Assembly: GCF_945881795.1 (NCBI RefSeq) | Contig: NZ_CAMCVG010000002.1 | Location: 1-64,000, forward strand | Source of the DNA: Rhodoferax sp. OV413 | GTDB lineage: Bacteria > Pseudomonadota > Gammaproteobacteria > Burkholderiales > Burkholderiaceae_C | DNA: 64,000 nt | Direction of reading: 5' to 3' | Shown: piece after piece, positions 1 through 64,000 of the stretch | Layout of the letters: every line of letters starts with the position of its first letter | Numbering within the stretch: the stretch's first letter is position 1 | Position numbers and translations under genes: made by a program | Notes under the pieces: generated by a model | Seen by the model: only the letters and a program-made list of their open reading frames with translations | Databases searched by the model: none | Told to the model about the DNA's origin: nothing

Positions 1-1091
1 ACGCCTGATTCGGCCACCACGTGCATCGCCTCGGTACGCATCTGGAATTCCACATTGATACCCGAGGGGCCGACCAGCGTGGTGTGCAGCGATTGATAGC
101 CGTTGACCTTGGCAATGGCGATGTGGTCTTTGAACTTGCCTGGCACCGGCTTGTAGAGCTGATGCAGCAAGCCCAGGGCGGTGTAGCAGTCGGTGGTGCT
201 AGGCACCAAAACCCTGAAGCCATAAATGTCGGTGACCTGTGCAAAGCTCAGGTGTTTAGCTTCCATCTTGGTATAGATGGAGTGCAGCGTTTTCTCCCGC
301 CCCGCAATGCGAACAGGCATGTGCGCGTTGGCAAACACCTCTTCCACCTCTTTTTGTACTTTTTGAATGAGGTCCCGGCGTCGGCTGCGCGCTTTCGATA
401 CTGCCTTGGCCAATATCGCGTAACGCCAGGGGCGCAAATGCTGGAACGACAGGTCCTGCAACTCGCGGTAGGTCTGATTCAGCCCCAACCGGTGGGCAAT
501 CGGGGCGTATATATCGATGGTTTCCGAGGCAATGCGTCCCCACTTGCTGCGCGGCATGTCCGACAGCGTGCGCATATTGTGCGAACGGTCTGCCAGCTTA
601 ATCAAAATGACCCGCACATCGCGCGCCATGGCCAAGAGCATCTTGCGGAATGACTCTGCCTGGTTTTCTTCCCGGGTGTTGAATTGCAGCTTGTCGAGCT
701 TGGTCAGCCCGTCAACCAGCTCCGCCACCGGTGAGCCGAATTTCTCAATCAACTCGATTTTGGTGATGCCGCAATCTTCGAGCGCATCGTGCAACAAAGC
801 GGCCATTAAAGCCTGCGCGTCGAGCTTCCATTCTGCGCATTGGGCCGCCACCGCAATGGGGTGGGTGATGTAGGGCTCGCCGTTGTTGCGCAATTGGCCC
901 AAATGCGCCTCGTCGGCAAACCGGTAGGCCAGCCGAACATGCTCCACGTCGCTGCTGCTGAGGTAATCCAGCTTGGCAGTCAGGCCGGCAAAGCTGGCCG
1001 CCGCCGCGTTCACTGCGGCTACCGCCGAGCCCGGTTTATGGCTCTTGCCCGCTTTGGCTTGATTTAAAGGAGTTTGGAGGAGGCTTCCCAT
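1..1091 (-). CDS. spoT: RelA/SpoT family (p)ppGpp synthetase/hydrolase, N-terminal part (runs off the window)
   Basis: Bifunctional alarmone enzyme of the stringent response. About 363 residues are visible from an ATG at 1089-1091; the reading frame is still open at base 1, so the C-terminal half (end of the synthetase domain, TGS and ACT) lies outside. An HD hydrolase motif (LLHDALED) lies near residue 90, followed by a conserved HNMRTL stretch and the start of the synthetase domain (YGFRVLVPSTTDCY). An intact HD domain favours SpoT/Rel over a RelA-only synthetase. It lies 87 bp downstream of rpoZ with a hairpin between them. I read it on the minus strand directly from the sequence. Confidence 0.93.
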   Translation of the reverse strand, partial: MGSLLQTPLNQAKAGKSHKPGSAVAAVNAAAASFAGLTAKLDYLSSSDVEHVRLAYRFADEAHLGQLRNNGEPYITHPIAVAAQCAEWKLDAQALMAALLHDALEDCGITKIELIEKFGSPVAELVDGLTKLDKLQFNTREENQAESFRKMLLAMARDVRVILIKLADRSHNMRTLSDMPRSKWGRIASETIDIYAPIAHRLGLNQTYRELQDLSFQHLRPWRYAILAKAVSKARSRRRDLIQKVQKEVEEVFANAHMPVRIAGREKTLHSIYTKMEAKHLSFAQVTDIYGFRVLVPSTTDCYTALGLLHQLYKPVPGKFKDHIAIAKVNGYQSLHTTLVGPSGINVEFQMRTEAMHVVAESG

Positions 1092-1135
1092 GATGCAAAT
1101 GTAGCGCGGCTGAGCGCTTGGCGCGCCCACAATGC

Positions 1136-1162
1136 AAAAAGCACCGCAAGCGGTGCTTTTTT
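1136..1162 (-). terminator. Intrinsic terminator or attenuator between rpoZ and spoT
   Basis: A perfect stem (GCACCG, loop CAAG, CGGTGC) is flanked by A and T runs, so it can act in either direction. For minus-strand transcription it follows rpoZ by 16 bp and ends in a T-run. It implies that spoT needs read-through or its own promoter. Confidence 0.75.
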
Positions 1163-1178
1163 GACAGGTGGACTGGAA

Positions 1179-1382
1179 TTACAGCGGCACTTTTTTCAGC
1201 ATCTCGACGCCAACTTTGCCGGCGGCAATTTCGCGCAGGGCAGTGACGCCTGGCTTGTTCTTGCTCTCAATTTTCGGCGTGTGGCCTTGGCTGAGCATGC
1301 GCGCACGGTAGGTGGCAGCCAGAACCAATTGGAAACGGTTAGGGATCTGCACGAGGCAGTCTTCTACAGTGATGCGGGCCAT
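1179..1382 (-). CDS. rpoZ: DNA-directed RNA polymerase omega subunit
   Basis: Small subunit that assists assembly of RNA polymerase. The 67-residue protein begins MARITVEDC and carries the family core [14 protein letters not shown]; length is typical for betaproteobacterial omega. It sits 16 bp after gmk on the same strand, the usual gmk-rpoZ-spoT order. Confidence 0.97.
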
Positions 1383-1398
1383 GGAGTTCTCCGGAAAG

Positions 1399-2037
1399 CT
1401 AGGGGATGTTCAGCGCTTGGAATGTTTCGGCACGCGCACGGCGTTGGGCAGAAATCTTGAGTCGCTGGGAGTGGACTATGGTTTTCAGGTCGAAAAGCGC
1501 ACGGTCAAACAACTCATTAATTATAACGAAGTCGAATTTTTCGACCTGAGACACCTCGAGCTGCGCGTTCTTCATGCGCATATCGATGATCTCCGGCGAG
1601 TCCTCGCCGCGGCGCTCCAGGCGCGAACGAAGCTCTTCCCAACTGGGTGGCAGGATGAAGATGCAGACCGCATTGGCAAAGATATTTTTGATTTGCACCG
1701 CCCCCTGAAAGTCGATTTCCAGAATCACATCGGCGCCCATGGCCATCCGGTCTTCGATCGCTTTCTTGGAGGTGCCGTAGCGCTGGCTGTGCACATGCGC
1801 CCACTCGACGAAGGCGTTCGAGTCGACCATCGCGTCGAATTCCTGTTGCGAGACAAAGAAGTACTCCCGGCCGTGCTTTTCCTGCCCGCGGGGTGGGCGT
1901 GTGGTGTGCGACACCGAGGGTTGCAGGCGGGAATCGAGCTCCAGTAGCGCCTTGACCAGACTGGACTTTCCGGCTCCGCTCGGGGCCGCCACGACAAAGA
2001 GATTTCCGGGGTAGTCCATGGACTGAGGCTCCGTCAT
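1399..2037 (-). CDS. gmk: Guanylate kinase
   Basis: Phosphorylates GMP to GDP with ATP in the cytoplasm. The P-loop APSGAGKSS is at residues 18-26, followed by the GMP-binding segment ([19 protein letters not shown]) and the lid. At 212 residues it is of usual length. The ATG at 2037 is taken; an internal ATG six codons later (MDYPGNLF) is also possible. It lies between yicC and rpoZ on the same strand. Confidence 0.96.
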
Positions 2038-2055
2038 ACGGTGTCTTAAGTCGCC

Positions 2056-2985
2056 TTATTCTATGTTCTGTACCTGCTCGCGCATCTGCTCGATCAAGAC
2101 TTTCATGTCCACCGAAATATGCGTGAGCTCCAGCGCCGCAGACTTGGAGCCCATCGTATTGGCCTCGCGGTGCAGCTCCTGGATCAGAAAATCCAGTCGC
2201 TTGCCGATTTCTCCTCCCTTGGTAATCAGCCGCGCCAGCTCGTCGAGGTGCGAGTCCAGGCGTGTGATTTCTTCGGCTACGTCAATCCGGATGGCAAACG
2301 CGGTGGCCTCTGTCAGTGCGCGGTCTTGCGCGGCTTCCGGCAGGGTCGTGCCTTCGGTGAGGGCCATGGCCTCTTTCCAGCGCTCCATGAATCGCGCGCG
2401 GTGTTGCGCCACCAGTTGCGGCACCAGCGGACCGGCTTGAGCCGCCAAGGCGCGCAGCTGCTCGATGTGCCCTAGCAGCATGGTGGCCAGTCGCGCGCCC
2501 TCGCGCTGGCGTGCGGCAAGGAGGTCTTTGAGAACGCGCTCTGCCAGCGGCATGACCTCAGCGCTCCAGTCGGGGCTGCTTCCTTGCTCTGCGGCGCTAA
2601 GCCGAATGACATCGGCCACGCTCAAGGGTGCGGCAGCCGGCAGCCAGGCACGAATCGTGTCTTGTGCGGTATTGAGCTTTTGTAGCAACTTGGGGCTTGG
2701 CTCGGCAATGCTGCTGGCGCTGCTGGTCTCAACCGAGGCGCGCACCTCCACCTTGCCGCGCTTGAGCTTGCTGCCCAGCAGTTCGCGCAGGGCCGGCTCA
2801 AACTGGCGCAGGTCTTCCGGCAGGCGGAATGTGAGGTCCAGAAAGCGGCTGTTGACAGAGCGCACCTCCAGCCCGAGCTGGGTGATGGGGTGGTAAGTTG
2901 ACGCGGCGCGGGGCTCGCCTTCGGGGCTGGAAATGACGGTGCTGTGCTGGGCACTGGCATAACCGGTCATGCTGTAAACTGGCAT
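2056..2985 (-). CDS. yicC: YicC family endoribonuclease/stress protein
   Basis: The YicC family has been linked to RNA cleavage and stationary-phase or stress survival. The 309-residue protein starts MPVYSMTGYASA, the conserved YicC N-terminus, and ends with the conserved C-terminal block (KRLDFLIQELHREANTMGSKS followed by VLIEQMREQVQNIE). It is the first gene of the minus-strand yicC-gmk-rpoZ group and diverges from the Ser/Thr kinase; 78 bp between them must hold both promoters. Confidence 0.93.
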   Translation of the reverse strand: MPVYSMTGYASAQHSTVISSPEGEPRAASTYHPITQLGLEVRSVNSRFLDLTFRLPEDLRQFEPALRELLGSKLKRGKVEVRASVETSSASSIAEPSPKLLQKLNTAQDTIRAWLPAAAPLSVADVIRLSAAEQGSSPDWSAEVMPLAERVLKDLLAARQREGARLATMLLGHIEQLRALAAQAGPLVPQLVAQHRARFMERWKEAMALTEGTTLPEAAQDRALTEATAFAIRIDVAEEITRLDSHLDELARLITKGGEIGKRLDFLIQELHREANTMGSKSAALELTHISVDMKVLIEQMREQVQNIE

Positions 2986-3063
2986 TCAGGGCTTTCGCGG
3001 CGATGGAAACGGTCCCGAGAATAACCCGTTTCACCAGAACTCCAGACCAGACCCAACGCACGC

Positions 3064-4077
3064 ATGTCAAAGGTCAAGCCCGCCCCGCTCCCCCCGGAAT
3101 CCATCGTCGGCGGCTACCGCGTCATCCGCAAAGTCGCAGCTGGCGGTTTTGGCGTGGTCTACCTGGCTTTGGACCCCGCCGGCCAACAAGTCGCCATCAA
3201 AGAATACCTCCCCGCATCACTCGCCACGCGCGAGCCCGGTGAACTGCTGCCCAAGGTGCAGCCCGACAAACAGTCGCTCTACCGGCTGGGCCTTAAAAGC
3301 TTTTTTGAAGAGGGCCGCTCGCTGGCGCAAATCTCTCACCCCTCGGTGGTGAGCGTGCTGAATTTCTTCCGCGAAAACGAAACCGTTTATATGGTGATGA
3401 ACTACCTGGAAGGCGCGTCTTTGCAGGACTTCATCATCACCGCGCGCGACCAGAAAAAGAGCAAGGTGTTTCGCGAATCCACCATCCGCTCTTTGTATGA
3501 CGAAGTGCTGCGCGGGCTGCGCATCGTGCACCAGCACAAGATGCTCCATCTCGATATCAAGCCGGCCAATGTTTTTGTGACAGATGACAACCGCGCCGTG
3601 CTCATCGATTTCGGTGCCGCGCGCGAGGTGCTGAGCAAAGAAGGCAACTTCGTCCGCCCCATGTACACGCCGGGTTTTGCCGCGCCGGAGATGTACCGCC
3701 GCGACGCGTCCATGGGCCCCTGGACCGACATTTACGCCATTGGCGCTTGTATCTACGCCTGCATGCAGGGCTACCCGCCCAACGAGGCGCCCCAGCGCAT
3801 CGAGAAAGACCGCATCACCATCGCGCTGGCCCGCCTGCGCGGCGTGTATTCCGACAATCTGATTGAGGTGGTGGAGTGGTGCATGTCTTTGGACCCGCTC
3901 TCGCGCCCGCAGTCGGTGTTTGCCCTGCAAAAAGAACTCGCCCGCGAAGGCGAGCGCCGCTATACCAAGCTCACTGTCGCCGAAAGAATGCGCATGCAGT
4001 TGGATGCGATGGTTGTTGATGCCAGAAAAACCGTGATGGGTGGACTCGCTCGTTCGTCTGCTGCCAAGCCGAAATGA
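3064..4077 (+). CDS. Hanks-type Ser/Thr protein kinase
   Basis: Probable soluble protein kinase of 337 residues. The Gly-rich loop (AAGGFGVVY), the ATP-anchoring Lys (VAIKEYLP), a catalytic loop with His-Leu-Asp (HLDIKPANVF) and the metal-binding IDFGAA are all present, so it should be active. Helical sequence follows the kinase domain, but I see no membrane segment or extracellular sensor domain. Its stop overlaps the start of the PP2C phosphatase gene (ATGA), implying translational coupling and a reversible phosphorylation pair. The partner substrate is unknown. Confidence 0.9.
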   Translation: MSKVKPAPLPPESIVGGYRVIRKVAAGGFGVVYLALDPAGQQVAIKEYLPASLATREPGELLPKVQPDKQSLYRLGLKSFFEEGRSLAQISHPSVVSVLNFFRENETVYMVMNYLEGASLQDFIITARDQKKSKVFRESTIRSLYDEVLRGLRIVHQHKMLHLDIKPANVFVTDDNRAVLIDFGAAREVLSKEGNFVRPMYTPGFAAPEMYRRDASMGPWTDIYAIGACIYACMQGYPPNEAPQRIEKDRITIALARLRGVYSDNLIEVVEWCMSLDPLSRPQSVFALQKELAREGERRYTKLTVAERMRMQLDAMVVDARKTVMGGLARSSAAKPK

Positions 4078-4814
4078 AGTTTTCCGTTTTTCAGGTTAGC
4101 CGCAAGGGCGGGCGCGTCAAGAACGAAGACCGCATGGGCTACTGCTACACCGCGGAGTCCAGCCTTTTTTTCCTGGCCGATGGCATGGGCGGGCATCCCC
4201 AAGGCGAAATTGCGTCCCAAATGACCCTGCAGGTGATGGCGGGCCTGTTTCAGCAACAGGCCACGCCCGAGCTGCCCGATGTGCGGGCCTTTTTCAACAA
4301 GGCGGTGCTTGCCGCGCACCGCGAGATCCTGCGCTACGCCGCGGAGCGCGGAATTACCGACACCCCGCGCACCACCCTGGTGGCGGTGGTGCTGCAGGGC
4401 GGGTCGGCCTACTGGGTGCATTGCGGCGATTCGCGGCTGTACTTTGTGCGCCGGGGCGAGCTGCTGGCCCGCACCCGCGACCATTCCTACGCCGAGCAGC
4501 GGCGCATGGTGCGCCCGGGGGACGAGCATCTCCCACCCAACCGCAATGTGCTTTTCACCTGCCTGGGCTCCCCCACTCGACCGGTTTTTGATGTGAGCGG
4601 CCCGGTGCCCTTGCAACAAGGCGACCGGCTACTGCTGTGCTCCGATGGCCTGTGGGCTCCGCTGCAAGAGGAAGATATCGTTCTTCAGCTCGCGCGGGCG
4701 CCGGTGGATGTCTCGGCGCCGGCGTTGGTCGACGACGCCTTGTGCAAAGGCGGCCCGCGCAGCGACAACGCCACCGTCGTCGCGCTCGAGTGGGAAACGC
4801 CAGACCCGATCTAG
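4074..4814 (+). CDS. PP2C/PPM family Ser/Thr protein phosphatase
   Basis: Metal-dependent phosphatase of 246 residues, probably the antagonist of the kinase encoded just upstream, whose stop it overlaps by 4 bp. Metal-binding motifs are visible: NEDRMG near residue 18, LADGMGGH near 34, CSDGLW near 187 and RSDNATVV near the C-terminus. No sensory extension is present. rph follows after 10 bp, so the kinase/phosphatase pair may share a transcript with the RNA and nucleotide housekeeping genes. Confidence 0.9.
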
Positions 4815-4824
4815 AGGAGTTTTC

Positions 4825-5541
<717 letters not shown>

Positions 5542-5556
<15 letters not shown>

Positions 5557-5594
5557 CTGCTCGCGCATACACCACGGGGGCTAGCGCCCTATTT
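5542..5594 (+). repeat. Dispersed ~54-bp repeat, copy 1 (provides the rph stop codon)
   Basis: Begins ctatcaattcaatagctgct and ends ctagcgccctattt. I define the plus orientation as the one that begins GCTATC. It matches the copies listed at 15682, 20434, 34287, 36624, 41331 and 54687 by hand alignment. The rph TAG is inside it and rdgB begins 5 bp after it. Confidence 0.75.
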
Positions 5595-5598
5595 CCTT

Positions 5599-6213
5599 AT
5601 GAAAATCGTTCTCGCATCCAATAACCAGGGCAAACTCGCCGAGCTTGACGCCATGTTTGCCCCGCTGGGCTGCGTGCTGGTGCGCCAGGGGGAGCTCGGA
5701 GTGCCCGAGTCACCCGAGCCGTACCGCACCTTTGTTGAAAATGCCTTAGCCAAGGCGCGCAATGCCGCGCAGCACACCGGCCTGCCAGCGCTGGCCGACG
5801 ATGCTGGCCTGTGCGTTGATGCTTTTGGCGGGCTGCCGGGCGTCGACACCGCGTACTACGCCACCAAGTTTGGCTATGCCAAGAGCGATGACAACAATGT
5901 CCTGGCGCTGATTGAGCAGATGAAGGGCCAGAGCAACCGCCGCGCCGCGATGGTGAGCACGCTGGTGGCGGTGCGCGACGCTGACGACCCCGAGCCCCTG
6001 ATCGCTGTGGGCCGCGTGGTGTGCCAGATCGCGCCTGAGCCGGTGGGTACCAACGGATTCGGGTTTGATCCGGTGATGTGGATTCCCGAGTTCGGAAAGA
6101 CCTTTGCGCAGCTGCCGGTCGAGGTTAAAAACGCCCACAGCCACCGCGGCCGCGCCGCCGCCGCCATGGCCGGGCTCATACGTGCCAACTGGCTGGGGGC
6201 TGGAGCCGCATGA
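5599..6213 (+). CDS. rdgB: XTP/dITP pyrophosphatase (house-cleaning NTPase)
   Basis: Hydrolyses non-canonical purine triphosphates (dITP, XTP) to monophosphates. The 204-residue protein has the family N-terminus MKIVLASNNQGKLAEL, the ADDAGLCVDA motif and GTNGFGFDPV, then the conserved NAHSHRGRA near the C-terminus. It lies between rph and hemW, a common proteobacterial order, and its stop overlaps hemW by 4 bp. Confidence 0.95.
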   Translation: MKIVLASNNQGKLAELDAMFAPLGCVLVRQGELGVPESPEPYRTFVENALAKARNAAQHTGLPALADDAGLCVDAFGGLPGVDTAYYATKFGYAKSDDNNVLALIEQMKGQSNRRAAMVSTLVAVRDADDPEPLIAVGRVVCQIAPEPVGTNGFGFDPVMWIPEFGKTFAQLPVEVKNAHSHRGRAAAAMAGLIRANWLGAGAA

Positions 6214-7445
6214 TTCCTATTGCGCCCGCTGCTCAGGAGGCTGCCGCAGTGCAGCGCGACATTCAGCACTACATGCGCCCGGGTAGCCTGCAGTTCAGCG
6301 CGCTGCCGCCGTTGTCGCTCTATGTGCATTTGCCCTGGTGCATCAAAAAGTGCCCCTACTGCGATTTCAACTCGCATGAGCAGGCCGCCGCCGGCGTGCC
6401 GGAGCAGCGCTACATCGATGCCCTGGTGGCCGACCTCGAGGCAGCACTCCCCCTCATCTGGGGGCGCAGCATCCACAGCATTTTTATCGGCGGGGGCACG
6501 CCCAGCCTGTTTTCCCCCGAGGCGATAGACCGGCTGCTGGGCGACATCCGCGCCCGCCCGCGGCTGGACGCCGACCTCGAAATCACCCTCGAGGCCAACC
6601 CCGGCACCTTTGAGCGCGACCGCTTCAAGGCCTTTCGCTCAGCCGGCATCACGCGGCTCTCCATCGGGGTGCAGAGCTTTAACGATGCGCACCTTCAGGC
6701 TCTGGGCCGGGTGCACGACCGCGCGCAGGCGCTGGCCGCGGTAGAAGAGGCCGCAGCCTCGTTTGACACCTTCAACCTCGACATCATGTATGCCCTTCCC
6801 GGGCAGACCCTGGCCCAGCTTGACGAGGACTTGGCCACCGCGCTGCAGTTTGCGCCGCCGCATATCTCGGTCTATCACCTCACCATCGAGCCCAACACCT
6901 ACTTCGCCAAGTTCCCGCCGCAAATCCCCGAAGACGACACCGCCTACGCCATGCTGGACCGCATCACCGAAGCCACAGCCGCGGGCGGGCTCGACCGCTA
7001 CGAGGTGTCTGCCTACGCCCGAGCGGGCCACCGCTGCGCGCACAACCTGAATTACTGGCAGTTTGGCGATTACCTTGGCATCGGCGCCGGGGCGCACAGC
7101 AAAATCAGCTTTGCCCACCGGGTGGTGCGGCAGGTGCGGTTTCGCGACCCCGCGCGCTACATGGCGCAGGCGCTGCAAGGCCAAGCCGTTGCGCAAGACG
7201 AAGATGTCGCCCGGGCCGACCTTCCTTTTGAGTACATGCTCAACGCGCTGCGCCTGAGGCACGGTTTCGGGCTGCGAGACTTTACCGAGCGCACCGGGCT
7301 GGCCATCACCGCCATTCAAAAGGGGCTGGAGGAGGCCGAACGCAAAGGCCTGATTGAGCGCGACTTTGCCCGGGTGCGGCCCACTGCGCGCGGCTTTGAC
7401 TTTTTGAGCGACCTGCAGGAAATCTTCCTGTCCCATGCCGCTTGA
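6210..7445 (+). CDS. hemW: HemW-like radical SAM haem chaperone (formerly HemN-like)
   Basis: 411-residue radical SAM protein. The cluster motif CIKKCPYCDF (C-x3-C-x2-C) is near residue 48, followed by the glycine-rich IGGGTPSLFS. It lacks the extra features expected of true coproporphyrinogen dehydrogenase, fitting HemW, which binds haem and delivers it to client proteins. The start overlaps the rdgB stop (ATGA). A later ATG near residue 21 is possible, because the first 25 residues are poorly conserved. Confidence 0.9.
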   Translation: MIPIAPAAQEAAAVQRDIQHYMRPGSLQFSALPPLSLYVHLPWCIKKCPYCDFNSHEQAAAGVPEQRYIDALVADLEAALPLIWGRSIHSIFIGGGTPSLFSPEAIDRLLGDIRARPRLDADLEITLEANPGTFERDRFKAFRSAGITRLSIGVQSFNDAHLQALGRVHDRAQALAAVEEAAASFDTFNLDIMYALPGQTLAQLDEDLATALQFAPPHISVYHLTIEPNTYFAKFPPQIPEDDTAYAMLDRITEATAAGGLDRYEVSAYARAGHRCAHNLNYWQFGDYLGIGAGAHSKISFAHRVVRQVRFRDPARYMAQALQGQAVAQDEDVARADLPFEYMLNALRLRHGFGLRDFTERTGLAITAIQKGLEEAERKGLIERDFARVRPTARGFDFLSDLQEIFLSHAA

Positions 7446-7457
7446 GCCGTTGGCCGG

Positions 7458-8693
7458 CTAGCGCGCAGGGAGCTCCATGTGGTCGCGCCGGGCCAGCGCA
7501 GGGAAGAGCTTGAACCACAGCCCCGCCACCAGAATGGTGCCCACGCCGCCCACCACCACCGAGCCGACCGGGCCCCACAGGGTTGCCGTGGCGCCCGACT
7601 CAAACTCACCGAGCTGGTTGGATGCGCCGATAAAGATCGAGTTCACCGCCGAGACGCGGCCGCGCATGTGGTCCGGGGTTTCCAGCTGCACCAGCGTGCT
7701 GCGGGTGACCACGCTGATGCAGTCGGCCGCACCCGCCACCGCCAGCGCCGCCATCGATAACCAGAACGATTCCGACACTCCGAACACCACCGTCGCCATC
7801 CCGAAAACTGCTACCGCGCCCAGCATCCGCGGGCCCACATGGCGGCGCAGCGGCCAGCGCGAAATCACCAGCGACATGGTGACCGCACCCACCGCAGGCG
7901 CCGCCCGCAGAAGGCCCAAGCCCTCGGGGCCGGTTTGCAAGATGTCGCGTGCATAAATCGGCAGCAGGGCGGTAGCTCCCCCGAGCAACACGGCAAACAA
8001 GTCCAGCGAGCTGGCGCCCAGAATCAGCTTGTGCTGCATTACAAAGCGCACCCCCGCAAACAGACTCTCCCAGCTCGCAGCCAGGCGCGAGGGCTTATGG
8101 TCGTAGCGCACCAGCAGGATCAGAACGGTCGACAACGAGAGCAGCGCGGTGCAGGCGATATACACATTCGCAGCACCGGTGACATACAGCAGCCCGCCCA
8201 GCGCCGGGCCGCCGATGATGGCAATTTCCATGGCGGTGGCGCTGAGCGCCAGCGCGCGGCTGAGAAGGGCGGGCGGCACTAGCAGCGGCACCAGCGCCTG
8301 CTGCGCCGGCAGCTGAAAGGCGCGCCCCGCCCCCAGCACCACCGATATCAGAAGAATCAGTTCGCGCGAAGCGAAGTCGCCCAGCGTGGCCATCAACAGC
8401 ACAAGCGCCACCAAGGCCTGCAGCGACATACACACCGCAAAAATGCGGCCACGGTGCCAGCGGTCTGCCGCCTGACCGGCCGGCAGCGTCATCAGCAAAG
8501 CCGGCACGAACTGAAACAGCCCCACCAGTCCCAGGTCCCATGCGCTGGAGGTGAGGTCGTACATGTGCCACGCCACCGCCACCATAAGCATCTGGTTGCC
8601 CATGATTCCCGCCACACGGGCGAACCAAAACCGCACATAGGCTTTGTGCTGCAGCAATGCGGAAAGCGGCGGATGGGAGGCGTCTTGCGTCAT
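7458..8693 (-). CDS. MFS transporter, EntS-like exporter family
   Basis: 411-residue polytopic membrane protein with about twelve hydrophobic segments, beginning with the MFS_3-type N-terminus (HKAYVRFWFARVAGIMG...AVAWHMYDLTSS). The cytoplasmic loop after TM2 has the MFS signature (AGQAADRWHRGRIF), and a second half-signature (PDHMRGRVSAVNSIFIG) occurs near the C-terminus. The family includes the enterobactin exporter EntS; the substrate here cannot be told. It is convergent with hemW, 12 bp apart. Confidence 0.85.
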   Translation of the reverse strand: MTQDASHPPLSALLQHKAYVRFWFARVAGIMGNQMLMVAVAWHMYDLTSSAWDLGLVGLFQFVPALLMTLPAGQAADRWHRGRIFAVCMSLQALVALVLLMATLGDFASRELILLISVVLGAGRAFQLPAQQALVPLLVPPALLSRALALSATAMEIAIIGGPALGGLLYVTGAANVYIACTALLSLSTVLILLVRYDHKPSRLAASWESLFAGVRFVMQHKLILGASSLDLFAVLLGGATALLPIYARDILQTGPEGLGLLRAAPAVGAVTMSLVISRWPLRRHVGPRMLGAVAVFGMATVVFGVSESFWLSMAALAVAGAADCISVVTRSTLVQLETPDHMRGRVSAVNSIFIGASNQLGEFESGATATLWGPVGSVVVGGVGTILVAGLWFKLFPALARRDHMELPAR

Positions 8694-8727
8694 GTATGGG
8701 GCCCGGGGGCCGTCGGGAGTGGGCGGC

Positions 8728-8862
8728 TCAGGTTACCGCATGGCTGTCCAGGCCGTTGCGGCCGTCGCGCGCCACCCATGCGGTCATGGCATCCTCATAC
8801 GCGCCCGCCCGGGCAAGGCTGCCCAAACATGCCGCCAGCAGGGCTAGCAGCACCTTGGACAT
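8728..8862 (-). CDS. Possible small secreted peptide, 44 aa
   Basis: A short ORF begins MSKVLLALLAACLGSLARAG, which has the form of a Sec signal peptide (Lys, hydrophobic core, Ala-X-Ala-like end), then about 24 residues containing YEDAMTAW. No clear ribosome site is visible. It may be a genuine small exported protein or the remnant of the 5' end of a larger secreted protein. It lies between the MFS gene and the 95-aa protein, all on the minus strand. Confidence 0.3.
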   Translation of the reverse strand: MSKVLLALLAACLGSLARAGAYEDAMTAWVARDGRNGLDSHAVT

Positions 8863-8908
8863 CAGCGGGGCTTGCGGGGGGGCTATTTATTTAAGTGCTC
8901 GGGGCTGC

Positions 8909-9196
8909 TCAATCATTCCACTGCACAACCGGCCCGAGCTTGCGCTGCGCCAGAAAAACCGCCTCGCGCAAGCTCAGAGCGGTGCCGCCGTCGTGCCAAC
9001 TCTCATGTCCGCCAGGAGGGTGATAGCGAACATAAAAACAATCGGCCTCTCTGTCGACGGCAATCTCGGTTGGGTCTTCGGGATTGTGTGTTCCGTAGAG
9101 TGTGTGGTGCTGAACGATGCGCACCGGGCAGAGCGTTAAACCGCCATAGAACCAATAGCCCTGCTTGACCGCTGGCATGAAATCAATCTGCTCCAT
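8909..9196 (-). CDS. Conserved-looking hypothetical protein, 95 aa
   Basis: Soluble 95-residue protein beginning MEQIDFMPAVKQGYWFYGG, with a run of acidic and aromatic residues (DREADCFYVRYHPP). It has no signal peptide, membrane segment or recognised motif. It is kept as a gene because the frame is open at natural boundaries, the composition is balanced and no better ORF competes. Function unknown. Confidence 0.55.
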   Translation of the reverse strand: MEQIDFMPAVKQGYWFYGGLTLCPVRIVQHHTLYGTHNPEDPTEIAVDREADCFYVRYHPPGGHESWHDGGTALSLREAVFLAQRKLGPVVQWND

Positions 9197-9370
9197 GGGG
9201 TGTACTCCAATAACAAACGCGTGCTGTCATTCATGCTACCCCCGCGGTTTGTAGCGGTCATTCAGAAAAACCCTGAGGCCTGGGGATGTGGTACCGGGAG
9301 GGAGGGCCAGAGTTTGAGTGGCGCCCATGCTGTGGGCAGCGTCGCAATTCCTTTTTGAATTGGATAGCTG

Positions 9371-9398
9371 AAAACTAAAAAGCGCCCTGAAGGGCGCT
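9371..9398 (-). terminator. Intrinsic terminator after tRNA-Ser
   Basis: On the minus strand an 8-bp perfect stem (AGCGCCCT / AGGGCGCT) is followed by TTTTTAGTTTT. It lies 15 bp beyond the 3' end of the tRNA gene. Confidence 0.8.
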
Positions 9399-9413
9399 GG
9401 TTCAATGAATATC

Positions 9414-9503
9414 TGGCGGAAGCTGTGAGATTCGAACTCACGGATGTCGCAAAACATCGCCGGTTTTCAAGACCGGTGCCTTAAACCGCTCGGCCAAGCT
9501 TCC
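9414..9503 (-). tRNA. tRNA-Ser (anticodon UGA)
   Basis: Read on the minus strand, a 7-bp acceptor stem GGAAGCT pairs with AGCTTCC before G and an encoded CCA. The anticodon loop is CTTGAAA (TGA), the T-arm contains GTTCGAATC, and the long variable arm expected of tRNA-Ser is present. Total length is 90 nt. A terminator follows. Confidence 0.95.
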
Positions 9504-9739
9504 ATGGACAGGATTCTACCGTGCGGCCTTCTATGACCGGCATCCATGCCAACGACGGATGTCTTCAGGCCGCCAAGCAGGAATTTGCGGACTATGTCTC
9601 ATCCAACGGGGCGGGACGTTTGCGACTCCCACTGGGTTGCTCGAGCATTGGATTAAAGCCTACGCAGTACAGAATATTTGAATCAAGTCAACAATTCAAT
9701 TCAAAATTCATCAACCATCGCAGGCCTAGACTTGCCCGC

Positions 9740-10330
9740 ATGACATCCAGCAAGTCCCCGAATTTTGTGGTTCCACAGCGTCGCTACAGCCTGACAGCCA
9801 TCGGTTTGCACTGGGTTCTGGCGCTGGCGTTGCTTGCGATTTTTGGGGTGGGGCTCTACATGGCAGACCTGCCTTTTTCCCCCCAGCGGGTGAAGCTCTA
9901 CAACTGGCACAAGTGGGCCGGGGTCTGCATTCTGGCGCTCTCGCTGGTGCGACTGGGCTGGCGCTTGAGCCACCGGCCGCCGGAGCTGCCCCAGGCCATT
10001 GAGCTGGCCATGCCACAGTGGCAAAAGTGGGTCCATAGCGGCGTCCAGTATGCGATGTACGCTCTCTTTTTTGTAGTGCCCCTGGTCGGCTGGGCCTACA
10101 GCTCGGCGGCTGGTTTCCCGATCGTGGTGTTCGGCGTGCTGCCCTTGCCGGACTTTGTGCCGGTGGATAAGGCGCTGGCCGAACTGATCAAGCCGTGGCA
10201 CGAACTCACTGCGTTTGCGCTCATGGGTTTGGCCGGTGTGCATGTGGCGGCTGCTCTTAAGCACCATTGGGTGGACCGTGACGGCTTGCTGCAACGCATG
10301 TGGCCCGGGCGCGGCAATGGCGCGACCTGA
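9740..10330 (+). CDS. Cytochrome b561 family membrane protein
   Basis: Dihaem membrane cytochrome b of about 196 residues with four hydrophobic segments. Likely haem-ligating histidines occur in IGLHWVLA, YNWHKWAG, KWVHSGVQ and GVHVAAALKHHW. The ATG at 9740 is chosen because the conserved domain begins about 13 residues later; the longer upstream frame looks non-coding. Followed by two YceI genes, the arrangement of the cybB-yceI pairs of proteobacteria. May pass electrons between quinones and a periplasmic partner. Confidence 0.9.
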   Translation: MTSSKSPNFVVPQRRYSLTAIGLHWVLALALLAIFGVGLYMADLPFSPQRVKLYNWHKWAGVCILALSLVRLGWRLSHRPPELPQAIELAMPQWQKWVHSGVQYAMYALFFVVPLVGWAYSSAAGFPIVVFGVLPLPDFVPVDKALAELIKPWHELTAFALMGLAGVHVAAALKHHWVDRDGLLQRMWPGRGNGAT

Positions 10331-10376
10331 CGGTTCATTTTTTATGTCCGCCTCACCTTTTTCTACTGGAGCTTTT

Positions 10377-10961
10377 ATGTTGTCCATTCGTGTGTTTGTG
10401 GCAGGTGCCGGTGTCTGTGTCGGAGTGGCCGCTGCGGCGCTCAGCGCTCCTGCGTTTGCTCAGCAGAAACTGCTGCCCGCGCAAAGCGAGATTGTTTTTG
10501 TGACCAAGCAAATGGGCGTGCCGGTGGAGGGGCGGTTTAAGAAGTTTGATGCGCAAATTGCTTTTGATCCCGCCAAACCTGAGGCCGGCAAGATTGCATT
10601 CACTGTCGACATGGCCAGCGCCACCTTGGGCGTGCCCGATACCGATGCCGAACTGCCCCGCAGCACCTGGTTCAACACCCCGAAGTTCCCGCAAGCCACC
10701 TTCCAGTCCACCACCATCAAGGGCCTGGGCGGCGGCAAGTTCGAGGTCAGCGGCAAGCTCAGCATCAAGGGCGCCACCCGCGACGTGGTGGCCCCGGTGG
10801 TGTTGGCCCAGAGTGGCGCCAACACGGTGGTGACAGGTGCCTTTGCGGTCAAGCGCCTGGAGTTCAAGATCGGCGAAAACGAATGGGCTGACACGTCCAT
10901 GGTCGCTGACGATGTGCAGGTCAAGTTCAAGCTCGCGCTCACCGGCGTGGGCAAATGGTGA
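10377..10961 (+). CDS. YceI family periplasmic lipid-binding protein, copy 1
   Basis: YceI proteins are periplasmic lipocalin-like barrels that bind isoprenoid-type lipids. The start at 10377 follows GGAGC and yields a signal peptide (MLSIRVFVAGAG...ALSAPAFAQQ). The mature part has the YceI pattern LPRSTWFNTPKFPQATFQST and SGKLSIKGATRDVV. It is 194 residues long and lies 46 bp after the cytochrome b561 gene. Its central motif is less canonical than that of the next copy, so ligand specificity may differ. Confidence 0.88.
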   Translation: MLSIRVFVAGAGVCVGVAAAALSAPAFAQQKLLPAQSEIVFVTKQMGVPVEGRFKKFDAQIAFDPAKPEAGKIAFTVDMASATLGVPDTDAELPRSTWFNTPKFPQATFQSTTIKGLGGGKFEVSGKLSIKGATRDVVAPVVLAQSGANTVVTGAFAVKRLEFKIGENEWADTSMVADDVQVKFKLALTGVGKW

Positions 10962-10996
10962 TTTTCTCAACCCGTTTTTTCAACAGGAGTTTTTCT

Positions 10997-11569
10997 ATGC
11001 GTACTTCCTTTATCGCTGCCGCTTTGGCTCTGTCTGCTCTCGCTGGTGCTGCCGGCGCACAGTCGGTGACCTACACCCTGGACCCCAGCCACACCTTCCC
11101 CCGTTTTTCGTACAACCACCTTGGGCTCTCCACCCAACAAAGCCGCTTTAACAACACCACCGGCACCGTTTCGTACGACAAGGCCGCCAAGACCGGTTCG
11201 GTGGATGTGGTGATTGACATGAAGGCCGTGGACACCGGCTCGGTCGCCTTCAACTCCCACATTCAGGGCGAAGACTTTCTCGATACCGCCAAGTTCCCCA
11301 CCGCGACCTTCAAGTCGACCAAGGTGATTTTTGAAGGCGACAAGCTCGCGGCCGTTGAAGGCAACCTCACCATCAAGGGCGTGACCAAGCCGGTGACCCT
11401 GAAGATTGCGAACTTTGTGGCCACGCAGCACCCGATGAACAAGAAGGAAGCCATCGGCGCCGAGGCCAGCACCACCATCAAGCGCACCGAGTTCAACGCC
11501 GGCAAGTACGCGCCTTTCGTGGGTGACGAGGTGACCATCACCATCGCCCTTGAAGCCGTCAAGCAATAA
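10997..11569 (+). CDS. YceI family periplasmic lipid-binding protein, copy 2
   Basis: Second YceI paralogue, 190 residues, with an AGGAG ribosome site 7 bp before the ATG at 10997 and a clear signal peptide ending in AGAQS. It has the canonical YceI start (YTLDPSHTFPRFSYNHLGLS), the damage-free core EDFLDTAKFPTATFKST, and NLTIKGVTKPVTL. The cytochrome b561-yceI-yceI order suggests a shared role in periplasmic quinone or lipid handling (inference). Confidence 0.93.
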   Translation: MRTSFIAAALALSALAGAAGAQSVTYTLDPSHTFPRFSYNHLGLSTQQSRFNNTTGTVSYDKAAKTGSVDVVIDMKAVDTGSVAFNSHIQGEDFLDTAKFPTATFKSTKVIFEGDKLAAVEGNLTIKGVTKPVTLKIANFVATQHPMNKKEAIGAEASTTIKRTEFNAGKYAPFVGDEVTITIALEAVKQ

Positions 11570-11571
11570 GT

Positions 11572-13260
11572 TCAGCTCCCTGCTGCAGGCAATGCTTCCC
11601 CGCTGGCGCTGCCCGCGGGGAGTTTGCCGGTGCGCAGGGCCAAGCCGCCGGCCTGCCGCTTGGGTTCGCCCAATGTGGCGAGCTGCAAGGTCGGGCCGCA
11701 ACTGTTTTTGAGCTGCTGCACTGCGTGTGACAGCTCAGCCGCGCCTTCCACCTTGTTGCTGTGTTTTTGCAGCAGCTGGTAGGCGTTGTCAATCAGGCGC
11801 GCGTTCAGGGTGTCGCGGCCATGCAGGATCAGGTTTTTAACCGCATTGGTCGGGTCGCCGGCCAGGCTGAGTGCCATGGCGGTCTCGGCATAGTTCAGCA
11901 CTTGGCCCTGCGCCGCCCGCAGCCGTTCGGCGTAGGCCGGATACGCCAGCGCGCTGGCGGCCAGCAGCTCGGTAAGCGGGCGATTACTGCAAAAGCGCCG
12001 GCCGATGACGTCGATAGTTTCCTCCAGCTCGTTGAGCTGGATGGTGCGGGCCGAGAGCTGCGACAACAGTGCCACCAGATTGCTCGCGGATTCAAAATCA
12101 AACAGCGGGTCGCGCACGGTGGCTGCCAGTGCGCGCACCGCATCAATCGCCGGCACAAACTCGCTCTGCTGAATCAGATTCAGGGCCCGCACAATGCCCA
12201 GCAGGCGGGGGATGCGCGCATTGGATTCGTCCCGCTCAATCAGGCGTAGCAAGTCGTCTTCGCAGCGCTGCAGTCCCTTGCGGTCCACGATGTACAGGCG
12301 GCAAAACGCCAGCAGCACCAGCGTCTGCGGGTCGAACATTTTGGAATCGAGTCCGAGGCGGGTCGTGCGGTCGAGCAGCTTCTCAGCCTCCGCGTAGTCG
12401 CCCGAATAAAAGGTCATCATCGCGAAGTTCTGCAGCCGGCTGACCGAGGCTGGCGTGAGGGTGGCGGCCATTCTGTAGGTGTCTAAGGCCTTGTCGAAAC
12501 GCCCCAGCTCAAACTGGGCGCGGCCCATGACGTCGTAGGCGTCGGCGTACGACGAGTCCTCGCCGATGAGTCGCTCGAGGGTGCTGGTGGCCTGGTTGAC
12601 CTGGCCCGCGTCGAGTTGCGCGCGGGCAATACCCAGTTTGGCCCAGGGCAGGGTCTTGGCGTCTACCACCGCTTTGTAAAGCGTTTGCGCTTCGGCGGCT
12701 TGCCCCATGCGCAAGAGCAGTTCCGCGCCCACTCGCGCTGCATACAACCAGAACGGCCCCTTATTGCGAAAGCGGTCCAGGCACAGCTGCGCCGCGAGCG
12801 CATATTTTTCTGCCTCGATGGCGCTGAAGATGCCTTGCAGCGCCACCTTGCGAACTCGCGCCGCCACCAGCCTGTCGCCAAGTTGGCTGGCCTTGTGGGG
12901 TTTGAGCAAATAGCCGTCCAACGCAGACTCCGCGGCCTCTGAGACCTGGGTGTAGGTTGCCTCGCCGGTGATCATGATGAAGACGGTAGAGAAGGGCAGC
13001 AGCTGGTTGCGGCGCAGGTCATCCAGCAGGTCCTGCCCCGACATGGTGTCGGTGGCGAAGTGCTGCTCGCAGAGCACAAAGTCAAAGTTACGGTACTCGA
13101 GGTGGCGCCGCGCATCGACCGCGCGGGCAGATTGCACCACCGAGCCCATGCCGAAATCGCGCAGCTGCGAGACCAGGATGGAGCGCGATGTGGGGTTGCC
13201 ATCCACCACCAGCGAAGTGCATTCGGAGAAGTCCGACTCAGGAACAATCATCGCCCTCAT
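11572..13260 (-). CDS. Receiver-like domain fused to TPR repeats (atypical response regulator)
   Basis: About 562 residues. The N-terminal 130 look like a CheY receiver (SLVVDGNPTSRSILVSQL, IMITGE, GYLLKPHKASQL), but the phospho-acceptor position reads FVLCEQHF: Glu replaces Asp at residue 65, and only one of the two N-terminal acidic residues remains. The conserved Thr and Lys are kept. The rest is helical with several TPR-like units, for example GEDSSYADAYDVMGRAQFEL. It probably acts as a protein-interaction hub that does not need phosphorylation. The start is uncertain: ATGs at 13260 and 13251 are both plausible, and a longer frame reaches 13335. Confidence 0.75.
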   Translation of the reverse strand: MRAMIVPESDFSECTSLVVDGNPTSRSILVSQLRDFGMGSVVQSARAVDARRHLEYRNFDFVLCEQHFATDTMSGQDLLDDLRRNQLLPFSTVFIMITGEATYTQVSEAAESALDGYLLKPHKASQLGDRLVAARVRKVALQGIFSAIEAEKYALAAQLCLDRFRNKGPFWLYAARVGAELLLRMGQAAEAQTLYKAVVDAKTLPWAKLGIARAQLDAGQVNQATSTLERLIGEDSSYADAYDVMGRAQFELGRFDKALDTYRMAATLTPASVSRLQNFAMMTFYSGDYAEAEKLLDRTTRLGLDSKMFDPQTLVLLAFCRLYIVDRKGLQRCEDDLLRLIERDESNARIPRLLGIVRALNLIQQSEFVPAIDAVRALAATVRDPLFDFESASNLVALLSQLSARTIQLNELEETIDVIGRRFCSNRPLTELLAASALAYPAYAERLRAAQGQVLNYAETAMALSLAGDPTNAVKNLILHGRDTLNARLIDNAYQLLQKHSNKVEGAAELSHAVQQLKNSCGPTLQLATLGEPKRQAGGLALRTGKLPAGSASGEALPAAGS

Positions 13261-13353
13261 TATGTTGGGCAAGTGCGACACATTCGCCGGCAGGACAGGC
13301 ATTCGCCACCCGTGCTGTGAAGGGCGAACGCGCAAAAGCGCGCCGATTCCGCA

Positions 13354-14622
13354 CTAGAGGGGGGCTTCTCTCGGGCCCAGCAAATCCAGCAGCGTGCGCG
13401 CCACCACCTTGGTGGCTTTGCGCAGGTCGTCCAGGCTCAGCCGCTCATCGGCGCGCTTGGCATGCGACTCCAGGACGGTGCGCGGGCCGGCGCCGTAAAT
13501 TACCCCCGGAATGCCGCGCTCGGCAAACAGGCGCACATCGGTATAGAGCGGTGTTCCCATGGCGGGAATGGGTTCGCCAAACAGCGCTTCGCCGTGGTGT
13601 TGCAAAGCGTCCACCAGAGGCTTGTTGCCTTCTAGCGGCCGCATGGAGCGGGCCAGGAGCAGGCGCTTGATGTCCACCGTGATGCCGGGCAGCTGCGTGG
13701 CGGCGTCCGCAATCACCCCGCGTATGGAGGCTTCGACCTCGGTGGGGTTTTCTTCGGGAATCATGCGGCGGTCGAGCTTGAAGACGACCTTGCCGGGGAC
13801 CACGTTGGTGTTGGTGCCACCCTCGATGCGGCCGACGTTCAGGTAGGGGTGGTTGATGCCCTCGACCCGCGATCGCACTTGTTTGTAGAGCGTGTTTTGC
13901 GCATACAGCGCGCCAAGGATGTGCAGCGTGCCTTGGAGCGCGTCCACACCGCTCTCGGGGATGGCGGCGTGGGCCATTTTTCCATGCACCGTGACTTCCA
14001 TCTGCAGGCAGCCGTTGTGCGCTGTGATGACCTGGTACGAGAACCCCGCCGCCAGCAGCAGGTCGGGCCGGGTGAGGCCCTTGTCCAGCAACCAGCCGGG
14101 GCCGAGCTCGCCGCCAAACTCTTCGTCGTAGGTAAACAGCAACTCCACTGCGCCGCGCAGCGGCAGGCCCAGTGATTCGAGCGCCCGCACCGCAAAGGTG
14201 TAGCTGGCAAAGTCGCTCTTGCTCACCGCGCTGGCGCGGCCGAATAAATGTCCGTTGGCAATCTCGCCGCCGTAGGGATCATGCGTCCAGCCTTCGCCGG
14301 GCGGCACCACATCGCCGTGGGCATTGAGCCCGATGGTGGGGCCGCCCTCCGCGTAGGGGCGGCGCACCACCAGGTTGGTGATGCTTTGCATGCCGGCGGC
14401 CAGCACCTCGGAGGCGGGCACGCTGTGCTTTTCGGCCTGCAGGCCCATGGCGGCCAGCAGCTCTGCGGTGCGCTCGGCGTGGGGTGCGTTGTTGCCCGGC
14501 GGTGTGTCGGTGGGCACGCGCACCAGCTCTTGCAGAAACCGCAGCTCTTCTTCGAAGTGCGCGTCAATCCAGGCGTCGAGGTCTTGGTAAGAGCGGTGGT
14601 GGCGGTGTTCGTGGGTGCTCAT
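13354..14622 (-). CDS. M20 family metallo-amidohydrolase/peptidase
   Basis: 422-residue ArgE/DapE/M20-like hydrolase. Zinc-site motifs are visible as LNAHGDVVPPG near residue 97 and TYDEEFGGE (catalytic Glu pair) near 165. The second motif reads FGRASAVSKSDF where most M20 enzymes have GRG-x-x-D-x-KG, so the metal-bridging Asp is replaced by Val. It is the last gene of the puuE, uraD-allC group (25 bp gap), so a ureido or carbamoyl substrate from purine breakdown is plausible. The start at 14622 avoids the longer frame overlapping the upstream gene. Confidence 0.8.
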   Translation of the reverse strand: MSTHEHRHHRSYQDLDAWIDAHFEEELRFLQELVRVPTDTPPGNNAPHAERTAELLAAMGLQAEKHSVPASEVLAAGMQSITNLVVRRPYAEGGPTIGLNAHGDVVPPGEGWTHDPYGGEIANGHLFGRASAVSKSDFASYTFAVRALESLGLPLRGAVELLFTYDEEFGGELGPGWLLDKGLTRPDLLLAAGFSYQVITAHNGCLQMEVTVHGKMAHAAIPESGVDALQGTLHILGALYAQNTLYKQVRSRVEGINHPYLNVGRIEGGTNTNVVPGKVVFKLDRRMIPEENPTEVEASIRGVIADAATQLPGITVDIKRLLLARSMRPLEGNKPLVDALQHHGEALFGEPIPAMGTPLYTDVRLFAERGIPGVIYGAGPRTVLESHAKRADERLSLDDLRKATKVVARTLLDLLGPREAPL

Positions 14623-14647
14623 GGGGAGTCTTGGGGGGGGGGCGTGG

Positions 14648-16477
14648 TCATGGAGCGTTGTGCTCGAGGGACAGTTGATGCAGCAGGTGGCTGAACGCAT
14701 CGACGGCGAGTTGCATGTCGTCGCTGGTGGTGGATTCCAGCGGGTTGTGGCTGATGCCGGCGTTGAGCCCGCGCACAAACAGCATGGCCTGGGGCAGCAG
14801 GGTGTGCAGCTTCATCGCGTCATGCCCTGCGCCGCTGGGCATGCGGTGCAGCGGCACGCCCAAGGCGGTTACCGCGGCCTCCCAGCGCCGTTGCCAGGCC
14901 GGGTCGCTGGGAGCGGCGCTGGCTTGTACGGTGCGGGTCAGGGTGTGATGCAGCCCGCGGCGCTCACAAATAAGTCGCAAGCCGGTGAGTACCTTGTCCT
15001 CGAGTGCGTCGCGCTGCGCGTCAGAAGGTGCCCGAAGGTCCAGCGAAAACTGGCAGCGCCCGGGCACCACATTGATCGAGCCGTTGGGCACCTGCAGCTG
15101 CCCCACCGTGCCCACCGAGTCGCCGTCTTGGGTGGCCAGGTGTTCGACCAGCAGCACGAGTTCGGCCACGGCTGCGGCCGCGTCACGGCGCTGGCCCATG
15201 GGCGTGGTGCCGGCGTGGCTGGCCATGCCCACCATCTCGCCCACATAGCGCACGCTGGCGTTGATCGAGGTGACCACGCCCAGCGGAATATCCAGCGCGT
15301 TGAGCACCGGACCCTGCTCTATATGCACCTCTACAAAGCCCAGATAGTCGGCAGGGTTGCGGCGGATGGCGCCAATAGCGTTCACGTCCAACCCCGCTTT
15401 CGCCATTGCGTCGCGCATGCTGATACCGTCTGCGTCCGTCTGGTCCAGCCAGGCGGGGTCAAAGTCGCCGGTGAGTGCGCCCGAGCCCAGAAAGGTGGCT
15501 TTGTAGCGCTGGCCTTCTTCTTCGGCAAATGCCACTACTTCCAGCCCGAAGGGCAGGCGTTGGCCCGCCGCCTTCAGCGCTTGCACGCAGGCCAGCGGCA
15601 CATAAATGCCGAGCCGGCCGTCGTATTTGCCGCCGTTGCGCACGGTATCAAAATGGCTGCCGGTCAGCAAATTTTTAGATGAAATAGGGCTCTGGAGCCC
15701 GTCATTATTGCGCGAGCAGCTATCACTTTCGTAGCGCCCTACGACATTGCCCACCGCGTCGATGGTGGCGCTGTCGCAGCCGGCGGCCAGCATGTCGGCC
15801 TGAATCTGGCGGGCGCAGGCGCGGTGCGCGTCAGTCAGGTAGGTCACGGTGAGCTGTCCGGTTCCGGCATAGGCGGCGTCGGTGTGCCGGGCCAGGGACT
15901 CCTGCCAGTCCCACACCTGATGGCCTTGCGCTGGCGTGTAGCCCAACTTGTCGTTCAGCCGGATTTCAGCGATGCGATGCACATGGCGCAGGCACTCTGC
16001 CAGCTCAAAGCCGGGGTGGCCTTGCACACGGCGCTCCAGCGTGGCAATGATTTCGGCTTTGGAGAGTCCCGTACCCCGCGGCCCGCGCACCGCCAGAATG
16101 AAGGGGTGGCCGAAGCGCGCGTTGTACTGCGCGTTGAGCGCCTGAATCGTTTCGAACTCGGCGGGCGTGCAGCGGGTGAGGCCGGCCTTGCTTTGCTCAT
16201 TGCTGCTCTCGGCGGTGAGGCTGTGGTCGACCATGGCTTTGCCGGCCAGCTCGGGGTGGGCGCGCAGCAAGGCTAGCTGCGCCGCGCGGCCAGCCTCTAC
16301 CACCACCAGCACCATGCGGTGCTTGAACTGCGCCAGCGACACAAAGGGCCGCTGCTGCAGGGCGGATTCCACAATCCAGGGCGAGTGCTCGTACAGCCCG
16401 TCCAGCCGGTGGGCGACGTCTGCCGGCGGCAGGGTGTTGAGCTGCTCCAGGGTGAGGGCGGGTACTGTGTGAGACAT
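14648..16477 (-). CDS. Bifunctional OHCU decarboxylase (UraD) / allantoate amidohydrolase (AllC)
   Basis: 609-residue fusion. Residues about 1-170 are a UraD domain with the HPELAGK motif, the catalytic SSNEQ segment and RFGHPFILAV. Residues about 190-605 are an M20 allantoate amidohydrolase with zinc motifs GSHFDTVRNGGKYDG and FAEEEGQRYKATFLGS and a C-terminal GAGHDA. It joins the last step that makes S-allantoin to the step that degrades allantoate; PuuE, encoded 3 bp upstream, does the step between. A dispersed repeat is inserted in frame after GRY, adding about 18 residues before LLTGSHFDTV. Confidence 0.93.
   Translation of the reverse strand: MSHTVPALTLEQLNTLPPADVAHRLDGLYEHSPWIVESALQQRPFVSLAQFKHRMVLVVVEAGRAAQLALLRAHPELAGKAMVDHSLTAESSNEQSKAGLTRCTPAEFETIQALNAQYNARFGHPFILAVRGPRGTGLSKAEIIATLERRVQGHPGFELAECLRHVHRIAEIRLNDKLGYTPAQGHQVWDWQESLARHTDAAYAGTGQLTVTYLTDAHRACARQIQADMLAAGCDSATIDAVGNVVGRYESDSCSRNNDGLQSPISSKNLLTGSHFDTVRNGGKYDGRLGIYVPLACVQALKAAGQRLPFGLEVVAFAEEEGQRYKATFLGSGALTGDFDPAWLDQTDADGISMRDAMAKAGLDVNAIGAIRRNPADYLGFVEVHIEQGPVLNALDIPLGVVTSINASVRYVGEMVGMASHAGTTPMGQRRDAAAAVAELVLLVEHLATQDGDSVGTVGQLQVPNGSINVVPGRCQFSLDLRAPSDAQRDALEDKVLTGLRLICERRGLHHTLTRTVQASAAPSDPAWQRRWEAAVTALGVPLHRMPSGAGHDAMKLHTLLPQAMLFVRGLNAGISHNPLESTTSDDMQLAVDAFSHLLHQLSLEHNAP
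15682..15735 (-). repeat. Dispersed ~54-bp repeat, copy 2, in frame inside uraD-allC
   Basis: 54 bp starting aaatagggctctggagcccg on the plus strand and ending in gtagc. In the gene's sense strand it encodes the polar segment after VVGRY and before the zinc motif. Length 54 is divisible by three, so the frame is kept. Confidence 0.8.
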
Positions 16478-16480
16478 ATC

Positions 16481-17458
16481 TCAGCCGGGGTAGGGGTGGG
16501 TGGATTTCCAGTGTCGCGCAATATCAATGCGCCGCGCCACCCAGACATGCTGGTGCTGACCGATGTGGTCCAGAAGGCGCTGCAAGGCGGTAATGCGCCC
16601 GGGCCGGCCCAAGAGCCGGCAGTGCATGCCGATACTCATCATCTTGGGCGCGTTCAGGCCGTCGGGGTCGCCCTCGGCATAGAGCGCGTCGAAGGTGTCT
16701 TTCATGTATTGAAAGAACGGGTCGGCGTGCGAATAGCCCTGGGGCAGGGCCAAGCGCATGTCGTTGCAGTCCAGGGTGTAGGGCACTATGAGCTGGGGCA
16801 CCACGCTGCCGTCGGTCTTTTGCACCTTCATCCAGAAGGGCAGGTCGTCGCCGTAGTAGTCGCTGTCGTACTCAAATCCGCCGTAGTCGGCCACCAGACG
16901 GCGGGTGCGCGGGCTGTCGCGGCCGGTGTACCAGCCCACGCCGTGGATGGCGTCGGGCGCGGTGCGGTCTTGGCCGGTGAGTTTTTCAATCGCAGCCAGC
17001 CCGCTCTGCATGTGTTCGCGCTCCACGGCCTCGTCGATGTTCTGGTAATGAATCCAGCGGTGGCCGTGGCAGGCAATTTCGTGGCCGAGCTCAACCAATC
17101 GGCGCGTCAGTTCGGGGTGGCGCTCCAGCGCCATGCCCACGCCAAACACGGTGAGCGGCAGGCCGCGCTGTTCGAACTCCCGCAGGATGCGCCAGACGCC
17201 GGCCCGCGAGCCGTATTCGTAAATGCCTTCCATGCTGATATGGCGGTCGGGGTAGGCGGCGGGGTTGAACATCTCGGACAGGAATTGCTCTGAGCCTGCG
17301 TCGCCATGCAGCACGCTGTTTTCGCCGCCTTCCTCATAGTTCAGCACAAACTGCACCACCACCCGGGCCTGGCCCGGCCAGCGGGCGTGGGGAACGTGTT
17401 CCCCGTAGCCGACCAGGTCGCGGGGGTACGGGCGGGTGGTGTCGTAGGTGGAATTCAT
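16481..17458 (-). CDS. puuE: Allantoinase PuuE (polysaccharide-deacetylase fold)
   Basis: Hydrolyses allantoin to allantoate. The 325-residue protein has the PuuE/NodB-like hallmarks: VVVQFVLNYEEGGE near residue 35, GHEIACHGHRWIHYQ near 128, and IGMHCRLLGRPGR near 290. It is unrelated to the amidohydrolase-type allantoinase AllB. It is the first gene of a minus-strand group followed by uraD-allC and diverges from uraH, with a palindrome-rich 120-bp gap between. Confidence 0.93.
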   Translation of the reverse strand: MNSTYDTTRPYPRDLVGYGEHVPHARWPGQARVVVQFVLNYEEGGENSVLHGDAGSEQFLSEMFNPAAYPDRHISMEGIYEYGSRAGVWRILREFEQRGLPLTVFGVGMALERHPELTRRLVELGHEIACHGHRWIHYQNIDEAVEREHMQSGLAAIEKLTGQDRTAPDAIHGVGWYTGRDSPRTRRLVADYGGFEYDSDYYGDDLPFWMKVQKTDGSVVPQLIVPYTLDCNDMRLALPQGYSHADPFFQYMKDTFDALYAEGDPDGLNAPKMMSIGMHCRLLGRPGRITALQRLLDHIGQHQHVWVARRIDIARHWKSTHPYPG

Positions 17459-17476
17459 GGCGAAGAAAACGTCCCG

Positions 17477-17512
17477 TGATCGCCCAATGCAAGCACTGTC
17501 CGTGGGCGATCA
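17477..17512. promoter_or_regulatory. Inverted repeat in the puuE-uraH divergent promoter
   Basis: TGATCGCCCA (17477-17486) is repeated inverted as TGGGCGATCA (17503-17512) with a 16-nt spacer, immediately upstream of puuE. It could be a dimeric regulator site or a leader hairpin. There is no direct evidence for the protein that binds. Confidence 0.45.
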
Positions 17513-17539
17513 TGGGGCATGATATTGGGCACGAAATCG

Positions 17540-17551
17540 AGTGTATACACT
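17540..17551. promoter_or_regulatory. Perfect 12-bp palindrome AGTGTATACACT, candidate operator
   Basis: A complete palindrome 28 bp upstream of the uraH ATG, within the puuE-uraH divergent region. The core GTATAC with A/T flanks resembles operators of GntR-type regulators (family knowledge; no regulator lies next to it). Confidence 0.45.
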
Positions 17552-17578
17552 TTCATTTTTGATTAAAGAGGATGCGCC

Positions 17579-17944
17579 ATGGGCTTGAGCACGCACGTAC
17601 TGGACACCATGCACGGCACGCCTGCGGCGGGCATGGCGGTGGCGCTCTACACCACCGAGGCCACCCCGCAGGGCGAGGTGGCCACCCTGGTCAAGCAGCT
17701 GGTGTTGAACACCGACGGGCGCAACCCCGACGGCCCCTTGCTGGACAACGCGGGCCTGCACAAAGGCACGTACCGGCTGGTGTTTGAGGTGGCGGCGTAT
17801 TTCAAGGCCCGCGGCGTGGCACTGCCGGAGCCCCACTTTTTGAATCGGGTGACACTGGACTTTGGCGTGGCCCAACCCGAGCAGCATTACCACGTGCCCT
17901 TGCTGGTCAGCCCCTGGAGCTACTCCACCTACCGGGGCTCATGA
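17579..17944 (+). CDS. uraH: 5-hydroxyisourate hydrolase (transthyretin-like)
   Basis: Hydrolyses the product of urate oxidation to OHCU, which UraD then decarboxylates. The 121-residue protein begins GLSTHVLDTMHGTPAAG and ends with the family signature YHVPLLVSPWSYSTYRGS; the terminal YRGS forms part of the active site. An AGAGG ribosome site precedes the ATG. It diverges from puuE. Confidence 0.96.
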   Translation: MGLSTHVLDTMHGTPAAGMAVALYTTEATPQGEVATLVKQLVLNTDGRNPDGPLLDNAGLHKGTYRLVFEVAAYFKARGVALPEPHFLNRVTLDFGVAQPEQHYHVPLLVSPWSYSTYRGS

Positions 17945-17969
17945 GCATGGCTGCAGCGCCGGCAAGGGT

Positions 17970-18533
17970 TTACATCTGGCCTTCGGTGAGGGTGTCGAGT
18001 TGAAACCGCCCGCTCTTGTGCCACAACCAGGTCTCGGTGTAAGTGACGCGGCCCATGCGTACCGGCGCGGGGTAGGGCGCTGCGGCGCGCACCGAGCGCT
18101 CGATGTCGGCCATCACCTCCGGCGCATGGCGCGGGGCGCGCAGCCAGCGCACATCGGTCACCTGCCCACGCGGGTCGATATCCACATCCAGCACGCCCAC
18201 CGCGTACAGCAGCGGTGGCAGCTTGCCGGCGTAGATACGGTTGGCGTTGCGGGCGTAGAGGTGGTTTGCAGCGTCGCGGCGATAGTCGCGCGGGGTAGCA
18301 GCCTTAGAGAAAAACGCTGGTGCAGGCTCCTGGGCTGGCACGGGCTCAATGATGGCCACCGGAGCCGGGGGTTGCACCGGGGCGGGCGCTTGCACCACCG
18401 GGGGCTGCGCCGGCGGGGTGGGCTTGGTCATGCTGCATGCGCCCAAGGCGCACACCACACCGAGCACGGCAAGGCGATTGAGCAGCCGGGCGCGCTGCAG
18501 AGCCGCAGCCTGTGCGGGGCGAACGAGGGTCAT
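17970..18533 (-). CDS. Proline-rich lipoprotein with TonB-like C-terminal domain
   Basis: 187 residues from the ATG at 18533. The N-terminus has a signal peptide with lipobox LGAC (residues 29-32), then a Pro/Ala-rich spacer (about residues 35-75), then about 100 residues resembling the TonB C-terminal fold (DVDIDPRGQVTDVRWLRAP, AAPYPAPVRMG). The lipid anchor instead of a TonB transmembrane helix suggests a TonB-box or energy-transducer relative of unknown partner. It is convergent with uraH. Confidence 0.65.
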   Translation of the reverse strand: MTLVRPAQAAALQRARLLNRLAVLGVVCALGACSMTKPTPPAQPPVVQAPAPVQPPAPVAIIEPVPAQEPAPAFFSKAATPRDYRRDAANHLYARNANRIYAGKLPPLLYAVGVLDVDIDPRGQVTDVRWLRAPRHAPEVMADIERSVRAAAPYPAPVRMGRVTYTETWLWHKSGRFQLDTLTEGQM

Positions 18534-18637
18534 GGCGTGTCTCCTGATCCGTGTCTTTGGACCCACTGTGCCGCAAGTCGGGGGGCGCTGGCAAGTGGGG
18601 CTTGCCCGCTTCACCGGTCTTATTCTTTCTATCGTCT

Positions 18638-19495
18638 ATGAATGCTTTGAATCCATTGATTGCCGCTTTGGTGCAGGGGCCGGCAGTGCTGGTGACGGTG
18701 ACTGCCACCCGCGGATCGGTGCCCCGCGAGGCCGGAACCTGGATGGCGGTGCTCGGGGCGCAGTTCATCGGCACGGTGGGCGGCGGTCATCTGGAGCTGG
18801 ACGCCCTGGCGCTGGCGCGCGGAATGCTGCAGGCGCACGCCGCCGCAGAGCCCACCCCGACGCTAAACCGCCGCTTCGCCCTGGGCCCGAGCCTGGGGCA
18901 GTGCTGTGGTGGCGAGGTGCATTTGCAGTTGGAGCTGGTCACGCTGGCTGACGAGCCGGCTCTGCGGCAGCGTCTGACAGACAAGCGCTGGCCGCTGGGC
19001 CTTTTTGGCGGCGGGCATGTGGGGCAGGCCATGGTGCAGGTGCTGGCACATCTGCCGTTTGATGTGCGCTGGGTGGACAGCCGCGACGGAATGTTCCCCG
19101 CGCAGCTGCCGGACAACGTGCAGTGCGAACACTCCGAACCGGTGCAGGCTGCGGTGGCTGCGTTGGCGCCCGCCAGCCGCGTGCTGGTGATGAGCTTCAG
19201 CCACGCGGAAGACCTCGACATCGTGGCCGCCTGCCTGAAGCGCCAGCGCGAACGCGGCGACCTGCCCTATATCGGCCTGATTGGCAGCCACACCAAGTGG
19301 GCCACCTTTCAGCGCCGCCTGGCGGAGCGCGGATTTACGCCCGACGAGCTGGCGCAGGTGACGTGCCCCATCGGCGTGCCGGTGGTCAAAGACAAGCGCC
19401 CGGAAATCATCGCCGTGGCTGTGGCAGCCCAGATCCTGCAAGTGCCAGACAGCCAACCGACAGCCGCCCGCCGGCAGACTGAGGAGAATCCCTGA
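18638..19495 (+). CDS. xdhC: Xanthine dehydrogenase accessory protein XdhC
   Basis: XdhC proteins bind molybdenum cofactor, promote its sulfuration and insert it in xanthine dehydrogenase. The 285-residue protein has TVTATRGSVPREAGTWM and TVGGGHLELDAL at the N-terminus and a Rossmann-like C-terminal half (GLFGGGHVGQAMVQVL, IGLIGSHTKWATFQRRL, CPIGVPVVKDKRPEIIAVAV). The start at 18638 is the first that fits the conserved N-terminus. Its stop overlaps the puuD start by one base. The structural genes xdhB/xdhA lie about 18 kb away, beyond the inserted block. Confidence 0.93.
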   Translation: MNALNPLIAALVQGPAVLVTVTATRGSVPREAGTWMAVLGAQFIGTVGGGHLELDALALARGMLQAHAAAEPTPTLNRRFALGPSLGQCCGGEVHLQLELVTLADEPALRQRLTDKRWPLGLFGGGHVGQAMVQVLAHLPFDVRWVDSRDGMFPAQLPDNVQCEHSEPVQAAVAALAPASRVLVMSFSHAEDLDIVAACLKRQRERGDLPYIGLIGSHTKWATFQRRLAERGFTPDELAQVTCPIGVPVVKDKRPEIIAVAVAAQILQVPDSQPTAARRQTEENP

Positions 19496-20733
19496 TGGAA
19501 AGCTACCTGCTCGACTGGGCCAACCTGCTGCTGCGCTGGGTGCACGTCATCACCGCGATTGCATGGATTGGCTCGTCGTTTTATTTTGTGTTTCTCGACA
19601 GCAGCCTCACGCCACCGCAGGACGATGATCTGAAAAGGCAGGGCGTGAGCGGCGAGCTGTGGGCGGTGCATGGCGGCGGGTTCTATCACCCGGTCAAGTT
19701 TGCCGGCGCGCCACCCCAGCTGCCCGCCAAGCTGCACTGGTTTTATTGGGAGAGCTACAGCACCTGGTTGAGCGGGTTTGCGCTGTTCACCGTGTCCTAC
19801 CTCTGGAGCGCAGGAACCTACCTGATTGATAAATCGGTCATGGCCTGGCAGCCGTACGCGGCGATTGGAGTGGCGCTGTCGTTCTTGGTGGTGTTCTGGC
19901 TGGCGTACGACAGCATTTGCCGGGCCTTTGGCGCGCGCAAGAACGGCGAGGCGATTGTTGGCGCGCTGGTGGCTTTGCTGGTGTGTGTGGCGTCGTACCT
20001 GGCCTGCCACTGGTTTGCAGGGCGCGCTGCGTTCTTGCTGGTGGGCGCGATGATGGCTACCGCCATGAGCGCCAACGTTTTCTTCTGGATCATTCCCGGC
20101 CAGCGCAGCATGGTGGCAGACATTGCCGCCGGCCGCGCGGTAGACCCCATCCACGGCAAGCGCGGCAAGCAACGCAGCGTGCACAACACCTACTTCACCC
20201 TGCCGGTGTTGTTTGCCATGCTGAGCAACCACTACAGCTTCACCTACAGCCACCCGCAGAACTGGCTGGTCTTGATCGTGATGATGGGCGCGGGCGCGGC
20301 CATCCGCCAATTCTTTGTGCTGCGCCATGGCTACCACCTGGGCCGCAACCCGCACCCCTGGCGCTACGCCGCGGTTGGTGTGGTGGCCATCGTGGGCGCT
20401 GTGGTGTGGCTGGCCCCTTCCGCACAGCCGGTTGCTATCAAAAATGAAGCTGCCGGCGCAATGATGGCGGGCGAAAATAGCCAAAACGGCCCCAAAAGCT
20501 TCCAGGAAGTGCAGGCCGTGCTGGCCCAGCGCTGCTACAGCTGCCACGGCGAAAACCTGCAAATGAAAAATGTGCGCGTGGACAGCCCGCAAGAAGCGGC
20601 CCGCCACGCGCAGGCGATTTACCAGCAGGTCGTGGTCAGCAAAATCATGCCGATGAACAACGCCACGCAGATTACCGACGCTGAGCGCGCGGTGATCGGG
20701 CGCTGGTTTGAGGGCGGGGCGAAGACCGACTAG
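19495..20733 (+). CDS. puuD: Urate hydroxylase PuuD, membrane protein with C-terminal cytochrome c domain
   Basis: Membrane-bound urate oxidase of the PuuD type. The 412-residue protein has about eight hydrophobic segments with conserved signatures (LRWVHVITAIAWIGSSFYF, the SVHNTYFTLPVLFAMLSNHYS stretch), then a cytochrome c domain with CYSCHGE near residue 345 and distal Met in KIMPMNN. Electrons therefore go to the respiratory chain and not to oxygen directly as H2O2. A dispersed repeat lies in frame in the linker between the two domains. The start overlaps the xdhC stop. Confidence 0.94.
   Translation: MESYLLDWANLLLRWVHVITAIAWIGSSFYFVFLDSSLTPPQDDDLKRQGVSGELWAVHGGGFYHPVKFAGAPPQLPAKLHWFYWESYSTWLSGFALFTVSYLWSAGTYLIDKSVMAWQPYAAIGVALSFLVVFWLAYDSICRAFGARKNGEAIVGALVALLVCVASYLACHWFAGRAAFLLVGAMMATAMSANVFFWIIPGQRSMVADIAAGRAVDPIHGKRGKQRSVHNTYFTLPVLFAMLSNHYSFTYSHPQNWLVLIVMMGAGAAIRQFFVLRHGYHLGRNPHPWRYAAVGVVAIVGAVVWLAPSAQPVAIKNEAAGAMMAGENSQNGPKSFQEVQAVLAQRCYSCHGENLQMKNVRVDSPQEAARHAQAIYQQVVVSKIMPMNNATQITDAERAVIGRWFEGGAKTD
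20434..20486 (+). repeat. Dispersed ~54-bp repeat, copy 3, in frame inside puuD
   Basis: Begins gctatcaaaaatgaagctgc and runs to about aaatagccaaaa. In PuuD it encodes the linker around AIKNEAAGAMMAGENS, between the last membrane helix and the cytochrome c domain. It is one base shorter than other copies in my alignment and more diverged. Confidence 0.6.
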
Positions 20734-20804
20734 GCCTGGCCCCGGTGTCTCTCCGGCTTCTCCGACGCCGGGCCACCCTCGTGGAAACTATCCCGGACGC
20801 CAAA

Positions 20805-21197
20805 TTAAGGCATCATGCTTTCGATGGCAAGGACGAAAATTTTTGCATCAGCGACCATGGTCGACGCGTCTGGCATCTCCACCGAATCACCATCGTAATC
20901 TGCCAGAAGGCGCATTTCTTCTGCTCTTTTGAGCGACCGCCCCAAATCTTTTGAAATGGTTCCATCTTTGATCAAGTGCTCACTGAAGGCTTTGATCAGT
21001 CCGCGATGGGTCTTGGCGAAATCCGCTTCAGAACGGCTCAGCTTGATTCATAGTGCGGCGCGGGCCGCATCAAACATGGCGTAGTAAGCCCTATTGCACG
21101 CGCCATTCGCGTCATTCAATTCAATCAGGCCCTGCGCCGATCGCAGTGCCTGCTGCGCTTTGGCCATCAACGCTTCAGCGGCCCGTTTATCCGTCAC
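20805..21197 (-). pseudogene. HEPN-domain protein interrupted by a stop codon
   Basis: From a GTG at 21195-21197 the frame reads VTDKRAAEALMAKAQQALRS through NRAYYAMFDAARAAL, then a TGA at 21048-21050. The same frame then continues open for 81 codons with sequence typical of the rest of the family (AKTHRGLIKAFSEHLIKDG, SLKRAEEMRLLADYDGD) to a TAA at 20805. It looks like a HEPN toxin killed by one nonsense change. The usual R-x6-H motif reads R-x6-D here. It starts within the stop of the upstream MNT gene (GTGA), as in intact HEPN-MNT pairs. Confidence 0.8.
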
Positions 21198-21553
21198 AGC
21201 CAAATACCTTCGCGGGCAATATTCGCCAACAAGGAAGGGTTCGAGAAAAGTTCCGGATGTTCCCATTGATCCATCCATACGGGCAAGGGAGAAATATTGA
21301 GGCCCGTTTCCATGAGCACGTCAAATGCCAGATTCGCCATGGCCATCTTGGTTGGCACCATTCGAGCGTGTGCTCCCTCCAGCAACAATGCGACATCGGC
21401 ATCACTGTCAACCCGATGAGTACCCCTTGCGCGGCTGCCAAACACTATCGCCCCTTTGGGATGAAATTGCGCTTGTGCGACCTCCAAAAAGCGACGAACA
21501 GCCCGCTCGGTATGTGCATCGAGTTGTGGTTTTGAAGTGGGCGAGTCAGACAT
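21194..21553 (-). CDS. MNT-type minimal nucleotidyltransferase (antitoxin of a HEPN-MNT pair)
   Basis: 119 residues with the polymerase-beta-like signature FGSRARGTHRVDSDADVALLL near residue 38, including the two catalytic Asp. In MNT-HEPN modules this protein neutralises the HEPN RNase, in several cases by AMP-ylating it. The reading frame looks intact while its HEPN partner immediately downstream is broken. Its presence marks the left edge of the accessory block after puuD. Confidence 0.85.
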   Translation of the reverse strand: MSDSPTSKPQLDAHTERAVRRFLEVAQAQFHPKGAIVFGSRARGTHRVDSDADVALLLEGAHARMVPTKMAMANLAFDVLMETGLNISPLPVWMDQWEHPELFSNPSLLANIAREGIWL

Positions 21554-21592
21554 ATTGCGGCAGCCTTTGTAGTTGCAATTTTACGGTCGTTA

Positions 21593-21628
21593 GGATCTCG
21601 CCCCCTGCGCCTGCAACAGGCGAGATCC
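21593..21628. repeat. Inverted repeat, 10-bp arms
   Basis: GGATCTCGCC (21593-21602) pairs with GGCGAGATCC (21619-21628) across 16 nt. It lies between the MNT gene and the deaminase fragment. No T-run follows in either direction, so it is not a typical terminator; it could be a junction feature. Confidence 0.35.
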
Positions 21629-21692
21629 CCCAGTTTCAGTAGTTTCTGGTAGCGGAACCCGCGAGTTTTTAAGCTACTTGTGGAACTTGGGC

Positions 21693-21929
21693 TTAGCGCC
21701 CCGCCTGCGCCAGCTGCAGCGCCAGCCGGTTGTGGCGCTCCATCAGCGGGCCAAGGTCTACCGTGTCCAAATGGCCCTCGCGCACCACTACTTTGCCGTT
21801 GACGACCGTGTAGTCCGCCTGCGGGCTGGCACACAGCAGCAGGCTGCCGGCAGGGTCGTGCACCGCGCCACCGGCATAGCCCAGCAGGGCGGTCTCACGC
21901 ATCAGGTCCCGGCTCACGCTAAAGGGCAA
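21693..21929 (-). pseudogene. Truncated, internally deleted copy of the 8-oxoguanine deaminase gene
   Basis: The 78-codon frame reads PFSVSRDLMRETALL, jumps directly to AGGAVHDPAGSLLLCASPQADY, and runs to the C-terminus MERHNRLALQLAQAGR. Both parts match the full deaminase encoded at 34380-35843; about 590 bp in between, with catalytic residues, are missing, as is everything upstream. It cannot be an active amidohydrolase. It is a duplication remnant in the same orientation as the intact gene 12.7 kb away. Confidence 0.9.
21711..21875 (-). repeat. Direct repeat, left copy (165 bp of deaminase 3' end)
   Basis: Matches 34401-34565 without gaps and with about seven mismatches in my hand alignment. 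A second, shorter match, 21881-21933 with about 35159-35211, follows. The same orientation at both ends makes this a direct repeat flanking the block. Confidence 0.9.
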
Positions 21930-22003
21930 GCAGCACAGAGGCTGCGAAAGAGGTCAGTGCGGCGGGCAAGTGAACTGCCTGCCATCCTAACGCCCTGCTG
22001 CTC

Positions 22004-22982
22004 TCAATTGCTGATGATGCTCAGCAACTCTTCCCGAGTGCTCGGATCGTTCATGTACTTGCCGTACAGGGGGGACATGCGACGAACCATGGGCGCCGGA
22101 TCCTTGAGCCGCACAAATTGCACGACCTGTTTGGAGGCCGTCTCAATCGCAGAGGCCACGCGCTTGTTCCACAGTTCGCGCATGAGTGCAGCTGACTCCG
22201 CTCCGGCCTTGCTGAAGGCGGTTTTGTCGGCAGCACTGAGACTGTCCCACAGCTTGGTGGACACCACCAAGGCTTCGGGCGAGATCACATGGTTGGTCAC
22301 ATACACCGACTTGGCCACCTTGTAGTGCCAGGTCGACTCGAAGGAGGGCATGTTGTTCTCTGCGCAGTCCACTTCGCGTTTTTCGAGCGCAGCCATCACT
22401 TCTTTGAAGGGTAGCGCTACGGGTGTTGCGTCCAGCAGCTTCACCATCTCCAGATACACCTCGGATTGCTGAACCCGGATCCGTGCACCGGCGAGGTCCT
22501 TGAAGCTGTTGAGCGGCCGGTTCACACAGTAGAACGAGCGGCCTCCGCCGTCGTACCAGCCCAGCACTACAAAACCGGCTGCCTGCAGTTTGGCGGCGAA
22601 GCGCTCACCCAGCTTGCCGTCCAGATGTTTGAACATGTGGGCGGAATCGGTAAACAAAAAAGGCAGGTTCAGCGCCTTGAGACCCGGTGCTGAATCCGAC
22701 AAGGGCCCGGAGCTGAATTCGGCCCGGTCAATCTCGCCGGACTTGAGCATCTGCACTGCCTTGGGCTGGTCGCCCAAGGTGGCGTTGGAAAAAAATTTCC
22801 ATCTGGTAGCGGCCTTAGGTTCCCTGGGCCACCAGACTGGCAAAGCGCTTGAGCGCCTCAGTGACCGGGTAGCCGTCAGGGTGAATATTCCACGCACGCA
22901 ATTTGGTCTGCGCATGGCTGGTGGTGCTCACCAGCAACAGGCTGGCGAGGGCAAGGCATCGCCATGGCGTACGTGGCTTCAT
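22004..22982 (-). pseudogene. TRAP transporter substrate-binding protein DctP, disrupted
   Basis: The N-terminal part (MKPRTPWRC with signal peptide, TKLRAWNIHPDGYPVTEAL) reaches a TAA after VAQGT near 22816. The frame beyond would read GRYQMEIF, a typical DctP stretch, then meets a run of seven T (sense strand) that shifts it. The rest (FSNATLGDQPKAVQMLKSGEI to SIISN) is open in another frame. Two lesions, a nonsense codon and a +1 shift, separate the halves. The substrate site region (ARIRVQQSEVYLEMV) is retained. It is last in the aldarate operon, 4 bp after garR. Confidence 0.8.
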
Positions 22983-22986
22983 CGCA

Positions 22987-23874
22987 TCAGCCCGTGGCGA
23001 CTTCGTGTGCACCCATGATTTCCAGGGCGCGCACCAAGGCAGAGTGGTCCAGGCCAGCCATGTCGTTAGCGGCACACACCTGCATCAGTTGCGCGGCCCC
23101 TGCGGTCTGGGGCAATGCCAGGCCCATGGCTTTGGCACCACTTAGGGCCAGGTTCAAGTCTTTCTGGTGCAGGCTGATGCGGAAGCCGGGGTTGAAGGTG
23201 CGCTTGACCATGCGCTCGCCATGCACTTCCAGAATGCGCGAGGCGGCAAATCCGCCCATCAGCGCATGGCGCACTTTGGCAGGGTCCGCACCGGCTTTGC
23301 TGGCAAACAGCAGGGCCTCGCCCACAGCAGCGATGTTGAGCGCGACAATGATCTGGTTGGCCACCTTGGTGGTCTGGCCATCGCCGTTGCCGCCCACCAG
23401 CGTGATGTTTTTGCCCATGAGCTGCAGCAATGGCAACACGGCGTTGAAGGTAGCTTCTTCGGCGCCCACCATGATGGTCAAGCTGGCCGCCTTGGCGCCG
23501 ACTTCGCCTCCGGAGACCGGGGCATCCATGTACTGGCAGCCCAGTGCATTGATTTTTTGCGCAAACACCTTGGTATCGATGGGCGAGATAGAGCTCATGT
23601 CGACCACCGTCTTGCCCAGGCTCAGGCCTTCGGCCACGCCGTTGGCGCCGAACAGCACCTGCTCGACGTCCGGCGTGTCCGGCAGCATCAGAAAGAGAAT
23701 GTCTGCCCTCTGCGCCACTTCTTTCGCGCTCGCGCAGGGCTTGCCGCCTGCTTCCAGCAGATTTTGCTGGACACTGCCACGGGTGTTCAGGTACACGGTG
23801 TGTCCCGCAGCAAGCAAATGGCCCGCCATAGGGTTGCCCATGATGCCGAGACCGATAAATCCGAGAGTTGTCAT
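22987..23874 (-). CDS. garR: 2-hydroxy-3-oxopropionate (tartronate semialdehyde) reductase
   Basis: Reduces tartronate semialdehyde to D-glycerate with NAD(P)H. The 295-residue protein starts MTTLGFIGLGIMGNPMAGHLL (Rossmann motif GxGxxG), has the substrate-binding DAPVSGGEVGAKAASLTIMVG near residue 118 and the catalytic Lys region NGDGQTTKVANQIIVALNIAA near 165. The ATG at 23874 is chosen over a longer frame to 23946. It follows garL, whose product supplies the substrate. GlxR, the glyoxylate-pathway relative, is the alternative name. Confidence 0.92.
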   Translation of the reverse strand: MTTLGFIGLGIMGNPMAGHLLAAGHTVYLNTRGSVQQNLLEAGGKPCASAKEVAQRADILFLMLPDTPDVEQVLFGANGVAEGLSLGKTVVDMSSISPIDTKVFAQKINALGCQYMDAPVSGGEVGAKAASLTIMVGAEEATFNAVLPLLQLMGKNITLVGGNGDGQTTKVANQIIVALNIAAVGEALLFASKAGADPAKVRHALMGGFAASRILEVHGERMVKRTFNPGFRISLHQKDLNLALSGAKAMGLALPQTAGAAQLMQVCAANDMAGLDHSALVRALEIMGAHEVATG

Positions 23875-24016
23875 AGTGTTAAAGCGATGGAGTAAGAAAT
23901 CGTCGATCAGAGTGGGCTGGGAGACCGCGTGTTCTGCGGAGGTCAAGGAGGAGTCCGAAGGGCAGGGGACACGCAGCAGAACGCGCTACCACCCAGCCTC
24001 GATGTCCGGAGAAAAA

Positions 24017-24799
24017 TTAGCTGAGGTACCGGTCCCGCAAAGCCTGCGTTGCGTTACGGAACAGCCCCAGATCGCTACCCACCGCCACAAAGGTCGCGCC
24101 CATTTCCATGTAGCGGCGCGCGTCAGCTTCCACCGGAGCGAGGATGCCGGTGGGCTTGCCTTGGGCTTTGGCCTGGGCAAACACGCTGGCAATGGCCTCT
24201 TGCACCTCGGGGTGGTTGGCGTTGCCCAGATGACCGTAGCCGGCAGCTAAGTCTGATGGACCTACAAAAATGCAATCCACACCAGATACAGCGGCAATCT
24301 CAGCAGTGGCCATCACGGCTTGCCGGCTCTCAATTTGGACCGCCACACACATGTGCTGGTTGGCTTCCTGAAAGTAATTGGCCACTGTGCCGTATCGGTT
24401 GCTGCGCTGCACGACAGATACGCCCCGCATGCCCTCAGGCGGGTAGCGTGTGGCGGCGACGGCCTGGCGCGCTTCTTCGGCGGTCTCCACGAAAGGCACG
24501 AGAAAGTTGTAGAAGCCGGCATCCAGCAGACGCTTGATCTCGATGGCGTTGTTGCTGGTAGGACGCACGAACGGAGCACTCACGCTGTCCTTGAGCGCCA
24601 TGAGTTGAGGCACAAAAGTAATGACATCGTTGGGCGAGTGTTCGCCGTCCAGCAGGATCCAGTCAAACCCGGCAACACCCAGCACTTCGGTGCTGATGGC
24701 GCTGGCCAGGGATGCCCAGCACCCGATCAGGCGTTTGCCGGCCAGCAGGTCTTTTTTGAACTGGTTGGGGAAAGGGCGGTAAGGGGTGGGGTAGCTCAT
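24017..24799 (-). CDS. garL: 5-keto-4-deoxy-D-glucarate aldolase (HpcH/HpaI family)
   Basis: Class II aldolase that splits 5-keto-4-deoxyglucarate to pyruvate and tartronate semialdehyde. The 260-residue protein has the HpcH/HpaI landmarks: [57 protein letters not shown], the metal-ligand pair in VQIESRQAV and [15 protein letters not shown]. Metal Glu and Asp are present. It lies between garD and garR, as expected for the pathway. Specificity is inferred from this context. Confidence 0.92.
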
Positions 24800-24823
24800 G
24801 GCAGGCCTCGGTGGATTCGGGGG

Positions 24824-26389
24824 TCAAGTAATGGGGGCCGGATTGAACAGCACGAGGGAGTTGTGCAACTTCCAGTGTTCAGCCCAGGTTTTTTTGCGGC
24901 CGCTGGCGACCTCCAACATCAGGCGGAAGAGTTCCCAGCCCATGTCTTCAATCGTGGCTTCGCCATCGGCAATGCGGCCTGCGTTCACATCCATCAGGTC
25001 GTGCCAGCGGCGTGCCAGGTCAGTGCGGGTGGCCACTTTGATAACCGGTACCTCGGCCAAACCATAGGGAGTACCACGGCCAGTGGTGAACACATGCAGG
25101 TTCATGCCGGCCGCCAATTGCAACGTACCGCAGATAAAGTCGCTGGCCGGAGTGGCTGCGTAGTGCAAGCCCTTGTGCTGCAGCCTCTCGCCTGGCGACA
25201 ACACACCGCTGATAGGCGCGGTGCCGGACTTGATGATGGAGCCCATGGCTTTTTCCACGATATTGGAAAGGCCGCCGGCTTTGTTGCCCGGGGTGGTGTT
25301 GGCACTGCGGTCGGCCTGGCCGCGGCCCAGATAGGCGTCGTACCAAGCCATCTCGCGGGCCATAGCGTCAGCGATTTCAGGGCTGGTGGCGCGGACCGTC
25401 ATTTGCTCGATGGCGTCTCGCACCTCGGTGGTTTCGGAGAACATCACCGTGGCACCGGCGCGTATCAGCAAGTCGGTGCAATAGCCCACGGCGGGGTTGG
25501 CAGTCACACCCGAGAAGGCGTCGCTGCCTCCGCACTGCACGCCTACCACCAGCTCGCTGGCAGGAACGGTTTCGCGGCGACGCGCGTTCAGCCGCTCCAA
25601 GTGCGGCACCGCAGAGGCCAGGACCGAATCAATCATGCTCATGAAGCCGACGTGCTTGTCAGCTTGCAAGCACACCACATCCAGCGCTTCGTTTGCTTGC
25701 AGGGGGATGGAGCCTGGCGGCAACAAGCGCTCGGGTTGCAGCTTTTCGCAGCCCAGACTGACCACCATCACTTCACCACCGAAGTTGGGGTTCTTCGAAA
25801 TGTTGCGCAGGGTCCGTATGGGAATGATGGCATCCGGTGCATCAATGGCCACACCGCATCCATAGCTGTGCTCCAGGCCAATGACATCGTCCACATTCGG
25901 GTAGCGCGGGAGCAGCTGCTCTTTGATGCGCTGCACTGCAAAGTCCACCACGCCAGCCACGCATTGCACGGTAGTCGTGATGGCCAGAATGTTCCGGGTT
26001 CCCACGGAACCATCCGCATTGCGGTAACCCTCGAAGGTGAAGCCGGTGAGCGGCTCGGCATTCCATGCCGGCGCAGTCGCCTTGGGCAGGTTATCGAGCG
26101 CCCGCGCTTCGGGCATCTGGAGCAAACGCTCATGCACCCAAGCACCGGCAGGTATGTCCTTGAGTGCGTATCCGATAGGTACGTCGTAGCGCAGCACCAC
26201 GGCGTCTTTGGCAATCGCGGTTAAAGCCACTTTGTGGCCCTGGGGCACGCGGTCCACCAGAGTCACGCCGTCGGGCAGAATGGAGCCGGCCGGCAGGCCG
26301 CCGTCGTTGACTACGATGGCCACGTTGTCCGCAATGTGCATGCGAATGCTGCGTGGTGAATCCGGTGGAGAAGAAGGGTTCGAACTCAT
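24824..26389 (-). CDS. garD: Galactarate dehydratase
   Basis: Dehydrates galactarate to 5-keto-4-deoxyglucarate. The 521-residue UxaA/GarD-family protein shows an N-terminal SAF-like domain ([19 protein letters not shown]), [15 protein letters not shown], the [12 protein letters not shown] motif, [24 protein letters not shown] and a C-terminal [20 protein letters not shown]. It could also be an altronate dehydratase relative, but the length, N-terminal domain and the garL-garR neighbours favour GarD. Confidence 0.9.
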
Positions 26390-26396
26390 GAAGGCT

Positions 26397-27371
26397 TCAG
26401 TCGGCTTTGATGTTGCGAGCGCTGATCAGCTTCTGCCAACGGACATATTCGGCAGCCTGGTAGCTGGCAAATTGCTCGGGGGTGTTGAGTACCAGTTCAA
26501 AGCCCAGCTCCAGCAACTTGGGAGCTACGACAGGGTCTTTGATAGAGGCCACAATGGCATCGAACATTCGCTTCTTGATATCAGCGGGCAGGCCTTTGGG
26601 TGCCGCCACCGCTTGCCAGGAGTTAACGTTGGCTTCCTTGACACCGCTTTCTTCCAGGGTAGGAACGTCGGGCAACAACGGGGAGCGTTTGGCACTTGTG
26701 ATGGCCAGTGCGCGCAGTTTGCCGGCCCTGATCTGGGGTAGCGCTGTGTTGATGTTCATGAACGAACAATCCACCTGATTGCCCAGCAGGTCGGTCATCA
26801 CCGGGCCGCCGCCTTTGTAGGGGACATGCACCCCAGTGGTACCGGTCTGTTGCCAGAACAATTCGGCGGTCAGGTGGTCGCTGCTGCCGTTGCCGGAAGA
26901 GGCAAAGCTCATCTTGTCCGGGTTGGCCTTCAGGTAATTGATGACTTCCGGCACCGACTTGCGCGCGGAGGCCGCAGGCACTACCAGCACATTGGGTGCT
27001 TGCGCCACGATGGTGATGGGGTCCAGGTCTTTGAGGGCGTCGTAGTTCGCTTTGATCAGATGCGGGGCAATCACGAATGGCCCGAGAGACGACACCAGAA
27101 AGGTGTAGCCATCCGACGGCGCGCGCGCGACCTGTGCTGCGCCTATGGTGCCGGTGGCCCCTGCCTTGTTGTCCACGATGAAGGTAAAGCCCGGGCCCAT
27201 CTTCTCGGGCAGCTTGGTCGACAATGCCCGCGCAATCAGGTCGGTAGATCCGCCAGGAGGGAATGGAACCACCAGAGCGATGGGTTTGGCGGGCCAGGTG
27301 TCGGCCCGACTCCAGGTAGGAGACGTGGCGGCCACTGCCAGCCCCGCTTGCAGAATTTGTCGACGTTGCAT
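26397..27371 (-). CDS. Bug/TctC family periplasmic solute-binding protein
   Basis: 324-residue secreted binding protein with a short signal region ([23 protein letters not shown]) and the Bug signature [21 protein letters not shown], then [24 protein letters not shown]. The tctA/tctB membrane genes are not present in this operon, so it may serve a transporter encoded elsewhere, which is common for the very large Bug family of Burkholderiales. Location within the aldarate operon suggests a sugar-acid ligand (inference). Confidence 0.88.
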
Positions 27372-27392
27372 GGTGTGCTTTCAGTGGTGTGT

Positions 27393-28688
27393 TCAGCGGC
27401 CCAACACGAAGTTGGGGAGCCACAAGGAGAACGCCGGGACGTAGGTGACCAGCATCATGCAAGCCAGCAGGGCGCCGTAAAACGGCAGGATGGATCGCAT
27501 GACCTGCCCTATCGAAATGCCACCGATGGCGCAGCCCACCGCCTGGGTTGTCCCCACGGGAGGGGTGTTCAGACCGAGTGCGCAGTTGAGCAAAATCACC
27601 ACACCGAATTGGGTCGGGTCCATGCCGAATTTCTGGGCAATCGGCAGGAAGATGGGCGTGCAGATCAGCAGCGTGGGCGCCATGTCCAGAAAAGTACCCA
27701 GTACGAACAACGCGATGTTGATCATCAGGAAAATCATCCAGGGGCTTTGGGTAATGGTTCCCATCAACTCGCCGGTGCGCTCGGGCACGTCATACATCGC
27801 CAGGAAGTAACCGAAAGCGCTGGAAATTCCGATCAGGAACAGCACCACACCGGTGGTCTTGCTCGCCTTAGCGCAGGACTTGATGAAGTCGTTCCACGAT
27901 AAGGACCGGTAAGCGACCGCAGTGATCAGAAGCGCCCAAAGTACAGCAGTGGCAGCGGACTCGGTGGCAGTGAAAACGCCTGACAAGATCCCCACCAGAA
28001 TGATGACCACGATCAGCAAGCCCGGCAGTGCAGCGATGAAGCTATTGAACACTTCACCCCAGCCTGGGAAGACACCGCGGGTGGGGTAACCGCGCTTGAT
28101 GGCCACACCGTAGGCAGCCAGCAAGTTCAGGGCGGTCAGCAACAGGGCTGGCACTACGCAGGCGAGCATCATGTTCAGCACGCTCACTGACGCGATGCCT
28201 GCTGTGGCCAAGGTGTACAAAATCAGGTTGTGGCTGGTAGGCATCAGGGCACCGACCAGCGAGGCGTGGGTCGTCACGTTCACCGCGTAGTCGGTGTCGT
28301 AGCCTTCCTTCTTCATGAGCGGAATCATCACAGAGCCCATGGCGGACACGTCTGCCACTGGTGATCCCGCGACCCCGCCGAACAAGGTGCAACCTACCAC
28401 GTTGGACATACCCAAACCGCCGCGCACATGGCCAACCAAGCTGTTGGCAAAGCGCACGATGCGGTGTGCGATGCCGCCGTGCAGCATCAACTCACCGGCA
28501 AAGATGAAAAACGGAATCGCCAGGAAGGAGAACACCTGCATGCCTCCCACCATCTTCTGGAACACCACGGCTACCGGCAATCCGGCGGTGATGATGGTGG
28601 CGACAGACGCGAGTCCGACCGCGAATCCTACGGGCACCCCAATGATCAACAGCAAGCCGAAGCTCACACCCAAAACAGTCAGTTCCAT
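27393..28688 (-). CDS. dctM: TRAP transporter large permease subunit (DctM)
   Basis: 431-residue polytopic protein with about 12 hydrophobic segments. DctM signatures include LGVSFGLLLIIGVPVGFAVG, IPFFIFAGELMLHGGIAHR, GCTLFGGVAGSPVADVSAMG and LNCALGLNTPPVGTTQAVGC. Forms the sodium-driven channel part of a TRAP transporter with DctQ, whose gene overlaps it by 10 bp, and DctP. The ligand is probably an aldarate or uronate, given the operon. Confidence 0.93.
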   Translation of the reverse strand: MELTVLGVSFGLLLIIGVPVGFAVGLASVATIITAGLPVAVVFQKMVGGMQVFSFLAIPFFIFAGELMLHGGIAHRIVRFANSLVGHVRGGLGMSNVVGCTLFGGVAGSPVADVSAMGSVMIPLMKKEGYDTDYAVNVTTHASLVGALMPTSHNLILYTLATAGIASVSVLNMMLACVVPALLLTALNLLAAYGVAIKRGYPTRGVFPGWGEVFNSFIAALPGLLIVVIILVGILSGVFTATESAATAVLWALLITAVAYRSLSWNDFIKSCAKASKTTGVVLFLIGISSAFGYFLAMYDVPERTGELMGTITQSPWMIFLMINIALFVLGTFLDMAPTLLICTPIFLPIAQKFGMDPTQFGVVILLNCALGLNTPPVGTTQAVGCAIGGISIGQVMRSILPFYGALLACMMLVTYVPAFSLWLPNFVLGR

Positions 28689-29167
28689 GCCGGCACCACT
28701 TCCTTGCCCTGAATGAGGGCGATCACATGTTCAATCGTAAAAAGCACCACCAGCACGCCGGCGATGATGAGTGGCACGTAGTCCATGCTGGAGGGGATGG
28801 GGAGCATAGGCTTCTGGTCGTTCCATTTGAGGGCTGCCCAGATGTAGCCGTTGTAGGCCATCAGTGCGCCGAAAGTGCCCACCAGGATGTGGATCAGGAT
28901 TTCCAGCTTCAGGCGCAGGCGCTCTGGCAGCAGGCTGATGATGGAATCCATGCCGATATGGCCGGCATCTCGCACGCCGACGGCCACGCCCAGCGCGGTG
29001 ATGTAGAGCACGAGCAGCAAGGCCAATGCCTCTGCCCAGGTGGGGGTGTCGTTAAAAACATAGCGCCCGATAACCTGGTATTGCACGCAGGCGATGAGCA
29101 CGATGAGGCCCACTACCGCAAGCATCAGACTAAGCTTGGATAGCGTGGCACAGAAGCGGGTGTACAT
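28679..29167 (-). CDS. dctQ: TRAP transporter small permease subunit (DctQ)
   Basis: 162 residues with four hydrophobic segments and the DctQ pattern RYVFNDTPTWAEALALLLVLYITALG and GVRDAGHIGMDSI. Partner of the DctM protein. It is separated from the upstream dctP by a strong hairpin, and its stop overlaps the dctM start. Confidence 0.9.
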   Translation of the reverse strand: MYTRFCATLSKLSLMLAVVGLIVLIACVQYQVIGRYVFNDTPTWAEALALLLVLYITALGVAVGVRDAGHIGMDSIISLLPERLRLKLEILIHILVGTFGALMAYNGYIWAALKWNDQKPMLPIPSSMDYVPLIIAGVLVVLFTIEHVIALIQGKEVVPAWN

Positions 29168-29180
29168 GGGGGGCTCCGGT

Positions 29181-29216
29181 GAAGAAAGAAAACCTCCCGG
29201 CCCTCAGGCCGGGAGG
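29181..29216 (-). terminator. Intra-operon terminator/stabiliser between dctP and dctQM
   Basis: On the minus strand a perfect 10-bp stem (CCTCCCGGCC / GGCCGGGAGG, 4-nt loop) is followed by TTTTCTTTCTTC. It lies 15 bp after the dctP stop and before dctQ. Such sites let binding-protein mRNA accumulate above permease mRNA (family knowledge). Confidence 0.85.
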
Positions 29217-29231
29217 TGGCACAGACGCGAA

Positions 29232-30200
29232 TTACTTCGTGTCTTGCACGGCCTTCACGAGACGCTTCATGTCAGGGGTGTTCGCGAACTTGTCGTAGAC
29301 GGGACCCATCACGTCCTGGAAGGACTTTTTGTCCACTTCCACGATCTCGACACCTGCAGCCTTCACCATGTCGAATTCTTTCTTCTCATAGGCCGCCCAG
29401 GCGGTGCGGTTGAAAGCGACCGATGCCTTGGCCGCTGCACGGACTTGGTCCTGCTCGGCTTTGGGCAACTTATCCCAGGCAATCTTGGAGAACAAGAGTA
29501 CTTCGGGAGCCATGGAGTGTTCGGTCTTGTTATAGAACTTGGCCACTTCAAAGTGGCGGCTGCCTGAGCCGTAAGAAGGGTAGTTGTTTTCAGCAGCGTC
29601 AATGATGCCGGTCTTCAGGGCAGTCATTACCTCACCAAAAGGCATGGGGGTAGGGTTGGCGCCCATGGCAGCTGTGAGTGCCACCCACAGGTCGGACTGC
29701 TGTACGCGGATTTTCAGGCCCTTGGTGTCGGCCACCGACTTGATGGGCTTCTTGCTGTAGATGGAGCGCGCGCCGGAATCGTAGTAGGCCAGCAGCACAA
29801 AGCCTTGTGCTTCGCAGTCCTTGGCGATTTCTTCACCGATAGGGCCGTCCAGCACTTTGTGCAGGTGGTCGACCGAGCGGAACAAGAAGGGCAGCACCGG
29901 AATGTTGGTCTTGGCGCAGACCGAGTTCATGGGACTGATGTTCACGCGCACCATGTCCAGCGCGCCGATCTTCACCTGGTCAATGGTTTCTTTTTCGGTG
30001 CCCAAGGCACCTTTGTTGAACACCTTGATGCTGTGCTTGCCGCCGGTTGCTTTTTTGAGCTCTTCACTCATGAACTTGACGGCGGTGACGGTGGGGTAGT
30101 CGTCCGAGTTATGGATGTCGGCGGACTTGAATTCAACGGCTTGGGCGGTCAGGCTCAAGGCAGCCGCTGCAGCGGCCAGAAGGGTAGGTACCAGTTTCAT
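29232..30200 (-). CDS. dctP: TRAP transporter substrate-binding protein DctP (intact)
   Basis: 322-residue periplasmic protein with a signal peptide ([21 protein letters not shown]) and the DctP features [42 protein letters not shown] and the ligand-binding Arg region. Its end ([18 protein letters not shown]) is typical. It heads the dctPQM set in the aldarate operon. The broken dctP at 22004-22982 has similar motifs and may be an older paralogue. Confidence 0.93.
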
Positions 30201-30229
30201 GATGTCTCCTCTATGGGATTGGTTGGGGG

Positions 30230-31144
30230 TTAACGGACGGGAAAACGGGAAAACAAAGGTTCAGGCAAGCCCTGTACACCGGGATCAAGCACAACGACTG
30301 CGCCGTCGAAAGTGGCATCAAAGCCATCAACGGGTATCGGCGGGCGGATGGATGACACTAGAAGGTGGCGTAATTCGGGGCCGCCAAAGCAGCACATGGA
30401 GGGCTTGCTCATGGGCACATGGATCGATTCCAGCAAATCGCCATGGCGGCTGAAGCGGTGCACCTGGCCCGCGTCATTTCCACAGATCCAGTAGCAGCCT
30501 TGCGTATCCATGGCCGCACCGTCCGGCCGACCGGGGAGTGGCTTCATGTCCACCAGCAGTTCGGCAGGGCCCCAGTTGCCGCTTTCCAGCACGAAGTCGT
30601 GTTTGTAGATTTTTTGCTCGCTCGGGTGGGAGTCGGAAAGGTAGGCGGTACGGTTGTCCGGGCTGAAAGCCATGCCGTTGGCGGTAATGAACCCCTTTTT
30701 CACGGGGCCTTGGAGCCCGCGCTCATCCAGACAATAAATCCCACCAGCCTTGCTGGAGAGGCCCATGTTGCGCACCATGGTGCTGATCCAGAAACGGCCC
30801 GAAGCGTCGCATCGCCCGTCATTGAAGCGCATATCACTCTCAGGGTGATTGATCGACGCCAGTTGCTCGACCGCGACATCGGGCGCTGTCAGCAAGCGCA
30901 CTTCGAAGACGCCACTCTCCATGGCTGCAATGACGGTGCCCCGGTCGCTCAGTGCAATACAACCTACCCGCTCCTGTAGCTGCCAGGTCTGGCGGCTGCG
31001 CGTTTGCCAATCCTGTCGGTGCAGTCTCTGTCCCTCGATGTCTACCCAATAGAGCGCCTGTTCCGCCACCGACCACACAGGGCTCTCGCCCACGGCGTCG
31101 CGGGAATCACTGAAAAGAGCAGCTTTGCTCACGGTAGTTGTCAT
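30230..31144 (-). CDS. SMP-30/gluconolactonase family lactonase
   Basis: 304-residue six-bladed propeller lactonase. Metal ligands fit [20 protein letters not shown] (Glu near residue 19), [18 protein letters not shown] (Asn near 108), the [19 protein letters not shown] block and a later Asp in [15 protein letters not shown]. It probably opens the aldarolactone formed by the uronate dehydrogenase encoded 14 bp upstream. Substrate is inferred from that neighbour; gluconolactone or arabinonolactone are alternatives. Confidence 0.88.
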
Positions 31145-31158
31145 GTGTGGCCAGTGAC

Positions 31159-31992
31159 TCAGGGTTTTTTTCCGGGCAAGTGGGTCGTCATCGGCTCGCC
31201 CTGGAACAAGAAGCCGCCGCCCTGGTAGATCACGGCCGGATCAGTCACATCGGGTTCGGGTGTCCGGGCGTAGACAGCCTCGCGGAACGGGTCAGAGCTG
31301 TCCTGCGGCACGTAGCCCACGTGGCGGGCCGCGCTGTTGTCGTACCAAGTGACCGCGTTATCCGACATGCCGAAAATCGCGGTGTGACCCAGTACGGGGG
31401 TGGTCAGGCATGCAGTTACCAGGCGGTGCAGGTCGTCAAAGCTCAGCCAGCTCGCCAGCATGCGGCGGTCGCGTGGTTCTGCAAACGAAGAGCCGATGCG
31501 TACGCAGGCTGTCTCAATCCCGTAGCGGTCAAAGTACATGCGTGACAGGTCTTCACCAAAAGCCTTGCTCACGCCATACAGGCTGTCCGGACGGGCAGGG
31601 TGGTTCAGGGTGATGGTTTCACTTTGCTTGTAGTAGCCGGTCACGTGGTTGGAGCTGGCGAACACCACACGCTTCACTCCATGCTTGCGTGCTGCTTCGT
31701 ACAAGTTGTAAACGCCGAGGATGTTGGCTTGCAGAATGGGCTCGAACGGGCCTTCCACGGATATGCCGCCGAAATGCACGATGGCGTTCACGCCCTTCAC
31801 CATGGCGTCCACGGCTGAGGCGTCTGCCAGGTCTGCCAGCATCAATTCTTCACCAGCGCGAGCGGGGCCGAAATCGCTCCGGTCGGAGAGCCGCAAGACC
31901 TCGCAATTGGCCTTCAAACGATCGCGCATTGCGGTGCCCAAGCCGCCTGCGGCGCCGGTCATCAGCAAAGTGTGGTGTACTTTGATTGTCAT
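31159..31992 (-). CDS. udh: NAD-dependent uronate dehydrogenase (extended SDR)
   Basis: Oxidises D-galacturonate or D-glucuronate to the aldarolactone. The 277-residue protein has a Rossmann motif TGAAGGLGTAMRDRL, IVHFGGISVEGPFEPILQANI, VFASSNHVTGYYKQ and the catalytic YGVSK near residue 136; the Ser-Tyr-Lys pattern agrees with known Udh. It is the first gene of the minus-strand aldarate operon and diverges from the GntR regulator gene. The operon runs to the broken dctP with short gaps. Confidence 0.9.
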   Translation of the reverse strand: MTIKVHHTLLMTGAAGGLGTAMRDRLKANCEVLRLSDRSDFGPARAGEELMLADLADASAVDAMVKGVNAIVHFGGISVEGPFEPILQANILGVYNLYEAARKHGVKRVVFASSNHVTGYYKQSETITLNHPARPDSLYGVSKAFGEDLSRMYFDRYGIETACVRIGSSFAEPRDRRMLASWLSFDDLHRLVTACLTTPVLGHTAIFGMSDNAVTWYDNSAARHVGYVPQDSSDPFREAVYARTPEPDVTDPAVIYQGGGFLFQGEPMTTHLPGKKP

Positions 31993-32022
31993 GAAATAGA
32001 GAGATGAAATGTCAGTTGTGTG

Positions 32023-32033
32023 TTGTCTGATGT
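32023..32033 (+). promoter_or_regulatory. Candidate operator TTGTCTGATGT in the udh-gntR intergenic region
   Basis: Shares TTGT-x-TGATGT with the site at 32858-32868 upstream of gudD. It lies between the two divergent genes, where an autoregulating FadR/GntR protein would be expected to bind. Confidence 0.45.
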
Positions 32034-32077
32034 GTTAAATTGTGGTCATCGTCTCAGACCGCGTCAAGGATTTTTCC

Positions 32078-32857
32078 ATGGACCTAGTGCAAACCCCTAG
32101 AACAATTGCAGCGTCAAGCGCAACACCGGAGTCGGCCGATGCATTGCGCCCGCGCCGCTCCAAGGGCCTGGTGAATGAGGTGGTCGAAAGTCTGGCTGCC
32201 AGCATCCGCGAAGGCGCCATCAAACCCGGCGACAAATTGCCCACCGAGTCGGAAATCATGGGCCGTTTTGAGGTCAGTCGCACCGTGGTGCGTGAAGCCA
32301 TTTCGCGCCTGCAAGCCAACCGTCTGGTGGAGACCCGTCACGGTGTAGGCACCTTTGCACTCGCACCGCAAAGCAGTGGGAATTTCCAGATCGCTGATGT
32401 GGATTTCGCCACCGTCGCAGATGTGATTGCCCTGCTGGAGCTGCGGATTTCTTTGGAAACCGAAGCGGCGGGCCTGGCGGCACAACGCCGTACCGAAGCC
32501 AATTTGCAGGCCATGCAGGCTATGCTGGATGCGTTCCAGAAGTCGATCGAAGAAGACTCGGATGCGGTGCCTTCCGACTTCAGCTTTCACATGGAAGTTG
32601 CCAAGTCCACGGGTAACCGCCACTTTGCGGACCTTATGACCTACCTGGGCACCATGATCATTCCGCGCACCCGCATCAACACCGCCAGCAGTGCGCCGGA
32701 AGGGCGCTTGGCTTACCTGAAGCGGGTACATGGCGAACACGAATACATCTTCAATGCCATCCGCAATCATGACGGGGATGCGGCCCGCGCCGCCATGCGA
32801 ACCCATCTTGCTAACAGCAAGGACCGCTTGAGAAAGTCGCAGGTCGATGCGGTTTAG
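32078..32857 (+). CDS. FadR-subfamily GntR transcriptional regulator
   Basis: About 259 residues from an ATG preceded by AAGGA at 32066-32070. The winged HTH (IKPGDKLPTESEIMGRFEVSRTVVREAISRLQANRLVETRHGVGTF) is complete; the C-terminal FCD domain has the metal-type pattern with Asp and His (PSDFSFHMEVAKSTGN, VHGEHEYIFNAI). Placed between udh and gudD, it likely represses both and responds to an aldarate or uronate. Confidence 0.92.
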   Translation: MDLVQTPRTIAASSATPESADALRPRRSKGLVNEVVESLAASIREGAIKPGDKLPTESEIMGRFEVSRTVVREAISRLQANRLVETRHGVGTFALAPQSSGNFQIADVDFATVADVIALLELRISLETEAAGLAAQRRTEANLQAMQAMLDAFQKSIEEDSDAVPSDFSFHMEVAKSTGNRHFADLMTYLGTMIIPRTRINTASSAPEGRLAYLKRVHGEHEYIFNAIRNHDGDAARAAMRTHLANSKDRLRKSQVDAV

Positions 32858-32868
32858 TTGTATGATGT
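32858..32868 (+). promoter_or_regulatory. Candidate operator TTGTATGATGT upstream of gudD
   Basis: It begins directly after the regulator's TAG and lies about 60 bp before the gudD ATG. It differs from the site at 32023 by one base in eleven. The presence of the same word at both regulated promoters is the evidence. Confidence 0.45.
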
Positions 32869-32928
32869 CCTATATGTAAGGACGCCGTCCATCCTTCCAT
32901 TTCGAGCGCCCCGCTAAGGAGATTGACT

Positions 32929-34281
32929 ATGCCCCCGTCTGAAAAACCCTCTGTGCGCGGCGCCCCTGTGGTGACTGCGCTACGCGTCATTCCGGTTGCC
33001 GGCCATGACGGCATGCTGATGAACCTGAGTGGTGCCCACGCGCCCTTTTTTACCCGCAACATCGTCATCCTGACCGACAGCAGTGGCAACACCGGTGTGG
33101 GCGAAGCGCCCGGCGGCGAGAAGATCCGCCAGACGCTGGAAGATGCTGCCTCCTTGGTAGTGGGTCAATCCATCGGCAACTACAACGCCATCCTGAACCG
33201 CATGCGGGAAGCCTTTGCAGCCCGCGATAGCGAGGGTCGTGGCCTGCAGACCTTTGACCTGCGCGTGGCGATACACGCAGTGACCGCCGTGGAAAGTGCC
33301 TTGCTCGATTTGCTGGGTAAATTTCTGGGCGTTCCGGTGGCGGCCTTGCTGGGTGATGGCCAACAGCGCAGCAGCGTCGCGGTGCTGGGCTACCTGTTCT
33401 ATGTGGGCGACCGCCAGCAGACTGACTTGCCCTACATCAGCGAGCCGGATGAGGCCGACGACTGGAAGCGCCTGCGCCACGAAAAAGCCATGGACGCAGA
33501 CGGCGTGGTGCGCCTGGCCGAGGCCGCTTTTGCGCGCTACGGCTTTCAGGATTTCAAGCTCAAAGGCGGTGTGCTGCGCGGCGAAGAAGAGGTGGAGGCC
33601 ATCCGCGCTTTGCATGCCCGCTTCCCCCAAGCCCGCATCACCCTGGACCCGAACGGTGGATGGCTGTTGAATGACGCGGTTCGCCTGTGCCGCGACTTGC
33701 ATGGCGTGATGGCCTATGCCGAAGACCCCTGTGGTGCGGAAGGTGTGTTTTCGGGCCGTGAAGTCGTGGCCGAGTTCCGCCGCGCCACCGGCCTACCCAC
33801 TGCCACCAACATGATTGCCACCGACTGGCGCGAGCTGGCGCATTCGCTGGCCTTGCAGTCCGTGGACATTCCCCTGGCTGACCCGCATTTCTGGACCATG
33901 CAGGGTTCGGTGCGGGTGGCGCAGGTCTGCCAAACATGGGGACTGACTTGGGGTTCGCATTCCAACAACCACTTTGACGTGTCGCTGGCCATGTTCACCC
34001 ATGTGGCGGCCGCTGCACCGGGCAAGGTAACGGCCATTGATACGCACTGGATCTGGCAAGACGGCCAGCGCCTGACCACGGACCCACTACAGATTGTGGG
34101 CGGGCAAATTGCCGTGCCCACCACACCCGGTTTGGGAGTGGAGCTGGACATGGTCGAAGTGGATAAAGCCCACCAGCTCTACTTGCAGCACGGCCTGGGC
34201 GCGCGCAACGACGCGATGGCCATGCAGTACCTGATCCCCGGTTGGAAGTTCGACCCCAAGCGCCCCTGCCTCGTGCGTTGA
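32929..34281 (+). CDS. gudD: Glucarate dehydratase (enolase superfamily)
   Basis: Dehydrates D-glucarate to 5-keto-4-deoxyglucarate, the GarL substrate. The 450-residue protein has the enolase fold landmarks: N-terminal [15 protein letters not shown], the acid/base Lys region [12 protein letters not shown], metal-ligand segments [18 protein letters not shown] and NMIATDWRE, then [14 protein letters not shown] with the catalytic His. AAGGAG lies 7 bp before the ATG at 32929. It is on the plus strand, convergent with the deaminase. Confidence 0.95.
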
Positions 34282-34286
34282 GGCTT

Positions 34287-34340
34287 GAATTGGCCTCTAG
34301 CGCCTGTAGATATTGCGCGAGTAGCTCCTATTTCAGGAGC
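34287..34340 (-). repeat. Dispersed ~54-bp repeat, copy 4, intergenic
   Basis: gaattggcctctagcgcctg through caggagc, in the gudD-deaminase convergent gap. The next 40 bp (aaattcgcgctattgccttt, then agctactgcg) look like a partial second copy. Confidence 0.7.
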
Positions 34341-34379
34341 AAATTCGCGCTATTGCCTTTAGCTACTGCGCAGGTGAGG

Positions 34380-35843
34380 TCAGTAGATGGCAGCCGTAGC
34401 CAGCTGCAGCGCCAGCCGGTTGTGGCGCTCCATCAGCGGGCCAAGGTCTACGGTTTCGAGATAGCCCTCGCGCACCACTACTTTGCCGTTGACGACCGTG
34501 TAGTCCGCCTGCGGGCTGGCGCACAGCAGCAGGCTGCCGACAGGGTCGTGCACCGCGCCACCGGCGAAGGCCAGTGTGTCCAAATCAAACAGTGCCAGGT
34601 CGGCGCACATGCCTACTGCCAGGTAGCCAATGTCTTTGCGGCCCAGCACCTGCGCGCCGCCCCGGGTGGCCACGCTCAGGGCATCCCGCGCGGTCATTTC
34701 GGCCGGGCCCAAATCGCAACCGAAGAAGGTGCGACGCTCGCCAGTGGGCAACACACGCTCCTCAGGCGGCTGCATGGCGCGGCCTACGCGGGCCAGCAGC
34801 AGGGCTTGGCGGGCTTCGTTCACCATGTGGGCCGCGTCACTGCTGGCGCTGCCGTCCACACCCAGGCCTACCGGCACGCCGGCGTTCAGCATTTTGCGTA
34901 TCGGCGCAATACCGCTGGCCAGGCGCATATTGCTGCAGGGGCAGTGCGCCACGCCGGTGCGACTCGCTGCAAACAGGCTGATGCCCTCGTCGTCCAGCTT
35001 GACGCAGTGGGCGTGCCACACGTCGTCGCCGAGCCAGCCCAGGTCTTGGGCGTATTGGGCGGGGGTGCAGCCGAATTTTTCGCGGCTGTAGGCGATGTCG
35101 TGGTCGTTTTCGGCCAGGTGGGTGTGAAGGCGTACGCCCTGCCCCTTGAAGCTGCGGGCCAGCAGGGCGGCTTCGCGCATCAGGTCGCGGCTCACGCTGA
35201 AAGGAGAGCAGGGCGCCAGCGCCACATTCAGCATGGAGCCCCAGCTTGCATCGTGGTGCTGCTCGATCAGCCGTTGGCTTTCTTTGAGAATGAAGTCTTC
35301 TTGTTCTACCACCCGGTCCGGAGGCAGGCCGCCTTGGCTCTGGCCCACGCTCATGCTGCCGCGGGTGGCTACGAAGCGCATGCCGATCTCGGCGGCCGCG
35401 CCAATGCTGTCGTCCAGCCGCACGCCGTTGGGGTAGATGTAGAGGTGGTCGCTGCTGGTGGTGCAGCCGCTCATCAGCAGTTCGGCCATAGCGATCTGGG
35501 TGCTCACCTGCACCATCTCGGGCGTAAGCCCGGCCCACAGGGGATAGAGCCCGCGCAGCCAGCCAAACAGCTCTGCGTTTTGCACCGCCGGAATCGCGCG
35601 GGTCAGACTCTGGTACATGTGGTGGTGGGTGTTGACCATGCCAGGCATCACCAGGTGGCGCCGCGCGTCAATCACCTCATCCGCTTCCAGCGCCCGCGCC
35701 GCAAGGCCGGTTGTCGGGCCGACATACGCAATGCGGTTGCCCTCGATATAGACCGAGGCGTCCCGCAGTTCGGTGGCCTGCGTGGGATCGGTGTGGTCCA
35801 TGGTGGCGACCGCGCGCGCGTTGTGAATCAGCAATGTGCCCAT
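34380..35843 (-). CDS. 8-oxoguanine deaminase / chlorohydrolase-type amidohydrolase
   Basis: 487-residue amidohydrolase from the ATG at 35843. Metal ligands are visible in VNTHHHMYQSLTRAIP near residue 68, HTHLAEND near 240, VWHAHCVKLDDEG near 270 and GLGVDGSASSDAA near 325. This subtype deaminates 8-oxoguanine or isocytosine-like bases, giving urate from 8-oxoguanine, which fits the surrounding purine genes. An atrazine-chlorohydrolase-like substrate is an alternative. Its 3' end is duplicated at 21.7 kb. Confidence 0.85.
   Translation of the reverse strand: MGTLLIHNARAVATMDHTDPTQATELRDASVYIEGNRIAYVGPTTGLAARALEADEVIDARRHLVMPGMVNTHHHMYQSLTRAIPAVQNAELFGWLRGLYPLWAGLTPEMVQVSTQIAMAELLMSGCTTSSDHLYIYPNGVRLDDSIGAAAEIGMRFVATRGSMSVGQSQGGLPPDRVVEQEDFILKESQRLIEQHHDASWGSMLNVALAPCSPFSVSRDLMREAALLARSFKGQGVRLHTHLAENDHDIAYSREKFGCTPAQYAQDLGWLGDDVWHAHCVKLDDEGISLFAASRTGVAHCPCSNMRLASGIAPIRKMLNAGVPVGLGVDGSASSDAAHMVNEARQALLLARVGRAMQPPEERVLPTGERRTFFGCDLGPAEMTARDALSVATRGGAQVLGRKDIGYLAVGMCADLALFDLDTLAFAGGAVHDPVGSLLLCASPQADYTVVNGKVVVREGYLETVDLGPLMERHNRLALQLATAAIY
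34401..34565 (-). repeat. Direct repeat, right copy (3' end of the deaminase gene)
   Basis: Partner of 21711-21875 in the same orientation. The distance between copies is 12,690 bp, which encloses all aldarate genes. Confidence 0.9.
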
Positions 35844-35913
35844 GACAATATTTTTCTCCAGCGCCGAGCGCCCGCAGATTTTGCGCCCAATTTCGCGCCA
35901 TGATGGAGCCACT

Positions 35914-37302
35914 ATGACACCCGCCAACGCACCATCACAGCCGCATTTCTCCGAACTCGCCCCGCGCGACCTGCTTGTCCGCCTGTACTGGGCTGCCGTG
36001 CAGAAGGCCCTACCGGCGCACACCCTGGGTGCTTTTTTGCCGCCCGCCCCGACAGGCCGCACTCTCGTGCTCGGTGCGGGCAAAGCCGGCGGCGCCATGG
36101 CCCACGCGCTGGACGCGCTCTGGCCGCAGGACAAGCCCCTGTCAGGGCTGGTCGTCACCCGCTACGGCCACACGCCGCCCCTGCCCGCGGACGCAGCGCC
36201 GCAGCGCATCGAGGTGGTGGAAGCCGCCCACCCGGTGCCCGACGCTGCAGGGCTGGCTGCTGCGCAGCGCATCCTGGCACTCACCCAGGGCCTGACTGCG
36301 GATGACCTGGTGATTTGCTTGATTTCCGGCGGCGGCTCCTCGCTCCTGACGCTGCCCGCGCAGTGGGAGGACGCCGGCGCGCCCGTTGCCATCAGCCTGG
36401 AGCTCAAGCAGCGCATCAATCAACTCATGCTGGAGAGTGGCGCCAACATCCAGGAGATGAACTGCGTGCGCAAGCACCTCTCGGCCATCAAAGGCGGCCG
36501 GCTGGCCGCGGCCTGCCATCCGGCGCAGGTGGTCACGCTGCTGATCAGCGACGTGCCGGGCGACGATCCCAGCGTCATTGCCAGCGGCCCGACCGTGCCC
36601 GACCCCACGACCTGTGCCGATGCGCTATCAATTTTGAAGCGACTCACGCAGGATTCACAAGCTCCAGAGGCCGATTTTGTGCTCAAAGCGCTGGAATCCG
36701 GAGTGCTGGAAACGCCCAAACCCGACGACGCCATCTTTGCCCGCAACACCGTGCACCTGATTGCCACGCCGCAGCAGTCACTGCAAGCGGCGGCTGACAT
36801 GGCGGCGTCTATGGGGCTGAACGCCTACATTCTGAGCGACGAGCTCGAGGGCGAGTCCCGCGAGGTGGGCAAGGTGCACGCGGCTCTTGCCCGCACAGCA
36901 TCCATGCGCAGTGCCGGCGCGCAGCAACCCTTTGCCAAGCCCTGCGTGATTTTGAGCGGGGGCGAAACCACGGTGACGGTGCGGCCCCGCCGCGAGGGTG
37001 CCACCCGCGGGCGCGGCGGCCGGGCCGGAGAGTTTTGCATGGGGCTGGCGCAGCGGCTGCAGGGGCAGGCCGGCGTCTGGGCGCTGGCAGCCGACACCGA
37101 CGGCATTGACGGCGTGGAGGACAACGCAGGCGCCATGGTCGGGCCTGATACCTTGGCCCGCGCCGCCGCTGCGGGCGTGTCGCTGACCGATTGCCTGGAC
37201 CGCAACGACGCGGCGGGCTTCTTTCAGCCCCTGGGCGACCTGTTTACCACCGGCCCCACCCACACCAACGTGAACGATTTCCGGGCGATTTTGGTGCTGT
37301 AG
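35914..37302 (+). CDS. Glycerate 2-kinase (MOFRL family)
   Basis: Phosphorylates D-glycerate to 2-phosphoglycerate. The 462-residue protein has LVLGAGKAGGAMAHAL, VICLISGGGSSLL, EMNCVRKHLSAIKGGRLA, LLISDVPGDDPSVIASGPTVPDP and the C-terminal MOFRL block (GGETTVTVR, GRGGRAGEF, ADTDGIDG). The start at 35914 fits; an upstream frame enters the divergent gene. It can receive glycerate from garR (aldarates) or from glyoxylate of allantoin. A dispersed repeat sits in frame after TTCADALSI. TtuD and GckA are names used for relatives. Confidence 0.92.
   Translation: MTPANAPSQPHFSELAPRDLLVRLYWAAVQKALPAHTLGAFLPPAPTGRTLVLGAGKAGGAMAHALDALWPQDKPLSGLVVTRYGHTPPLPADAAPQRIEVVEAAHPVPDAAGLAAAQRILALTQGLTADDLVICLISGGGSSLLTLPAQWEDAGAPVAISLELKQRINQLMLESGANIQEMNCVRKHLSAIKGGRLAAACHPAQVVTLLISDVPGDDPSVIASGPTVPDPTTCADALSILKRLTQDSQAPEADFVLKALESGVLETPKPDDAIFARNTVHLIATPQQSLQAAADMAASMGLNAYILSDELEGESREVGKVHAALARTASMRSAGAQQPFAKPCVILSGGETTVTVRPRREGATRGRGGRAGEFCMGLAQRLQGQAGVWALAADTDGIDGVEDNAGAMVGPDTLARAAAAGVSLTDCLDRNDAAGFFQPLGDLFTTGPTHTNVNDFRAILVL
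36624..36677 (+). repeat. Dispersed ~54-bp repeat, copy 5, in frame inside glycerate 2-kinase
   Basis: gctatcaattttgaagcgac through aggccgattt. It encodes the LSILKRLTQDSQAPEADF segment following the PDPTTCADA stretch. The 54-bp length keeps the frame. Confidence 0.8.
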
Positions 37303-37359
37303 CCCTAAGTTTGATCTGTCGCAAGGCCGCCACACCTGCCCGCGGGCACAGTGGCAGCC

Positions 37360-38013
37360 ATGTCCGCACTCCCTCCCAGCGTATTCCAGCCGCTCCTGGC
37401 GCGCAGCAGCCCCGAGTGGCGGGCGGCCGGCAGCGTGCTGCTTCGCCGGGGTGATGCCACCCGCTCCGCGCTCTACCTCGAGAGCGGTCAGATCATCTTT
37501 GGCGTCAGTGGCGCAGCAGGGGGCAAAGACGAGGGACTGGAGCATCAGCTGGGCCAGATGCAGGGGCCCGGCTGGGTAGACCCCACCGCCGCCGTGCTGG
37601 AGCTGCCCTCTGCGATGGACGCGGTGGCCCAAACCGATGTGCTGCTGCGCCAGGTACCCATGGTCGACTTTCAGGCCGCACTGGACGCCAACCGCCACCT
37701 CAGCAGAAGCATGCTTAGCGGCGTGGCGCAGGCCCACCGCGAACAAACCGAGCTGGCGGTAAGCCGGCTCTCCAAGGGCGCAGAGGCGCGCTGCGCCCAG
37801 TGGCTGCTCGAGCACTCCGAATCCAACGACAAAGGCGCCTACTCTGTGCAGCTTCATCAGCGCAAGCGCCTGCTTGCCGCGCAACTTGGCATGGCGCCCG
37901 AAACCCTCTCCCGCGTTCTGAGTCACTTGCGCGAGCGCAGCCTCATCAGCGGCTCGGGCCGCACGGTAAATCTGGTGGACCCGGGCGCGCTGCGCGCATT
38001 GGCCGGGGTGTAG
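37360..38013 (+). CDS. Crp/Fnr family transcriptional regulator
   Basis: 217 residues from the ATG at 37360 (a GTG three codons earlier is possible). It has an N-terminal cyclic-nucleotide-binding-like beta domain (SALYLESGQIIFGVSG) without FNR-type N-terminal cysteines, a dimerisation helix near residues 110-140 and a C-terminal HTH (HQRKRLLAAQLGMAPETLSRVLSHLRERSLIS). It lies between glycerate kinase and xdhB, convergent with xdhB, and may control the purine genes or be sensor-based for haem, NO or redox (inference). Confidence 0.85.
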   Translation: MSALPPSVFQPLLARSSPEWRAAGSVLLRRGDATRSALYLESGQIIFGVSGAAGGKDEGLEHQLGQMQGPGWVDPTAAVLELPSAMDAVAQTDVLLRQVPMVDFQAALDANRHLSRSMLSGVAQAHREQTELAVSRLSKGAEARCAQWLLEHSESNDKGAYSVQLHQRKRLLAAQLGMAPETLSRVLSHLRERSLISGSGRTVNLVDPGALRALAGV

Positions 38014-38060
38014 CGGTCGCCGAGCCAGTGGTCAGTGGTCAGTTGAGAGGCCCCGCCCCT

Positions 38061-40355
38061 TCAGCCCTGCAAAGCCCTCAACACGTTCTCCGGCGTAGCC
38101 GGAGCTTCCAGCTGCGCGGCAGCGTCCGCCCCGCGGGCTTGGGCCACAGCGTCGCGCAGGGCTTCAAACACGCTGATGCCCAGCATGAAGGGCGGCTCGC
38201 CGACGGCTTTGCTGCCGAAGACGTTGTCCTCGCGGTTAGGCTCGGGCCAGAGCTCGATCTTGAAATGCTCGGGCACATCGGCGGCGGTGGGGATTTTGTA
38301 GGTGCTGGGCGCGTGGGTAGTGAGCTTGCCTTGCGCATTCCAGACCAGTTGCTCGGTGGTGAGCCAGCCCATGCCTTGCACAAAACCGCCTTCAATCTGC
38401 CCCAGATCGATGGCGGGGTTGATGCTGCGGCCCACGTCGTGGAGGATGTCCACTTTCAGCACCTTGTTCTCGCCCGTCAGCGTGTCAATCAGCACCTCGG
38501 AGCAGGCGGCGCCATACGCAAAGTAATAAAACGGGCGCCCGCTGAGGGTGGCTTTGTCGTAGTGGATCTTGGGTGTGCGGTAAAAGCCGTCGCTCCAGAG
38601 CTGGATGCGGTTGGCATAGGCGAGCTTCACCACATCATCAAACGCCCGGGTGCTGGTGGGCGAAGTCACTGCGCCGCTGGCAAACCGCACCGCGCCGGCG
38701 CCGCAGCCGTCCAGCCCCGCCACGAAGGCGGCGAGGTTGTCGCGGATGTTGCGGGCGGCGAATTGGGCGGCGCGGCCGTTGAGGTCGGTGCCGGCGCTGG
38801 CGGCGGTGGCCGAGGCGTTGGGCACCTTACTCGTATCGCTGGCGGTGCAAAGCACCCGCTCAAACGGCACGCCCAGCTCGTCGGCCACAATCTGCGCGAT
38901 TTTGGTGTGCAGGCCCTGGCCCATTTCGGTGCCACCATGGTTCACCTGGACGCTGCCGTCGGTGTAAACGTGCACCAGCGCGCCGGCCTGGTTGAACAAG
39001 GTGGCGGTGAAGCTGATGCCGAACTTGACCGGCGTGATGGCGATGCCTCGCTTGAGCACGGGGCTGCCCGCATTCCATGCCGAAATCGCCTCCACCCGCC
39101 GCCGGTATTGCGAAGACTGCTCTAGTTTAGATAGCAGAGGAAGGAGGATGTTGTCCTCCACCTTCATCTGGTAATGGGTGGTGTCGCGCTTGAGCGCCGT
39201 GCCGGCGATGGGCTCGTCGCTGTAGAGGTTGCGTAGGCGCACATCCAGCGGGTCCAGCGCGAGGCGGCGGGCTATTTCGCCCATGAGCGCCTCAATCAGC
39301 ACCACACCCTGCGGCCCGCCGAAGCCACGAAACGCGGTGTGGCTCTGGGTGTTGGTTTTGCAGCGGTAGGAGACGATGTCCACATCCTGCAGGAAGTAGG
39401 CGTTGTCGGTGTGGAAGATCGCGCGGTCGGCCACCGGGCCGGACAGGTCGGCGCTAAACCCGCAGTTCACCGCCATCTGCAGCTTTAGCGCGGTCAGGCG
39501 GCCGGTGTCGTCAAAGCCGGCGCGGTAGTCATAGGCAAAGGGGTGGCGCTTTCCGGTGACCATGAAGTCGTCGTCGCGGTCCAGCCGCAGCTTGACGGGG
39601 CGGCGGATTTTTGCAGCCGCCACCGCAGCCCACACCGCCAGGTGGCCGGCCTGGGTTTCTTTGCCGCCAAAGCCGCCGCCCATGCGCCGGCATTCCACCC
39701 GCACCGCGTGGTTGTCAATGCCCAGCGCATGGCTCACCCAGTGCTGGACCTCGCCGGGGTGCTGCGTGCTGCTGTAGATCACCCACTGGTTTTGCTCCTG
39801 CGGCAGCGCGTAGGCAATCTGGCCCTCTAAATAAAAGTGTTCCTGCCCGCCCACCTCGAGTCGCCCGCGCAGGGTGTGCTGCGCGGCTGCGAGTGCTGCA
39901 TCGGCGTCACCCCGGCGCACCTGCACCGGCGGCAGCACAAAGCTTTGCGCCCGCAGCGCGTCGTGCACCGACAGCACAGCCGGCAGCGGCTCAATCTGCA
40001 GCTGCACCTTGCGCGCGGCGCGGCGGGCTTGCATCACGGTGGTCGCCAGCACCAGGCCCACCACCTGGCCCACAAACTGCACCGTGTCCAAGGCAAACAC
40101 CGGCTCATCGCCGGCAAAAGCGGCCAGCATCGGGTCGCCCGGAATGTCCTGCGCCAGCACCACATCCACCACGCCGGGCATGGCAAGCGCAGCGGCACAG
40201 TCCACGCCCAGCAGCTTGCCGTGTGCGTGGCCTGAGAGGATGGGCGCGGCATGCAGCGTGCCGCGCAGCTCGGGCAGGTCGTCGATGTAATGCACCGCGC
40301 CGGCCACCTGGGCGGCCGCGCTTTCGTGAAACGGGGAGCTTCCTGCGGCGCTCAT
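38061..40355 (-). CDS. xdhB: Xanthine dehydrogenase molybdenum-binding subunit
   Basis: 764 residues from the ATG at 40355, which overlaps the xdhA stop (ATGA). Moco-binding motifs of the xanthine oxidase family are present: GQEHFYLEGQIAYALP, MGGGFGGKETQAGHLA, TAFRGFGGPQGV, and the catalytic Glu in VFGSKAVGEPPFMLG near the C-terminus. It converts hypoxanthine to xanthine and urate with XdhA. The longer upstream frame to 40754 lies in xdhA and is rejected. Confidence 0.95.
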   Translation of the reverse strand: MSAAGSSPFHESAAAQVAGAVHYIDDLPELRGTLHAAPILSGHAHGKLLGVDCAAALAMPGVVDVVLAQDIPGDPMLAAFAGDEPVFALDTVQFVGQVVGLVLATTVMQARRAARKVQLQIEPLPAVLSVHDALRAQSFVLPPVQVRRGDADAALAAAQHTLRGRLEVGGQEHFYLEGQIAYALPQEQNQWVIYSSTQHPGEVQHWVSHALGIDNHAVRVECRRMGGGFGGKETQAGHLAVWAAVAAAKIRRPVKLRLDRDDDFMVTGKRHPFAYDYRAGFDDTGRLTALKLQMAVNCGFSADLSGPVADRAIFHTDNAYFLQDVDIVSYRCKTNTQSHTAFRGFGGPQGVVLIEALMGEIARRLALDPLDVRLRNLYSDEPIAGTALKRDTTHYQMKVEDNILLPLLSKLEQSSQYRRRVEAISAWNAGSPVLKRGIAITPVKFGISFTATLFNQAGALVHVYTDGSVQVNHGGTEMGQGLHTKIAQIVADELGVPFERVLCTASDTSKVPNASATAASAGTDLNGRAAQFAARNIRDNLAAFVAGLDGCGAGAVRFASGAVTSPTSTRAFDDVVKLAYANRIQLWSDGFYRTPKIHYDKATLSGRPFYYFAYGAACSEVLIDTLTGENKVLKVDILHDVGRSINPAIDLGQIEGGFVQGMGWLTTEQLVWNAQGKLTTHAPSTYKIPTAADVPEHFKIELWPEPNREDNVFGSKAVGEPPFMLGISVFEALRDAVAQARGADAAAQLEAPATPENVLRALQG

Positions 40356-41929
40356 GTGGCGTCTCCTGCCAGTGCGAAGCCGTCCAGGCTGGTGTCGGTG
40401 TGCCCCTGGCTTTCCAGCCAATAACGCTCTAACAGGCCGCCCAGCACCTCGGTGCGGTAGGCGCTGCTGGCGCGCATGTCGGAAATCGGGCTGAACTCGG
40501 TTTGCAGCGCGGCCTGTGCGGCCCGCACGGTGGCCTCGGTCCAGGGCTGGCCTTGCAGCGCGGCCTCGGTACGCACCGCGCGCACCGGTGTCGCAGCCAC
40601 GCCGCCCACCCCGATGCCGGCTCGCGCCACCCGGCCATCCACCAGGCGCAGGCTGATAGCCAGGCAGACGGCGGAGATGTCGTCTTCCCAGCGCTTGGAG
40701 ATTTTGTAGACCCGAGAAAACTCCTCCGAGCTGGCCTTGGGCACCTTGATCCACGCCAGTACCTCGTCCAGCGCCAACACGTTCTGGCGGTAGCCGGTGT
40801 AAATATCTTCCAACCGCAATTCGCGGTGCACGGCGTGGCCTTCGCCTTCGCGCTTTTCAGTCCCTTTTTTATCGCCATTTCCTGCGCCATTTCCTGCGCC
40901 TTTTTCCGCCCCGCGCCAGGCCATGAGCACCACGCTGGCGCCCAGCGCAATCAGCAGCGGCATGGAGTCGCCAATCGGTGAGCCATTGGCCACATTGCCG
41001 CCCAGCGTGCCGGCGTTGCGCACCGTCAGGCCGGCAAAGCGCCTGGCAAAACCGGTCAGTTGCGGCCTGTCGGCGGTCAGCGCGTCAAATGCCTCAGCCA
41101 GACTCACGGCCGCGCCGATGGCGATGTGGTGCGGGTAGTCCTCCACCCTTCGCAACTCGGTCACGCGGGTGACGTCGAGCACGCGGGGGAATTCGCGGTG
41201 CATCTTGTTGACCCAGAGCCCCACATCGGTGCATCCGGCCACGATCTGCGCCTCGGGGTGGCGCGCGCGCGCCTGCAGCAGTGCGGGCAGGGTGGTCGGG
41301 CGCAGATACGCAACATCCGAAAACTGAGCCAAATCGGCCTCTAGCGCCCGCTCTATATGCGCCAGCTGCTCTATTTTTGATAGCGTTTTTGCCTCGTCCA
41401 GCAGCACAGCGGGGTAGCCGAGCATGGTTTGCGCGGCGTCCAGAATCGGGCGGTAGCCGGTGCAGCGGCATAAATTTCCGCTCAGGGCGTGCAGCGCGTC
41501 ATCGCGGCGCACCGGCGTGCCGTCTTGGGCGTGCTGCCGGTAGAGCGCAAACAGGCTCATCACAAAACCCGGCGTGCAAAAGCCGCATTGCGAGCCGTGG
41601 CACTGCACCATGGCCTCTTGCGCGGGGTGCAGCCGGCCGTCCTCGGCGGCAATGTCTTCCACCGTCCAGAGTGCGCGCCCTTGCAGGCTGTGGGCCATCT
41701 TGATGCAACTGTTCACAGCCTTGGTGCGCAAGGCTCCGTCCACCGCCTCTCCGATGACTACGGTGCAGGCGCCGCAGTCGCCCTCGTTGCAGCCTTCTTT
41801 GGTGCCGTTGCAGTGCAGGTCTTCGCGCAGCACTTCCAGCAAGGTGCGGGTGGGGGGGATGTCGTGCAGGGTGACGATCTCGCCGCGCCGCACAAATTGC
41901 AGCGGGCGGTTGGGGGGTGGGTTATGCAT
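40352..41929 (-). CDS. xdhA: Xanthine dehydrogenase FeS/FAD subunit
   Basis: 525 residues from the ATG at 41929. Two [2Fe-2S] motifs are seen (CNEGDCGACTVV, and CGFCTPG with CRCTGYRPIL), then a FAD domain (IVAGCTDVGLWVNK, GGNVANGSPIGDS). A dispersed repeat is inserted in frame between the two domains (AVLLDEAKTLSKIEQLAHIE region). The FAD domain contains an odd polar, Gly/Lys/Glu-rich insert (AEKGAGNGAGNGDKKG), partly encoded by a 14-bp tandem repeat. It precedes xdhB in the operon. Confidence 0.95.
   Translation of the reverse strand: MHNPPPNRPLQFVRRGEIVTLHDIPPTRTLLEVLREDLHCNGTKEGCNEGDCGACTVVIGEAVDGALRTKAVNSCIKMAHSLQGRALWTVEDIAAEDGRLHPAQEAMVQCHGSQCGFCTPGFVMSLFALYRQHAQDGTPVRRDDALHALSGNLCRCTGYRPILDAAQTMLGYPAVLLDEAKTLSKIEQLAHIERALEADLAQFSDVAYLRPTTLPALLQARARHPEAQIVAGCTDVGLWVNKMHREFPRVLDVTRVTELRRVEDYPHHIAIGAAVSLAEAFDALTADRPQLTGFARRFAGLTVRNAGTLGGNVANGSPIGDSMPLLIALGASVVLMAWRGAEKGAGNGAGNGDKKGTEKREGEGHAVHRELRLEDIYTGYRQNVLALDEVLAWIKVPKASSEEFSRVYKISKRWEDDISAVCLAISLRLVDGRVARAGIGVGGVAATPVRAVRTEAALQGQPWTEATVRAAQAALQTEFSPISDMRASSAYRTEVLGGLLERYWLESQGHTDTSLDGFALAGDAT
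41331..41384 (-). repeat. Dispersed ~54-bp repeat, copy 6, in frame inside xdhA
   Basis: aaatcggcctctagcgcccg through ttttgatagc, 54 bp. It encodes the linker between the iron-sulfur and FAD domains of XdhA and keeps the frame. Confidence 0.8.
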
Positions 41930-42020
41930 GGCGTGTGTCCTCTTGCGGGAGGGTAATCCGGTATGCGATGTCGTGTCCATACGCATTAGCATAGGGGCAT
42001 CGCAAGGAGACGCCATCCGC

Positions 42021-43592
42021 ATGCAATCTGTTTCAAACCGCCTGCAACTGAGCGGCATTACCAAGGCCTATCCCGGGGTGGTGGCCAACAGCGATGTGTC
42101 GCTGACCGTGCTGCCCGGCCAGACCCACGCAGTGCTGGGCGAAAACGGCGCTGGCAAGTCCACCCTGATGAAGATCATTTACGGCTCGGTCAAGCCCGAT
42201 GCGGGGCAGGTGCTCTTTAACGGCCAGCCGGTCAACATCCGCAACCCCAAGGAGGCGCGGGCGCTGGGTATCAGCATGGTGTTCCAGCATTTCAATTTGT
42301 TCGACACCATCACCGTGGCCGAAAACGTGTGGCTGGGGCTGGACAAGGGGCTGAGCCTTGATCAGGTCAGCCAGCGCATCACCGCCAAGGCCGGCGAATA
42401 TGGCCTGGACATCGACCCCGAGCGCCCGGTGCACACCCTGAGCGTGGGCGAGATGCAGCGGGTCGAAATCATTCGCGCCCTGCTGACCAACCCGCAGCTG
42501 CTTATCCTGGACGAGCCCACCTCGGTGCTCACGCCGCAGGCGGTGGAGAAGCTGTTCGTGGTACTCAAAAAGCTGGCCTCCGAGGGCTGCAGCATTTTGT
42601 ATATCTCGCACAAGTTGCACGAAATCCGCGAGCTGTGCAGCGCCTGCACCGTGCTGCGCGCCGGCCGGGTGACCGGTGTTTGCAATCCGGCCGAGGAGTC
42701 CAACGCCTCGCTCTCGCGGCTGATGATTGGCGCTGAGCCACCGCAGCTGGAGCATCGCCCCCAGCAGGCCGGCGCGCCGGTCTTGCGGGTGCGCGACTTA
42801 AGCCTGGCGCGGGAAGACCAGTTTGGTGTGGACTTGCACGGCCTGTCGCTCACCGTGCATGCCGGCGAGGTGCTGGGAATTGCCGGCGTCTCGGGCAACG
42901 GGCAAAAGGAGCTGCTGTATGCCCTCTCGGGCGAAGACGTGCGGGCCCCCAAGGGCAGCATCGTGATGGGACAGGCCGATGTGTCGGGCTTGCACCCCGG
43001 CGAGCGGCGCACGCTGGGCTTGCACTTTGTGCCCGAAGAGCGCCTGGGCCGCGGCGCGGTGCCCACCCTGAGCCTGGCCCAGAACATGCTGCTCACCCGC
43101 ACCGAGGCGATTTCGTGGCCCGGTCTTGCGGGCGGTTGGATTCAGGTGCCGCAGCTCGCGCAGCACGCGGCCCGTGTGATTCAGGCCTTTAACGTGAAAG
43201 CCAATGGCCCCGGTGCGGCGGCGCGCTCGCTCTCCGGCGGTAATTTGCAAAAGTTCATTGTGGGCCGCGAAATCGATGCGGCGCCCGCACTGTTCATCGT
43301 CTCGCAGCCCACCTGGGGGGTGGACGTGGGCGCCGCGGCCCAGATTCGCGGTGCCATTCTGGCCCTGCGCGATGCCGGTTGTGCCGTGCTAGTGGTGAGC
43401 GAAGAGTTGGATGAATTGTTCGCGCTGAGCGACCGGCTGCATGTCATTGCCAGCGGCAGGCTCTCACCCTCTATCGACGTGGCGCAGGCGACGGTGGAAA
43501 AGATCGGCGAGTGGATGAGCGGACTTTGGAAGGCGGCTCCTGAGGGTGCCGATTCAGATGCCGACTCGGATGCGGAGGTGGCCCATGGCTAA
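42021..43592 (+). CDS. ABC transporter ATP-binding protein, nucleoside/BMP type (two ATPase domains)
   Basis: 523 residues with two ABC domains. The first has Walker A GENGAGKST near residue 43, signature LSVGEMQRVEI near 145 and Walker B LLILDEPTSVLTP. The second has GVSGNGQKELL in place of a standard Walker A, signature SLSGGNLQKFI and FIVSQPTWGVD, the degenerate second half usual in RbsA/YufO-like proteins. Followed by two overlapping permease genes and a BMP lipoprotein gene. It probably imports nucleosides or purine bases. Confidence 0.92.
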   Translation: MQSVSNRLQLSGITKAYPGVVANSDVSLTVLPGQTHAVLGENGAGKSTLMKIIYGSVKPDAGQVLFNGQPVNIRNPKEARALGISMVFQHFNLFDTITVAENVWLGLDKGLSLDQVSQRITAKAGEYGLDIDPERPVHTLSVGEMQRVEIIRALLTNPQLLILDEPTSVLTPQAVEKLFVVLKKLASEGCSILYISHKLHEIRELCSACTVLRAGRVTGVCNPAEESNASLSRLMIGAEPPQLEHRPQQAGAPVLRVRDLSLAREDQFGVDLHGLSLTVHAGEVLGIAGVSGNGQKELLYALSGEDVRAPKGSIVMGQADVSGLHPGERRTLGLHFVPEERLGRGAVPTLSLAQNMLLTRTEAISWPGLAGGWIQVPQLAQHAARVIQAFNVKANGPGAAARSLSGGNLQKFIVGREIDAAPALFIVSQPTWGVDVGAAAQIRGAILALRDAGCAVLVVSEELDELFALSDRLHVIASGRLSPSIDVAQATVEKIGEWMSGLWKAAPEGADSDADSDAEVAHG

Positions 43593-44670
43593 TCTGTCTC
43601 TCAAACTTGAGGTGCGGCCCCAGCCCTCCAAGGCCTGGGGCTACGGCTCGCCCTTGCTGGCTTTGGTGCTGACGGTGCTGATCGGTATTGCGCTTTTCAT
43701 GGCGCTGGGCAAAGACCCGGTCCGCGGGCTGCTGGTGTTTTTCTGGGAGCCGATCAAGAGCGGCTACGCATTGGGCGAGCTGGTGGTCAAGGCGACGCCG
43801 CTTTTGGTGATTGCGCTGGGGCTGGCGGTGTGCTTTCGCTCTAACGTGTGGAACATCGGCGCCGAAGGGCAATACATCATCGGTGCCATTGCCGCCAGCG
43901 GTGTCGCGCTCCTGGCCGAAAAAACCACCGGCGGCTGGATCGTGGTGCCGGTGGTGCTGGCGGGTATTGCCGGCGGAATGCTGTGGAGCGGGCTCACCGC
44001 CTTTTTGCGCGACAAGTTCAATGCCAACGAAATTCTGGTGAGCCTGATGCTGGTGTACGTGGCGGTGCAGGTGCTGGGCTATCTGGTCTACGGCCCCTGG
44101 AAAGACCCGCTGGGCTACAACTTTCCCCAAACCAAAACCTTTGAAGCCGCCACACGGATTCCGCGCCTTTTTGAGGGCTCGCGCATGAGCATCGGCGTGC
44201 TGCTGGCCTTGGCCGGTGTGGCTGCGGTGTGGGTGTTTTTGTTCCGCACCCGCGCAGGCTTTGCCCAGCAGGTGGGCGGGCTGGCCCCGGCTGCGGCGCG
44301 CTATGCGGGTTTTTCTTCACGCAAAGCCTTGTGGACGGCGCTGCTGGTGTCGGGCGGTATGGCGGGCCTGGCCGGCGCGCTCGAGGTGGCGGGGCCCATC
44401 GGGCAGCTCACGCCGTATGTGCCCGCGGGCTACGGATTTGCCGCCATCATCGTGGCCTATGTGGGGCGCCTGCATCCGGTGGGCATGGTGTTTTCCGCGC
44501 TGTTGATGAGCATGTTCTATATCGGTGGTGAGTTGGCGCAGTCGCGCCTGGGCCTGCCCAAGTCGCTTACCGGCGTGTTTCAGGGCCTGCTGCTGTTCAG
44601 CCTGCTGGCCTGCGACACGCTGGTGAACTATCGCCTGAAATGGGTTTCTGCCGCCGGAGGTACAAAGTAA
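43585..44670 (+). CDS. ABC transporter permease, nucleoside/BMP type, subunit 1
   Basis: 361-residue membrane protein with about nine hydrophobic segments and the BPD_transp_2 signature (LAVCFRSNVWNIGAEGQYIIGAI). The start at 43585 overlaps the ATPase gene by 8 bp. It pairs with the next permease, whose ATG overlaps its stop by one base. Relatives are YufP and NupB. Confidence 0.92.
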   Translation: MANLSLKLEVRPQPSKAWGYGSPLLALVLTVLIGIALFMALGKDPVRGLLVFFWEPIKSGYALGELVVKATPLLVIALGLAVCFRSNVWNIGAEGQYIIGAIAASGVALLAEKTTGGWIVVPVVLAGIAGGMLWSGLTAFLRDKFNANEILVSLMLVYVAVQVLGYLVYGPWKDPLGYNFPQTKTFEAATRIPRLFEGSRMSIGVLLALAGVAAVWVFLFRTRAGFAQQVGGLAPAAARYAGFSSRKALWTALLVSGGMAGLAGALEVAGPIGQLTPYVPAGYGFAAIIVAYVGRLHPVGMVFSALLMSMFYIGGELAQSRLGLPKSLTGVFQGLLLFSLLACDTLVNYRLKWVSAAGGTK

Positions 44671-45590
44671 TGGACGCTTACGCCCTGCTGATTGCAGCCA
44701 CGCTCAATGCCGGTACCGTGCTGGCGATAGCCTCGCTGGGCCTTTTAATTAACGAGAAGGCCGGCATTGTCAACCTGGGCGCCGAGGGCATGATGCTGTG
44801 CGCCGCCATTGCCGGTTTTGCGGCGGTGGTGCATACCGGCAGCGACATCGCCGGCCTGCTGGCGGGTGTGGCGGCGGGTGCTGTGATGGCCGCGGTGTTC
44901 GGCCTGCTGGTGATCTGGCTCAACACCAACCAATACGCCACCGGACTGGCCCTCAGCCTGTTCGGCGCGGGCTTCTCGGCCTTTGCGGGCATCTCTTACG
45001 TGCAGGAAAAAATCCCCGAGCGGCCTCACTTTGCGATTCCCGGCCTGGCCGATATTCCGCTGCTTGGGCCCGCACTGTTTCAGCACCATCCGATGGTGTA
45101 CCTCGCGATTGCGTTCGCGCTGGCCCTGATCTGGTTTCTTTACCGCACACGTGCCGGCCTGATTTTGCGCAGCGTGGGCGAGAGCCCCGAGTCGGCCCAT
45201 GCGCTAGGCTACCCGGTGCGCGGAATCCGCCTGATGGCGGTGGTGGCAGGTGGTGCCATGTGCGGCCTGGCGGGGGCCTATATCTCGGTCGTCTACACCC
45301 CGCTGTGGGTCGAGGGCATGGTGGCCGGCAAGGGCTGGATTGCGCTGGCCCTGACCACCTTTGCCACCTGGCGCCCGGCACGGGTGTTGCTTGGTGCTTA
45401 TCTGTTTGGTGGTGTGACCATGTTGCAGTTTCACTTGCAGGGCGCCGGGGTGGACCTGCCCAGCCAGTTCCTGACCATGCTGCCCTACCTTGCCACCATC
45501 GTGGTGCTGGCGCTGATTTCCCGGAATCCGCGCTGGATTCGGATTAATATGCCTGCTGCCATCGGAAAGCCGTTTTACCCAGGCTCATGA
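44670..45590 (+). CDS. ABC transporter permease, nucleoside/BMP type, subunit 2
   Basis: 306-residue membrane protein with about nine hydrophobic segments and NEKAGIVNLGAEGMMLCAAI, the counterpart of the motif in subunit 1. The TAATG overlap with the preceding gene implies coupled translation. Relatives are YufQ and NupC-type permeases of guanosine/purine nucleoside ABC systems. Confidence 0.92.
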   Translation: MDAYALLIAATLNAGTVLAIASLGLLINEKAGIVNLGAEGMMLCAAIAGFAAVVHTGSDIAGLLAGVAAGAVMAAVFGLLVIWLNTNQYATGLALSLFGAGFSAFAGISYVQEKIPERPHFAIPGLADIPLLGPALFQHHPMVYLAIAFALALIWFLYRTRAGLILRSVGESPESAHALGYPVRGIRLMAVVAGGAMCGLAGAYISVVYTPLWVEGMVAGKGWIALALTTFATWRPARVLLGAYLFGGVTMLQFHLQGAGVDLPSQFLTMLPYLATIVVLALISRNPRWIRINMPAAIGKPFYPGS

Positions 45591-45638
45591 TGCGTGAATG
45601 TTTCGTTTCTATCCATCCAACTCACAAAAGGAAGTGAC

Positions 45639-46790
45639 ATGACAGATTTTCAAAAACGCTCCCTGCTGAAGGTTGCGGCCCTTGCGGCCGTTGCCGGAGC
45701 AGCGCTTGTCGGCTGCGGCAAAAAGGAAGAGCCCGCTCCCGCCCCCGCCCCGGCCGCTGCGGCACCCGCACCCAAGCCCGAGCCCCTGAAGATCGCGTTC
45801 GCCTATGTCGGCCCGGTGGGCGACGGTGGTTGGACATTTGCGCACGACAACGCCCGCAAGGCCTTGGAGAAAGAATTCGGCGACAAGATCGTCACCTCCT
45901 TCGTGGAAAACGTGCCTGAGTCTGCCGATGCCGAGCGCGTGATCCGCGACATGGCGACCAGCGGCAACAAGCTGATTTTCGGTACCACCTTCGGTTACAT
46001 GGAACCCATGTTGAAGGTTGCTCCCGACTTCAAGGACGTGAAGTTCGAGCACGCCACCGGCTACAAGCAAGCCGACAACATGCGCACCTACGACAGCCGC
46101 ACCTACGAAGGCGCCTACATGGCCGGCGTGATTGCCGGCAAGATGACCAAGTCCAACACATTGGGCGTGGTCGCTTCCATTCCAATTCCTGAAGTCATCC
46201 GCAACATCAACAGCTTCACCCTGGGCGCGCAAAGCGTGAACCCCAAGGTCAAGACCAAGGTGGTGTGGGTGAACGGCTGGTTCGACCCACCCAAGGAAAC
46301 CGAAGCCGCTACCTCCCTGATCAATGGCGGTGCCGACGTTCTGTTCCAGAACACCGACTCCCCCGCGGTTCTGAAGACTGCAGAAGCCAAGGGCAAGCGC
46401 GCCTTCGGCTGGGACTCTGACATGACCGCCTACGGCCCCAAGGCTCACCTGGCTTCCGCCATCATCAACTGGAGCCCCTACTACATCAAGGCCACCAAAG
46501 AAGCTCTGGACGGCACCTGGGCCGGTAATGGCGCAGTCTGGTGGGGTGTGAAGGAAGGCGCGATCGATATCGTCTCTATTGCAGAAGACGTGCCTGCCGA
46601 CACCAAGGCCCGCGTTGAGGAAATCAAAAAGGGTCTGGCCGACGGCACCTTTGCCATCTGGAAAGGTCCTCTGAAGGACAGCGCCGGCAAGGATGTTCTG
46701 AAAGACGGTGAGGTTGCAGACGACAAGTTCCTCTCCGGTGTGAACTTCTACGTCAAGGGCGTGGAAGGCAAGGTCCCCGGCGCCAAGTAA
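45639..46790 (+). CDS. BMP family lipoprotein, nucleoside/purine ABC substrate-binding protein
   Basis: 383 residues from the ATG at 45639 after an AAAGGAAG ribosome site. A lipobox LVGC is near residues 23-26, followed by a Pro/Ala linker and a BMP (PnrA/BmpA) domain: IAFAYVGPVGDGGWTFAHDNAR, GYKQADNMRTYDSRTYEGAYMAGVIAG and WVNGWFDPPKETEAA. It ends the ABC operon before a strong terminator. A purine nucleoside or base ligand is inferred from the family and the neighbouring deaminases. Confidence 0.93.
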   Translation: MTDFQKRSLLKVAALAAVAGAALVGCGKKEEPAPAPAPAAAAPAPKPEPLKIAFAYVGPVGDGGWTFAHDNARKALEKEFGDKIVTSFVENVPESADAERVIRDMATSGNKLIFGTTFGYMEPMLKVAPDFKDVKFEHATGYKQADNMRTYDSRTYEGAYMAGVIAGKMTKSNTLGVVASIPIPEVIRNINSFTLGAQSVNPKVKTKVVWVNGWFDPPKETEAATSLINGGADVLFQNTDSPAVLKTAEAKGKRAFGWDSDMTAYGPKAHLASAIINWSPYYIKATKEALDGTWAGNGAVWWGVKEGAIDIVSIAEDVPADTKARVEEIKKGLADGTFAIWKGPLKDSAGKDVLKDGEVADDKFLSGVNFYVKGVEGKVPGAK

Positions 46791-46808
46791 TGGTCTGCTG
46801 GTGAGATC

Positions 46809-46837
46809 AAGGGCCGCCGCGTGCGGCCCTTTTTTTT
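46809..46837 (+). terminator. Intrinsic terminator after the BMP transporter operon
   Basis: Stem AGGGCCGC / GCGGCCCT with a 5-nt loop, followed by seven or more T, 19 bp after the BMP gene stop. Confidence 0.92.
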
Positions 46838-46961
46838 GCCGCTGCCCCCTATGCAGCGCCGCATGAGAAAACGCCCTGCGCATTGATCCTGTGTCACCCG
46901 TGCGGAGTAGGGTGTGGTTCCGCTTCCTGGTGCAAGAAAACATTACTTCCGGAGTCTGCTG

Positions 46962-48011
46962 ATGACCGCCCGCCCTGCTATCAAACCCATTGCCGCTGAT
47001 CGATTGCCCGACCTGCTGCGCGCCATGCCTAAGGCCGAGCTGCACATGCATATCGAAGGTTCCTTGGAGCCCGAGCTGATGTTCGCGCTGGCCCAGCGCA
47101 ATCAGGTGCCGCTGCGATTTGCCAACGAACAGGCGCTGCGCGACGCCTATGTGTTCAACAACCTGCAGGAGTTTCTGGACATCTATCACGAGGGCACCAT
47201 GGTGCTCAAGACCGAGCAGGACTTCTACGACATGGCCTGCGCGTACCTCGCCCGGGCGCAGGCCGACCGGGTGTTGCATGCCGAAATTTTCTTCGACACC
47301 CAAACCCACACCGGCCACGGGCTGAGTGCCGAGACAGTCATCAACGGGCTGCACCGCGCCTGCGCCGAAGCGCCCGAAAAATTCGGCATGACGGCCTCGC
47401 TCATTCTTTGTTTCCTGCGCCACCTCAGCGAAGACGAAGCGTTTGAGTGCCTCGAGCAGGCCCTGCCGCTGCGCGACAAGATCGTGGGCATTGGCCTGGC
47501 CTCAAGTGAAGTCGGCCACCCGCCTGAGAAGTTTGCCAAGGTCTATGCCCGCGCCCGCCAGCTCGGTTTCCGGCTGGTAGCCCATGCGGGCGAAGAGGCT
47601 CCGCCGGCCTATATCTGGAGCGCGCTCGACGTGCTGCGGGTCGAGCGCATCGACCACGGCGTGCAGGCCATTCACGACACCGCGCTCATGCAGCGCCTCA
47701 TACACGACAGAACGCCGCTCACCGTGTGCCCGCTCTCCAACCTCAAGCTGTGCGTATTCCCCACGCTGGCGCAGCACAACCTGGGCCGCATGCTGGACGC
47801 CGGCATCATGGCCACGGTGAACTCCGACGACCCCGCCTACTTTGGTGGTTACCTCAACCAGAACTTCACCCAGACCTTTGACGCGCTGGGCCTGAGTGCC
47901 CGCCACGCTTACACCCTGGCGCGTAACAGCTTTGACGCCAGCTTCATCGACGCATCCGTGCGTGCCCGGTATGTGGATCAGCTCGATGAGGTGTTTGAGA
48001 CCTTCCAGTAG
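46962..48011 (+). CDS. Adenosine/adenine deaminase family, probably adenine deaminase
   Basis: 349 residues from an ATG after GGAG. Zinc and catalytic residues occur in KAELHMHIEGSLEPEL, VAHAGEEAPP, ERIDHGVQAI and ATVNSDDPAYFGGYL. The short EGSLEPEL start and the GIGLASSEVGHPPEKF segment resemble the adenine deaminases of this superfamily more than adenosine deaminase (motif recall, so moderately sure). It lies between the nucleoside transporter and queE, in a purine-salvage setting. Confidence 0.88.
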   Translation: MTARPAIKPIAADRLPDLLRAMPKAELHMHIEGSLEPELMFALAQRNQVPLRFANEQALRDAYVFNNLQEFLDIYHEGTMVLKTEQDFYDMACAYLARAQADRVLHAEIFFDTQTHTGHGLSAETVINGLHRACAEAPEKFGMTASLILCFLRHLSEDEAFECLEQALPLRDKIVGIGLASSEVGHPPEKFAKVYARARQLGFRLVAHAGEEAPPAYIWSALDVLRVERIDHGVQAIHDTALMQRLIHDRTPLTVCPLSNLKLCVFPTLAQHNLGRMLDAGIMATVNSDDPAYFGGYLNQNFTQTFDALGLSARHAYTLARNSFDASFIDASVRARYVDQLDEVFETFQ

Positions 48012-48090
48012 GGCGCACAGTAAAATGCTCGCAGCCCGCTGCTCCGGCGGGCCCGTCTGTCGCAATACCGGAGCCATGTAGAGGACTACC

Positions 48091-48141
48091 ATGTACAAAA
48101 ACCTCGCCACCCGCGCCATCGCTTTGGCCCTGGCTGATTGA
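48091..48141 (+). CDS. 16-codon leader or remnant of a secreted protein gene
   Basis: ATG after an AGAGGA ribosome site, reading MYKNLATRAIALALAD, a typical beginning of a signal peptide, then TGA just before the queE ATG at 48147. It looks like the 5' end of a secreted protein cut off by a deletion and left in front of queE, or else a leader peptide for queE. Confidence 0.35.
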   Translation: MYKNLATRAIALALAD

Positions 48142-48146
48142 CCGCC

Positions 48147-48782
48147 ATGGCCTACCAAGTCAAAGAAATTTTTTACACCCTGCAGGGCGAAGGTTCGCAC
48201 GCAGGGCGCCCCGCGGTGTTTTGCCGTTTTGCGGGTTGCAACCTGTGGTCCGGCCGCGAGGAAGACCGCGCCACCGCCATCTGCAAGTTTTGCGATACCG
48301 ACTTTGTCGGCACCAACGGCACGCTGGGTGGCAAGTTCAGCACTGCGCAGCTGCTGGCGCAGCACATCGCCGCGCAGTGGCCCGCCGCGGATTCGGCGCA
48401 CCGGTTTGTGGTGCTGACCGGCGGCGAGCCGCTGCTCCAGGTTGACGCCGTCCTGATTGACGCGCTGCACGCGCAGGGCTTTGTGATTGCGGTGGAGACC
48501 AATGGCACGGTGATGGCGCCCGAGGGCATTGACTGGGTTTGCGTCAGCCCCAAAGCCGGTTCGGAGTGGATTCAGCGCACCGGCCACGAGCTCAAGCTGG
48601 TCTGGCCGCAGGCGGGTATCACGCTCGATGAGTGCGAGACTGCCACCTTCACGCACCGCTACCTGCAGCCCATGGACAACGCAGCGCGCGCGGCCAACAC
48701 CGAGGCTTGCATCACCCAGTGCCTGCAGCGCCCGGGCTGGCGCCTTTCCCTGCAAACGCACAAGATCACAGGCGTCCGATGA
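48147..48782 (+). CDS. queE: 7-carboxy-7-deazaguanine synthase
   Basis: Radical SAM enzyme of queuosine/preQ0 biosynthesis. The 211-residue protein starts MAYQVKEIFYTLQGEGSHAGRP; the cluster motif has the QueE form with a long insertion, CRFAGCN then CKFCDTD. VVLTGGEPLLQ is also present. The ATG at 48147 is preferred to a TTG three codons upstream. The stop overlaps the queD start (ATGA). Confidence 0.94.
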   Translation: MAYQVKEIFYTLQGEGSHAGRPAVFCRFAGCNLWSGREEDRATAICKFCDTDFVGTNGTLGGKFSTAQLLAQHIAAQWPAADSAHRFVVLTGGEPLLQVDAVLIDALHAQGFVIAVETNGTVMAPEGIDWVCVSPKAGSEWIQRTGHELKLVWPQAGITLDECETATFTHRYLQPMDNAARAANTEACITQCLQRPGWRLSLQTHKITGVR

Positions 48783-49186
48783 CCCAAGCCCCTGCTAAAC
48801 CGATTCCCCGCCGCTGCGAAGTCAGCCAGCGGTTTTTCTTTGATGCCGCGCATACGCTCAAGCGCACGGTGGACGACGCGCAGGAGATTGCAGGCAGCCG
48901 CCGCATCCATGGCCACACCTACCACGCAGAAGTCACGGTGGCCGGCAATGCCGACGCCGATACCGGCATGGTGGTCGACCTCGGGCACCTGCGCAACGCG
49001 ATTCAGGTGCTGCGGCCCCGCCTGGACCACCACTTGCTCGACGAGGTTGAGGGCCTGGGCCCGGCCACGCTCGAGAACCTCGCGGCGTTTATCTGGCAGG
49101 CGGTAGCCGCCGAGTTTCCGGGCCTGTCGCAGGTGCGGGTCTGGCGCGATGGCATCGGCGACAGCTGCACCCTGCGCGCCGCCTGA
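48779..49186 (+). CDS. queD: 6-carboxytetrahydropterin synthase
   Basis: Converts dihydroneopterin triphosphate to 6-carboxytetrahydropterin, the QueE substrate. 135 residues from the ATG at 48779; FFFDAAHTL and IHGHTYHAEV give three zinc-binding His, DLGHLRNAI and LDHHLLDEVEG follow. The longer frame to 48632 lies in queE. It overlaps queE by 4 bp and guaD begins 3 bp later. Confidence 0.94.
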   Translation: MTQAPAKPIPRRCEVSQRFFFDAAHTLKRTVDDAQEIAGSRRIHGHTYHAEVTVAGNADADTGMVVDLGHLRNAIQVLRPRLDHHLLDEVEGLGPATLENLAAFIWQAVAAEFPGLSQVRVWRDGIGDSCTLRAA

Positions 49187-49189
49187 GCC

Positions 49190-50521
49190 ATGCAAGGCTA
49201 TCGCGCGTCGTTATTGTGGTTTGCGCCTCCCGACGGGGGCGCGCCCCGCGCGCTCTTTGAAGAAGACGGCCTGCTGGTGGTGGGGCCCGACGCGCAGGGG
49301 CGGCAGGTGGTGCAGGCCATCGGCGCCTTTGGTGCTGTTGCGGCACAGTATCCGCAGGTCCCGGTGCAGCATTTTCCCGGCCGCATCATCGCGCCGGGGT
49401 TTGTGGACATGCACATCCACTACCCCCAGATCGATGTAATCGGCTCGCCCGCCAGCGGATTGCTGCCGTGGCTGGAGAATTACACTTTTCCGGAAGAAAA
49501 TCGCTTCTCCGAGCCCACCCACAGTGCGCAAGCAGCTACTTTTTTTATAGCAGAGCTTTTGCGCAACGGCGTCACCACCGCGCTGACCTTCGCCACCTCG
49601 CACACCGAATCGGTGAATGCCTTGTTGGCCGAGGCGCAAGCGCGCCACATGCGCATGATCACCGGGCTTGTTCTGATGGACCGCCATGCACCGACATACC
49701 TGCTCAACCAAGGGCAGGGCAGCCTGAGCGGCACCGAGCAAAGCCTGCGCGACACCGAATCGCTCATCCAGCGGTGGCATGGCGTAGACCGCCTGGGATA
49801 CGCCATTACCCCGCGCTTTGCCCCCACCAGCACCGACGCGCAGCTGGGCGGAGCAGGCGAGCTGGCCGCGCGCTACCCCGACGTGTGGATTCAGAGCCAT
49901 GTGGCTGAAAACAAGGACGAAATCGCTTGGGCCCGCGATTTGTTTCCGGGTTCCCGTTCGTACCTGGCCACCTATGACGACTTTGGCCTCATGCGGCAGC
50001 GCGCCATCTACGCCCACTGCATCCACTTTGACGACGACGACCGCGCCCTGATGCGCGACACGGGGGCGGCCGCTGCCGTCAGCCCGACCAGCAATTTGTT
50101 TTTGGGAAGCGGATTCTTCGACTATGAGGGCGCCGACCGCGTGGGCTACCGGTATGGGCTGGCGAGCGATGTGGGCGGGGGAACGAGCTTCAGTCCCTTT
50201 CACACCATGCTTGCCACCTATTACGTAGGCCGCGAAGGCCAGACCAAGCCCGGCCTCTCCCTGTCGCCGCAGCACCTCTGGTGGCAACACACCGCAGGTG
50301 CTGCCGCTGCCCTCGGTTTGGCCGGCGAAAACGGCGCCCCCTCGGTGGGCAATCTCCTGCCCGGCTGCGAGGCGGATTTCATCGTCCTCAACCCCCAAGC
50401 TACCCCCTTGCTGGCCCGCAAAACCGCGCGTGCCAACAGCCTGGATGAATTGCTGTTCAGCTTGATTGTGTTGGGCGATGACCGCGCGGTAGAGCAGACG
50501 GTGATTTCGCAGGCCCTGTAG
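49190..50521 (+). CDS. guaD: Guanine deaminase
   Basis: Deaminates guanine to xanthine for XdhAB. The 443-residue amidohydrolase has PGFVDMHIHYPQIDVIGSP near residue 70, WIQSHVAENKDE near 235, YAHCIHFDDDD near 275 and the ASDVGGGTSFSPF segment near 325 with the catalytic Asp. A partial copy of the dispersed repeat occurs in frame at QAATFFIAE. It is adjacent to queED and not far from the adenine deaminase. Confidence 0.93.
   Translation: MQGYRASLLWFAPPDGGAPRALFEEDGLLVVGPDAQGRQVVQAIGAFGAVAAQYPQVPVQHFPGRIIAPGFVDMHIHYPQIDVIGSPASGLLPWLENYTFPEENRFSEPTHSAQAATFFIAELLRNGVTTALTFATSHTESVNALLAEAQARHMRMITGLVLMDRHAPTYLLNQGQGSLSGTEQSLRDTESLIQRWHGVDRLGYAITPRFAPTSTDAQLGGAGELAARYPDVWIQSHVAENKDEIAWARDLFPGSRSYLATYDDFGLMRQRAIYAHCIHFDDDDRALMRDTGAAAAVSPTSNLFLGSGFFDYEGADRVGYRYGLASDVGGGTSFSPFHTMLATYYVGREGQTKPGLSLSPQHLWWQHTAGAAAALGLAGENGAPSVGNLLPGCEADFIVLNPQATPLLARKTARANSLDELLFSLIVLGDDRAVEQTVISQAL
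49525..49551 (-). repeat. Partial dispersed repeat, copy 7, inside guaD
   Basis: Only the half with gcgcaagcagctac, then a T-run and atagc is recognisable; it has the minus orientation. May be chance similarity or a decayed copy. Confidence 0.4.
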
Positions 50522-50537
50522 GGCTTGCGGGCAGTCC

Positions 50538-51887
50538 TTATTGCTTCACGCCTGCGTTGTTGTACTTGGCAATGAAGTAGTCAGTGGTACCTGTGAGCGT
50601 GTTGCTGTCCAGGTTCCCAAGGGTATAGCCAGCCACGTAGGTGTTACCCGAAGGGTCAATCGCCACCGCCCTGCCAATCGTGTCCACACCGGTTGCGCCG
50701 AGTTGGCGTGTGTACAGTGCAGTGCCGTCACTTGCCTGGAATTTGGTGAAAAAGTAGTCGGCGGAGCCGGTGACAGTGTTCCCGCCCAATCCACCCCCTG
50801 TTTTGCCGGCAACGTAGACGTTTGCTGCGGCATCCAGGGCTATGTAATAGCCCTCGCTCCCTGCGCCAGCTGTGCCCAGTTGCTTGACGTATTGCGAAAC
50901 ACCAGTGCTGTTGTATTTCAAGAGCACCACATCTCGGCTACCGGTTTGCGTGTTGGTACCGATGGCCCCTTGGGTCCATCCGGTGACGAAGACATTTCTG
51001 CTGGGGTCAATCGTGACAGCAATCGCATTCGACAAACTGCCCGCCGACCCCGCTAGTTTGGTGTCTACCAGTAGACCATTGGTGCTGTTGAACTTGGTTA
51101 GGAAAAGATCGAATGTTCCTGTTCGTGTAACACCACCCAAATTGCCCGATGTATTACCGACCAGATAGACAACATTTCCAATTGAATCCACGGCAATGCC
51201 GTTCCCCTCGGTGGCTGCTGCGCCCCCGACACCAAGCTGGGTTGTGTAAAGCCTTGCTCCGTTGACATCGTGCTTTGAAAAGTACAGGTCGCGATTTCCG
51301 GCCAAGGTGTTGACGCCCAGATTCCCGTATGTAGTGCCAGCGACGTAGATATTGCCACCGGTGTCGATGGCGACCGAGTTGCCTTCCGTGTCTTTCGTCG
51401 CAGCGCCAAACTGCTTGGTGAATTGCAGTTGCCCGATATTGTTGAACTTAGACAAAAAATAATCTTGCGTTCCGATAAGCGCGGTGTCTAGAACGCCCTT
51501 TGTGCTGCCGGCTAGGTAAATGTTTCCACCCGTATCAATCGCAATGCTGGTTCCTGTAGTGACGGCATTGTTTACACCCACATGCTTGGTGAATTGCAGG
51601 ATTCCGGCACTGCTGTACTTGCTGATAAACGCGTCTTTTGTACCGTTTTGCGCGTTGCCGTCCAGTCCGCCCGTTGTGCTGCCAGCAATGTAAAAGTTTC
51701 CGCCTGTGTCTGTGACCATGGCCATCACGTCGACGGCTTTTCCGGTAAGACCGACCTGCTTCGTCCAGGGTCGGACAGCGGTTCCGCCACCGCTATCACC
51801 GCCCCCGCAAGCGGCCAGAGCGAGAGCGGCAATCGCGATCAACGCTGCTCGCCGTGAGGCGAAGCGTAGTTTTGATAGAGCTTGCAT
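50538..51887 (-). CDS. Secreted lipoprotein of SBBP-type beta-propeller repeats
   Basis: 449 residues from the ATG at 51887. A signal peptide ends in lipobox LAAC, then a Gly/Ser stretch. The rest consists of about seven repeats of 55 or so residues, each with the pattern G-x-D-x-F-hS/TK-Y/F-x-x-x-G, for example GTKDAFISKYSSAGILQFTKHVG, and a repeated DTGGNIYLAGST loop. Such repeats form a beta-propeller. Composition looks less G+C-rich than neighbouring genes. Function unknown; it is probably outer-membrane attached. Confidence 0.85.
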   Translation of the reverse strand: MQALSKLRFASRRAALIAIAALALAACGGGDSGGGTAVRPWTKQVGLTGKAVDVMAMVTDTGGNFYIAGSTTGGLDGNAQNGTKDAFISKYSSAGILQFTKHVGVNNAVTTGTSIAIDTGGNIYLAGSTKGVLDTALIGTQDYFLSKFNNIGQLQFTKQFGAATKDTEGNSVAIDTGGNIYVAGTTYGNLGVNTLAGNRDLYFSKHDVNGARLYTTQLGVGGAAATEGNGIAVDSIGNVVYLVGNTSGNLGGVTRTGTFDLFLTKFNSTNGLLVDTKLAGSAGSLSNAIAVTIDPSRNVFVTGWTQGAIGTNTQTGSRDVVLLKYNSTGVSQYVKQLGTAGAGSEGYYIALDAAANVYVAGKTGGGLGGNTVTGSADYFFTKFQASDGTALYTRQLGATGVDTIGRAVAIDPSGNTYVAGYTLGNLDSNTLTGTTDYFIAKYNNAGVKQ

Positions 51888-52062
51888 GGGTGAGCCTTTC
51901 CTAGCCATTCGACAACTCTGAGAAGTTTATAGTGGGCCGATGAATTGTGCCCCCCGAGAAGACTTCCCTTTGCGGTTTTGTTTGAGTCTTTTGGCCCCAT
52001 GCCGCAAAACTCCCCGACACGCCGCAACCTACAATGCCCGCCACACTAGGAGCTGACACCCC

Positions 52063-52635
52063 ATGAGCATAAAGAGCGACCGCTGGATCCGCCGCATGGC
52101 CCAAGAGCACGGCATGATTGAACCCTTCGAGCCCGCGCAGGTGCGCCAGGTCGATGGCAGGAAGGTCATCTCGTACGGTACCAGCAGCTACGGCTATGAC
52201 ATCCGCTGCGCGCCCGAGTTCAAGGTGTTCACCAACATCCACAGCACGGTGGTCGATCCCAAGAATTTCGATGAGAAGAGCTTTGTCGACTTCCATGGCG
52301 ACAGCTGCATCATCCCGCCCAACAGTTTTGCGCTGGCCCGCACCGTCGAGTACTTCCGCATTCCCCGCAACGTCTTGACCATCTGTTTGGGCAAGAGCAC
52401 CTATGCCCGCTGCGGCATCATCGTCAACGTCACACCCTTTGAACCCGAGTGGGAAGGCTATGTAACGCTCGAGTTCAGCAACACCACCCCGCTGCCCGCC
52501 CGGATTTACGCCGGCGAAGGTTGCGCGCAGGTGCTTTTCTTTGAGAGCGACGAGGACGACGTATGCGAAGTCAGCTACAAAGACCGCGGCGGCAAATACC
52601 AGGGCCAGCACGGGGTGACGCTGCCCAAAGCCTGA
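52063..52635 (+). CDS. dcd: dCTP deaminase
   Basis: Deaminates dCTP to dUTP for thymidylate synthesis. The 190-residue protein begins [13 protein letters not shown], includes [12 protein letters not shown], and the conserved nucleotide-binding and catalytic segment [23 protein letters not shown] with Arg and Glu. It is typical of proteobacterial Dcd. 155 bp separate it from the divergent propeller lipoprotein. Confidence 0.96.
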
Positions 52636-52687
52636 GTGGGCGATAATCCGTGCTGGTCCTTGTTTCCCTTGGGCGCCCCGCTATCGG

Positions 52688-54223
52688 ATGGATAGCAATT
52701 TTTCCGGCTATGCCAGACCCGATTTGAATACTGACGCGACCCCCCAAACCTCAGCGCCCGCCCCCGCAAGCCCCAACGAGCTCACCGCGGACACCCCTCC
52801 CATGGCATTTGCCCAGCTGCAGCTGGCTGCCCCCATCGCCCGCGCGGTGGCCGAAATGGGCTACGAGAAGATGACGCCGATTCAGGCACAGGCCATTCCC
52901 GTGGTGCTGAGCGGCAAAGACGTGATGGGCGCCGCCCAGACCGGCACCGGCAAGACTGCCGCCTTCGCGCTGCCCCTGCTGCAGCGCATGATGAAGCACG
53001 AAAACGCCTCCACCTCGCCCGCCCGGCATCCCGTGCGCGCGCTGGTGCTCTTGCCCACCCGCGAGCTGGCTGACCAGGTGGCCCAGCAGGTCAAGCTGTA
53101 CGCCAAATACACCAATCTGCGCAGTGCGGTGGTGTTCGGCGGCATGGACATGAAGCCCCAGACGCTGGAGCTCAAAGCCGGCGTGGAAGTGCTGGTGGCG
53201 ACCCCCGGCCGTTTGCTCGACCACATTGAAGCCAAAAACGCGGTGCTCAATCAGGTGGAATATGTGGTGCTCGACGAAGCCGACCGCATGCTCGACATCG
53301 GCTTTTTGCCCGATTTGCAGCGCATCCTGAGCTACCTGCCCAAGACCCGCACCACCCTGCTGTTCAGCGCCACCTTCTCCCCCGAAATCAAACGCCTGGC
53401 CAATAGCTACCTGCAAAATCCGGTCACCATTGAAGTGGCGCGGTCCAACGCCACCGCTTCCACCGTCGAGCAGCACTTTTACTGCGTCAACGACGACGAC
53501 AAGCGCCACGCGCTGCTGCAAATCGTGCGCCGCAAAGAAATCAAACAGGCCTTTGTGTTTGTGAATAGCAAGCTCGGCTGTGCCCGGCTGACCCGCATGC
53601 TCGAGCGCGACGGCATCCGTGCCACGGCGCTGCATGGCGACAAGAGCCAGGACGAGCGCCTGAAGGCCCTGGACGCCTTTAAAAAGGGCGAGGTCGACCT
53701 GCTGGTGTGTACCGACGTGGCGGCCCGCGGCTTGGACATTAAAGATGTGCCCGCCGTGTTCAACATGGACATCCCTTTCAACGCGGAAGACTACGTGCAC
53801 CGCATCGGCCGCACCGGCCGCGCCGGCGCTTCCGGTCTGGCGGTGAGTTTTGTGGGCGGTAACAACGACGCGCGCCTGGTCGCGGATATTGAAAAGCTGA
53901 TCAAGACCAAGATCGAGCTCGAAGCCATTGAGTTCGATGAAGACCAGCCCGACATCCGCCGCCAGGGCCGCATCAACGACGGCCGGCGTATGTATGCCGC
54001 TGATGGCGACGAGGCGCCCCGCAGCAACCGCCCGCCCCGCGATTACGGTCGCCCCGCAGCCCCCGCACGCGACCCCTTCTTTGACAAGCCCTACGAAGCC
54101 ACCGATTCAGTGGCCCCAACCGCAGTGCCCTCGTGGGAAGCCTCTGGCAAGCCGGCCTCGGGCCGCATGTCCGCCAACATCAAGCCTAAGCGCAAGGTGG
54201 CGGCCCTCTTCAAGTCGGCCTGA
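52688..54223 (+). CDS. rhlE: DEAD-box RNA helicase, RhlE type
   Basis: 511-residue RNA helicase. The Q-motif (GYEKMTPIQAQAIP), motif I AQTGTGKTA, Ia PTRELADQ, II DEAD, III SAT, and C-terminal HGDKSQDERL, TDVAARGLDI and HRIGRTGRAG are complete. A basic tail ends KPKRKVAALFKSA. RhlE-type enzymes remodel rRNA and degradosome RNA. The N-terminal 30 residues are low in complexity, so a later start is possible. Confidence 0.93.
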   Translation: MDSNFSGYARPDLNTDATPQTSAPAPASPNELTADTPPMAFAQLQLAAPIARAVAEMGYEKMTPIQAQAIPVVLSGKDVMGAAQTGTGKTAAFALPLLQRMMKHENASTSPARHPVRALVLLPTRELADQVAQQVKLYAKYTNLRSAVVFGGMDMKPQTLELKAGVEVLVATPGRLLDHIEAKNAVLNQVEYVVLDEADRMLDIGFLPDLQRILSYLPKTRTTLLFSATFSPEIKRLANSYLQNPVTIEVARSNATASTVEQHFYCVNDDDKRHALLQIVRRKEIKQAFVFVNSKLGCARLTRMLERDGIRATALHGDKSQDERLKALDAFKKGEVDLLVCTDVAARGLDIKDVPAVFNMDIPFNAEDYVHRIGRTGRAGASGLAVSFVGGNNDARLVADIEKLIKTKIELEAIEFDEDQPDIRRQGRINDGRRMYAADGDEAPRSNRPPRDYGRPAAPARDPFFDKPYEATDSVAPTAVPSWEASGKPASGRMSANIKPKRKVAALFKSA

Positions 54224-54238
54224 ACGGGCCCGGGGAAC

Positions 54239-55093
54239 TCATTCCCCGATCTGCTGCGAGGCCTCGCACTTCACCTGAATCAACTCGGTGTCCATGCCGC
54301 CCCCGATGGCGGCGGTCACGCGCAGGGCGCTCAGGCAGCCGCCCCACACGCAGCCGGTGTCGAGTGACAGCACGTCGGGGCGGTCCAGCCAACCCAGCGA
54401 TGACCAGTGCCCGAAGGCCACCACCTCTTCCGCCGTTTGTCGATCTGGTGCTGCAAACCAGGGCAGGTAGCCCTGCGGCGCCTTGCTCAGGCCGCCGGAA
54501 TGCTCAAACTCCATCTCGCCGTCTGCCGACACGAAGCGCATGCGCGTCAAGGCATTGACGATGACCCGCAGCCGCTCGGAACCCTGCAGGCTTTCGCTCC
54601 ACCGGTTGGGGCCGTTTCCGTACATCTGGGTAAAGAAGCTGCGCGCCTCCGGCGCTTGCAAGGCCGCCTCGACCTCGCCGGCTAGCGCTATGGTTTTGAT
54701 AGCTGTCCACGCAGGTAATACGCCGGCGTGAACCATTAAGAGCTTCTTTTCTCCGATGGTCTCCATGAGTGCCAGGGGCTGCTGGCGCAGCCAGTGGAGC
54801 AGGGCAGGGGCATCGTTGCCGCGCAGCAGCTCGTTCACCGTGTCCTTGCGGCCGGGCTTGCGCACGCCGTAGCTAAGCGCCAGCAGGTGCAGGTCGTGGT
54901 TGCCCAGCACGCACCGGGCAGACGCGCCGTAGGCCATCAGGCGGCGCAGCACGGCGGCTGATTCGGGGCCGCGGTTGACCAGATCGCCCAAAAGGTAAAT
55001 CGTGTCGCGGCTGGGGGAAAAGTCGATGGTTCGGGTGAGTCGTTCGAGGGCGCTGTCGCAGCCCTGCACATCACCGATAAGGTACATTGCCAT
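54239..55093 (-). CDS. apaH: Symmetrical bis(5'-nucleosyl)-tetraphosphatase
   Basis: Hydrolyses Ap4A. The 284-residue metallophosphatase has MAMYLIGDVQGCDSALERL, LLGDLVNRGPESAAVLR, VLGNHDLHLLALSYG and LMVHAGVLPAW, and is of family length. A dispersed-repeat copy overlaps the region AWTAIKTIALAGEVE, altering sequence right after the HAGVLP motif. It is convergent with rhlE. Confidence 0.95.
   Translation of the reverse strand: MAMYLIGDVQGCDSALERLTRTIDFSPSRDTIYLLGDLVNRGPESAAVLRRLMAYGASARCVLGNHDLHLLALSYGVRKPGRKDTVNELLRGNDAPALLHWLRQQPLALMETIGEKKLLMVHAGVLPAWTAIKTIALAGEVEAALQAPEARSFFTQMYGNGPNRWSESLQGSERLRVIVNALTRMRFVSADGEMEFEHSGGLSKAPQGYLPWFAAPDRQTAEEVVAFGHWSSLGWLDRPDVLSLDTGCVWGGCLSALRVTAAIGGGMDTELIQVKCEASQQIGE
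54687..54739 (+). repeat. Dispersed ~54-bp repeat, copy 8, in frame inside apaH
   Basis: gctatggttttgatagctgt through aaccattaa. The central part (atagctg, cacgcaggta) matches the family well and the ends are more diverged. It replaces or overlaps normal ApaH coding sequence without breaking the frame. Confidence 0.6.
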
Positions 55094-55116
55094 GGTCCTG
55101 ATTTTCGCTTGGCTGT

Positions 55117-56418
55117 ATGGATTTTTTGCTCATCTTTGTCTTGACCTTATTGAACGGTGTGTTTGCCATGTCGGAGCTGGCGCTCACCGCCAGCCGCAAG
55201 GTGCGGCTGCAAACCATGGCCGAGGCGGGTGACAAGGGAGCCAAGTCTGCGCTGGCCTTGCTGGAGAATCCGACCCAGTTTTTGTCGGTGGTGCAGGTGG
55301 GTATTACCTCCATCGGCATGCTCAACGGTATCGTGGGCGAGGCGGCTTTTAGCCAGGACGTGGCCCGCTGGCTGGAGTCTCAGTTCACCCTGTCGCACCG
55401 CGCAGCCGAGCTGTCGGCCACTGCGCTGGTGGTGACCACCATCACCTTCATCACGATTTTGTTTGGCGAGTTGGTGCCCAAGCGTATCGGGCAGCTTTAT
55501 CCCGAGACCGTCGCCCGCGCGCTGGCCATTCCCATGACCTGGGTCGCGGTTGGCGCCAAGCCCTTTGTGAAATTGCTGGCCTACGCCACCCACGGCACGC
55601 TGCAGCTGCTGCGCCTGACCGCGACCGACAACCGCGCCGTGACCGAGGAAGAGATTTCCGCCAGCCTCGAAGAAGGCGTGGACGCCGGCATCATTGAAGA
55701 GCACGAGCACCAGATGGTGCGCAACGTGTTTCATCTGGACGATCGGCCCCTGACCAGCATGATGCTGCCGCGGCTGGACATCCACTGGATGGATGCTGCG
55801 CTGACGGTGCGTGAGGCGCTGGAACACGCCGGCGACAAGCGCGATGCGCACGGACATTCCTGGTACCCGGTGTGCCGCGGTTCGCTGGACAACGTGGTGG
55901 GGCTGGTCAGCGTGTCGCGCCTGTTGGCCCTCGGCGACAACTTCGAGGGTTCACTGGAGTCGCTGGCCGAACCGGCCGTGTTTGTGCCGGAAACCTTGAC
56001 CGGCATGGAGCTGGTGGAGCAGTTCAGGGTGCGCTCGGCGCGCATGGTGTTTGTGGTGGACGAATACGGCGTGGTGCAAGGGATCATCACCCCCATAGAC
56101 TTGCTCGAAGCCATCACCGGTGAGCTGCACCCCGACCCTCAGGAGCAGGCCTGGGCCACCTTGCAGCAAGACGGCAGCTGGTTGCTCGACGGCCTGATGC
56201 CGGTGGGCGAGCTCAAGGTGCGACTGGGAATTGAAGACACCCTGCCGGACGAAGACCGCGGCCGCTACAACACCCTGGCCGGCCTGCTGATGGCAGTGAG
56301 CGGGCAGCTGCCCCAGCCCGGCGCCCGCATGCAGGTGGCCCAGTGGACCTTTGAGGTCGTCACACTGGAAGGCCGCCGCATCGACCATGTGCGCGCCACC
56401 AAGGCCCACCCGGCTTAA
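55117..56418 (+). CDS. CNNM/CorC (hemolysin-like) transporter-family protein with CBS domains
   Basis: 433 residues: an N-terminal DUF21/CNNM membrane domain with about four hydrophobic segments (MDFLLIFVLTLLNGVFAMSELAL, TITFITILFGELVPKRIGQ), a pair of CBS domains (about residues 210-335; VFVVDEYGVVQGIITPIDLLEAI), and a CorC_HlyC C-terminal domain (DGLMPVGELKVRLGI). Relatives are implicated in Mg2+/Co2+ efflux. It diverges from apaH with only 23 bp between. Confidence 0.9.
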   Translation: MDFLLIFVLTLLNGVFAMSELALTASRKVRLQTMAEAGDKGAKSALALLENPTQFLSVVQVGITSIGMLNGIVGEAAFSQDVARWLESQFTLSHRAAELSATALVVTTITFITILFGELVPKRIGQLYPETVARALAIPMTWVAVGAKPFVKLLAYATHGTLQLLRLTATDNRAVTEEEISASLEEGVDAGIIEEHEHQMVRNVFHLDDRPLTSMMLPRLDIHWMDAALTVREALEHAGDKRDAHGHSWYPVCRGSLDNVVGLVSVSRLLALGDNFEGSLESLAEPAVFVPETLTGMELVEQFRVRSARMVFVVDEYGVVQGIITPIDLLEAITGELHPDPQEQAWATLQQDGSWLLDGLMPVGELKVRLGIEDTLPDEDRGRYNTLAGLLMAVSGQLPQPGARMQVAQWTFEVVTLEGRRIDHVRATKAHPA

Positions 56419-56455
56419 GGAATCGGATTACGGCAACGGCTCAAGGCAAGCGCGA

Positions 56456-57226
56456 TCAAAGCCGGCCTGTGAGTCTGTAGGCGACCAAGCCCACCAGCTC
56501 ATTGAGCGCCAGTTGCCAGTTGGCTACGCTCTCGCGAAGCGAATAGCGTGTCCAGTTCGTGTCTGGCTCGGCGCGGAAATCCACCGGGTATGCCGTCACA
56601 TTCCAGCCTGCTTTCTCGAAAGTGCCCATGGAGCGCGGCATGTGCCAGGCCGATGTCAGCAGCAGCCAGCGGTCCTGGGGGCGCACGCCCGCGACTCTGG
56701 CGCTGAACACCGCGTTCTCGTAGGTGTTGCGCGATGCGCTCTCGTACTTCACTTGCCCGGCAGCAACGCGGAAGCTGTCGTACAACAAGCGGGCCCGCTC
56801 GGCCTCGCTGGGGCCGCTGCCTAAGGGGTCGCCTTCGCCGCCGGTGTAGATCAGCTGCAGGTGCGGGTGGCGCAGGGCAAGCGCGGCCGACACCGTCAGC
56901 CGCTCCCCCGCGCCATTCAGCAGCGGGTGGGCGTGGGCTTCTTGCAGCCGCCCGGCTTCAGTCCCGCCGCCCAATACCACCACGCCCTTGTAGCCGGACA
57001 GATCCGCCGAGGGGCTGATTTCGGGGTAGGGCGACTCCAGCCGCTTGAGAATCAGTTCGGACAAGGGCTGCCAGCCCAGAGCCAGCAAAAACACCGCGCC
57101 CGCCAGCATCATCTTGCGCGCCCGTTGCGGCCGTCGTGCAGACAGCCACCAGCCCGCTACAAGCCACAGCGCCAACCAGAACAATGGCTGGGTAAACCAG
57201 GCGATGAATTTGGAAAAAATGAACAT
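56456..57226 (-). CDS. YdcF/ElyC family protein (DUF218)
   Basis: 256 residues: two N-terminal hydrophobic segments (about residues 10-28 and 39-52), then a DUF218 domain with VVLGGGTEAGR, LQLIYTGGEGDPLGSG, ESASRNTYENAV and LLLTSAWHMPRSMGTFEKAG. ElyC-type relatives act in envelope/peptidoglycan precursor homeostasis. It is convergent with the CBS protein gene. Confidence 0.88.
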   Translation of the reverse strand: MFIFSKFIAWFTQPLFWLALWLVAGWWLSARRPQRARKMMLAGAVFLLALGWQPLSELILKRLESPYPEISPSADLSGYKGVVVLGGGTEAGRLQEAHAHPLLNGAGERLTVSAALALRHPHLQLIYTGGEGDPLGSGPSEAERARLLYDSFRVAAGQVKYESASRNTYENAVFSARVAGVRPQDRWLLLTSAWHMPRSMGTFEKAGWNVTAYPVDFRAEPDTNWTRYSLRESVANWQLALNELVGLVAYRLTGRL

Positions 57227-57563
57227 ACCGCCATTGTTCTACGAAATCATAGAAAACATTGCAAATTGATTGCAACTTGCAATATCATTAAAAAACGAAA
57301 TTTTGACTAAAGTATCAATTACTGTTCACTTTTCCTGTTTCATGTGACTAAAGCAATTTTGCCCTTGGATGCCCGGTGGGTCGGGCGCGAGCCTGGGGAC
57401 GCTGGCCCCGGGCAGTTGCCGCTGCGCACGCCTGCGCCGGTGGCGGTGGCTGCCGCTGTCACGGTCAAACCCTTGCGCCCGGCCGATCTGGCTAACCGTA
57501 TTTCGACATTGATGCAAGGTCTGAGCGGCCACCACACTAGCCATTACCCTGGAGTGAGCTGCC
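57227..57563. other. 337-bp intergenic region, A+T-rich on the left
   Basis: The first 120 bp are clearly A+T-rich and hold three TTGCAA words and a perfect palindrome. The right part is G+C-rich and contains a 78-codon frame (57344-57580, GTG start) with no recognisable domain that overlaps the next gene. I do not call it a gene. The region must carry the promoters for the divergent YdcF gene and the two-component operon. Confidence 0.6.
57269..57283. promoter_or_regulatory. Perfect inverted repeat ATTGCAA-C-TTGCAAT, candidate operator
   Basis: 15-bp palindrome; another TTGCAA lies 9 bp to its left (57259-57264). It sits between the divergent YdcF gene and the HTH-receiver operon, whose products contain DNA-binding domains. 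Autoregulation is possible. Confidence 0.45.
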
Positions 57564-58166
57564 ATGAATGCAGACCGTGATGTACTGACCACTCAGCAAG
57601 CCGCCCGGCTGTTGGGCCTTTCCACGACGTCAGTTCAAAAAATGGTGATCAACGGCGAGCTCGACGCCTGGATCACGCCCGGCGGACACCGCCGTATCTT
57701 TCGTACCAGCGTAGACCAGTTGCTCAACTCCCGCCACGTCGGGCTGGCCGGAGTGACCAGTTCGCGGCCCCTGCGCATTTTGCTGGTGGAAGACGACCCG
57801 GTACAGATCGCCTTTTTCAAGGCCTTGCTTGCCCGTATCGGCCACATGGTGCAGCTCACCATCATCAACCAGGCGGAGCAGGCCCTGGCACATCTGCGCG
57901 CCTTGCGGCCTGACCTGCTGGTCACCGACCTCGTCATGGAGCCTATGGACGGATTTACCCTGGTGCAAGCGGTGGATGCGGAGCCGGGCCTGGAGGCCCT
58001 CAATATCATTGCGCTGACTGCCATGACGCCTCAGGAAGTCACTGCCGATGCGCGCCTTCCCCAGCGCGTGGTGCGCTACCAAAAACCCCTGAGTGCGGAC
58101 CGCCTGTGCGGCTATCTGGATGCGCTCACCGTGCGCTTGCTGGAGCAGGAGACGGTGAATGCCTAG
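57564..58166 (+). CDS. HTH-receiver protein 1 (excisionase-like HTH at N-terminus, CheY receiver at C-terminus)
   Basis: 200 residues. Residues about 7-53 form an excisionase/MerR-like winged helix (LTTQQAARLLGLSTTSVQKMV, TPGGHRRIFRTS). Residues 70-190 form a receiver with acidic E76-D77-D78, phospho-acceptor D122 (LLVTDLVM) and K174 (YQKP), so it should be phosphorylated. The order DNA-binding then receiver is the reverse of most response regulators. It overlaps the histidine kinase gene by 8 bp, an obvious cognate partner. Confidence 0.88.
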   Translation: MNADRDVLTTQQAARLLGLSTTSVQKMVINGELDAWITPGGHRRIFRTSVDQLLNSRHVGLAGVTSSRPLRILLVEDDPVQIAFFKALLARIGHMVQLTIINQAEQALAHLRALRPDLLVTDLVMEPMDGFTLVQAVDAEPGLEALNIIALTAMTPQEVTADARLPQRVVRYQKPLSADRLCGYLDALTVRLLEQETVNA

Positions 58167-59196
58167 CAGCCCTGCTGCGCAGATGCAGGCCTTGCTGGAC
58201 GCCAGCGGGCAGGCCGTATTCACCTTTCAGGCGGGGAACCCTCTGCAGCCTGCTAACTCCCTGGCCCGCCAATGGTGGGCTGTCGCGGGTGCCGACGAGC
58301 AGCGTGAGCTGCAACAGTGGTGCGACCAGGCGCAGGCCCCGTTGTGCGAGACCACCATCATCTGGGCCAGCCCGCAGCGCAGGGTGTTGCAGGTGCGCAG
58401 TGTGGCCTTGGCCGAAGATGCGTCCGCGCTCTACCTGCAAGACATCACCGAGGCGCATGACATCGACCGCATGAAGTCCGATTTTTTATCCGCCGCCGCC
58501 CACGAGCTGCGCACGCCTTTGGCCAGCATTTATGGTTTTGCCGAGCTGATGCTGGTGCGCACCATGGCGCCCGAGAAGCAAAAAGATCTGCTGGGCACCA
58601 TTCACCGGCAGGCCAAGTCGCTGATGGATTTGATCAACGAGCTTCTCGACCTCTCCCGCATCGAGGCCCGCCAGGGCAAGGATCTGTCTATTGCTCCCTG
58701 CACCGTGGCATCGCTGGTGGAAAGCACGGTGAGCGGCCTGCACTACAAAATAGAAAAGCATCGCCTGCATACCGCGCTGGCGCACGGCGACAGTGTGGTG
58801 CTGGTGGACGCAGACAAGACCCGTCAGGCGCTGCTCAATGTCTTGTCGAACGCGGTCAAGTACTCCCCGCGGGGTGGTGATGTCACGGTCAGCACGGAAC
58901 TGCGGATATCTGATGGCCAAACGCAGGTGGGCGTGCGGGTCGCCGACCAAGGCCTGGGCATGAACGAAGAGCAATGCCGTCGCGCCTTTGAGCGCTTTTA
59001 CCGGGCTGAGCCCCTGGGCGACATTCCCGGCACCGGCCTGGGCCTGAGCCTGGTGCAGGAAATCATGCAGCTGCAGTCCGGCGCGGTAGAGCTCGTCAGC
59101 ACCCCCGGCGAGGGCACGACCGTGACCTTGTGGCTGCCCCTCATGGGCGCAGACGCACCGAGCACAGATCCCCAACCGCCCTATCCTGTGCACTGA
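58159..59196 (+). CDS. Soluble histidine kinase (degenerate PAS, HisKA, HATPase)
   Basis: 345 residues, no membrane segment. About 100 N-terminal residues look PAS-like; H115 lies in AAAHELRTPLASIYGF, and the ATPase domain has NVLSNAVKYSPRGG (N box), DQGLGMNEEQ, and GTGLGLSLVQEI (G boxes). It is a cytoplasmic class I kinase. It is sandwiched between two HTH-receiver genes and may phosphorylate both. Confidence 0.92.
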   Translation: MPSSPAAQMQALLDASGQAVFTFQAGNPLQPANSLARQWWAVAGADEQRELQQWCDQAQAPLCETTIIWASPQRRVLQVRSVALAEDASALYLQDITEAHDIDRMKSDFLSAAAHELRTPLASIYGFAELMLVRTMAPEKQKDLLGTIHRQAKSLMDLINELLDLSRIEARQGKDLSIAPCTVASLVESTVSGLHYKIEKHRLHTALAHGDSVVLVDADKTRQALLNVLSNAVKYSPRGGDVTVSTELRISDGQTQVGVRVADQGLGMNEEQCRRAFERFYRAEPLGDIPGTGLGLSLVQEIMQLQSGAVELVSTPGEGTTVTLWLPLMGADAPSTDPQPPYPVH

Positions 59197-59203
59197 ACGC
59201 CCC

Positions 59204-59812
59204 ATGCGAAAAATATCCAGTAACGATGAACTCATGTCCACCCGCGAAGTGGGGGAGGTGCTGGGCGTCGCGGTCCGCACGGTGCAGCTGTGGGTCGAGT
59301 CGGGCGTGCTACCGGCCTGGCGTACCGCCGGCGGACACCGCCGCATCGCGCGCAGTGCGGTGGAAAACCTCATGCGCGAACGCGCCGGCATGCTCGCACC
59401 GGTGACGCACGGCGCGCATGCGGCCAACCGCGCTTTGCGGCTGTTGCTGGTGGAAGACGACACCGATCTGCGCAAACTCTTTTCGATGATGGTGGAGGGC
59501 TGGACCTTCCCCGTCGAGCTCAGCACCGCGGGCGATGGTTTTCAGGGGCTGGTGCGTATTGGCCAGTGGATGCCCGACATGGTCGTGACCGATCTGAATA
59601 TGCCCGGCATGAACGGTTTCGAGATGGTGCGTTCGCTCAAGAGCGCGGGCGCCGACTATGCCAACCTGCAGGTGGTGGCGGTCACCGCGCTCAGTGCCGG
59701 CGATGTGGCAGACCGTGGCGGCCTGCCCGAAGGAACCGCTGTGTTTCAAAAGCCGGTGGATTTTGGCGCCATCGAGGCGCTGGCCCGCAGCTGCCAGCAG
59801 CGCTTGCGCTAG
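59204..59812 (+). CDS. HTH-receiver protein 2 (excisionase-like HTH at N-terminus, CheY receiver at C-terminus)
   Basis: 202 residues, paralogue of the protein encoded at 57564. The HTH is at about residues 9-55 (MSTREVGEVLGVAVRTVQLWV, TAGGHRRIARS); the receiver has E84-D85-D86, D130 (VVTDLNMPGMNGFE) and K183 (FQKPVDF). All phosphotransfer residues are intact. It starts 7 bp after the kinase and is convergent with the triple-PAS kinase gene. Confidence 0.88.
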   Translation: MRKISSNDELMSTREVGEVLGVAVRTVQLWVESGVLPAWRTAGGHRRIARSAVENLMRERAGMLAPVTHGAHAANRALRLLLVEDDTDLRKLFSMMVEGWTFPVELSTAGDGFQGLVRIGQWMPDMVVTDLNMPGMNGFEMVRSLKSAGADYANLQVVAVTALSAGDVADRGGLPEGTAVFQKPVDFGAIEALARSCQQRLR

Positions 59813-59847
59813 GGAAAGGGTGAGGGGAAGCGCTCAGCTTTGCGGTT

Positions 59848-62394
59848 CTAAGCCAGCGGAATCCACAGGCTGGCCGTGGTGCCGGTGCCAAACTCGCTGT
59901 GCAGTACCACGCGGCCCTTGTGCAGCTCGGCAATTTCTTTCACCAGACTCAGACCGAGGCCCGTGCCGGGAATATTGCCCGACGCATCAGCCCGATAAAA
60001 ACGCTCAAATGCGCGGTCGAGTTGCTCCTGCGTCATGCCGATGCCTTGGTCCTGCACATCAATCACCGCGTAATCCGCATCTTCCCAGGCGTCGCAGCGC
60101 ACCGAGAGCCGCACATCGCCGCCCTTGGGTGAATACTTGAACGCGTTGGCCAGCAGGTTGGTCAGTGCCTGCTGCATTTTTTCGGGGTCCATCAGGACCT
60201 GCATCGGGGGCAGTGTGTCGTGCAGCACAGGGCGGTCGGTGTCCTTAAGCATCAAGCCCTGAATGCAGCTATGCACCATGTCGGCCAGCGGCTGCGGCTT
60301 GATCTGCATGTCCAGCCCGCCGCGGGACTCGATGCGCGCCAGGTCCAGCAGCTCGTTGAGCATCTTCACCAGCAGCCCGCTTTGTTTATGGATGGTGCGC
60401 AGCATATCGGCCTGCCGCTCCTCGTTGAACTTGCGCTTGGTGAGCAGCTCTGAGAAGCCGAAGATGCTCACCATCGGCGTGCGCAGCTCGTGGGCCGCCG
60501 CGGTCAGGAATTCGCTCTTCATGCGGTCCACCTGGTCCTCGTGGGTCACATCGCGGAAGTACATGATGGTCTCGCGCCGGCCTCCCTCGTTGCGGCGCGA
60601 GCGCACCTGAACCACCCGGCGCTGCGGGCGCGCGAGTTGCAGCTTTTCGTGCCAAGAGGCGTCGGGCTGGTCGCCGCGCATGACCGGCAGGGGCTGGCTC
60701 TCGTCGCACAAATCTTTCAGCTGCTGCTCAAACTGCGACAGATAAAACAGCTGGGATTGCTGCTGGCTCAGGCCGGTCATGCGCTCGAAAGCCGGGTTGG
60801 CAAACACCAGCTGGTCGTAAGCGTCAAACATGACAAAGCCATCGGGGCTGAGGCTGAAGATCGCGTCCAACTGCGCGCGCCGCTCTGCGGTAGCCTGCTC
60901 TGCGCGCACCCGGGCGGTAATGTCGGAGACGATACCTACAAAGTGGGTGAGAACGCCTTTATCAGAGGTGACCGGCGAGAGGGAAATTTCGGCAATCTGC
61001 ATCTCGCCGGATTCCAGCTCGCGGTGGATGGTCACGTTGGCGTTGCGGCGCTCGCGCACGGCGAGTTGCAGTTCTTGCACGCCGGGGTCGTCCTCGTTAC
61101 GGCCGCGCAACAACGACAGGCTCTCGCCCAGGATGTCCCAGCGGGGCAGGTCCAGAAACTTCTGGAACGCATCGTTGATGTAGACGATGGGCTGGTTTTC
61201 CATCTTGCCGTTGGTGATGAACACCGCGTTATGGCTGCTGGCTAGGGCGCGCTCGTAGAGCTCGGAGGTCTCTTGCGCTGCCCGCTCGTCGGTCAAGTCC
61301 CGCACGATGCAGGCATATCGCAGGCCGGAGTCGTTCTTCACTTCGCCCAGGCTCACCTCTACGGGAAACAAGGTTCCGTCGGCGCGGGTACCCATGAAGT
61401 CATGGCGGGTCACCCGGCTGATGTTGAGGGCGTGCTCCATGCCGCCGGCGAACATGGCTGTGAGCTCGTGTGCATGCAGGCCGGGAATGCAGTCGGAGAT
61501 CGCTCGTCCAACCACCTGTCCCTCGGCGCGGCCGAAAATGCTGGAGGTTGCCGGGTTGGCGCTGGTGACCACACCTTGCGTGTCCAAGCTGATGATGGCC
61601 TCGGCCGAGGTGCTCACGATGGCGGCCACGCGGTTCACCTGCATCGCCATGCCACGACTGGCCTGGTTGATGGCGGCTTGCAGCTCGCAGGCTTCTACGC
61701 TGGAAGGTGGAAGCATCAGCTCCTCGCCCATGCGCTGGGGGATTTGACCGGCAAATTCGGCGAGTTTGCTCACCGGTCGCAGCGTCCTGCGCACAATGGT
61801 GTAGAGGCAGGCCATGACGATGGCAATCATGCCGAAGTCCATCAGCACAAACTTGATCCACAGCCAATACAGCCCCCGCAGGTGCTCACCGAGGCTGTAG
61901 TCGGCCCGCACCCAGACATTGCTCTTGGCGCTGTCTTTGCCGACCTCCTGCCAGGCGCTATAGACCCCGCCGCGCTCGCCGCCGGTAGGCAGGCCCGAGG
62001 CCACCTCCCCGGGGGTAAGGTTTGTGCCCGGGCTCACCCTCACCCCATCGGGGGAGCGCGTGACTTCCATGAGGCTGCTGCCGTCCGGCTTGTAGATGCT
62101 GATGCGCTCCAGTCCCGGGAGCTGCACGCCATCGATCGCGTAGCCTTGCAGGTTGCCCGGCAGGCCGGCGATCAAGGCCGAGGCGCTGTTGCCGGCTACC
62201 ATGCGGGCCACCGACTCGGCGTTCAAATGGGCCATCTGCAGGGTCTGCGCGACGACACTGCGGTAGGCGTAAACGCCATATACGGTGGTGGACACCAACA
62301 TCACCACCAGGGTGGCGGCCATGATGATGGTGCTGATGCCGTAGGGCGGAAGAACCCGCTGTTTCAGCATCTGCAACCACGTCAACTGGTGCAT
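59848..62394 (-). CDS. Membrane histidine kinase with three PAS domains
   Basis: 848 residues: TM1 about 22-45, a periplasmic domain about 46-175, TM2 about 180-203, HAMP to about 255, then PAS domains near 258-375, 385-495 and 510-620, HisKA with H635 (AAAHELRTPMVSIFGF) and HATPase (NLLANAFKYSPKGG, GTGLGLSLVKEI). It has no receiver of its own. The CheY-like gene lies 11 bp upstream. Its catalytic core is strikingly similar to that of the convergent soluble kinase (HELRTP-x-x-SI-x-GF, FERFYRA-x-x-x-G-x-IPGTGLGLSLV). Confidence 0.93.
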   Translation of the reverse strand: MHQLTWLQMLKQRVLPPYGISTIIMAATLVVMLVSTTVYGVYAYRSVVAQTLQMAHLNAESVARMVAGNSASALIAGLPGNLQGYAIDGVQLPGLERISIYKPDGSSLMEVTRSPDGVRVSPGTNLTPGEVASGLPTGGERGGVYSAWQEVGKDSAKSNVWVRADYSLGEHLRGLYWLWIKFVLMDFGMIAIVMACLYTIVRRTLRPVSKLAEFAGQIPQRMGEELMLPPSSVEACELQAAINQASRGMAMQVNRVAAIVSTSAEAIISLDTQGVVTSANPATSSIFGRAEGQVVGRAISDCIPGLHAHELTAMFAGGMEHALNISRVTRHDFMGTRADGTLFPVEVSLGEVKNDSGLRYACIVRDLTDERAAQETSELYERALASSHNAVFITNGKMENQPIVYINDAFQKFLDLPRWDILGESLSLLRGRNEDDPGVQELQLAVRERRNANVTIHRELESGEMQIAEISLSPVTSDKGVLTHFVGIVSDITARVRAEQATAERRAQLDAIFSLSPDGFVMFDAYDQLVFANPAFERMTGLSQQQSQLFYLSQFEQQLKDLCDESQPLPVMRGDQPDASWHEKLQLARPQRRVVQVRSRRNEGGRRETIMYFRDVTHEDQVDRMKSEFLTAAAHELRTPMVSIFGFSELLTKRKFNEERQADMLRTIHKQSGLLVKMLNELLDLARIESRGGLDMQIKPQPLADMVHSCIQGLMLKDTDRPVLHDTLPPMQVLMDPEKMQQALTNLLANAFKYSPKGGDVRLSVRCDAWEDADYAVIDVQDQGIGMTQEQLDRAFERFYRADASGNIPGTGLGLSLVKEIAELHKGRVVLHSEFGTGTTASLWIPLA

Positions 62395-62405
62395 GATGCG
62401 GCCGC

Positions 62406-62777
62406 TCAGGGAACCAGGCGGTCTACCGTATCGAGGAGTTCAATCGGGCTGAAAGGCTTGACGAGGTAGGCGTCACAGCCGGCTTCGTGCCCGCGTTCCA
62501 CGTCGGTTTTTTGGCCGCGTGCGGTCAGCAAAATCACTTTAGTCTTGCTGGCCAGCTCCGGGTCTGCCTTGACCTTTTCACAGACTTGGTAGCCGTCGAG
62601 CCGGCCGGGCATCATCACATCAAGCAGGATCAGCGCCGGGCGCAACTGCTGGGCCTTGAGCCAGGCGATCTCGCCGTTTTCGGCTTCATGGAGTTCGAAG
62701 TTTTCGCTCTCCATGGTCATCATGATGAGTTTGCGGATATCGGGCTGGTCGTCGACGATGAGTGCTCTGCGGGCCAT
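62406..62777 (-). CDS. Single-domain CheY-like response regulator
   Basis: 123 residues, receiver only: MARRALIVDDQPDIRKL (D9-D10), phospho-acceptor D53 (LILLDVMMPGRLDGYQV), Thr in LLTARG and Lys in AYLVKPFSP. It has no output domain, so it probably relays phosphate or binds a protein target. It is encoded between the pseudokinase-like protein (2 bp gap) and the triple-PAS kinase. Confidence 0.94.
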   Translation of the reverse strand: MARRALIVDDQPDIRKLIMMTMESENFELHEAENGEIAWLKAQQLRPALILLDVMMPGRLDGYQVCEKVKADPELASKTKVILLTARGQKTDVERGHEAGCDAYLVKPFSPIELLDTVDRLVP

Positions 62778-62779
62778 TT

Positions 62780-63892
62780 TTAGCTTTCTTTCTTTTGACG
62801 TTGCATTAACAGGGCAAGGTCCGCGGCATAGCGCTGTGCCTGTTCCATATCGATGTTAGCTTGGCCACGTTGCGGTTGGCCGGTGGGAAATTCGATCATC
62901 ACGCGGGTGTCTTCACCGTCGACAATAGACATCCGCATGTTGCCGCCATGCAGCCCGATGATGCGGTTGACCAGTGGCAGGCCCAGGCGGGCATTGGCCT
63001 GCTCAGGGCGGCGCGTATCAAACAGGTCGCGGGTTTCAATGCCCTTGTCCTCGGGGCTGATGGCGCCCTGGTTACGCACGCTGATCAGCATGTATTCGCC
63101 AGAAAGCTGATAGCTAATCGATACGTTGCAATCGACGCCGGCTTTGACTGCCTTGCGTGAGTGGGTGAGCGCGTTGTCAAAGGCCTCATACAGCGCGCGC
63201 TTGATCAGGCGGTTGTTGCCATAGAGGGGCGGCAAATCGCTGGGGGGCGGCTTTACCTCAAAGCGGACTTTGTTGGTGATGGCCTTTTCTTTCAGCGCGT
63301 CCAGGGTTTGGTTGATGACCGCTGTGATGTCCATGCGGTCGTCCATCACCATCGACTCTTCGCCAAACACCGCCAGCAAATCGGCCAGGCGGCGGAGGCG
63401 GTCGTCGAGCTCAGCAACCGCTGTGTCAAACTTTTGACCACCCTCGCCGGACGGGAGCGAGCCCAGCATGGTGGACACCTTGCGCATCGGCGGGCTCAGC
63501 TCGTCCCGGAGCAACTGAATAATTTCATCGATGCCCATGCGGTTGCTTTTGACGCCGGGGCCGGCGGGCGCCTCTTCGCCGCCCTCGGGGGGCGAGCCCA
63601 CAAAGGCAATGTCCAGCCCGGACGGGCCGGCCATGAAGGTGCCGTTCATCTTTTTGTTTTCGCCCACACCCACAGCTGCTTGGTAGGGCAGCTTGATTTT
63701 GCCGAGGGCAATAGCCTGGGCCAGATTCTTGATGATGACTTTTCCGCTCATGGCTTCGAGCGGTTTATCAGGATGGGTGCGCGCCGCCGGGTTGGCGTAG
63801 GTGGCCGTGCCGTTCACCCCGAAAGTGATCATTGGCAAGGGCATGGCATCAAACAGGGCATTTACCGATGGTTGATGGTAGTTGACTGCCAT
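62780..63892 (-). CDS. Histidine kinase-like ATPase with PAS domain and no phospho-acceptor His
   Basis: 370 residues. Residues about 5-95 look PAS-like (ALFDAMPLPMITFGVNGTATYANPAA). A dimerisation-like helix follows, but the H-box position reads LLRDELSPPMRKVSTML, with Asp130 where His is expected. The ATPase domain is recognisable (LIKRALYEAFDNALTHS, ARLGLPLVNRIIGLHGG) though its G boxes are weak. It may bind ATP and regulate the two downstream partners rather than phosphorylate them. First gene of the operon; 108 bp upstream of it are in the window. Confidence 0.82.
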   Translation of the reverse strand: MAVNYHQPSVNALFDAMPLPMITFGVNGTATYANPAARTHPDKPLEAMSGKVIIKNLAQAIALGKIKLPYQAAVGVGENKKMNGTFMAGPSGLDIAFVGSPPEGGEEAPAGPGVKSNRMGIDEIIQLLRDELSPPMRKVSTMLGSLPSGEGGQKFDTAVAELDDRLRRLADLLAVFGEESMVMDDRMDITAVINQTLDALKEKAITNKVRFEVKPPPSDLPPLYGNNRLIKRALYEAFDNALTHSRKAVKAGVDCNVSISYQLSGEYMLISVRNQGAISPEDKGIETRDLFDTRRPEQANARLGLPLVNRIIGLHGGNMRMSIVDGEDTRVMIEFPTGQPQRGQANIDMEQAQRYAADLALLMQRQKKES

Positions 63893-64000
63893 TGGAGCAA
63901 TTCCTCGTGCTTTAAGTTCTGTTTAATGTATCAAATTTATCAGTAAATGCAAGTAAACCCTGGACCGTGATTGCTGTTTTCACGTCTGATTTCAATAACC

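Follow-up and report, generated by a model that had tools for sequence, protein, structure and literature searches.

The stretch of DNA under study (henceforth the window; 64,000 nucleotides of Rhodoferax sp. OV413) is part of a 2.35-Mb draft genome in 148 contigs, labelled G000 in the comparisons below. Towards its end we found three signalling genes on one strand followed by three on the other:

RR1, 57564..58166, + strand: HTH_17 head followed by a receiver, 200 aa; D122; GGHRRI at residues 40-45; member of the RR1/orphan clade
HK, 58159..59196, + strand: soluble kinase (HisKA/HATPase), 345 aa, its PAS degenerate; H115; homologous to the C-terminal part of BIG
RR2, 59204..59812, + strand: HTH_17 head followed by a receiver, 202 aa; D130; GGHRRI at residues 43-48; conserved neighbour of HK
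BIG, 59848..62394, - strand: three PAS stretches, HisKA and HATPase_c; convergent to RR2; DHp quartet SGFL
RR3, 62406..62777, - strand: stand-alone CheY-like receiver; alpha1 similar to that of RR2
HK3, 62780..63892, - strand: HATPase_c, no HisKA match; neighbour of RR3 and BIG in several relatives

RR1 and HK overlap by 8 nt, and 7 nt separate the HK stop from the start of RR2; RR1-HK-RR2 is confirmed as a tight, operon-like gene run on a single strand. HK3 has, by eye, D at the place of the H-box histidine (RDELSPPM); it adjoins RR3 and BIG also in G007, Rhodoferax bucti, G001, G029 and L100 and is perhaps a pseudokinase partner. Just past the window end (L096:14674-19790), a hybrid kinase with receiver and Hpt domains, a receiver fused to a kinase and an MCP continue the cluster, and the stretch can thus be regarded as a signalling island.

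Both regulators carry the HTH first and the receiver last, as a preliminary description of this DNA, made from the letters alone, had proposed. Specifically, Pfam places HTH_17 at residues 7-57 of RR1 (E 5.3e-11), followed by Response_reg at 72-182 (1.3e-13); in RR2, HTH_17 at 10-60 (3.6e-11) and MerR at 13-47 (6.1e-07) are followed by Response_reg at 81-192 (6.6e-14). HK matches HisKA at 105-170 (3.1e-21) and HATPase_c at 217-328 (4.6e-25). Given that all of the HTH_17, Response_reg, HisKA and HATPase_c matches exceed the Pfam cut-offs, we consider them to be above chance. The excisionase/MerR-like character proposed for the two N-termini agrees with HTH_17 being over its cut-off in both; as for the MerR-type wing-HTH, RR2 passes the PF00376 and PF13411 cut-offs and RR1 passes HTH_17 only. 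The GGHRRI motif begins at residue 40 in RR1 and 43 in RR2, and D122 and D130 lie where that description had put them. Neither protein has the order of OmpR/PhoB or NarL/FixJ regulators (i.e., receiver first, with its own C-terminal DNA-binding domain), nor the long dimerisation helix and effector domain that follow the HTH in classical MerR proteins; instead, the HTH is followed by a helix of about 15-17 residues that leads through a linker to the receiver.

To place the two proteins within a family we used A2, a profile and alignment of bacterial HTH_17-receiver proteins with 73 rows. The receiver residues of a two-component response regulator (the acidic pair, the phospho-acceptor Asp, T/S and Lys) are present in both RR1 and RR2, and in the A2 rows (RR2 numbering) D85, D130 and T/S161 are each found in 73 of 73 and K183 in 72. 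The signature of the family consists of the AW.T.GGHRR wing and, in the receiver behind it, GGLP ahead of beta5; it is complete in RR2 and reduced in RR1 to the wing and LP, with A-R in place of G-G; within A2, G172 is kept in 68 and P175 in 70 of the 73 rows. AlphaFold2 models of the two regulators (mean pLDDT 89.2 for RR2 and 88.7 for RR1) agree with the domain order; in each of them a low-confidence linker joins the wing-HTH and the helix just mentioned to the receiver. At a pTM of 0.67-0.68, the mutual placement of the two domains is not fixed in either model, and with low pLDDT at residues 68-70 of RR2 and 60-65 of RR1, the linker between head and receiver is predicted to be flexible in both. 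Alpha4 of the RR2 model spans only residues 165-170 and runs into the GGLP stretch; because this stretch shortens alpha4, the usual receiver dimer face may be absent.

The kinase between the two regulators retains its H-box, N-box and G-boxes. Its PAS is degenerate, in agreement with the preliminary description: PAS_7 scores 14.5 bits against a cut-off of 27. HK is homologous to the last part of BIG, with 44% identity over the length of HK from the PAS on and 51% over the catalytic part. The HKs of four related loci (L104, L106, L108, L117) have a longer PAS region than the HKs of the window and of L099, and for this reason the PAS of the window HK looks to be decaying.

The reversed order of domains is not new. 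The preliminary description had known of no characterised system of this design, yet two have been characterised in archaea, and the receiver of a bacterial response regulator titled 'merR' has been in the PDB since 2008. FilR1 of Methanosaeta harundinacea has an N-terminal winged HTH and a C-terminal receiver (PMC3991700, PMC5847659); FilI phosphorylates both FilR1 and the stand-alone receiver FilR2, and FilR1 binds its own promoter and others, with phosphorylation enhancing the binding according to the title of a supplementary figure (PMC3991700). The Fil system resembles the present one in its reversed order and in having a stand-alone receiver beside a DNA-binding one (cf. RR2 and RR3), but FilR1 is archaeal, has an ArsR-related HTH and a middle DUF1724 rather than an HTH_17 head, and is the only DNA-binding regulator of its system, whereas there are two here. 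LtrR of Methanococcoides burtonii likewise has its HTH at the N-terminus and its receiver at the C-terminus, and its authors themselves note the reversed order (PMC4823666). The likeness to LtrK/LtrR lies in domain order; that system is archaeal and has a single regulator and a membrane CHASE kinase. We thus compare RR1 and RR2 with FilR1 and LtrR for their HTH-first, receiver-last order, and claim no family membership. The available portions of PMC4558063 and PMC3018481 contain nothing on HTH-receiver order, and PMC12826045 concerns a different unusual regulator (REC plus RsbW-like).

Two solved structures match in sequence. PDB 3cnb, titled 'DNA binding response regulator protein (merR)', from Colwellia psychrerythraea and released in 2008, contains the receiver only, which matches the A2 profile over 74-202 (E 7.6e-19) as well as the RR2 model; its title implies a MerR-type head, and in the alignment its receiver is without the GGLP stretch. 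The closest solved sequence relative of the RR2 head is BldC of Streptomyces (PDB 6amk, 6ama; E 3.7e-05), which binds direct repeats head to tail (PMC5859096). BldC has the GGHRR wing, and the equivalent of its Trp31 is W in 68 of the 73 A2 rows; unlike RR1 and RR2 (200-202 aa with a receiver), it is a stand-alone protein of 68 residues without one. At the position of Leu43, which belongs to its head-to-tail interface, RR2 has A and RR1 has P; at that of Arg30 they have L and K, respectively. Since Leu43 is not kept, we do not carry the BldC binding mode over to the RR heads.

The architecture is also common. A scan of a species-genome collection with the wing motif found at least 552 stretches that encode relatives, and most of the best 80 of these, which were kept, are titled Beta- or Gammaproteobacteria, with one Emcibacter; because AW.T.GGHRR was the scan pattern, the invariance of the wing among scanned relatives is by construction. 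Of 397 genomes sampled from the phylum, 55 match the A2 profile at E 1e-28, representing 29 of 232 genera (some of the listed matches cover part of the profile). The idea that the architecture had not been described before therefore fails in the general sense: the reversed-order design is widespread and already annotated, and this is no new kind of system. HTH-first order holds in 114 of 114 two-domain proteins, all of which were collected with HTH-first queries. Within three genes of 112 family genes from the fetched loci (a number that includes the window's own copies and contigs present twice), a kinase was found for 70, a stand-alone receiver for 57, a second HTH-receiver gene for 24 and none of these for 30. 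What remains unusual is the presence of two distant HTH-receiver paralogues around a kinase in one operon, which in our samples is limited to this genus.

That RR1 and RR2 are paralogues was correctly seen, but they are distant ones (34% identical). We placed them in a quick tree of 104 rows, after dropping seven duplicate loci and rows outside 180-290 aa; support values are SH-aLRT only, and the tree program warns of long branches. RR1 falls in a clade of 12 rows with an orphan on contig C14 and ten others, behind a branch with SH-aLRT 100; RR2 falls in a different clade of 19 rows (SH-aLRT 99), which holds Comamonadaceae. At E 1e-40, RR1-like matches were found in one of 200 family genomes, namely its own, and in a search of 61 genomes every match to RR1 of at least 47% identity belongs to the window's genus. 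By these sequence comparisons RR1 belongs to a separate clade that, within the samples, is confined to this genus. With separate clades and 34% identity, we rejected a recent tandem duplication as the origin of the pair. A phage or plasmid origin of the excisionase-like head was likewise rejected: RR2 has one match among 50,697 phage records, covering the HTH only; RR1 has 52 matches among plasmid records, all below 60% identity and 3 with coverage of at least 80%; and the operon DNA has 6, which are short pieces. The C14 orphan (G000:C14:30417-30986, L002) shares 63% identity with RR1 and is a third HTH-receiver gene; it adjoins a DEAD-box helicase gene both in its own genome and in G007, and RR1-type orphans also occur in several small genomes of the genus.

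Gene order in relatives sets the two regulators further apart. The RR1 and RR2 queries each match 34 of 61 genomes at E 1e-12 (a few matches being receiver-only). The run RR1-HK-RR2 is found in the window, G007, G001, G020, L099 and L100; G029 has it as well, split within HK by a contig break; BIG, RR3 and HK3 come after it as far as the contigs extend (they are not visible in G020, and BIG is partial in L099). HK-RR2 without an adjacent RR1 is found in L104, L106, L108 and L117, with part or all of BIG, RR3 and HK3 present and no second HTH-receiver gene in their listed neighbourhoods. In four further relatives (G014, G006, G018, G031) RR2 alone stands beside DEAD-apaH-CNNM-DUF218 genes, with no kinase or receiver gene close by. 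As RR2 occurs without an adjacent RR1 in both kinds of locus, we take RR2, not RR1, to be the older member. In the complete genome of Rhodoferax bucti, RR1 and RR2 lie 42 bp apart with no HK between them; nor was HK found anywhere else in that genome, where the best match to HK is BIG. HK is thus dispensable.

This absence raises the possibility that RR1 and RR2 act without phosphorylation by HK, their receivers serving as protein-protein docking parts and HK being a relic on its way out. The degenerate PAS, shorter than in the four loci with HK-RR2 only, and the want of a kinase near RR2 in the four relatives where it stands alone would fit such a course as well, but the retention of the H-box, N-box and G-boxes in HK and of the phospho-acceptor Asp, T/S and Lys in nearly all of the 73 family members makes it very unlikely. 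A second possibility, close to the preliminary description, is that HK phosphorylates RR1 and RR2 alike and that the two bind DNA as a heterodimer. The packing of RR1-HK-RR2 in seven loci (counting G029 across its contig break), the adjacency of RR1 and RR2 in R. bucti and the completeness of both receivers speak in its favour. Yet the two proteins are only 34% identical and belong to separate clades, their alpha1 helices differ, RR2 lacks an adjacent RR1 in many loci while RR1-like orphans lack RR2 beside them, and R. bucti lacks HK. We therefore consider a shared-kinase heterodimer unlikely. Of two paralogues sharing one kinase, the flanking of HK by both stands; the sharing is weakened, given that RR2 is the conserved neighbour of HK and that RR1 has another branch and another docking helix.

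The neighbourhood offers a further explanation, which is compatible with the branched module set out below, namely that the genes serve a chemosensory or c-di-GMP pathway as its transcriptional arm. In G001 (L069:839-7642), genes for CheR, a receiver, CheA, a receiver, an MCP and a ParA-like protein immediately precede RR1 in the same orientation, and the neighbours of RR1 in G020 and G029 equal those of G001 in gene length; the hybrid kinase with Hpt and the MCP past the window end point the same way. In L103 an HD_5 (HD-GYP-like) protein precedes RR2, and in L082 family members have PAS and GGDEF proteins close by. The neighbours vary, however: the window, G007, R. bucti and L100 have DEAD-box, apaH-type and CNNM genes upstream, DUF218 being detected in all of these but L100, and we regard such a pathway arm as rather doubtful. 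A stand-alone receiver gene lies upstream of RR1 in G007, R. bucti and L100; between 57226 and 57563 the window has none. The stretch 57340-57563 of the window ends in receiver-like VKPLRPADLANRI; that it is a decayed gene of this kind was a guess that found no support from tblastn or a receiver profile.

Clues to phosphotransfer come from the DHp positions H+8, +11, +12 and +15, which we take, from model kinases, to be the specificity positions. This quartet reads SGFL in HK, in BIG and in all 23 listed kinases (which include the window's two and are not all independent, that of G029 being read from its own contig); the HK of L108, outside the H-box pattern of that list, reads SGYL by eye. 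Out of 65 HisKA matches in G000 and G007 we fetched 30 and read the quartet in 29: SGFL was found in five, i.e., two HKs, two BIGs and one more G007 kinase. This last one (G007:C1:533643-533840, L197) lies outside the cluster and is a candidate partner for the RR1-type orphan. Across the fetched loci, 35 of the 68 kinases that lie no more than three genes from a family member carry SGFL, vs. 5 of 24 farther off, meaning that it marks the family's kinases but is neither universal nor exclusive to them. On the regulator side, alpha1 of RR2 (DLRKLFSMMVEG) is similar to that of RR3 (DIRKLIMMTMES) and dissimilar to that of RR1 (VQIAFFKALLAR). The shared quartets together with the likeness of RR2 and RR3 argue that HK and BIG would have RR2 and RR3 in common, with RR1 as the odd one out.

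We propose that the locus probably encodes a branched phosphotransfer module, with RR2 as the DNA-binding output and RR1 as a recruited second regulator. For phosphotransfer partners, oligomerisation, DNA binding and targets we infer the following course. HK (soluble, with its decayed PAS) and the convergent PAS kinase BIG would autophosphorylate on the H-box histidine and, presenting the same docking residues, would both be able to phosphorylate RR2 at D130 and the CheY-like RR3. Phosphorylation of RR2 would alter the self-association of its receiver, which through the flexible linker would gather at least two MerR/excisionase-type wing-HTH heads on DNA. RR3 would be a stand-alone partner or a phosphate sink, as FilR2 may be beside FilR1. 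RR1, built in the same way, would be a second regulator that this genus recruited into the operon from an orphan lineage; its phosphorylation residues are all kept, but with its different docking helix it probably receives little phosphate from HK, or is served by another kinase. The simplest reading would be that receiver phosphorylation controls the assembly of wing-HTHs on DNA (cf. FilR1). Several observations run against the branched module: SGFL is not unique to cluster kinases and is replaced by SGYL in one HK; wherever both are present (seven loci), RR1 adjoins HK, as a shared kinase would explain equally well; RR2 is without a nearby kinase or receiver gene in four relatives; with alpha4 shortened by GGLP, the usual receiver dimer face may be missing; and the tree is a quick one with long branches. 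A more elaborate version, which we hold to be quite improbable, is a two-input DNA switch in which RR2 would be charged by HK and BIG, and RR1 by a distant other kinase, so that co-occupied promoters would integrate two phospho-signals; the receivers would then dimerise off the alpha4-beta5-alpha5 face, alpha4 being cut by GGLP.

A DNA site for the regulators had been suggested in the palindrome at 57269 (TTGCAACTTGCAA at 57270-57282). Three copies of TTGCAA lie here within 24 bp (57259, 57270 and 57277; 57259-57282), between the DUF218 gene and RR1. The motif is absent, by eye, from the upstream stretches of six relatives (G007, R. bucti and the four with RR2 alone). A search of the window's own genome for the triplet with at most 3 mismatches returned 6 matches, three at the site itself and three elsewhere with 3 mismatches each, vs. 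0 for a backwards control; the 13-mer with at most 2 mismatches occurs 3 times in the window vs. 2.33 expected. With no TTGCAA in the six relatives and no second good copy of the triplet in the genome, we rejected the palindrome as an operator.

Taken as a whole, the observation is real and tidy, and it concerns an understudied family of which this is an ordinary member. HTH_17-receiver proteins are common in the phylum (55 of 397 sampled genomes), yet we found no functional study of a bacterial HTH_17-receiver protein in open-licence papers, a scope that makes this absence weak. With docking residues kept in its kinase, a distant paralogue packed into the run and a kinase-less relative for comparison, the operon is a handy case for how a receiver behind a MerR-type head controls DNA binding.
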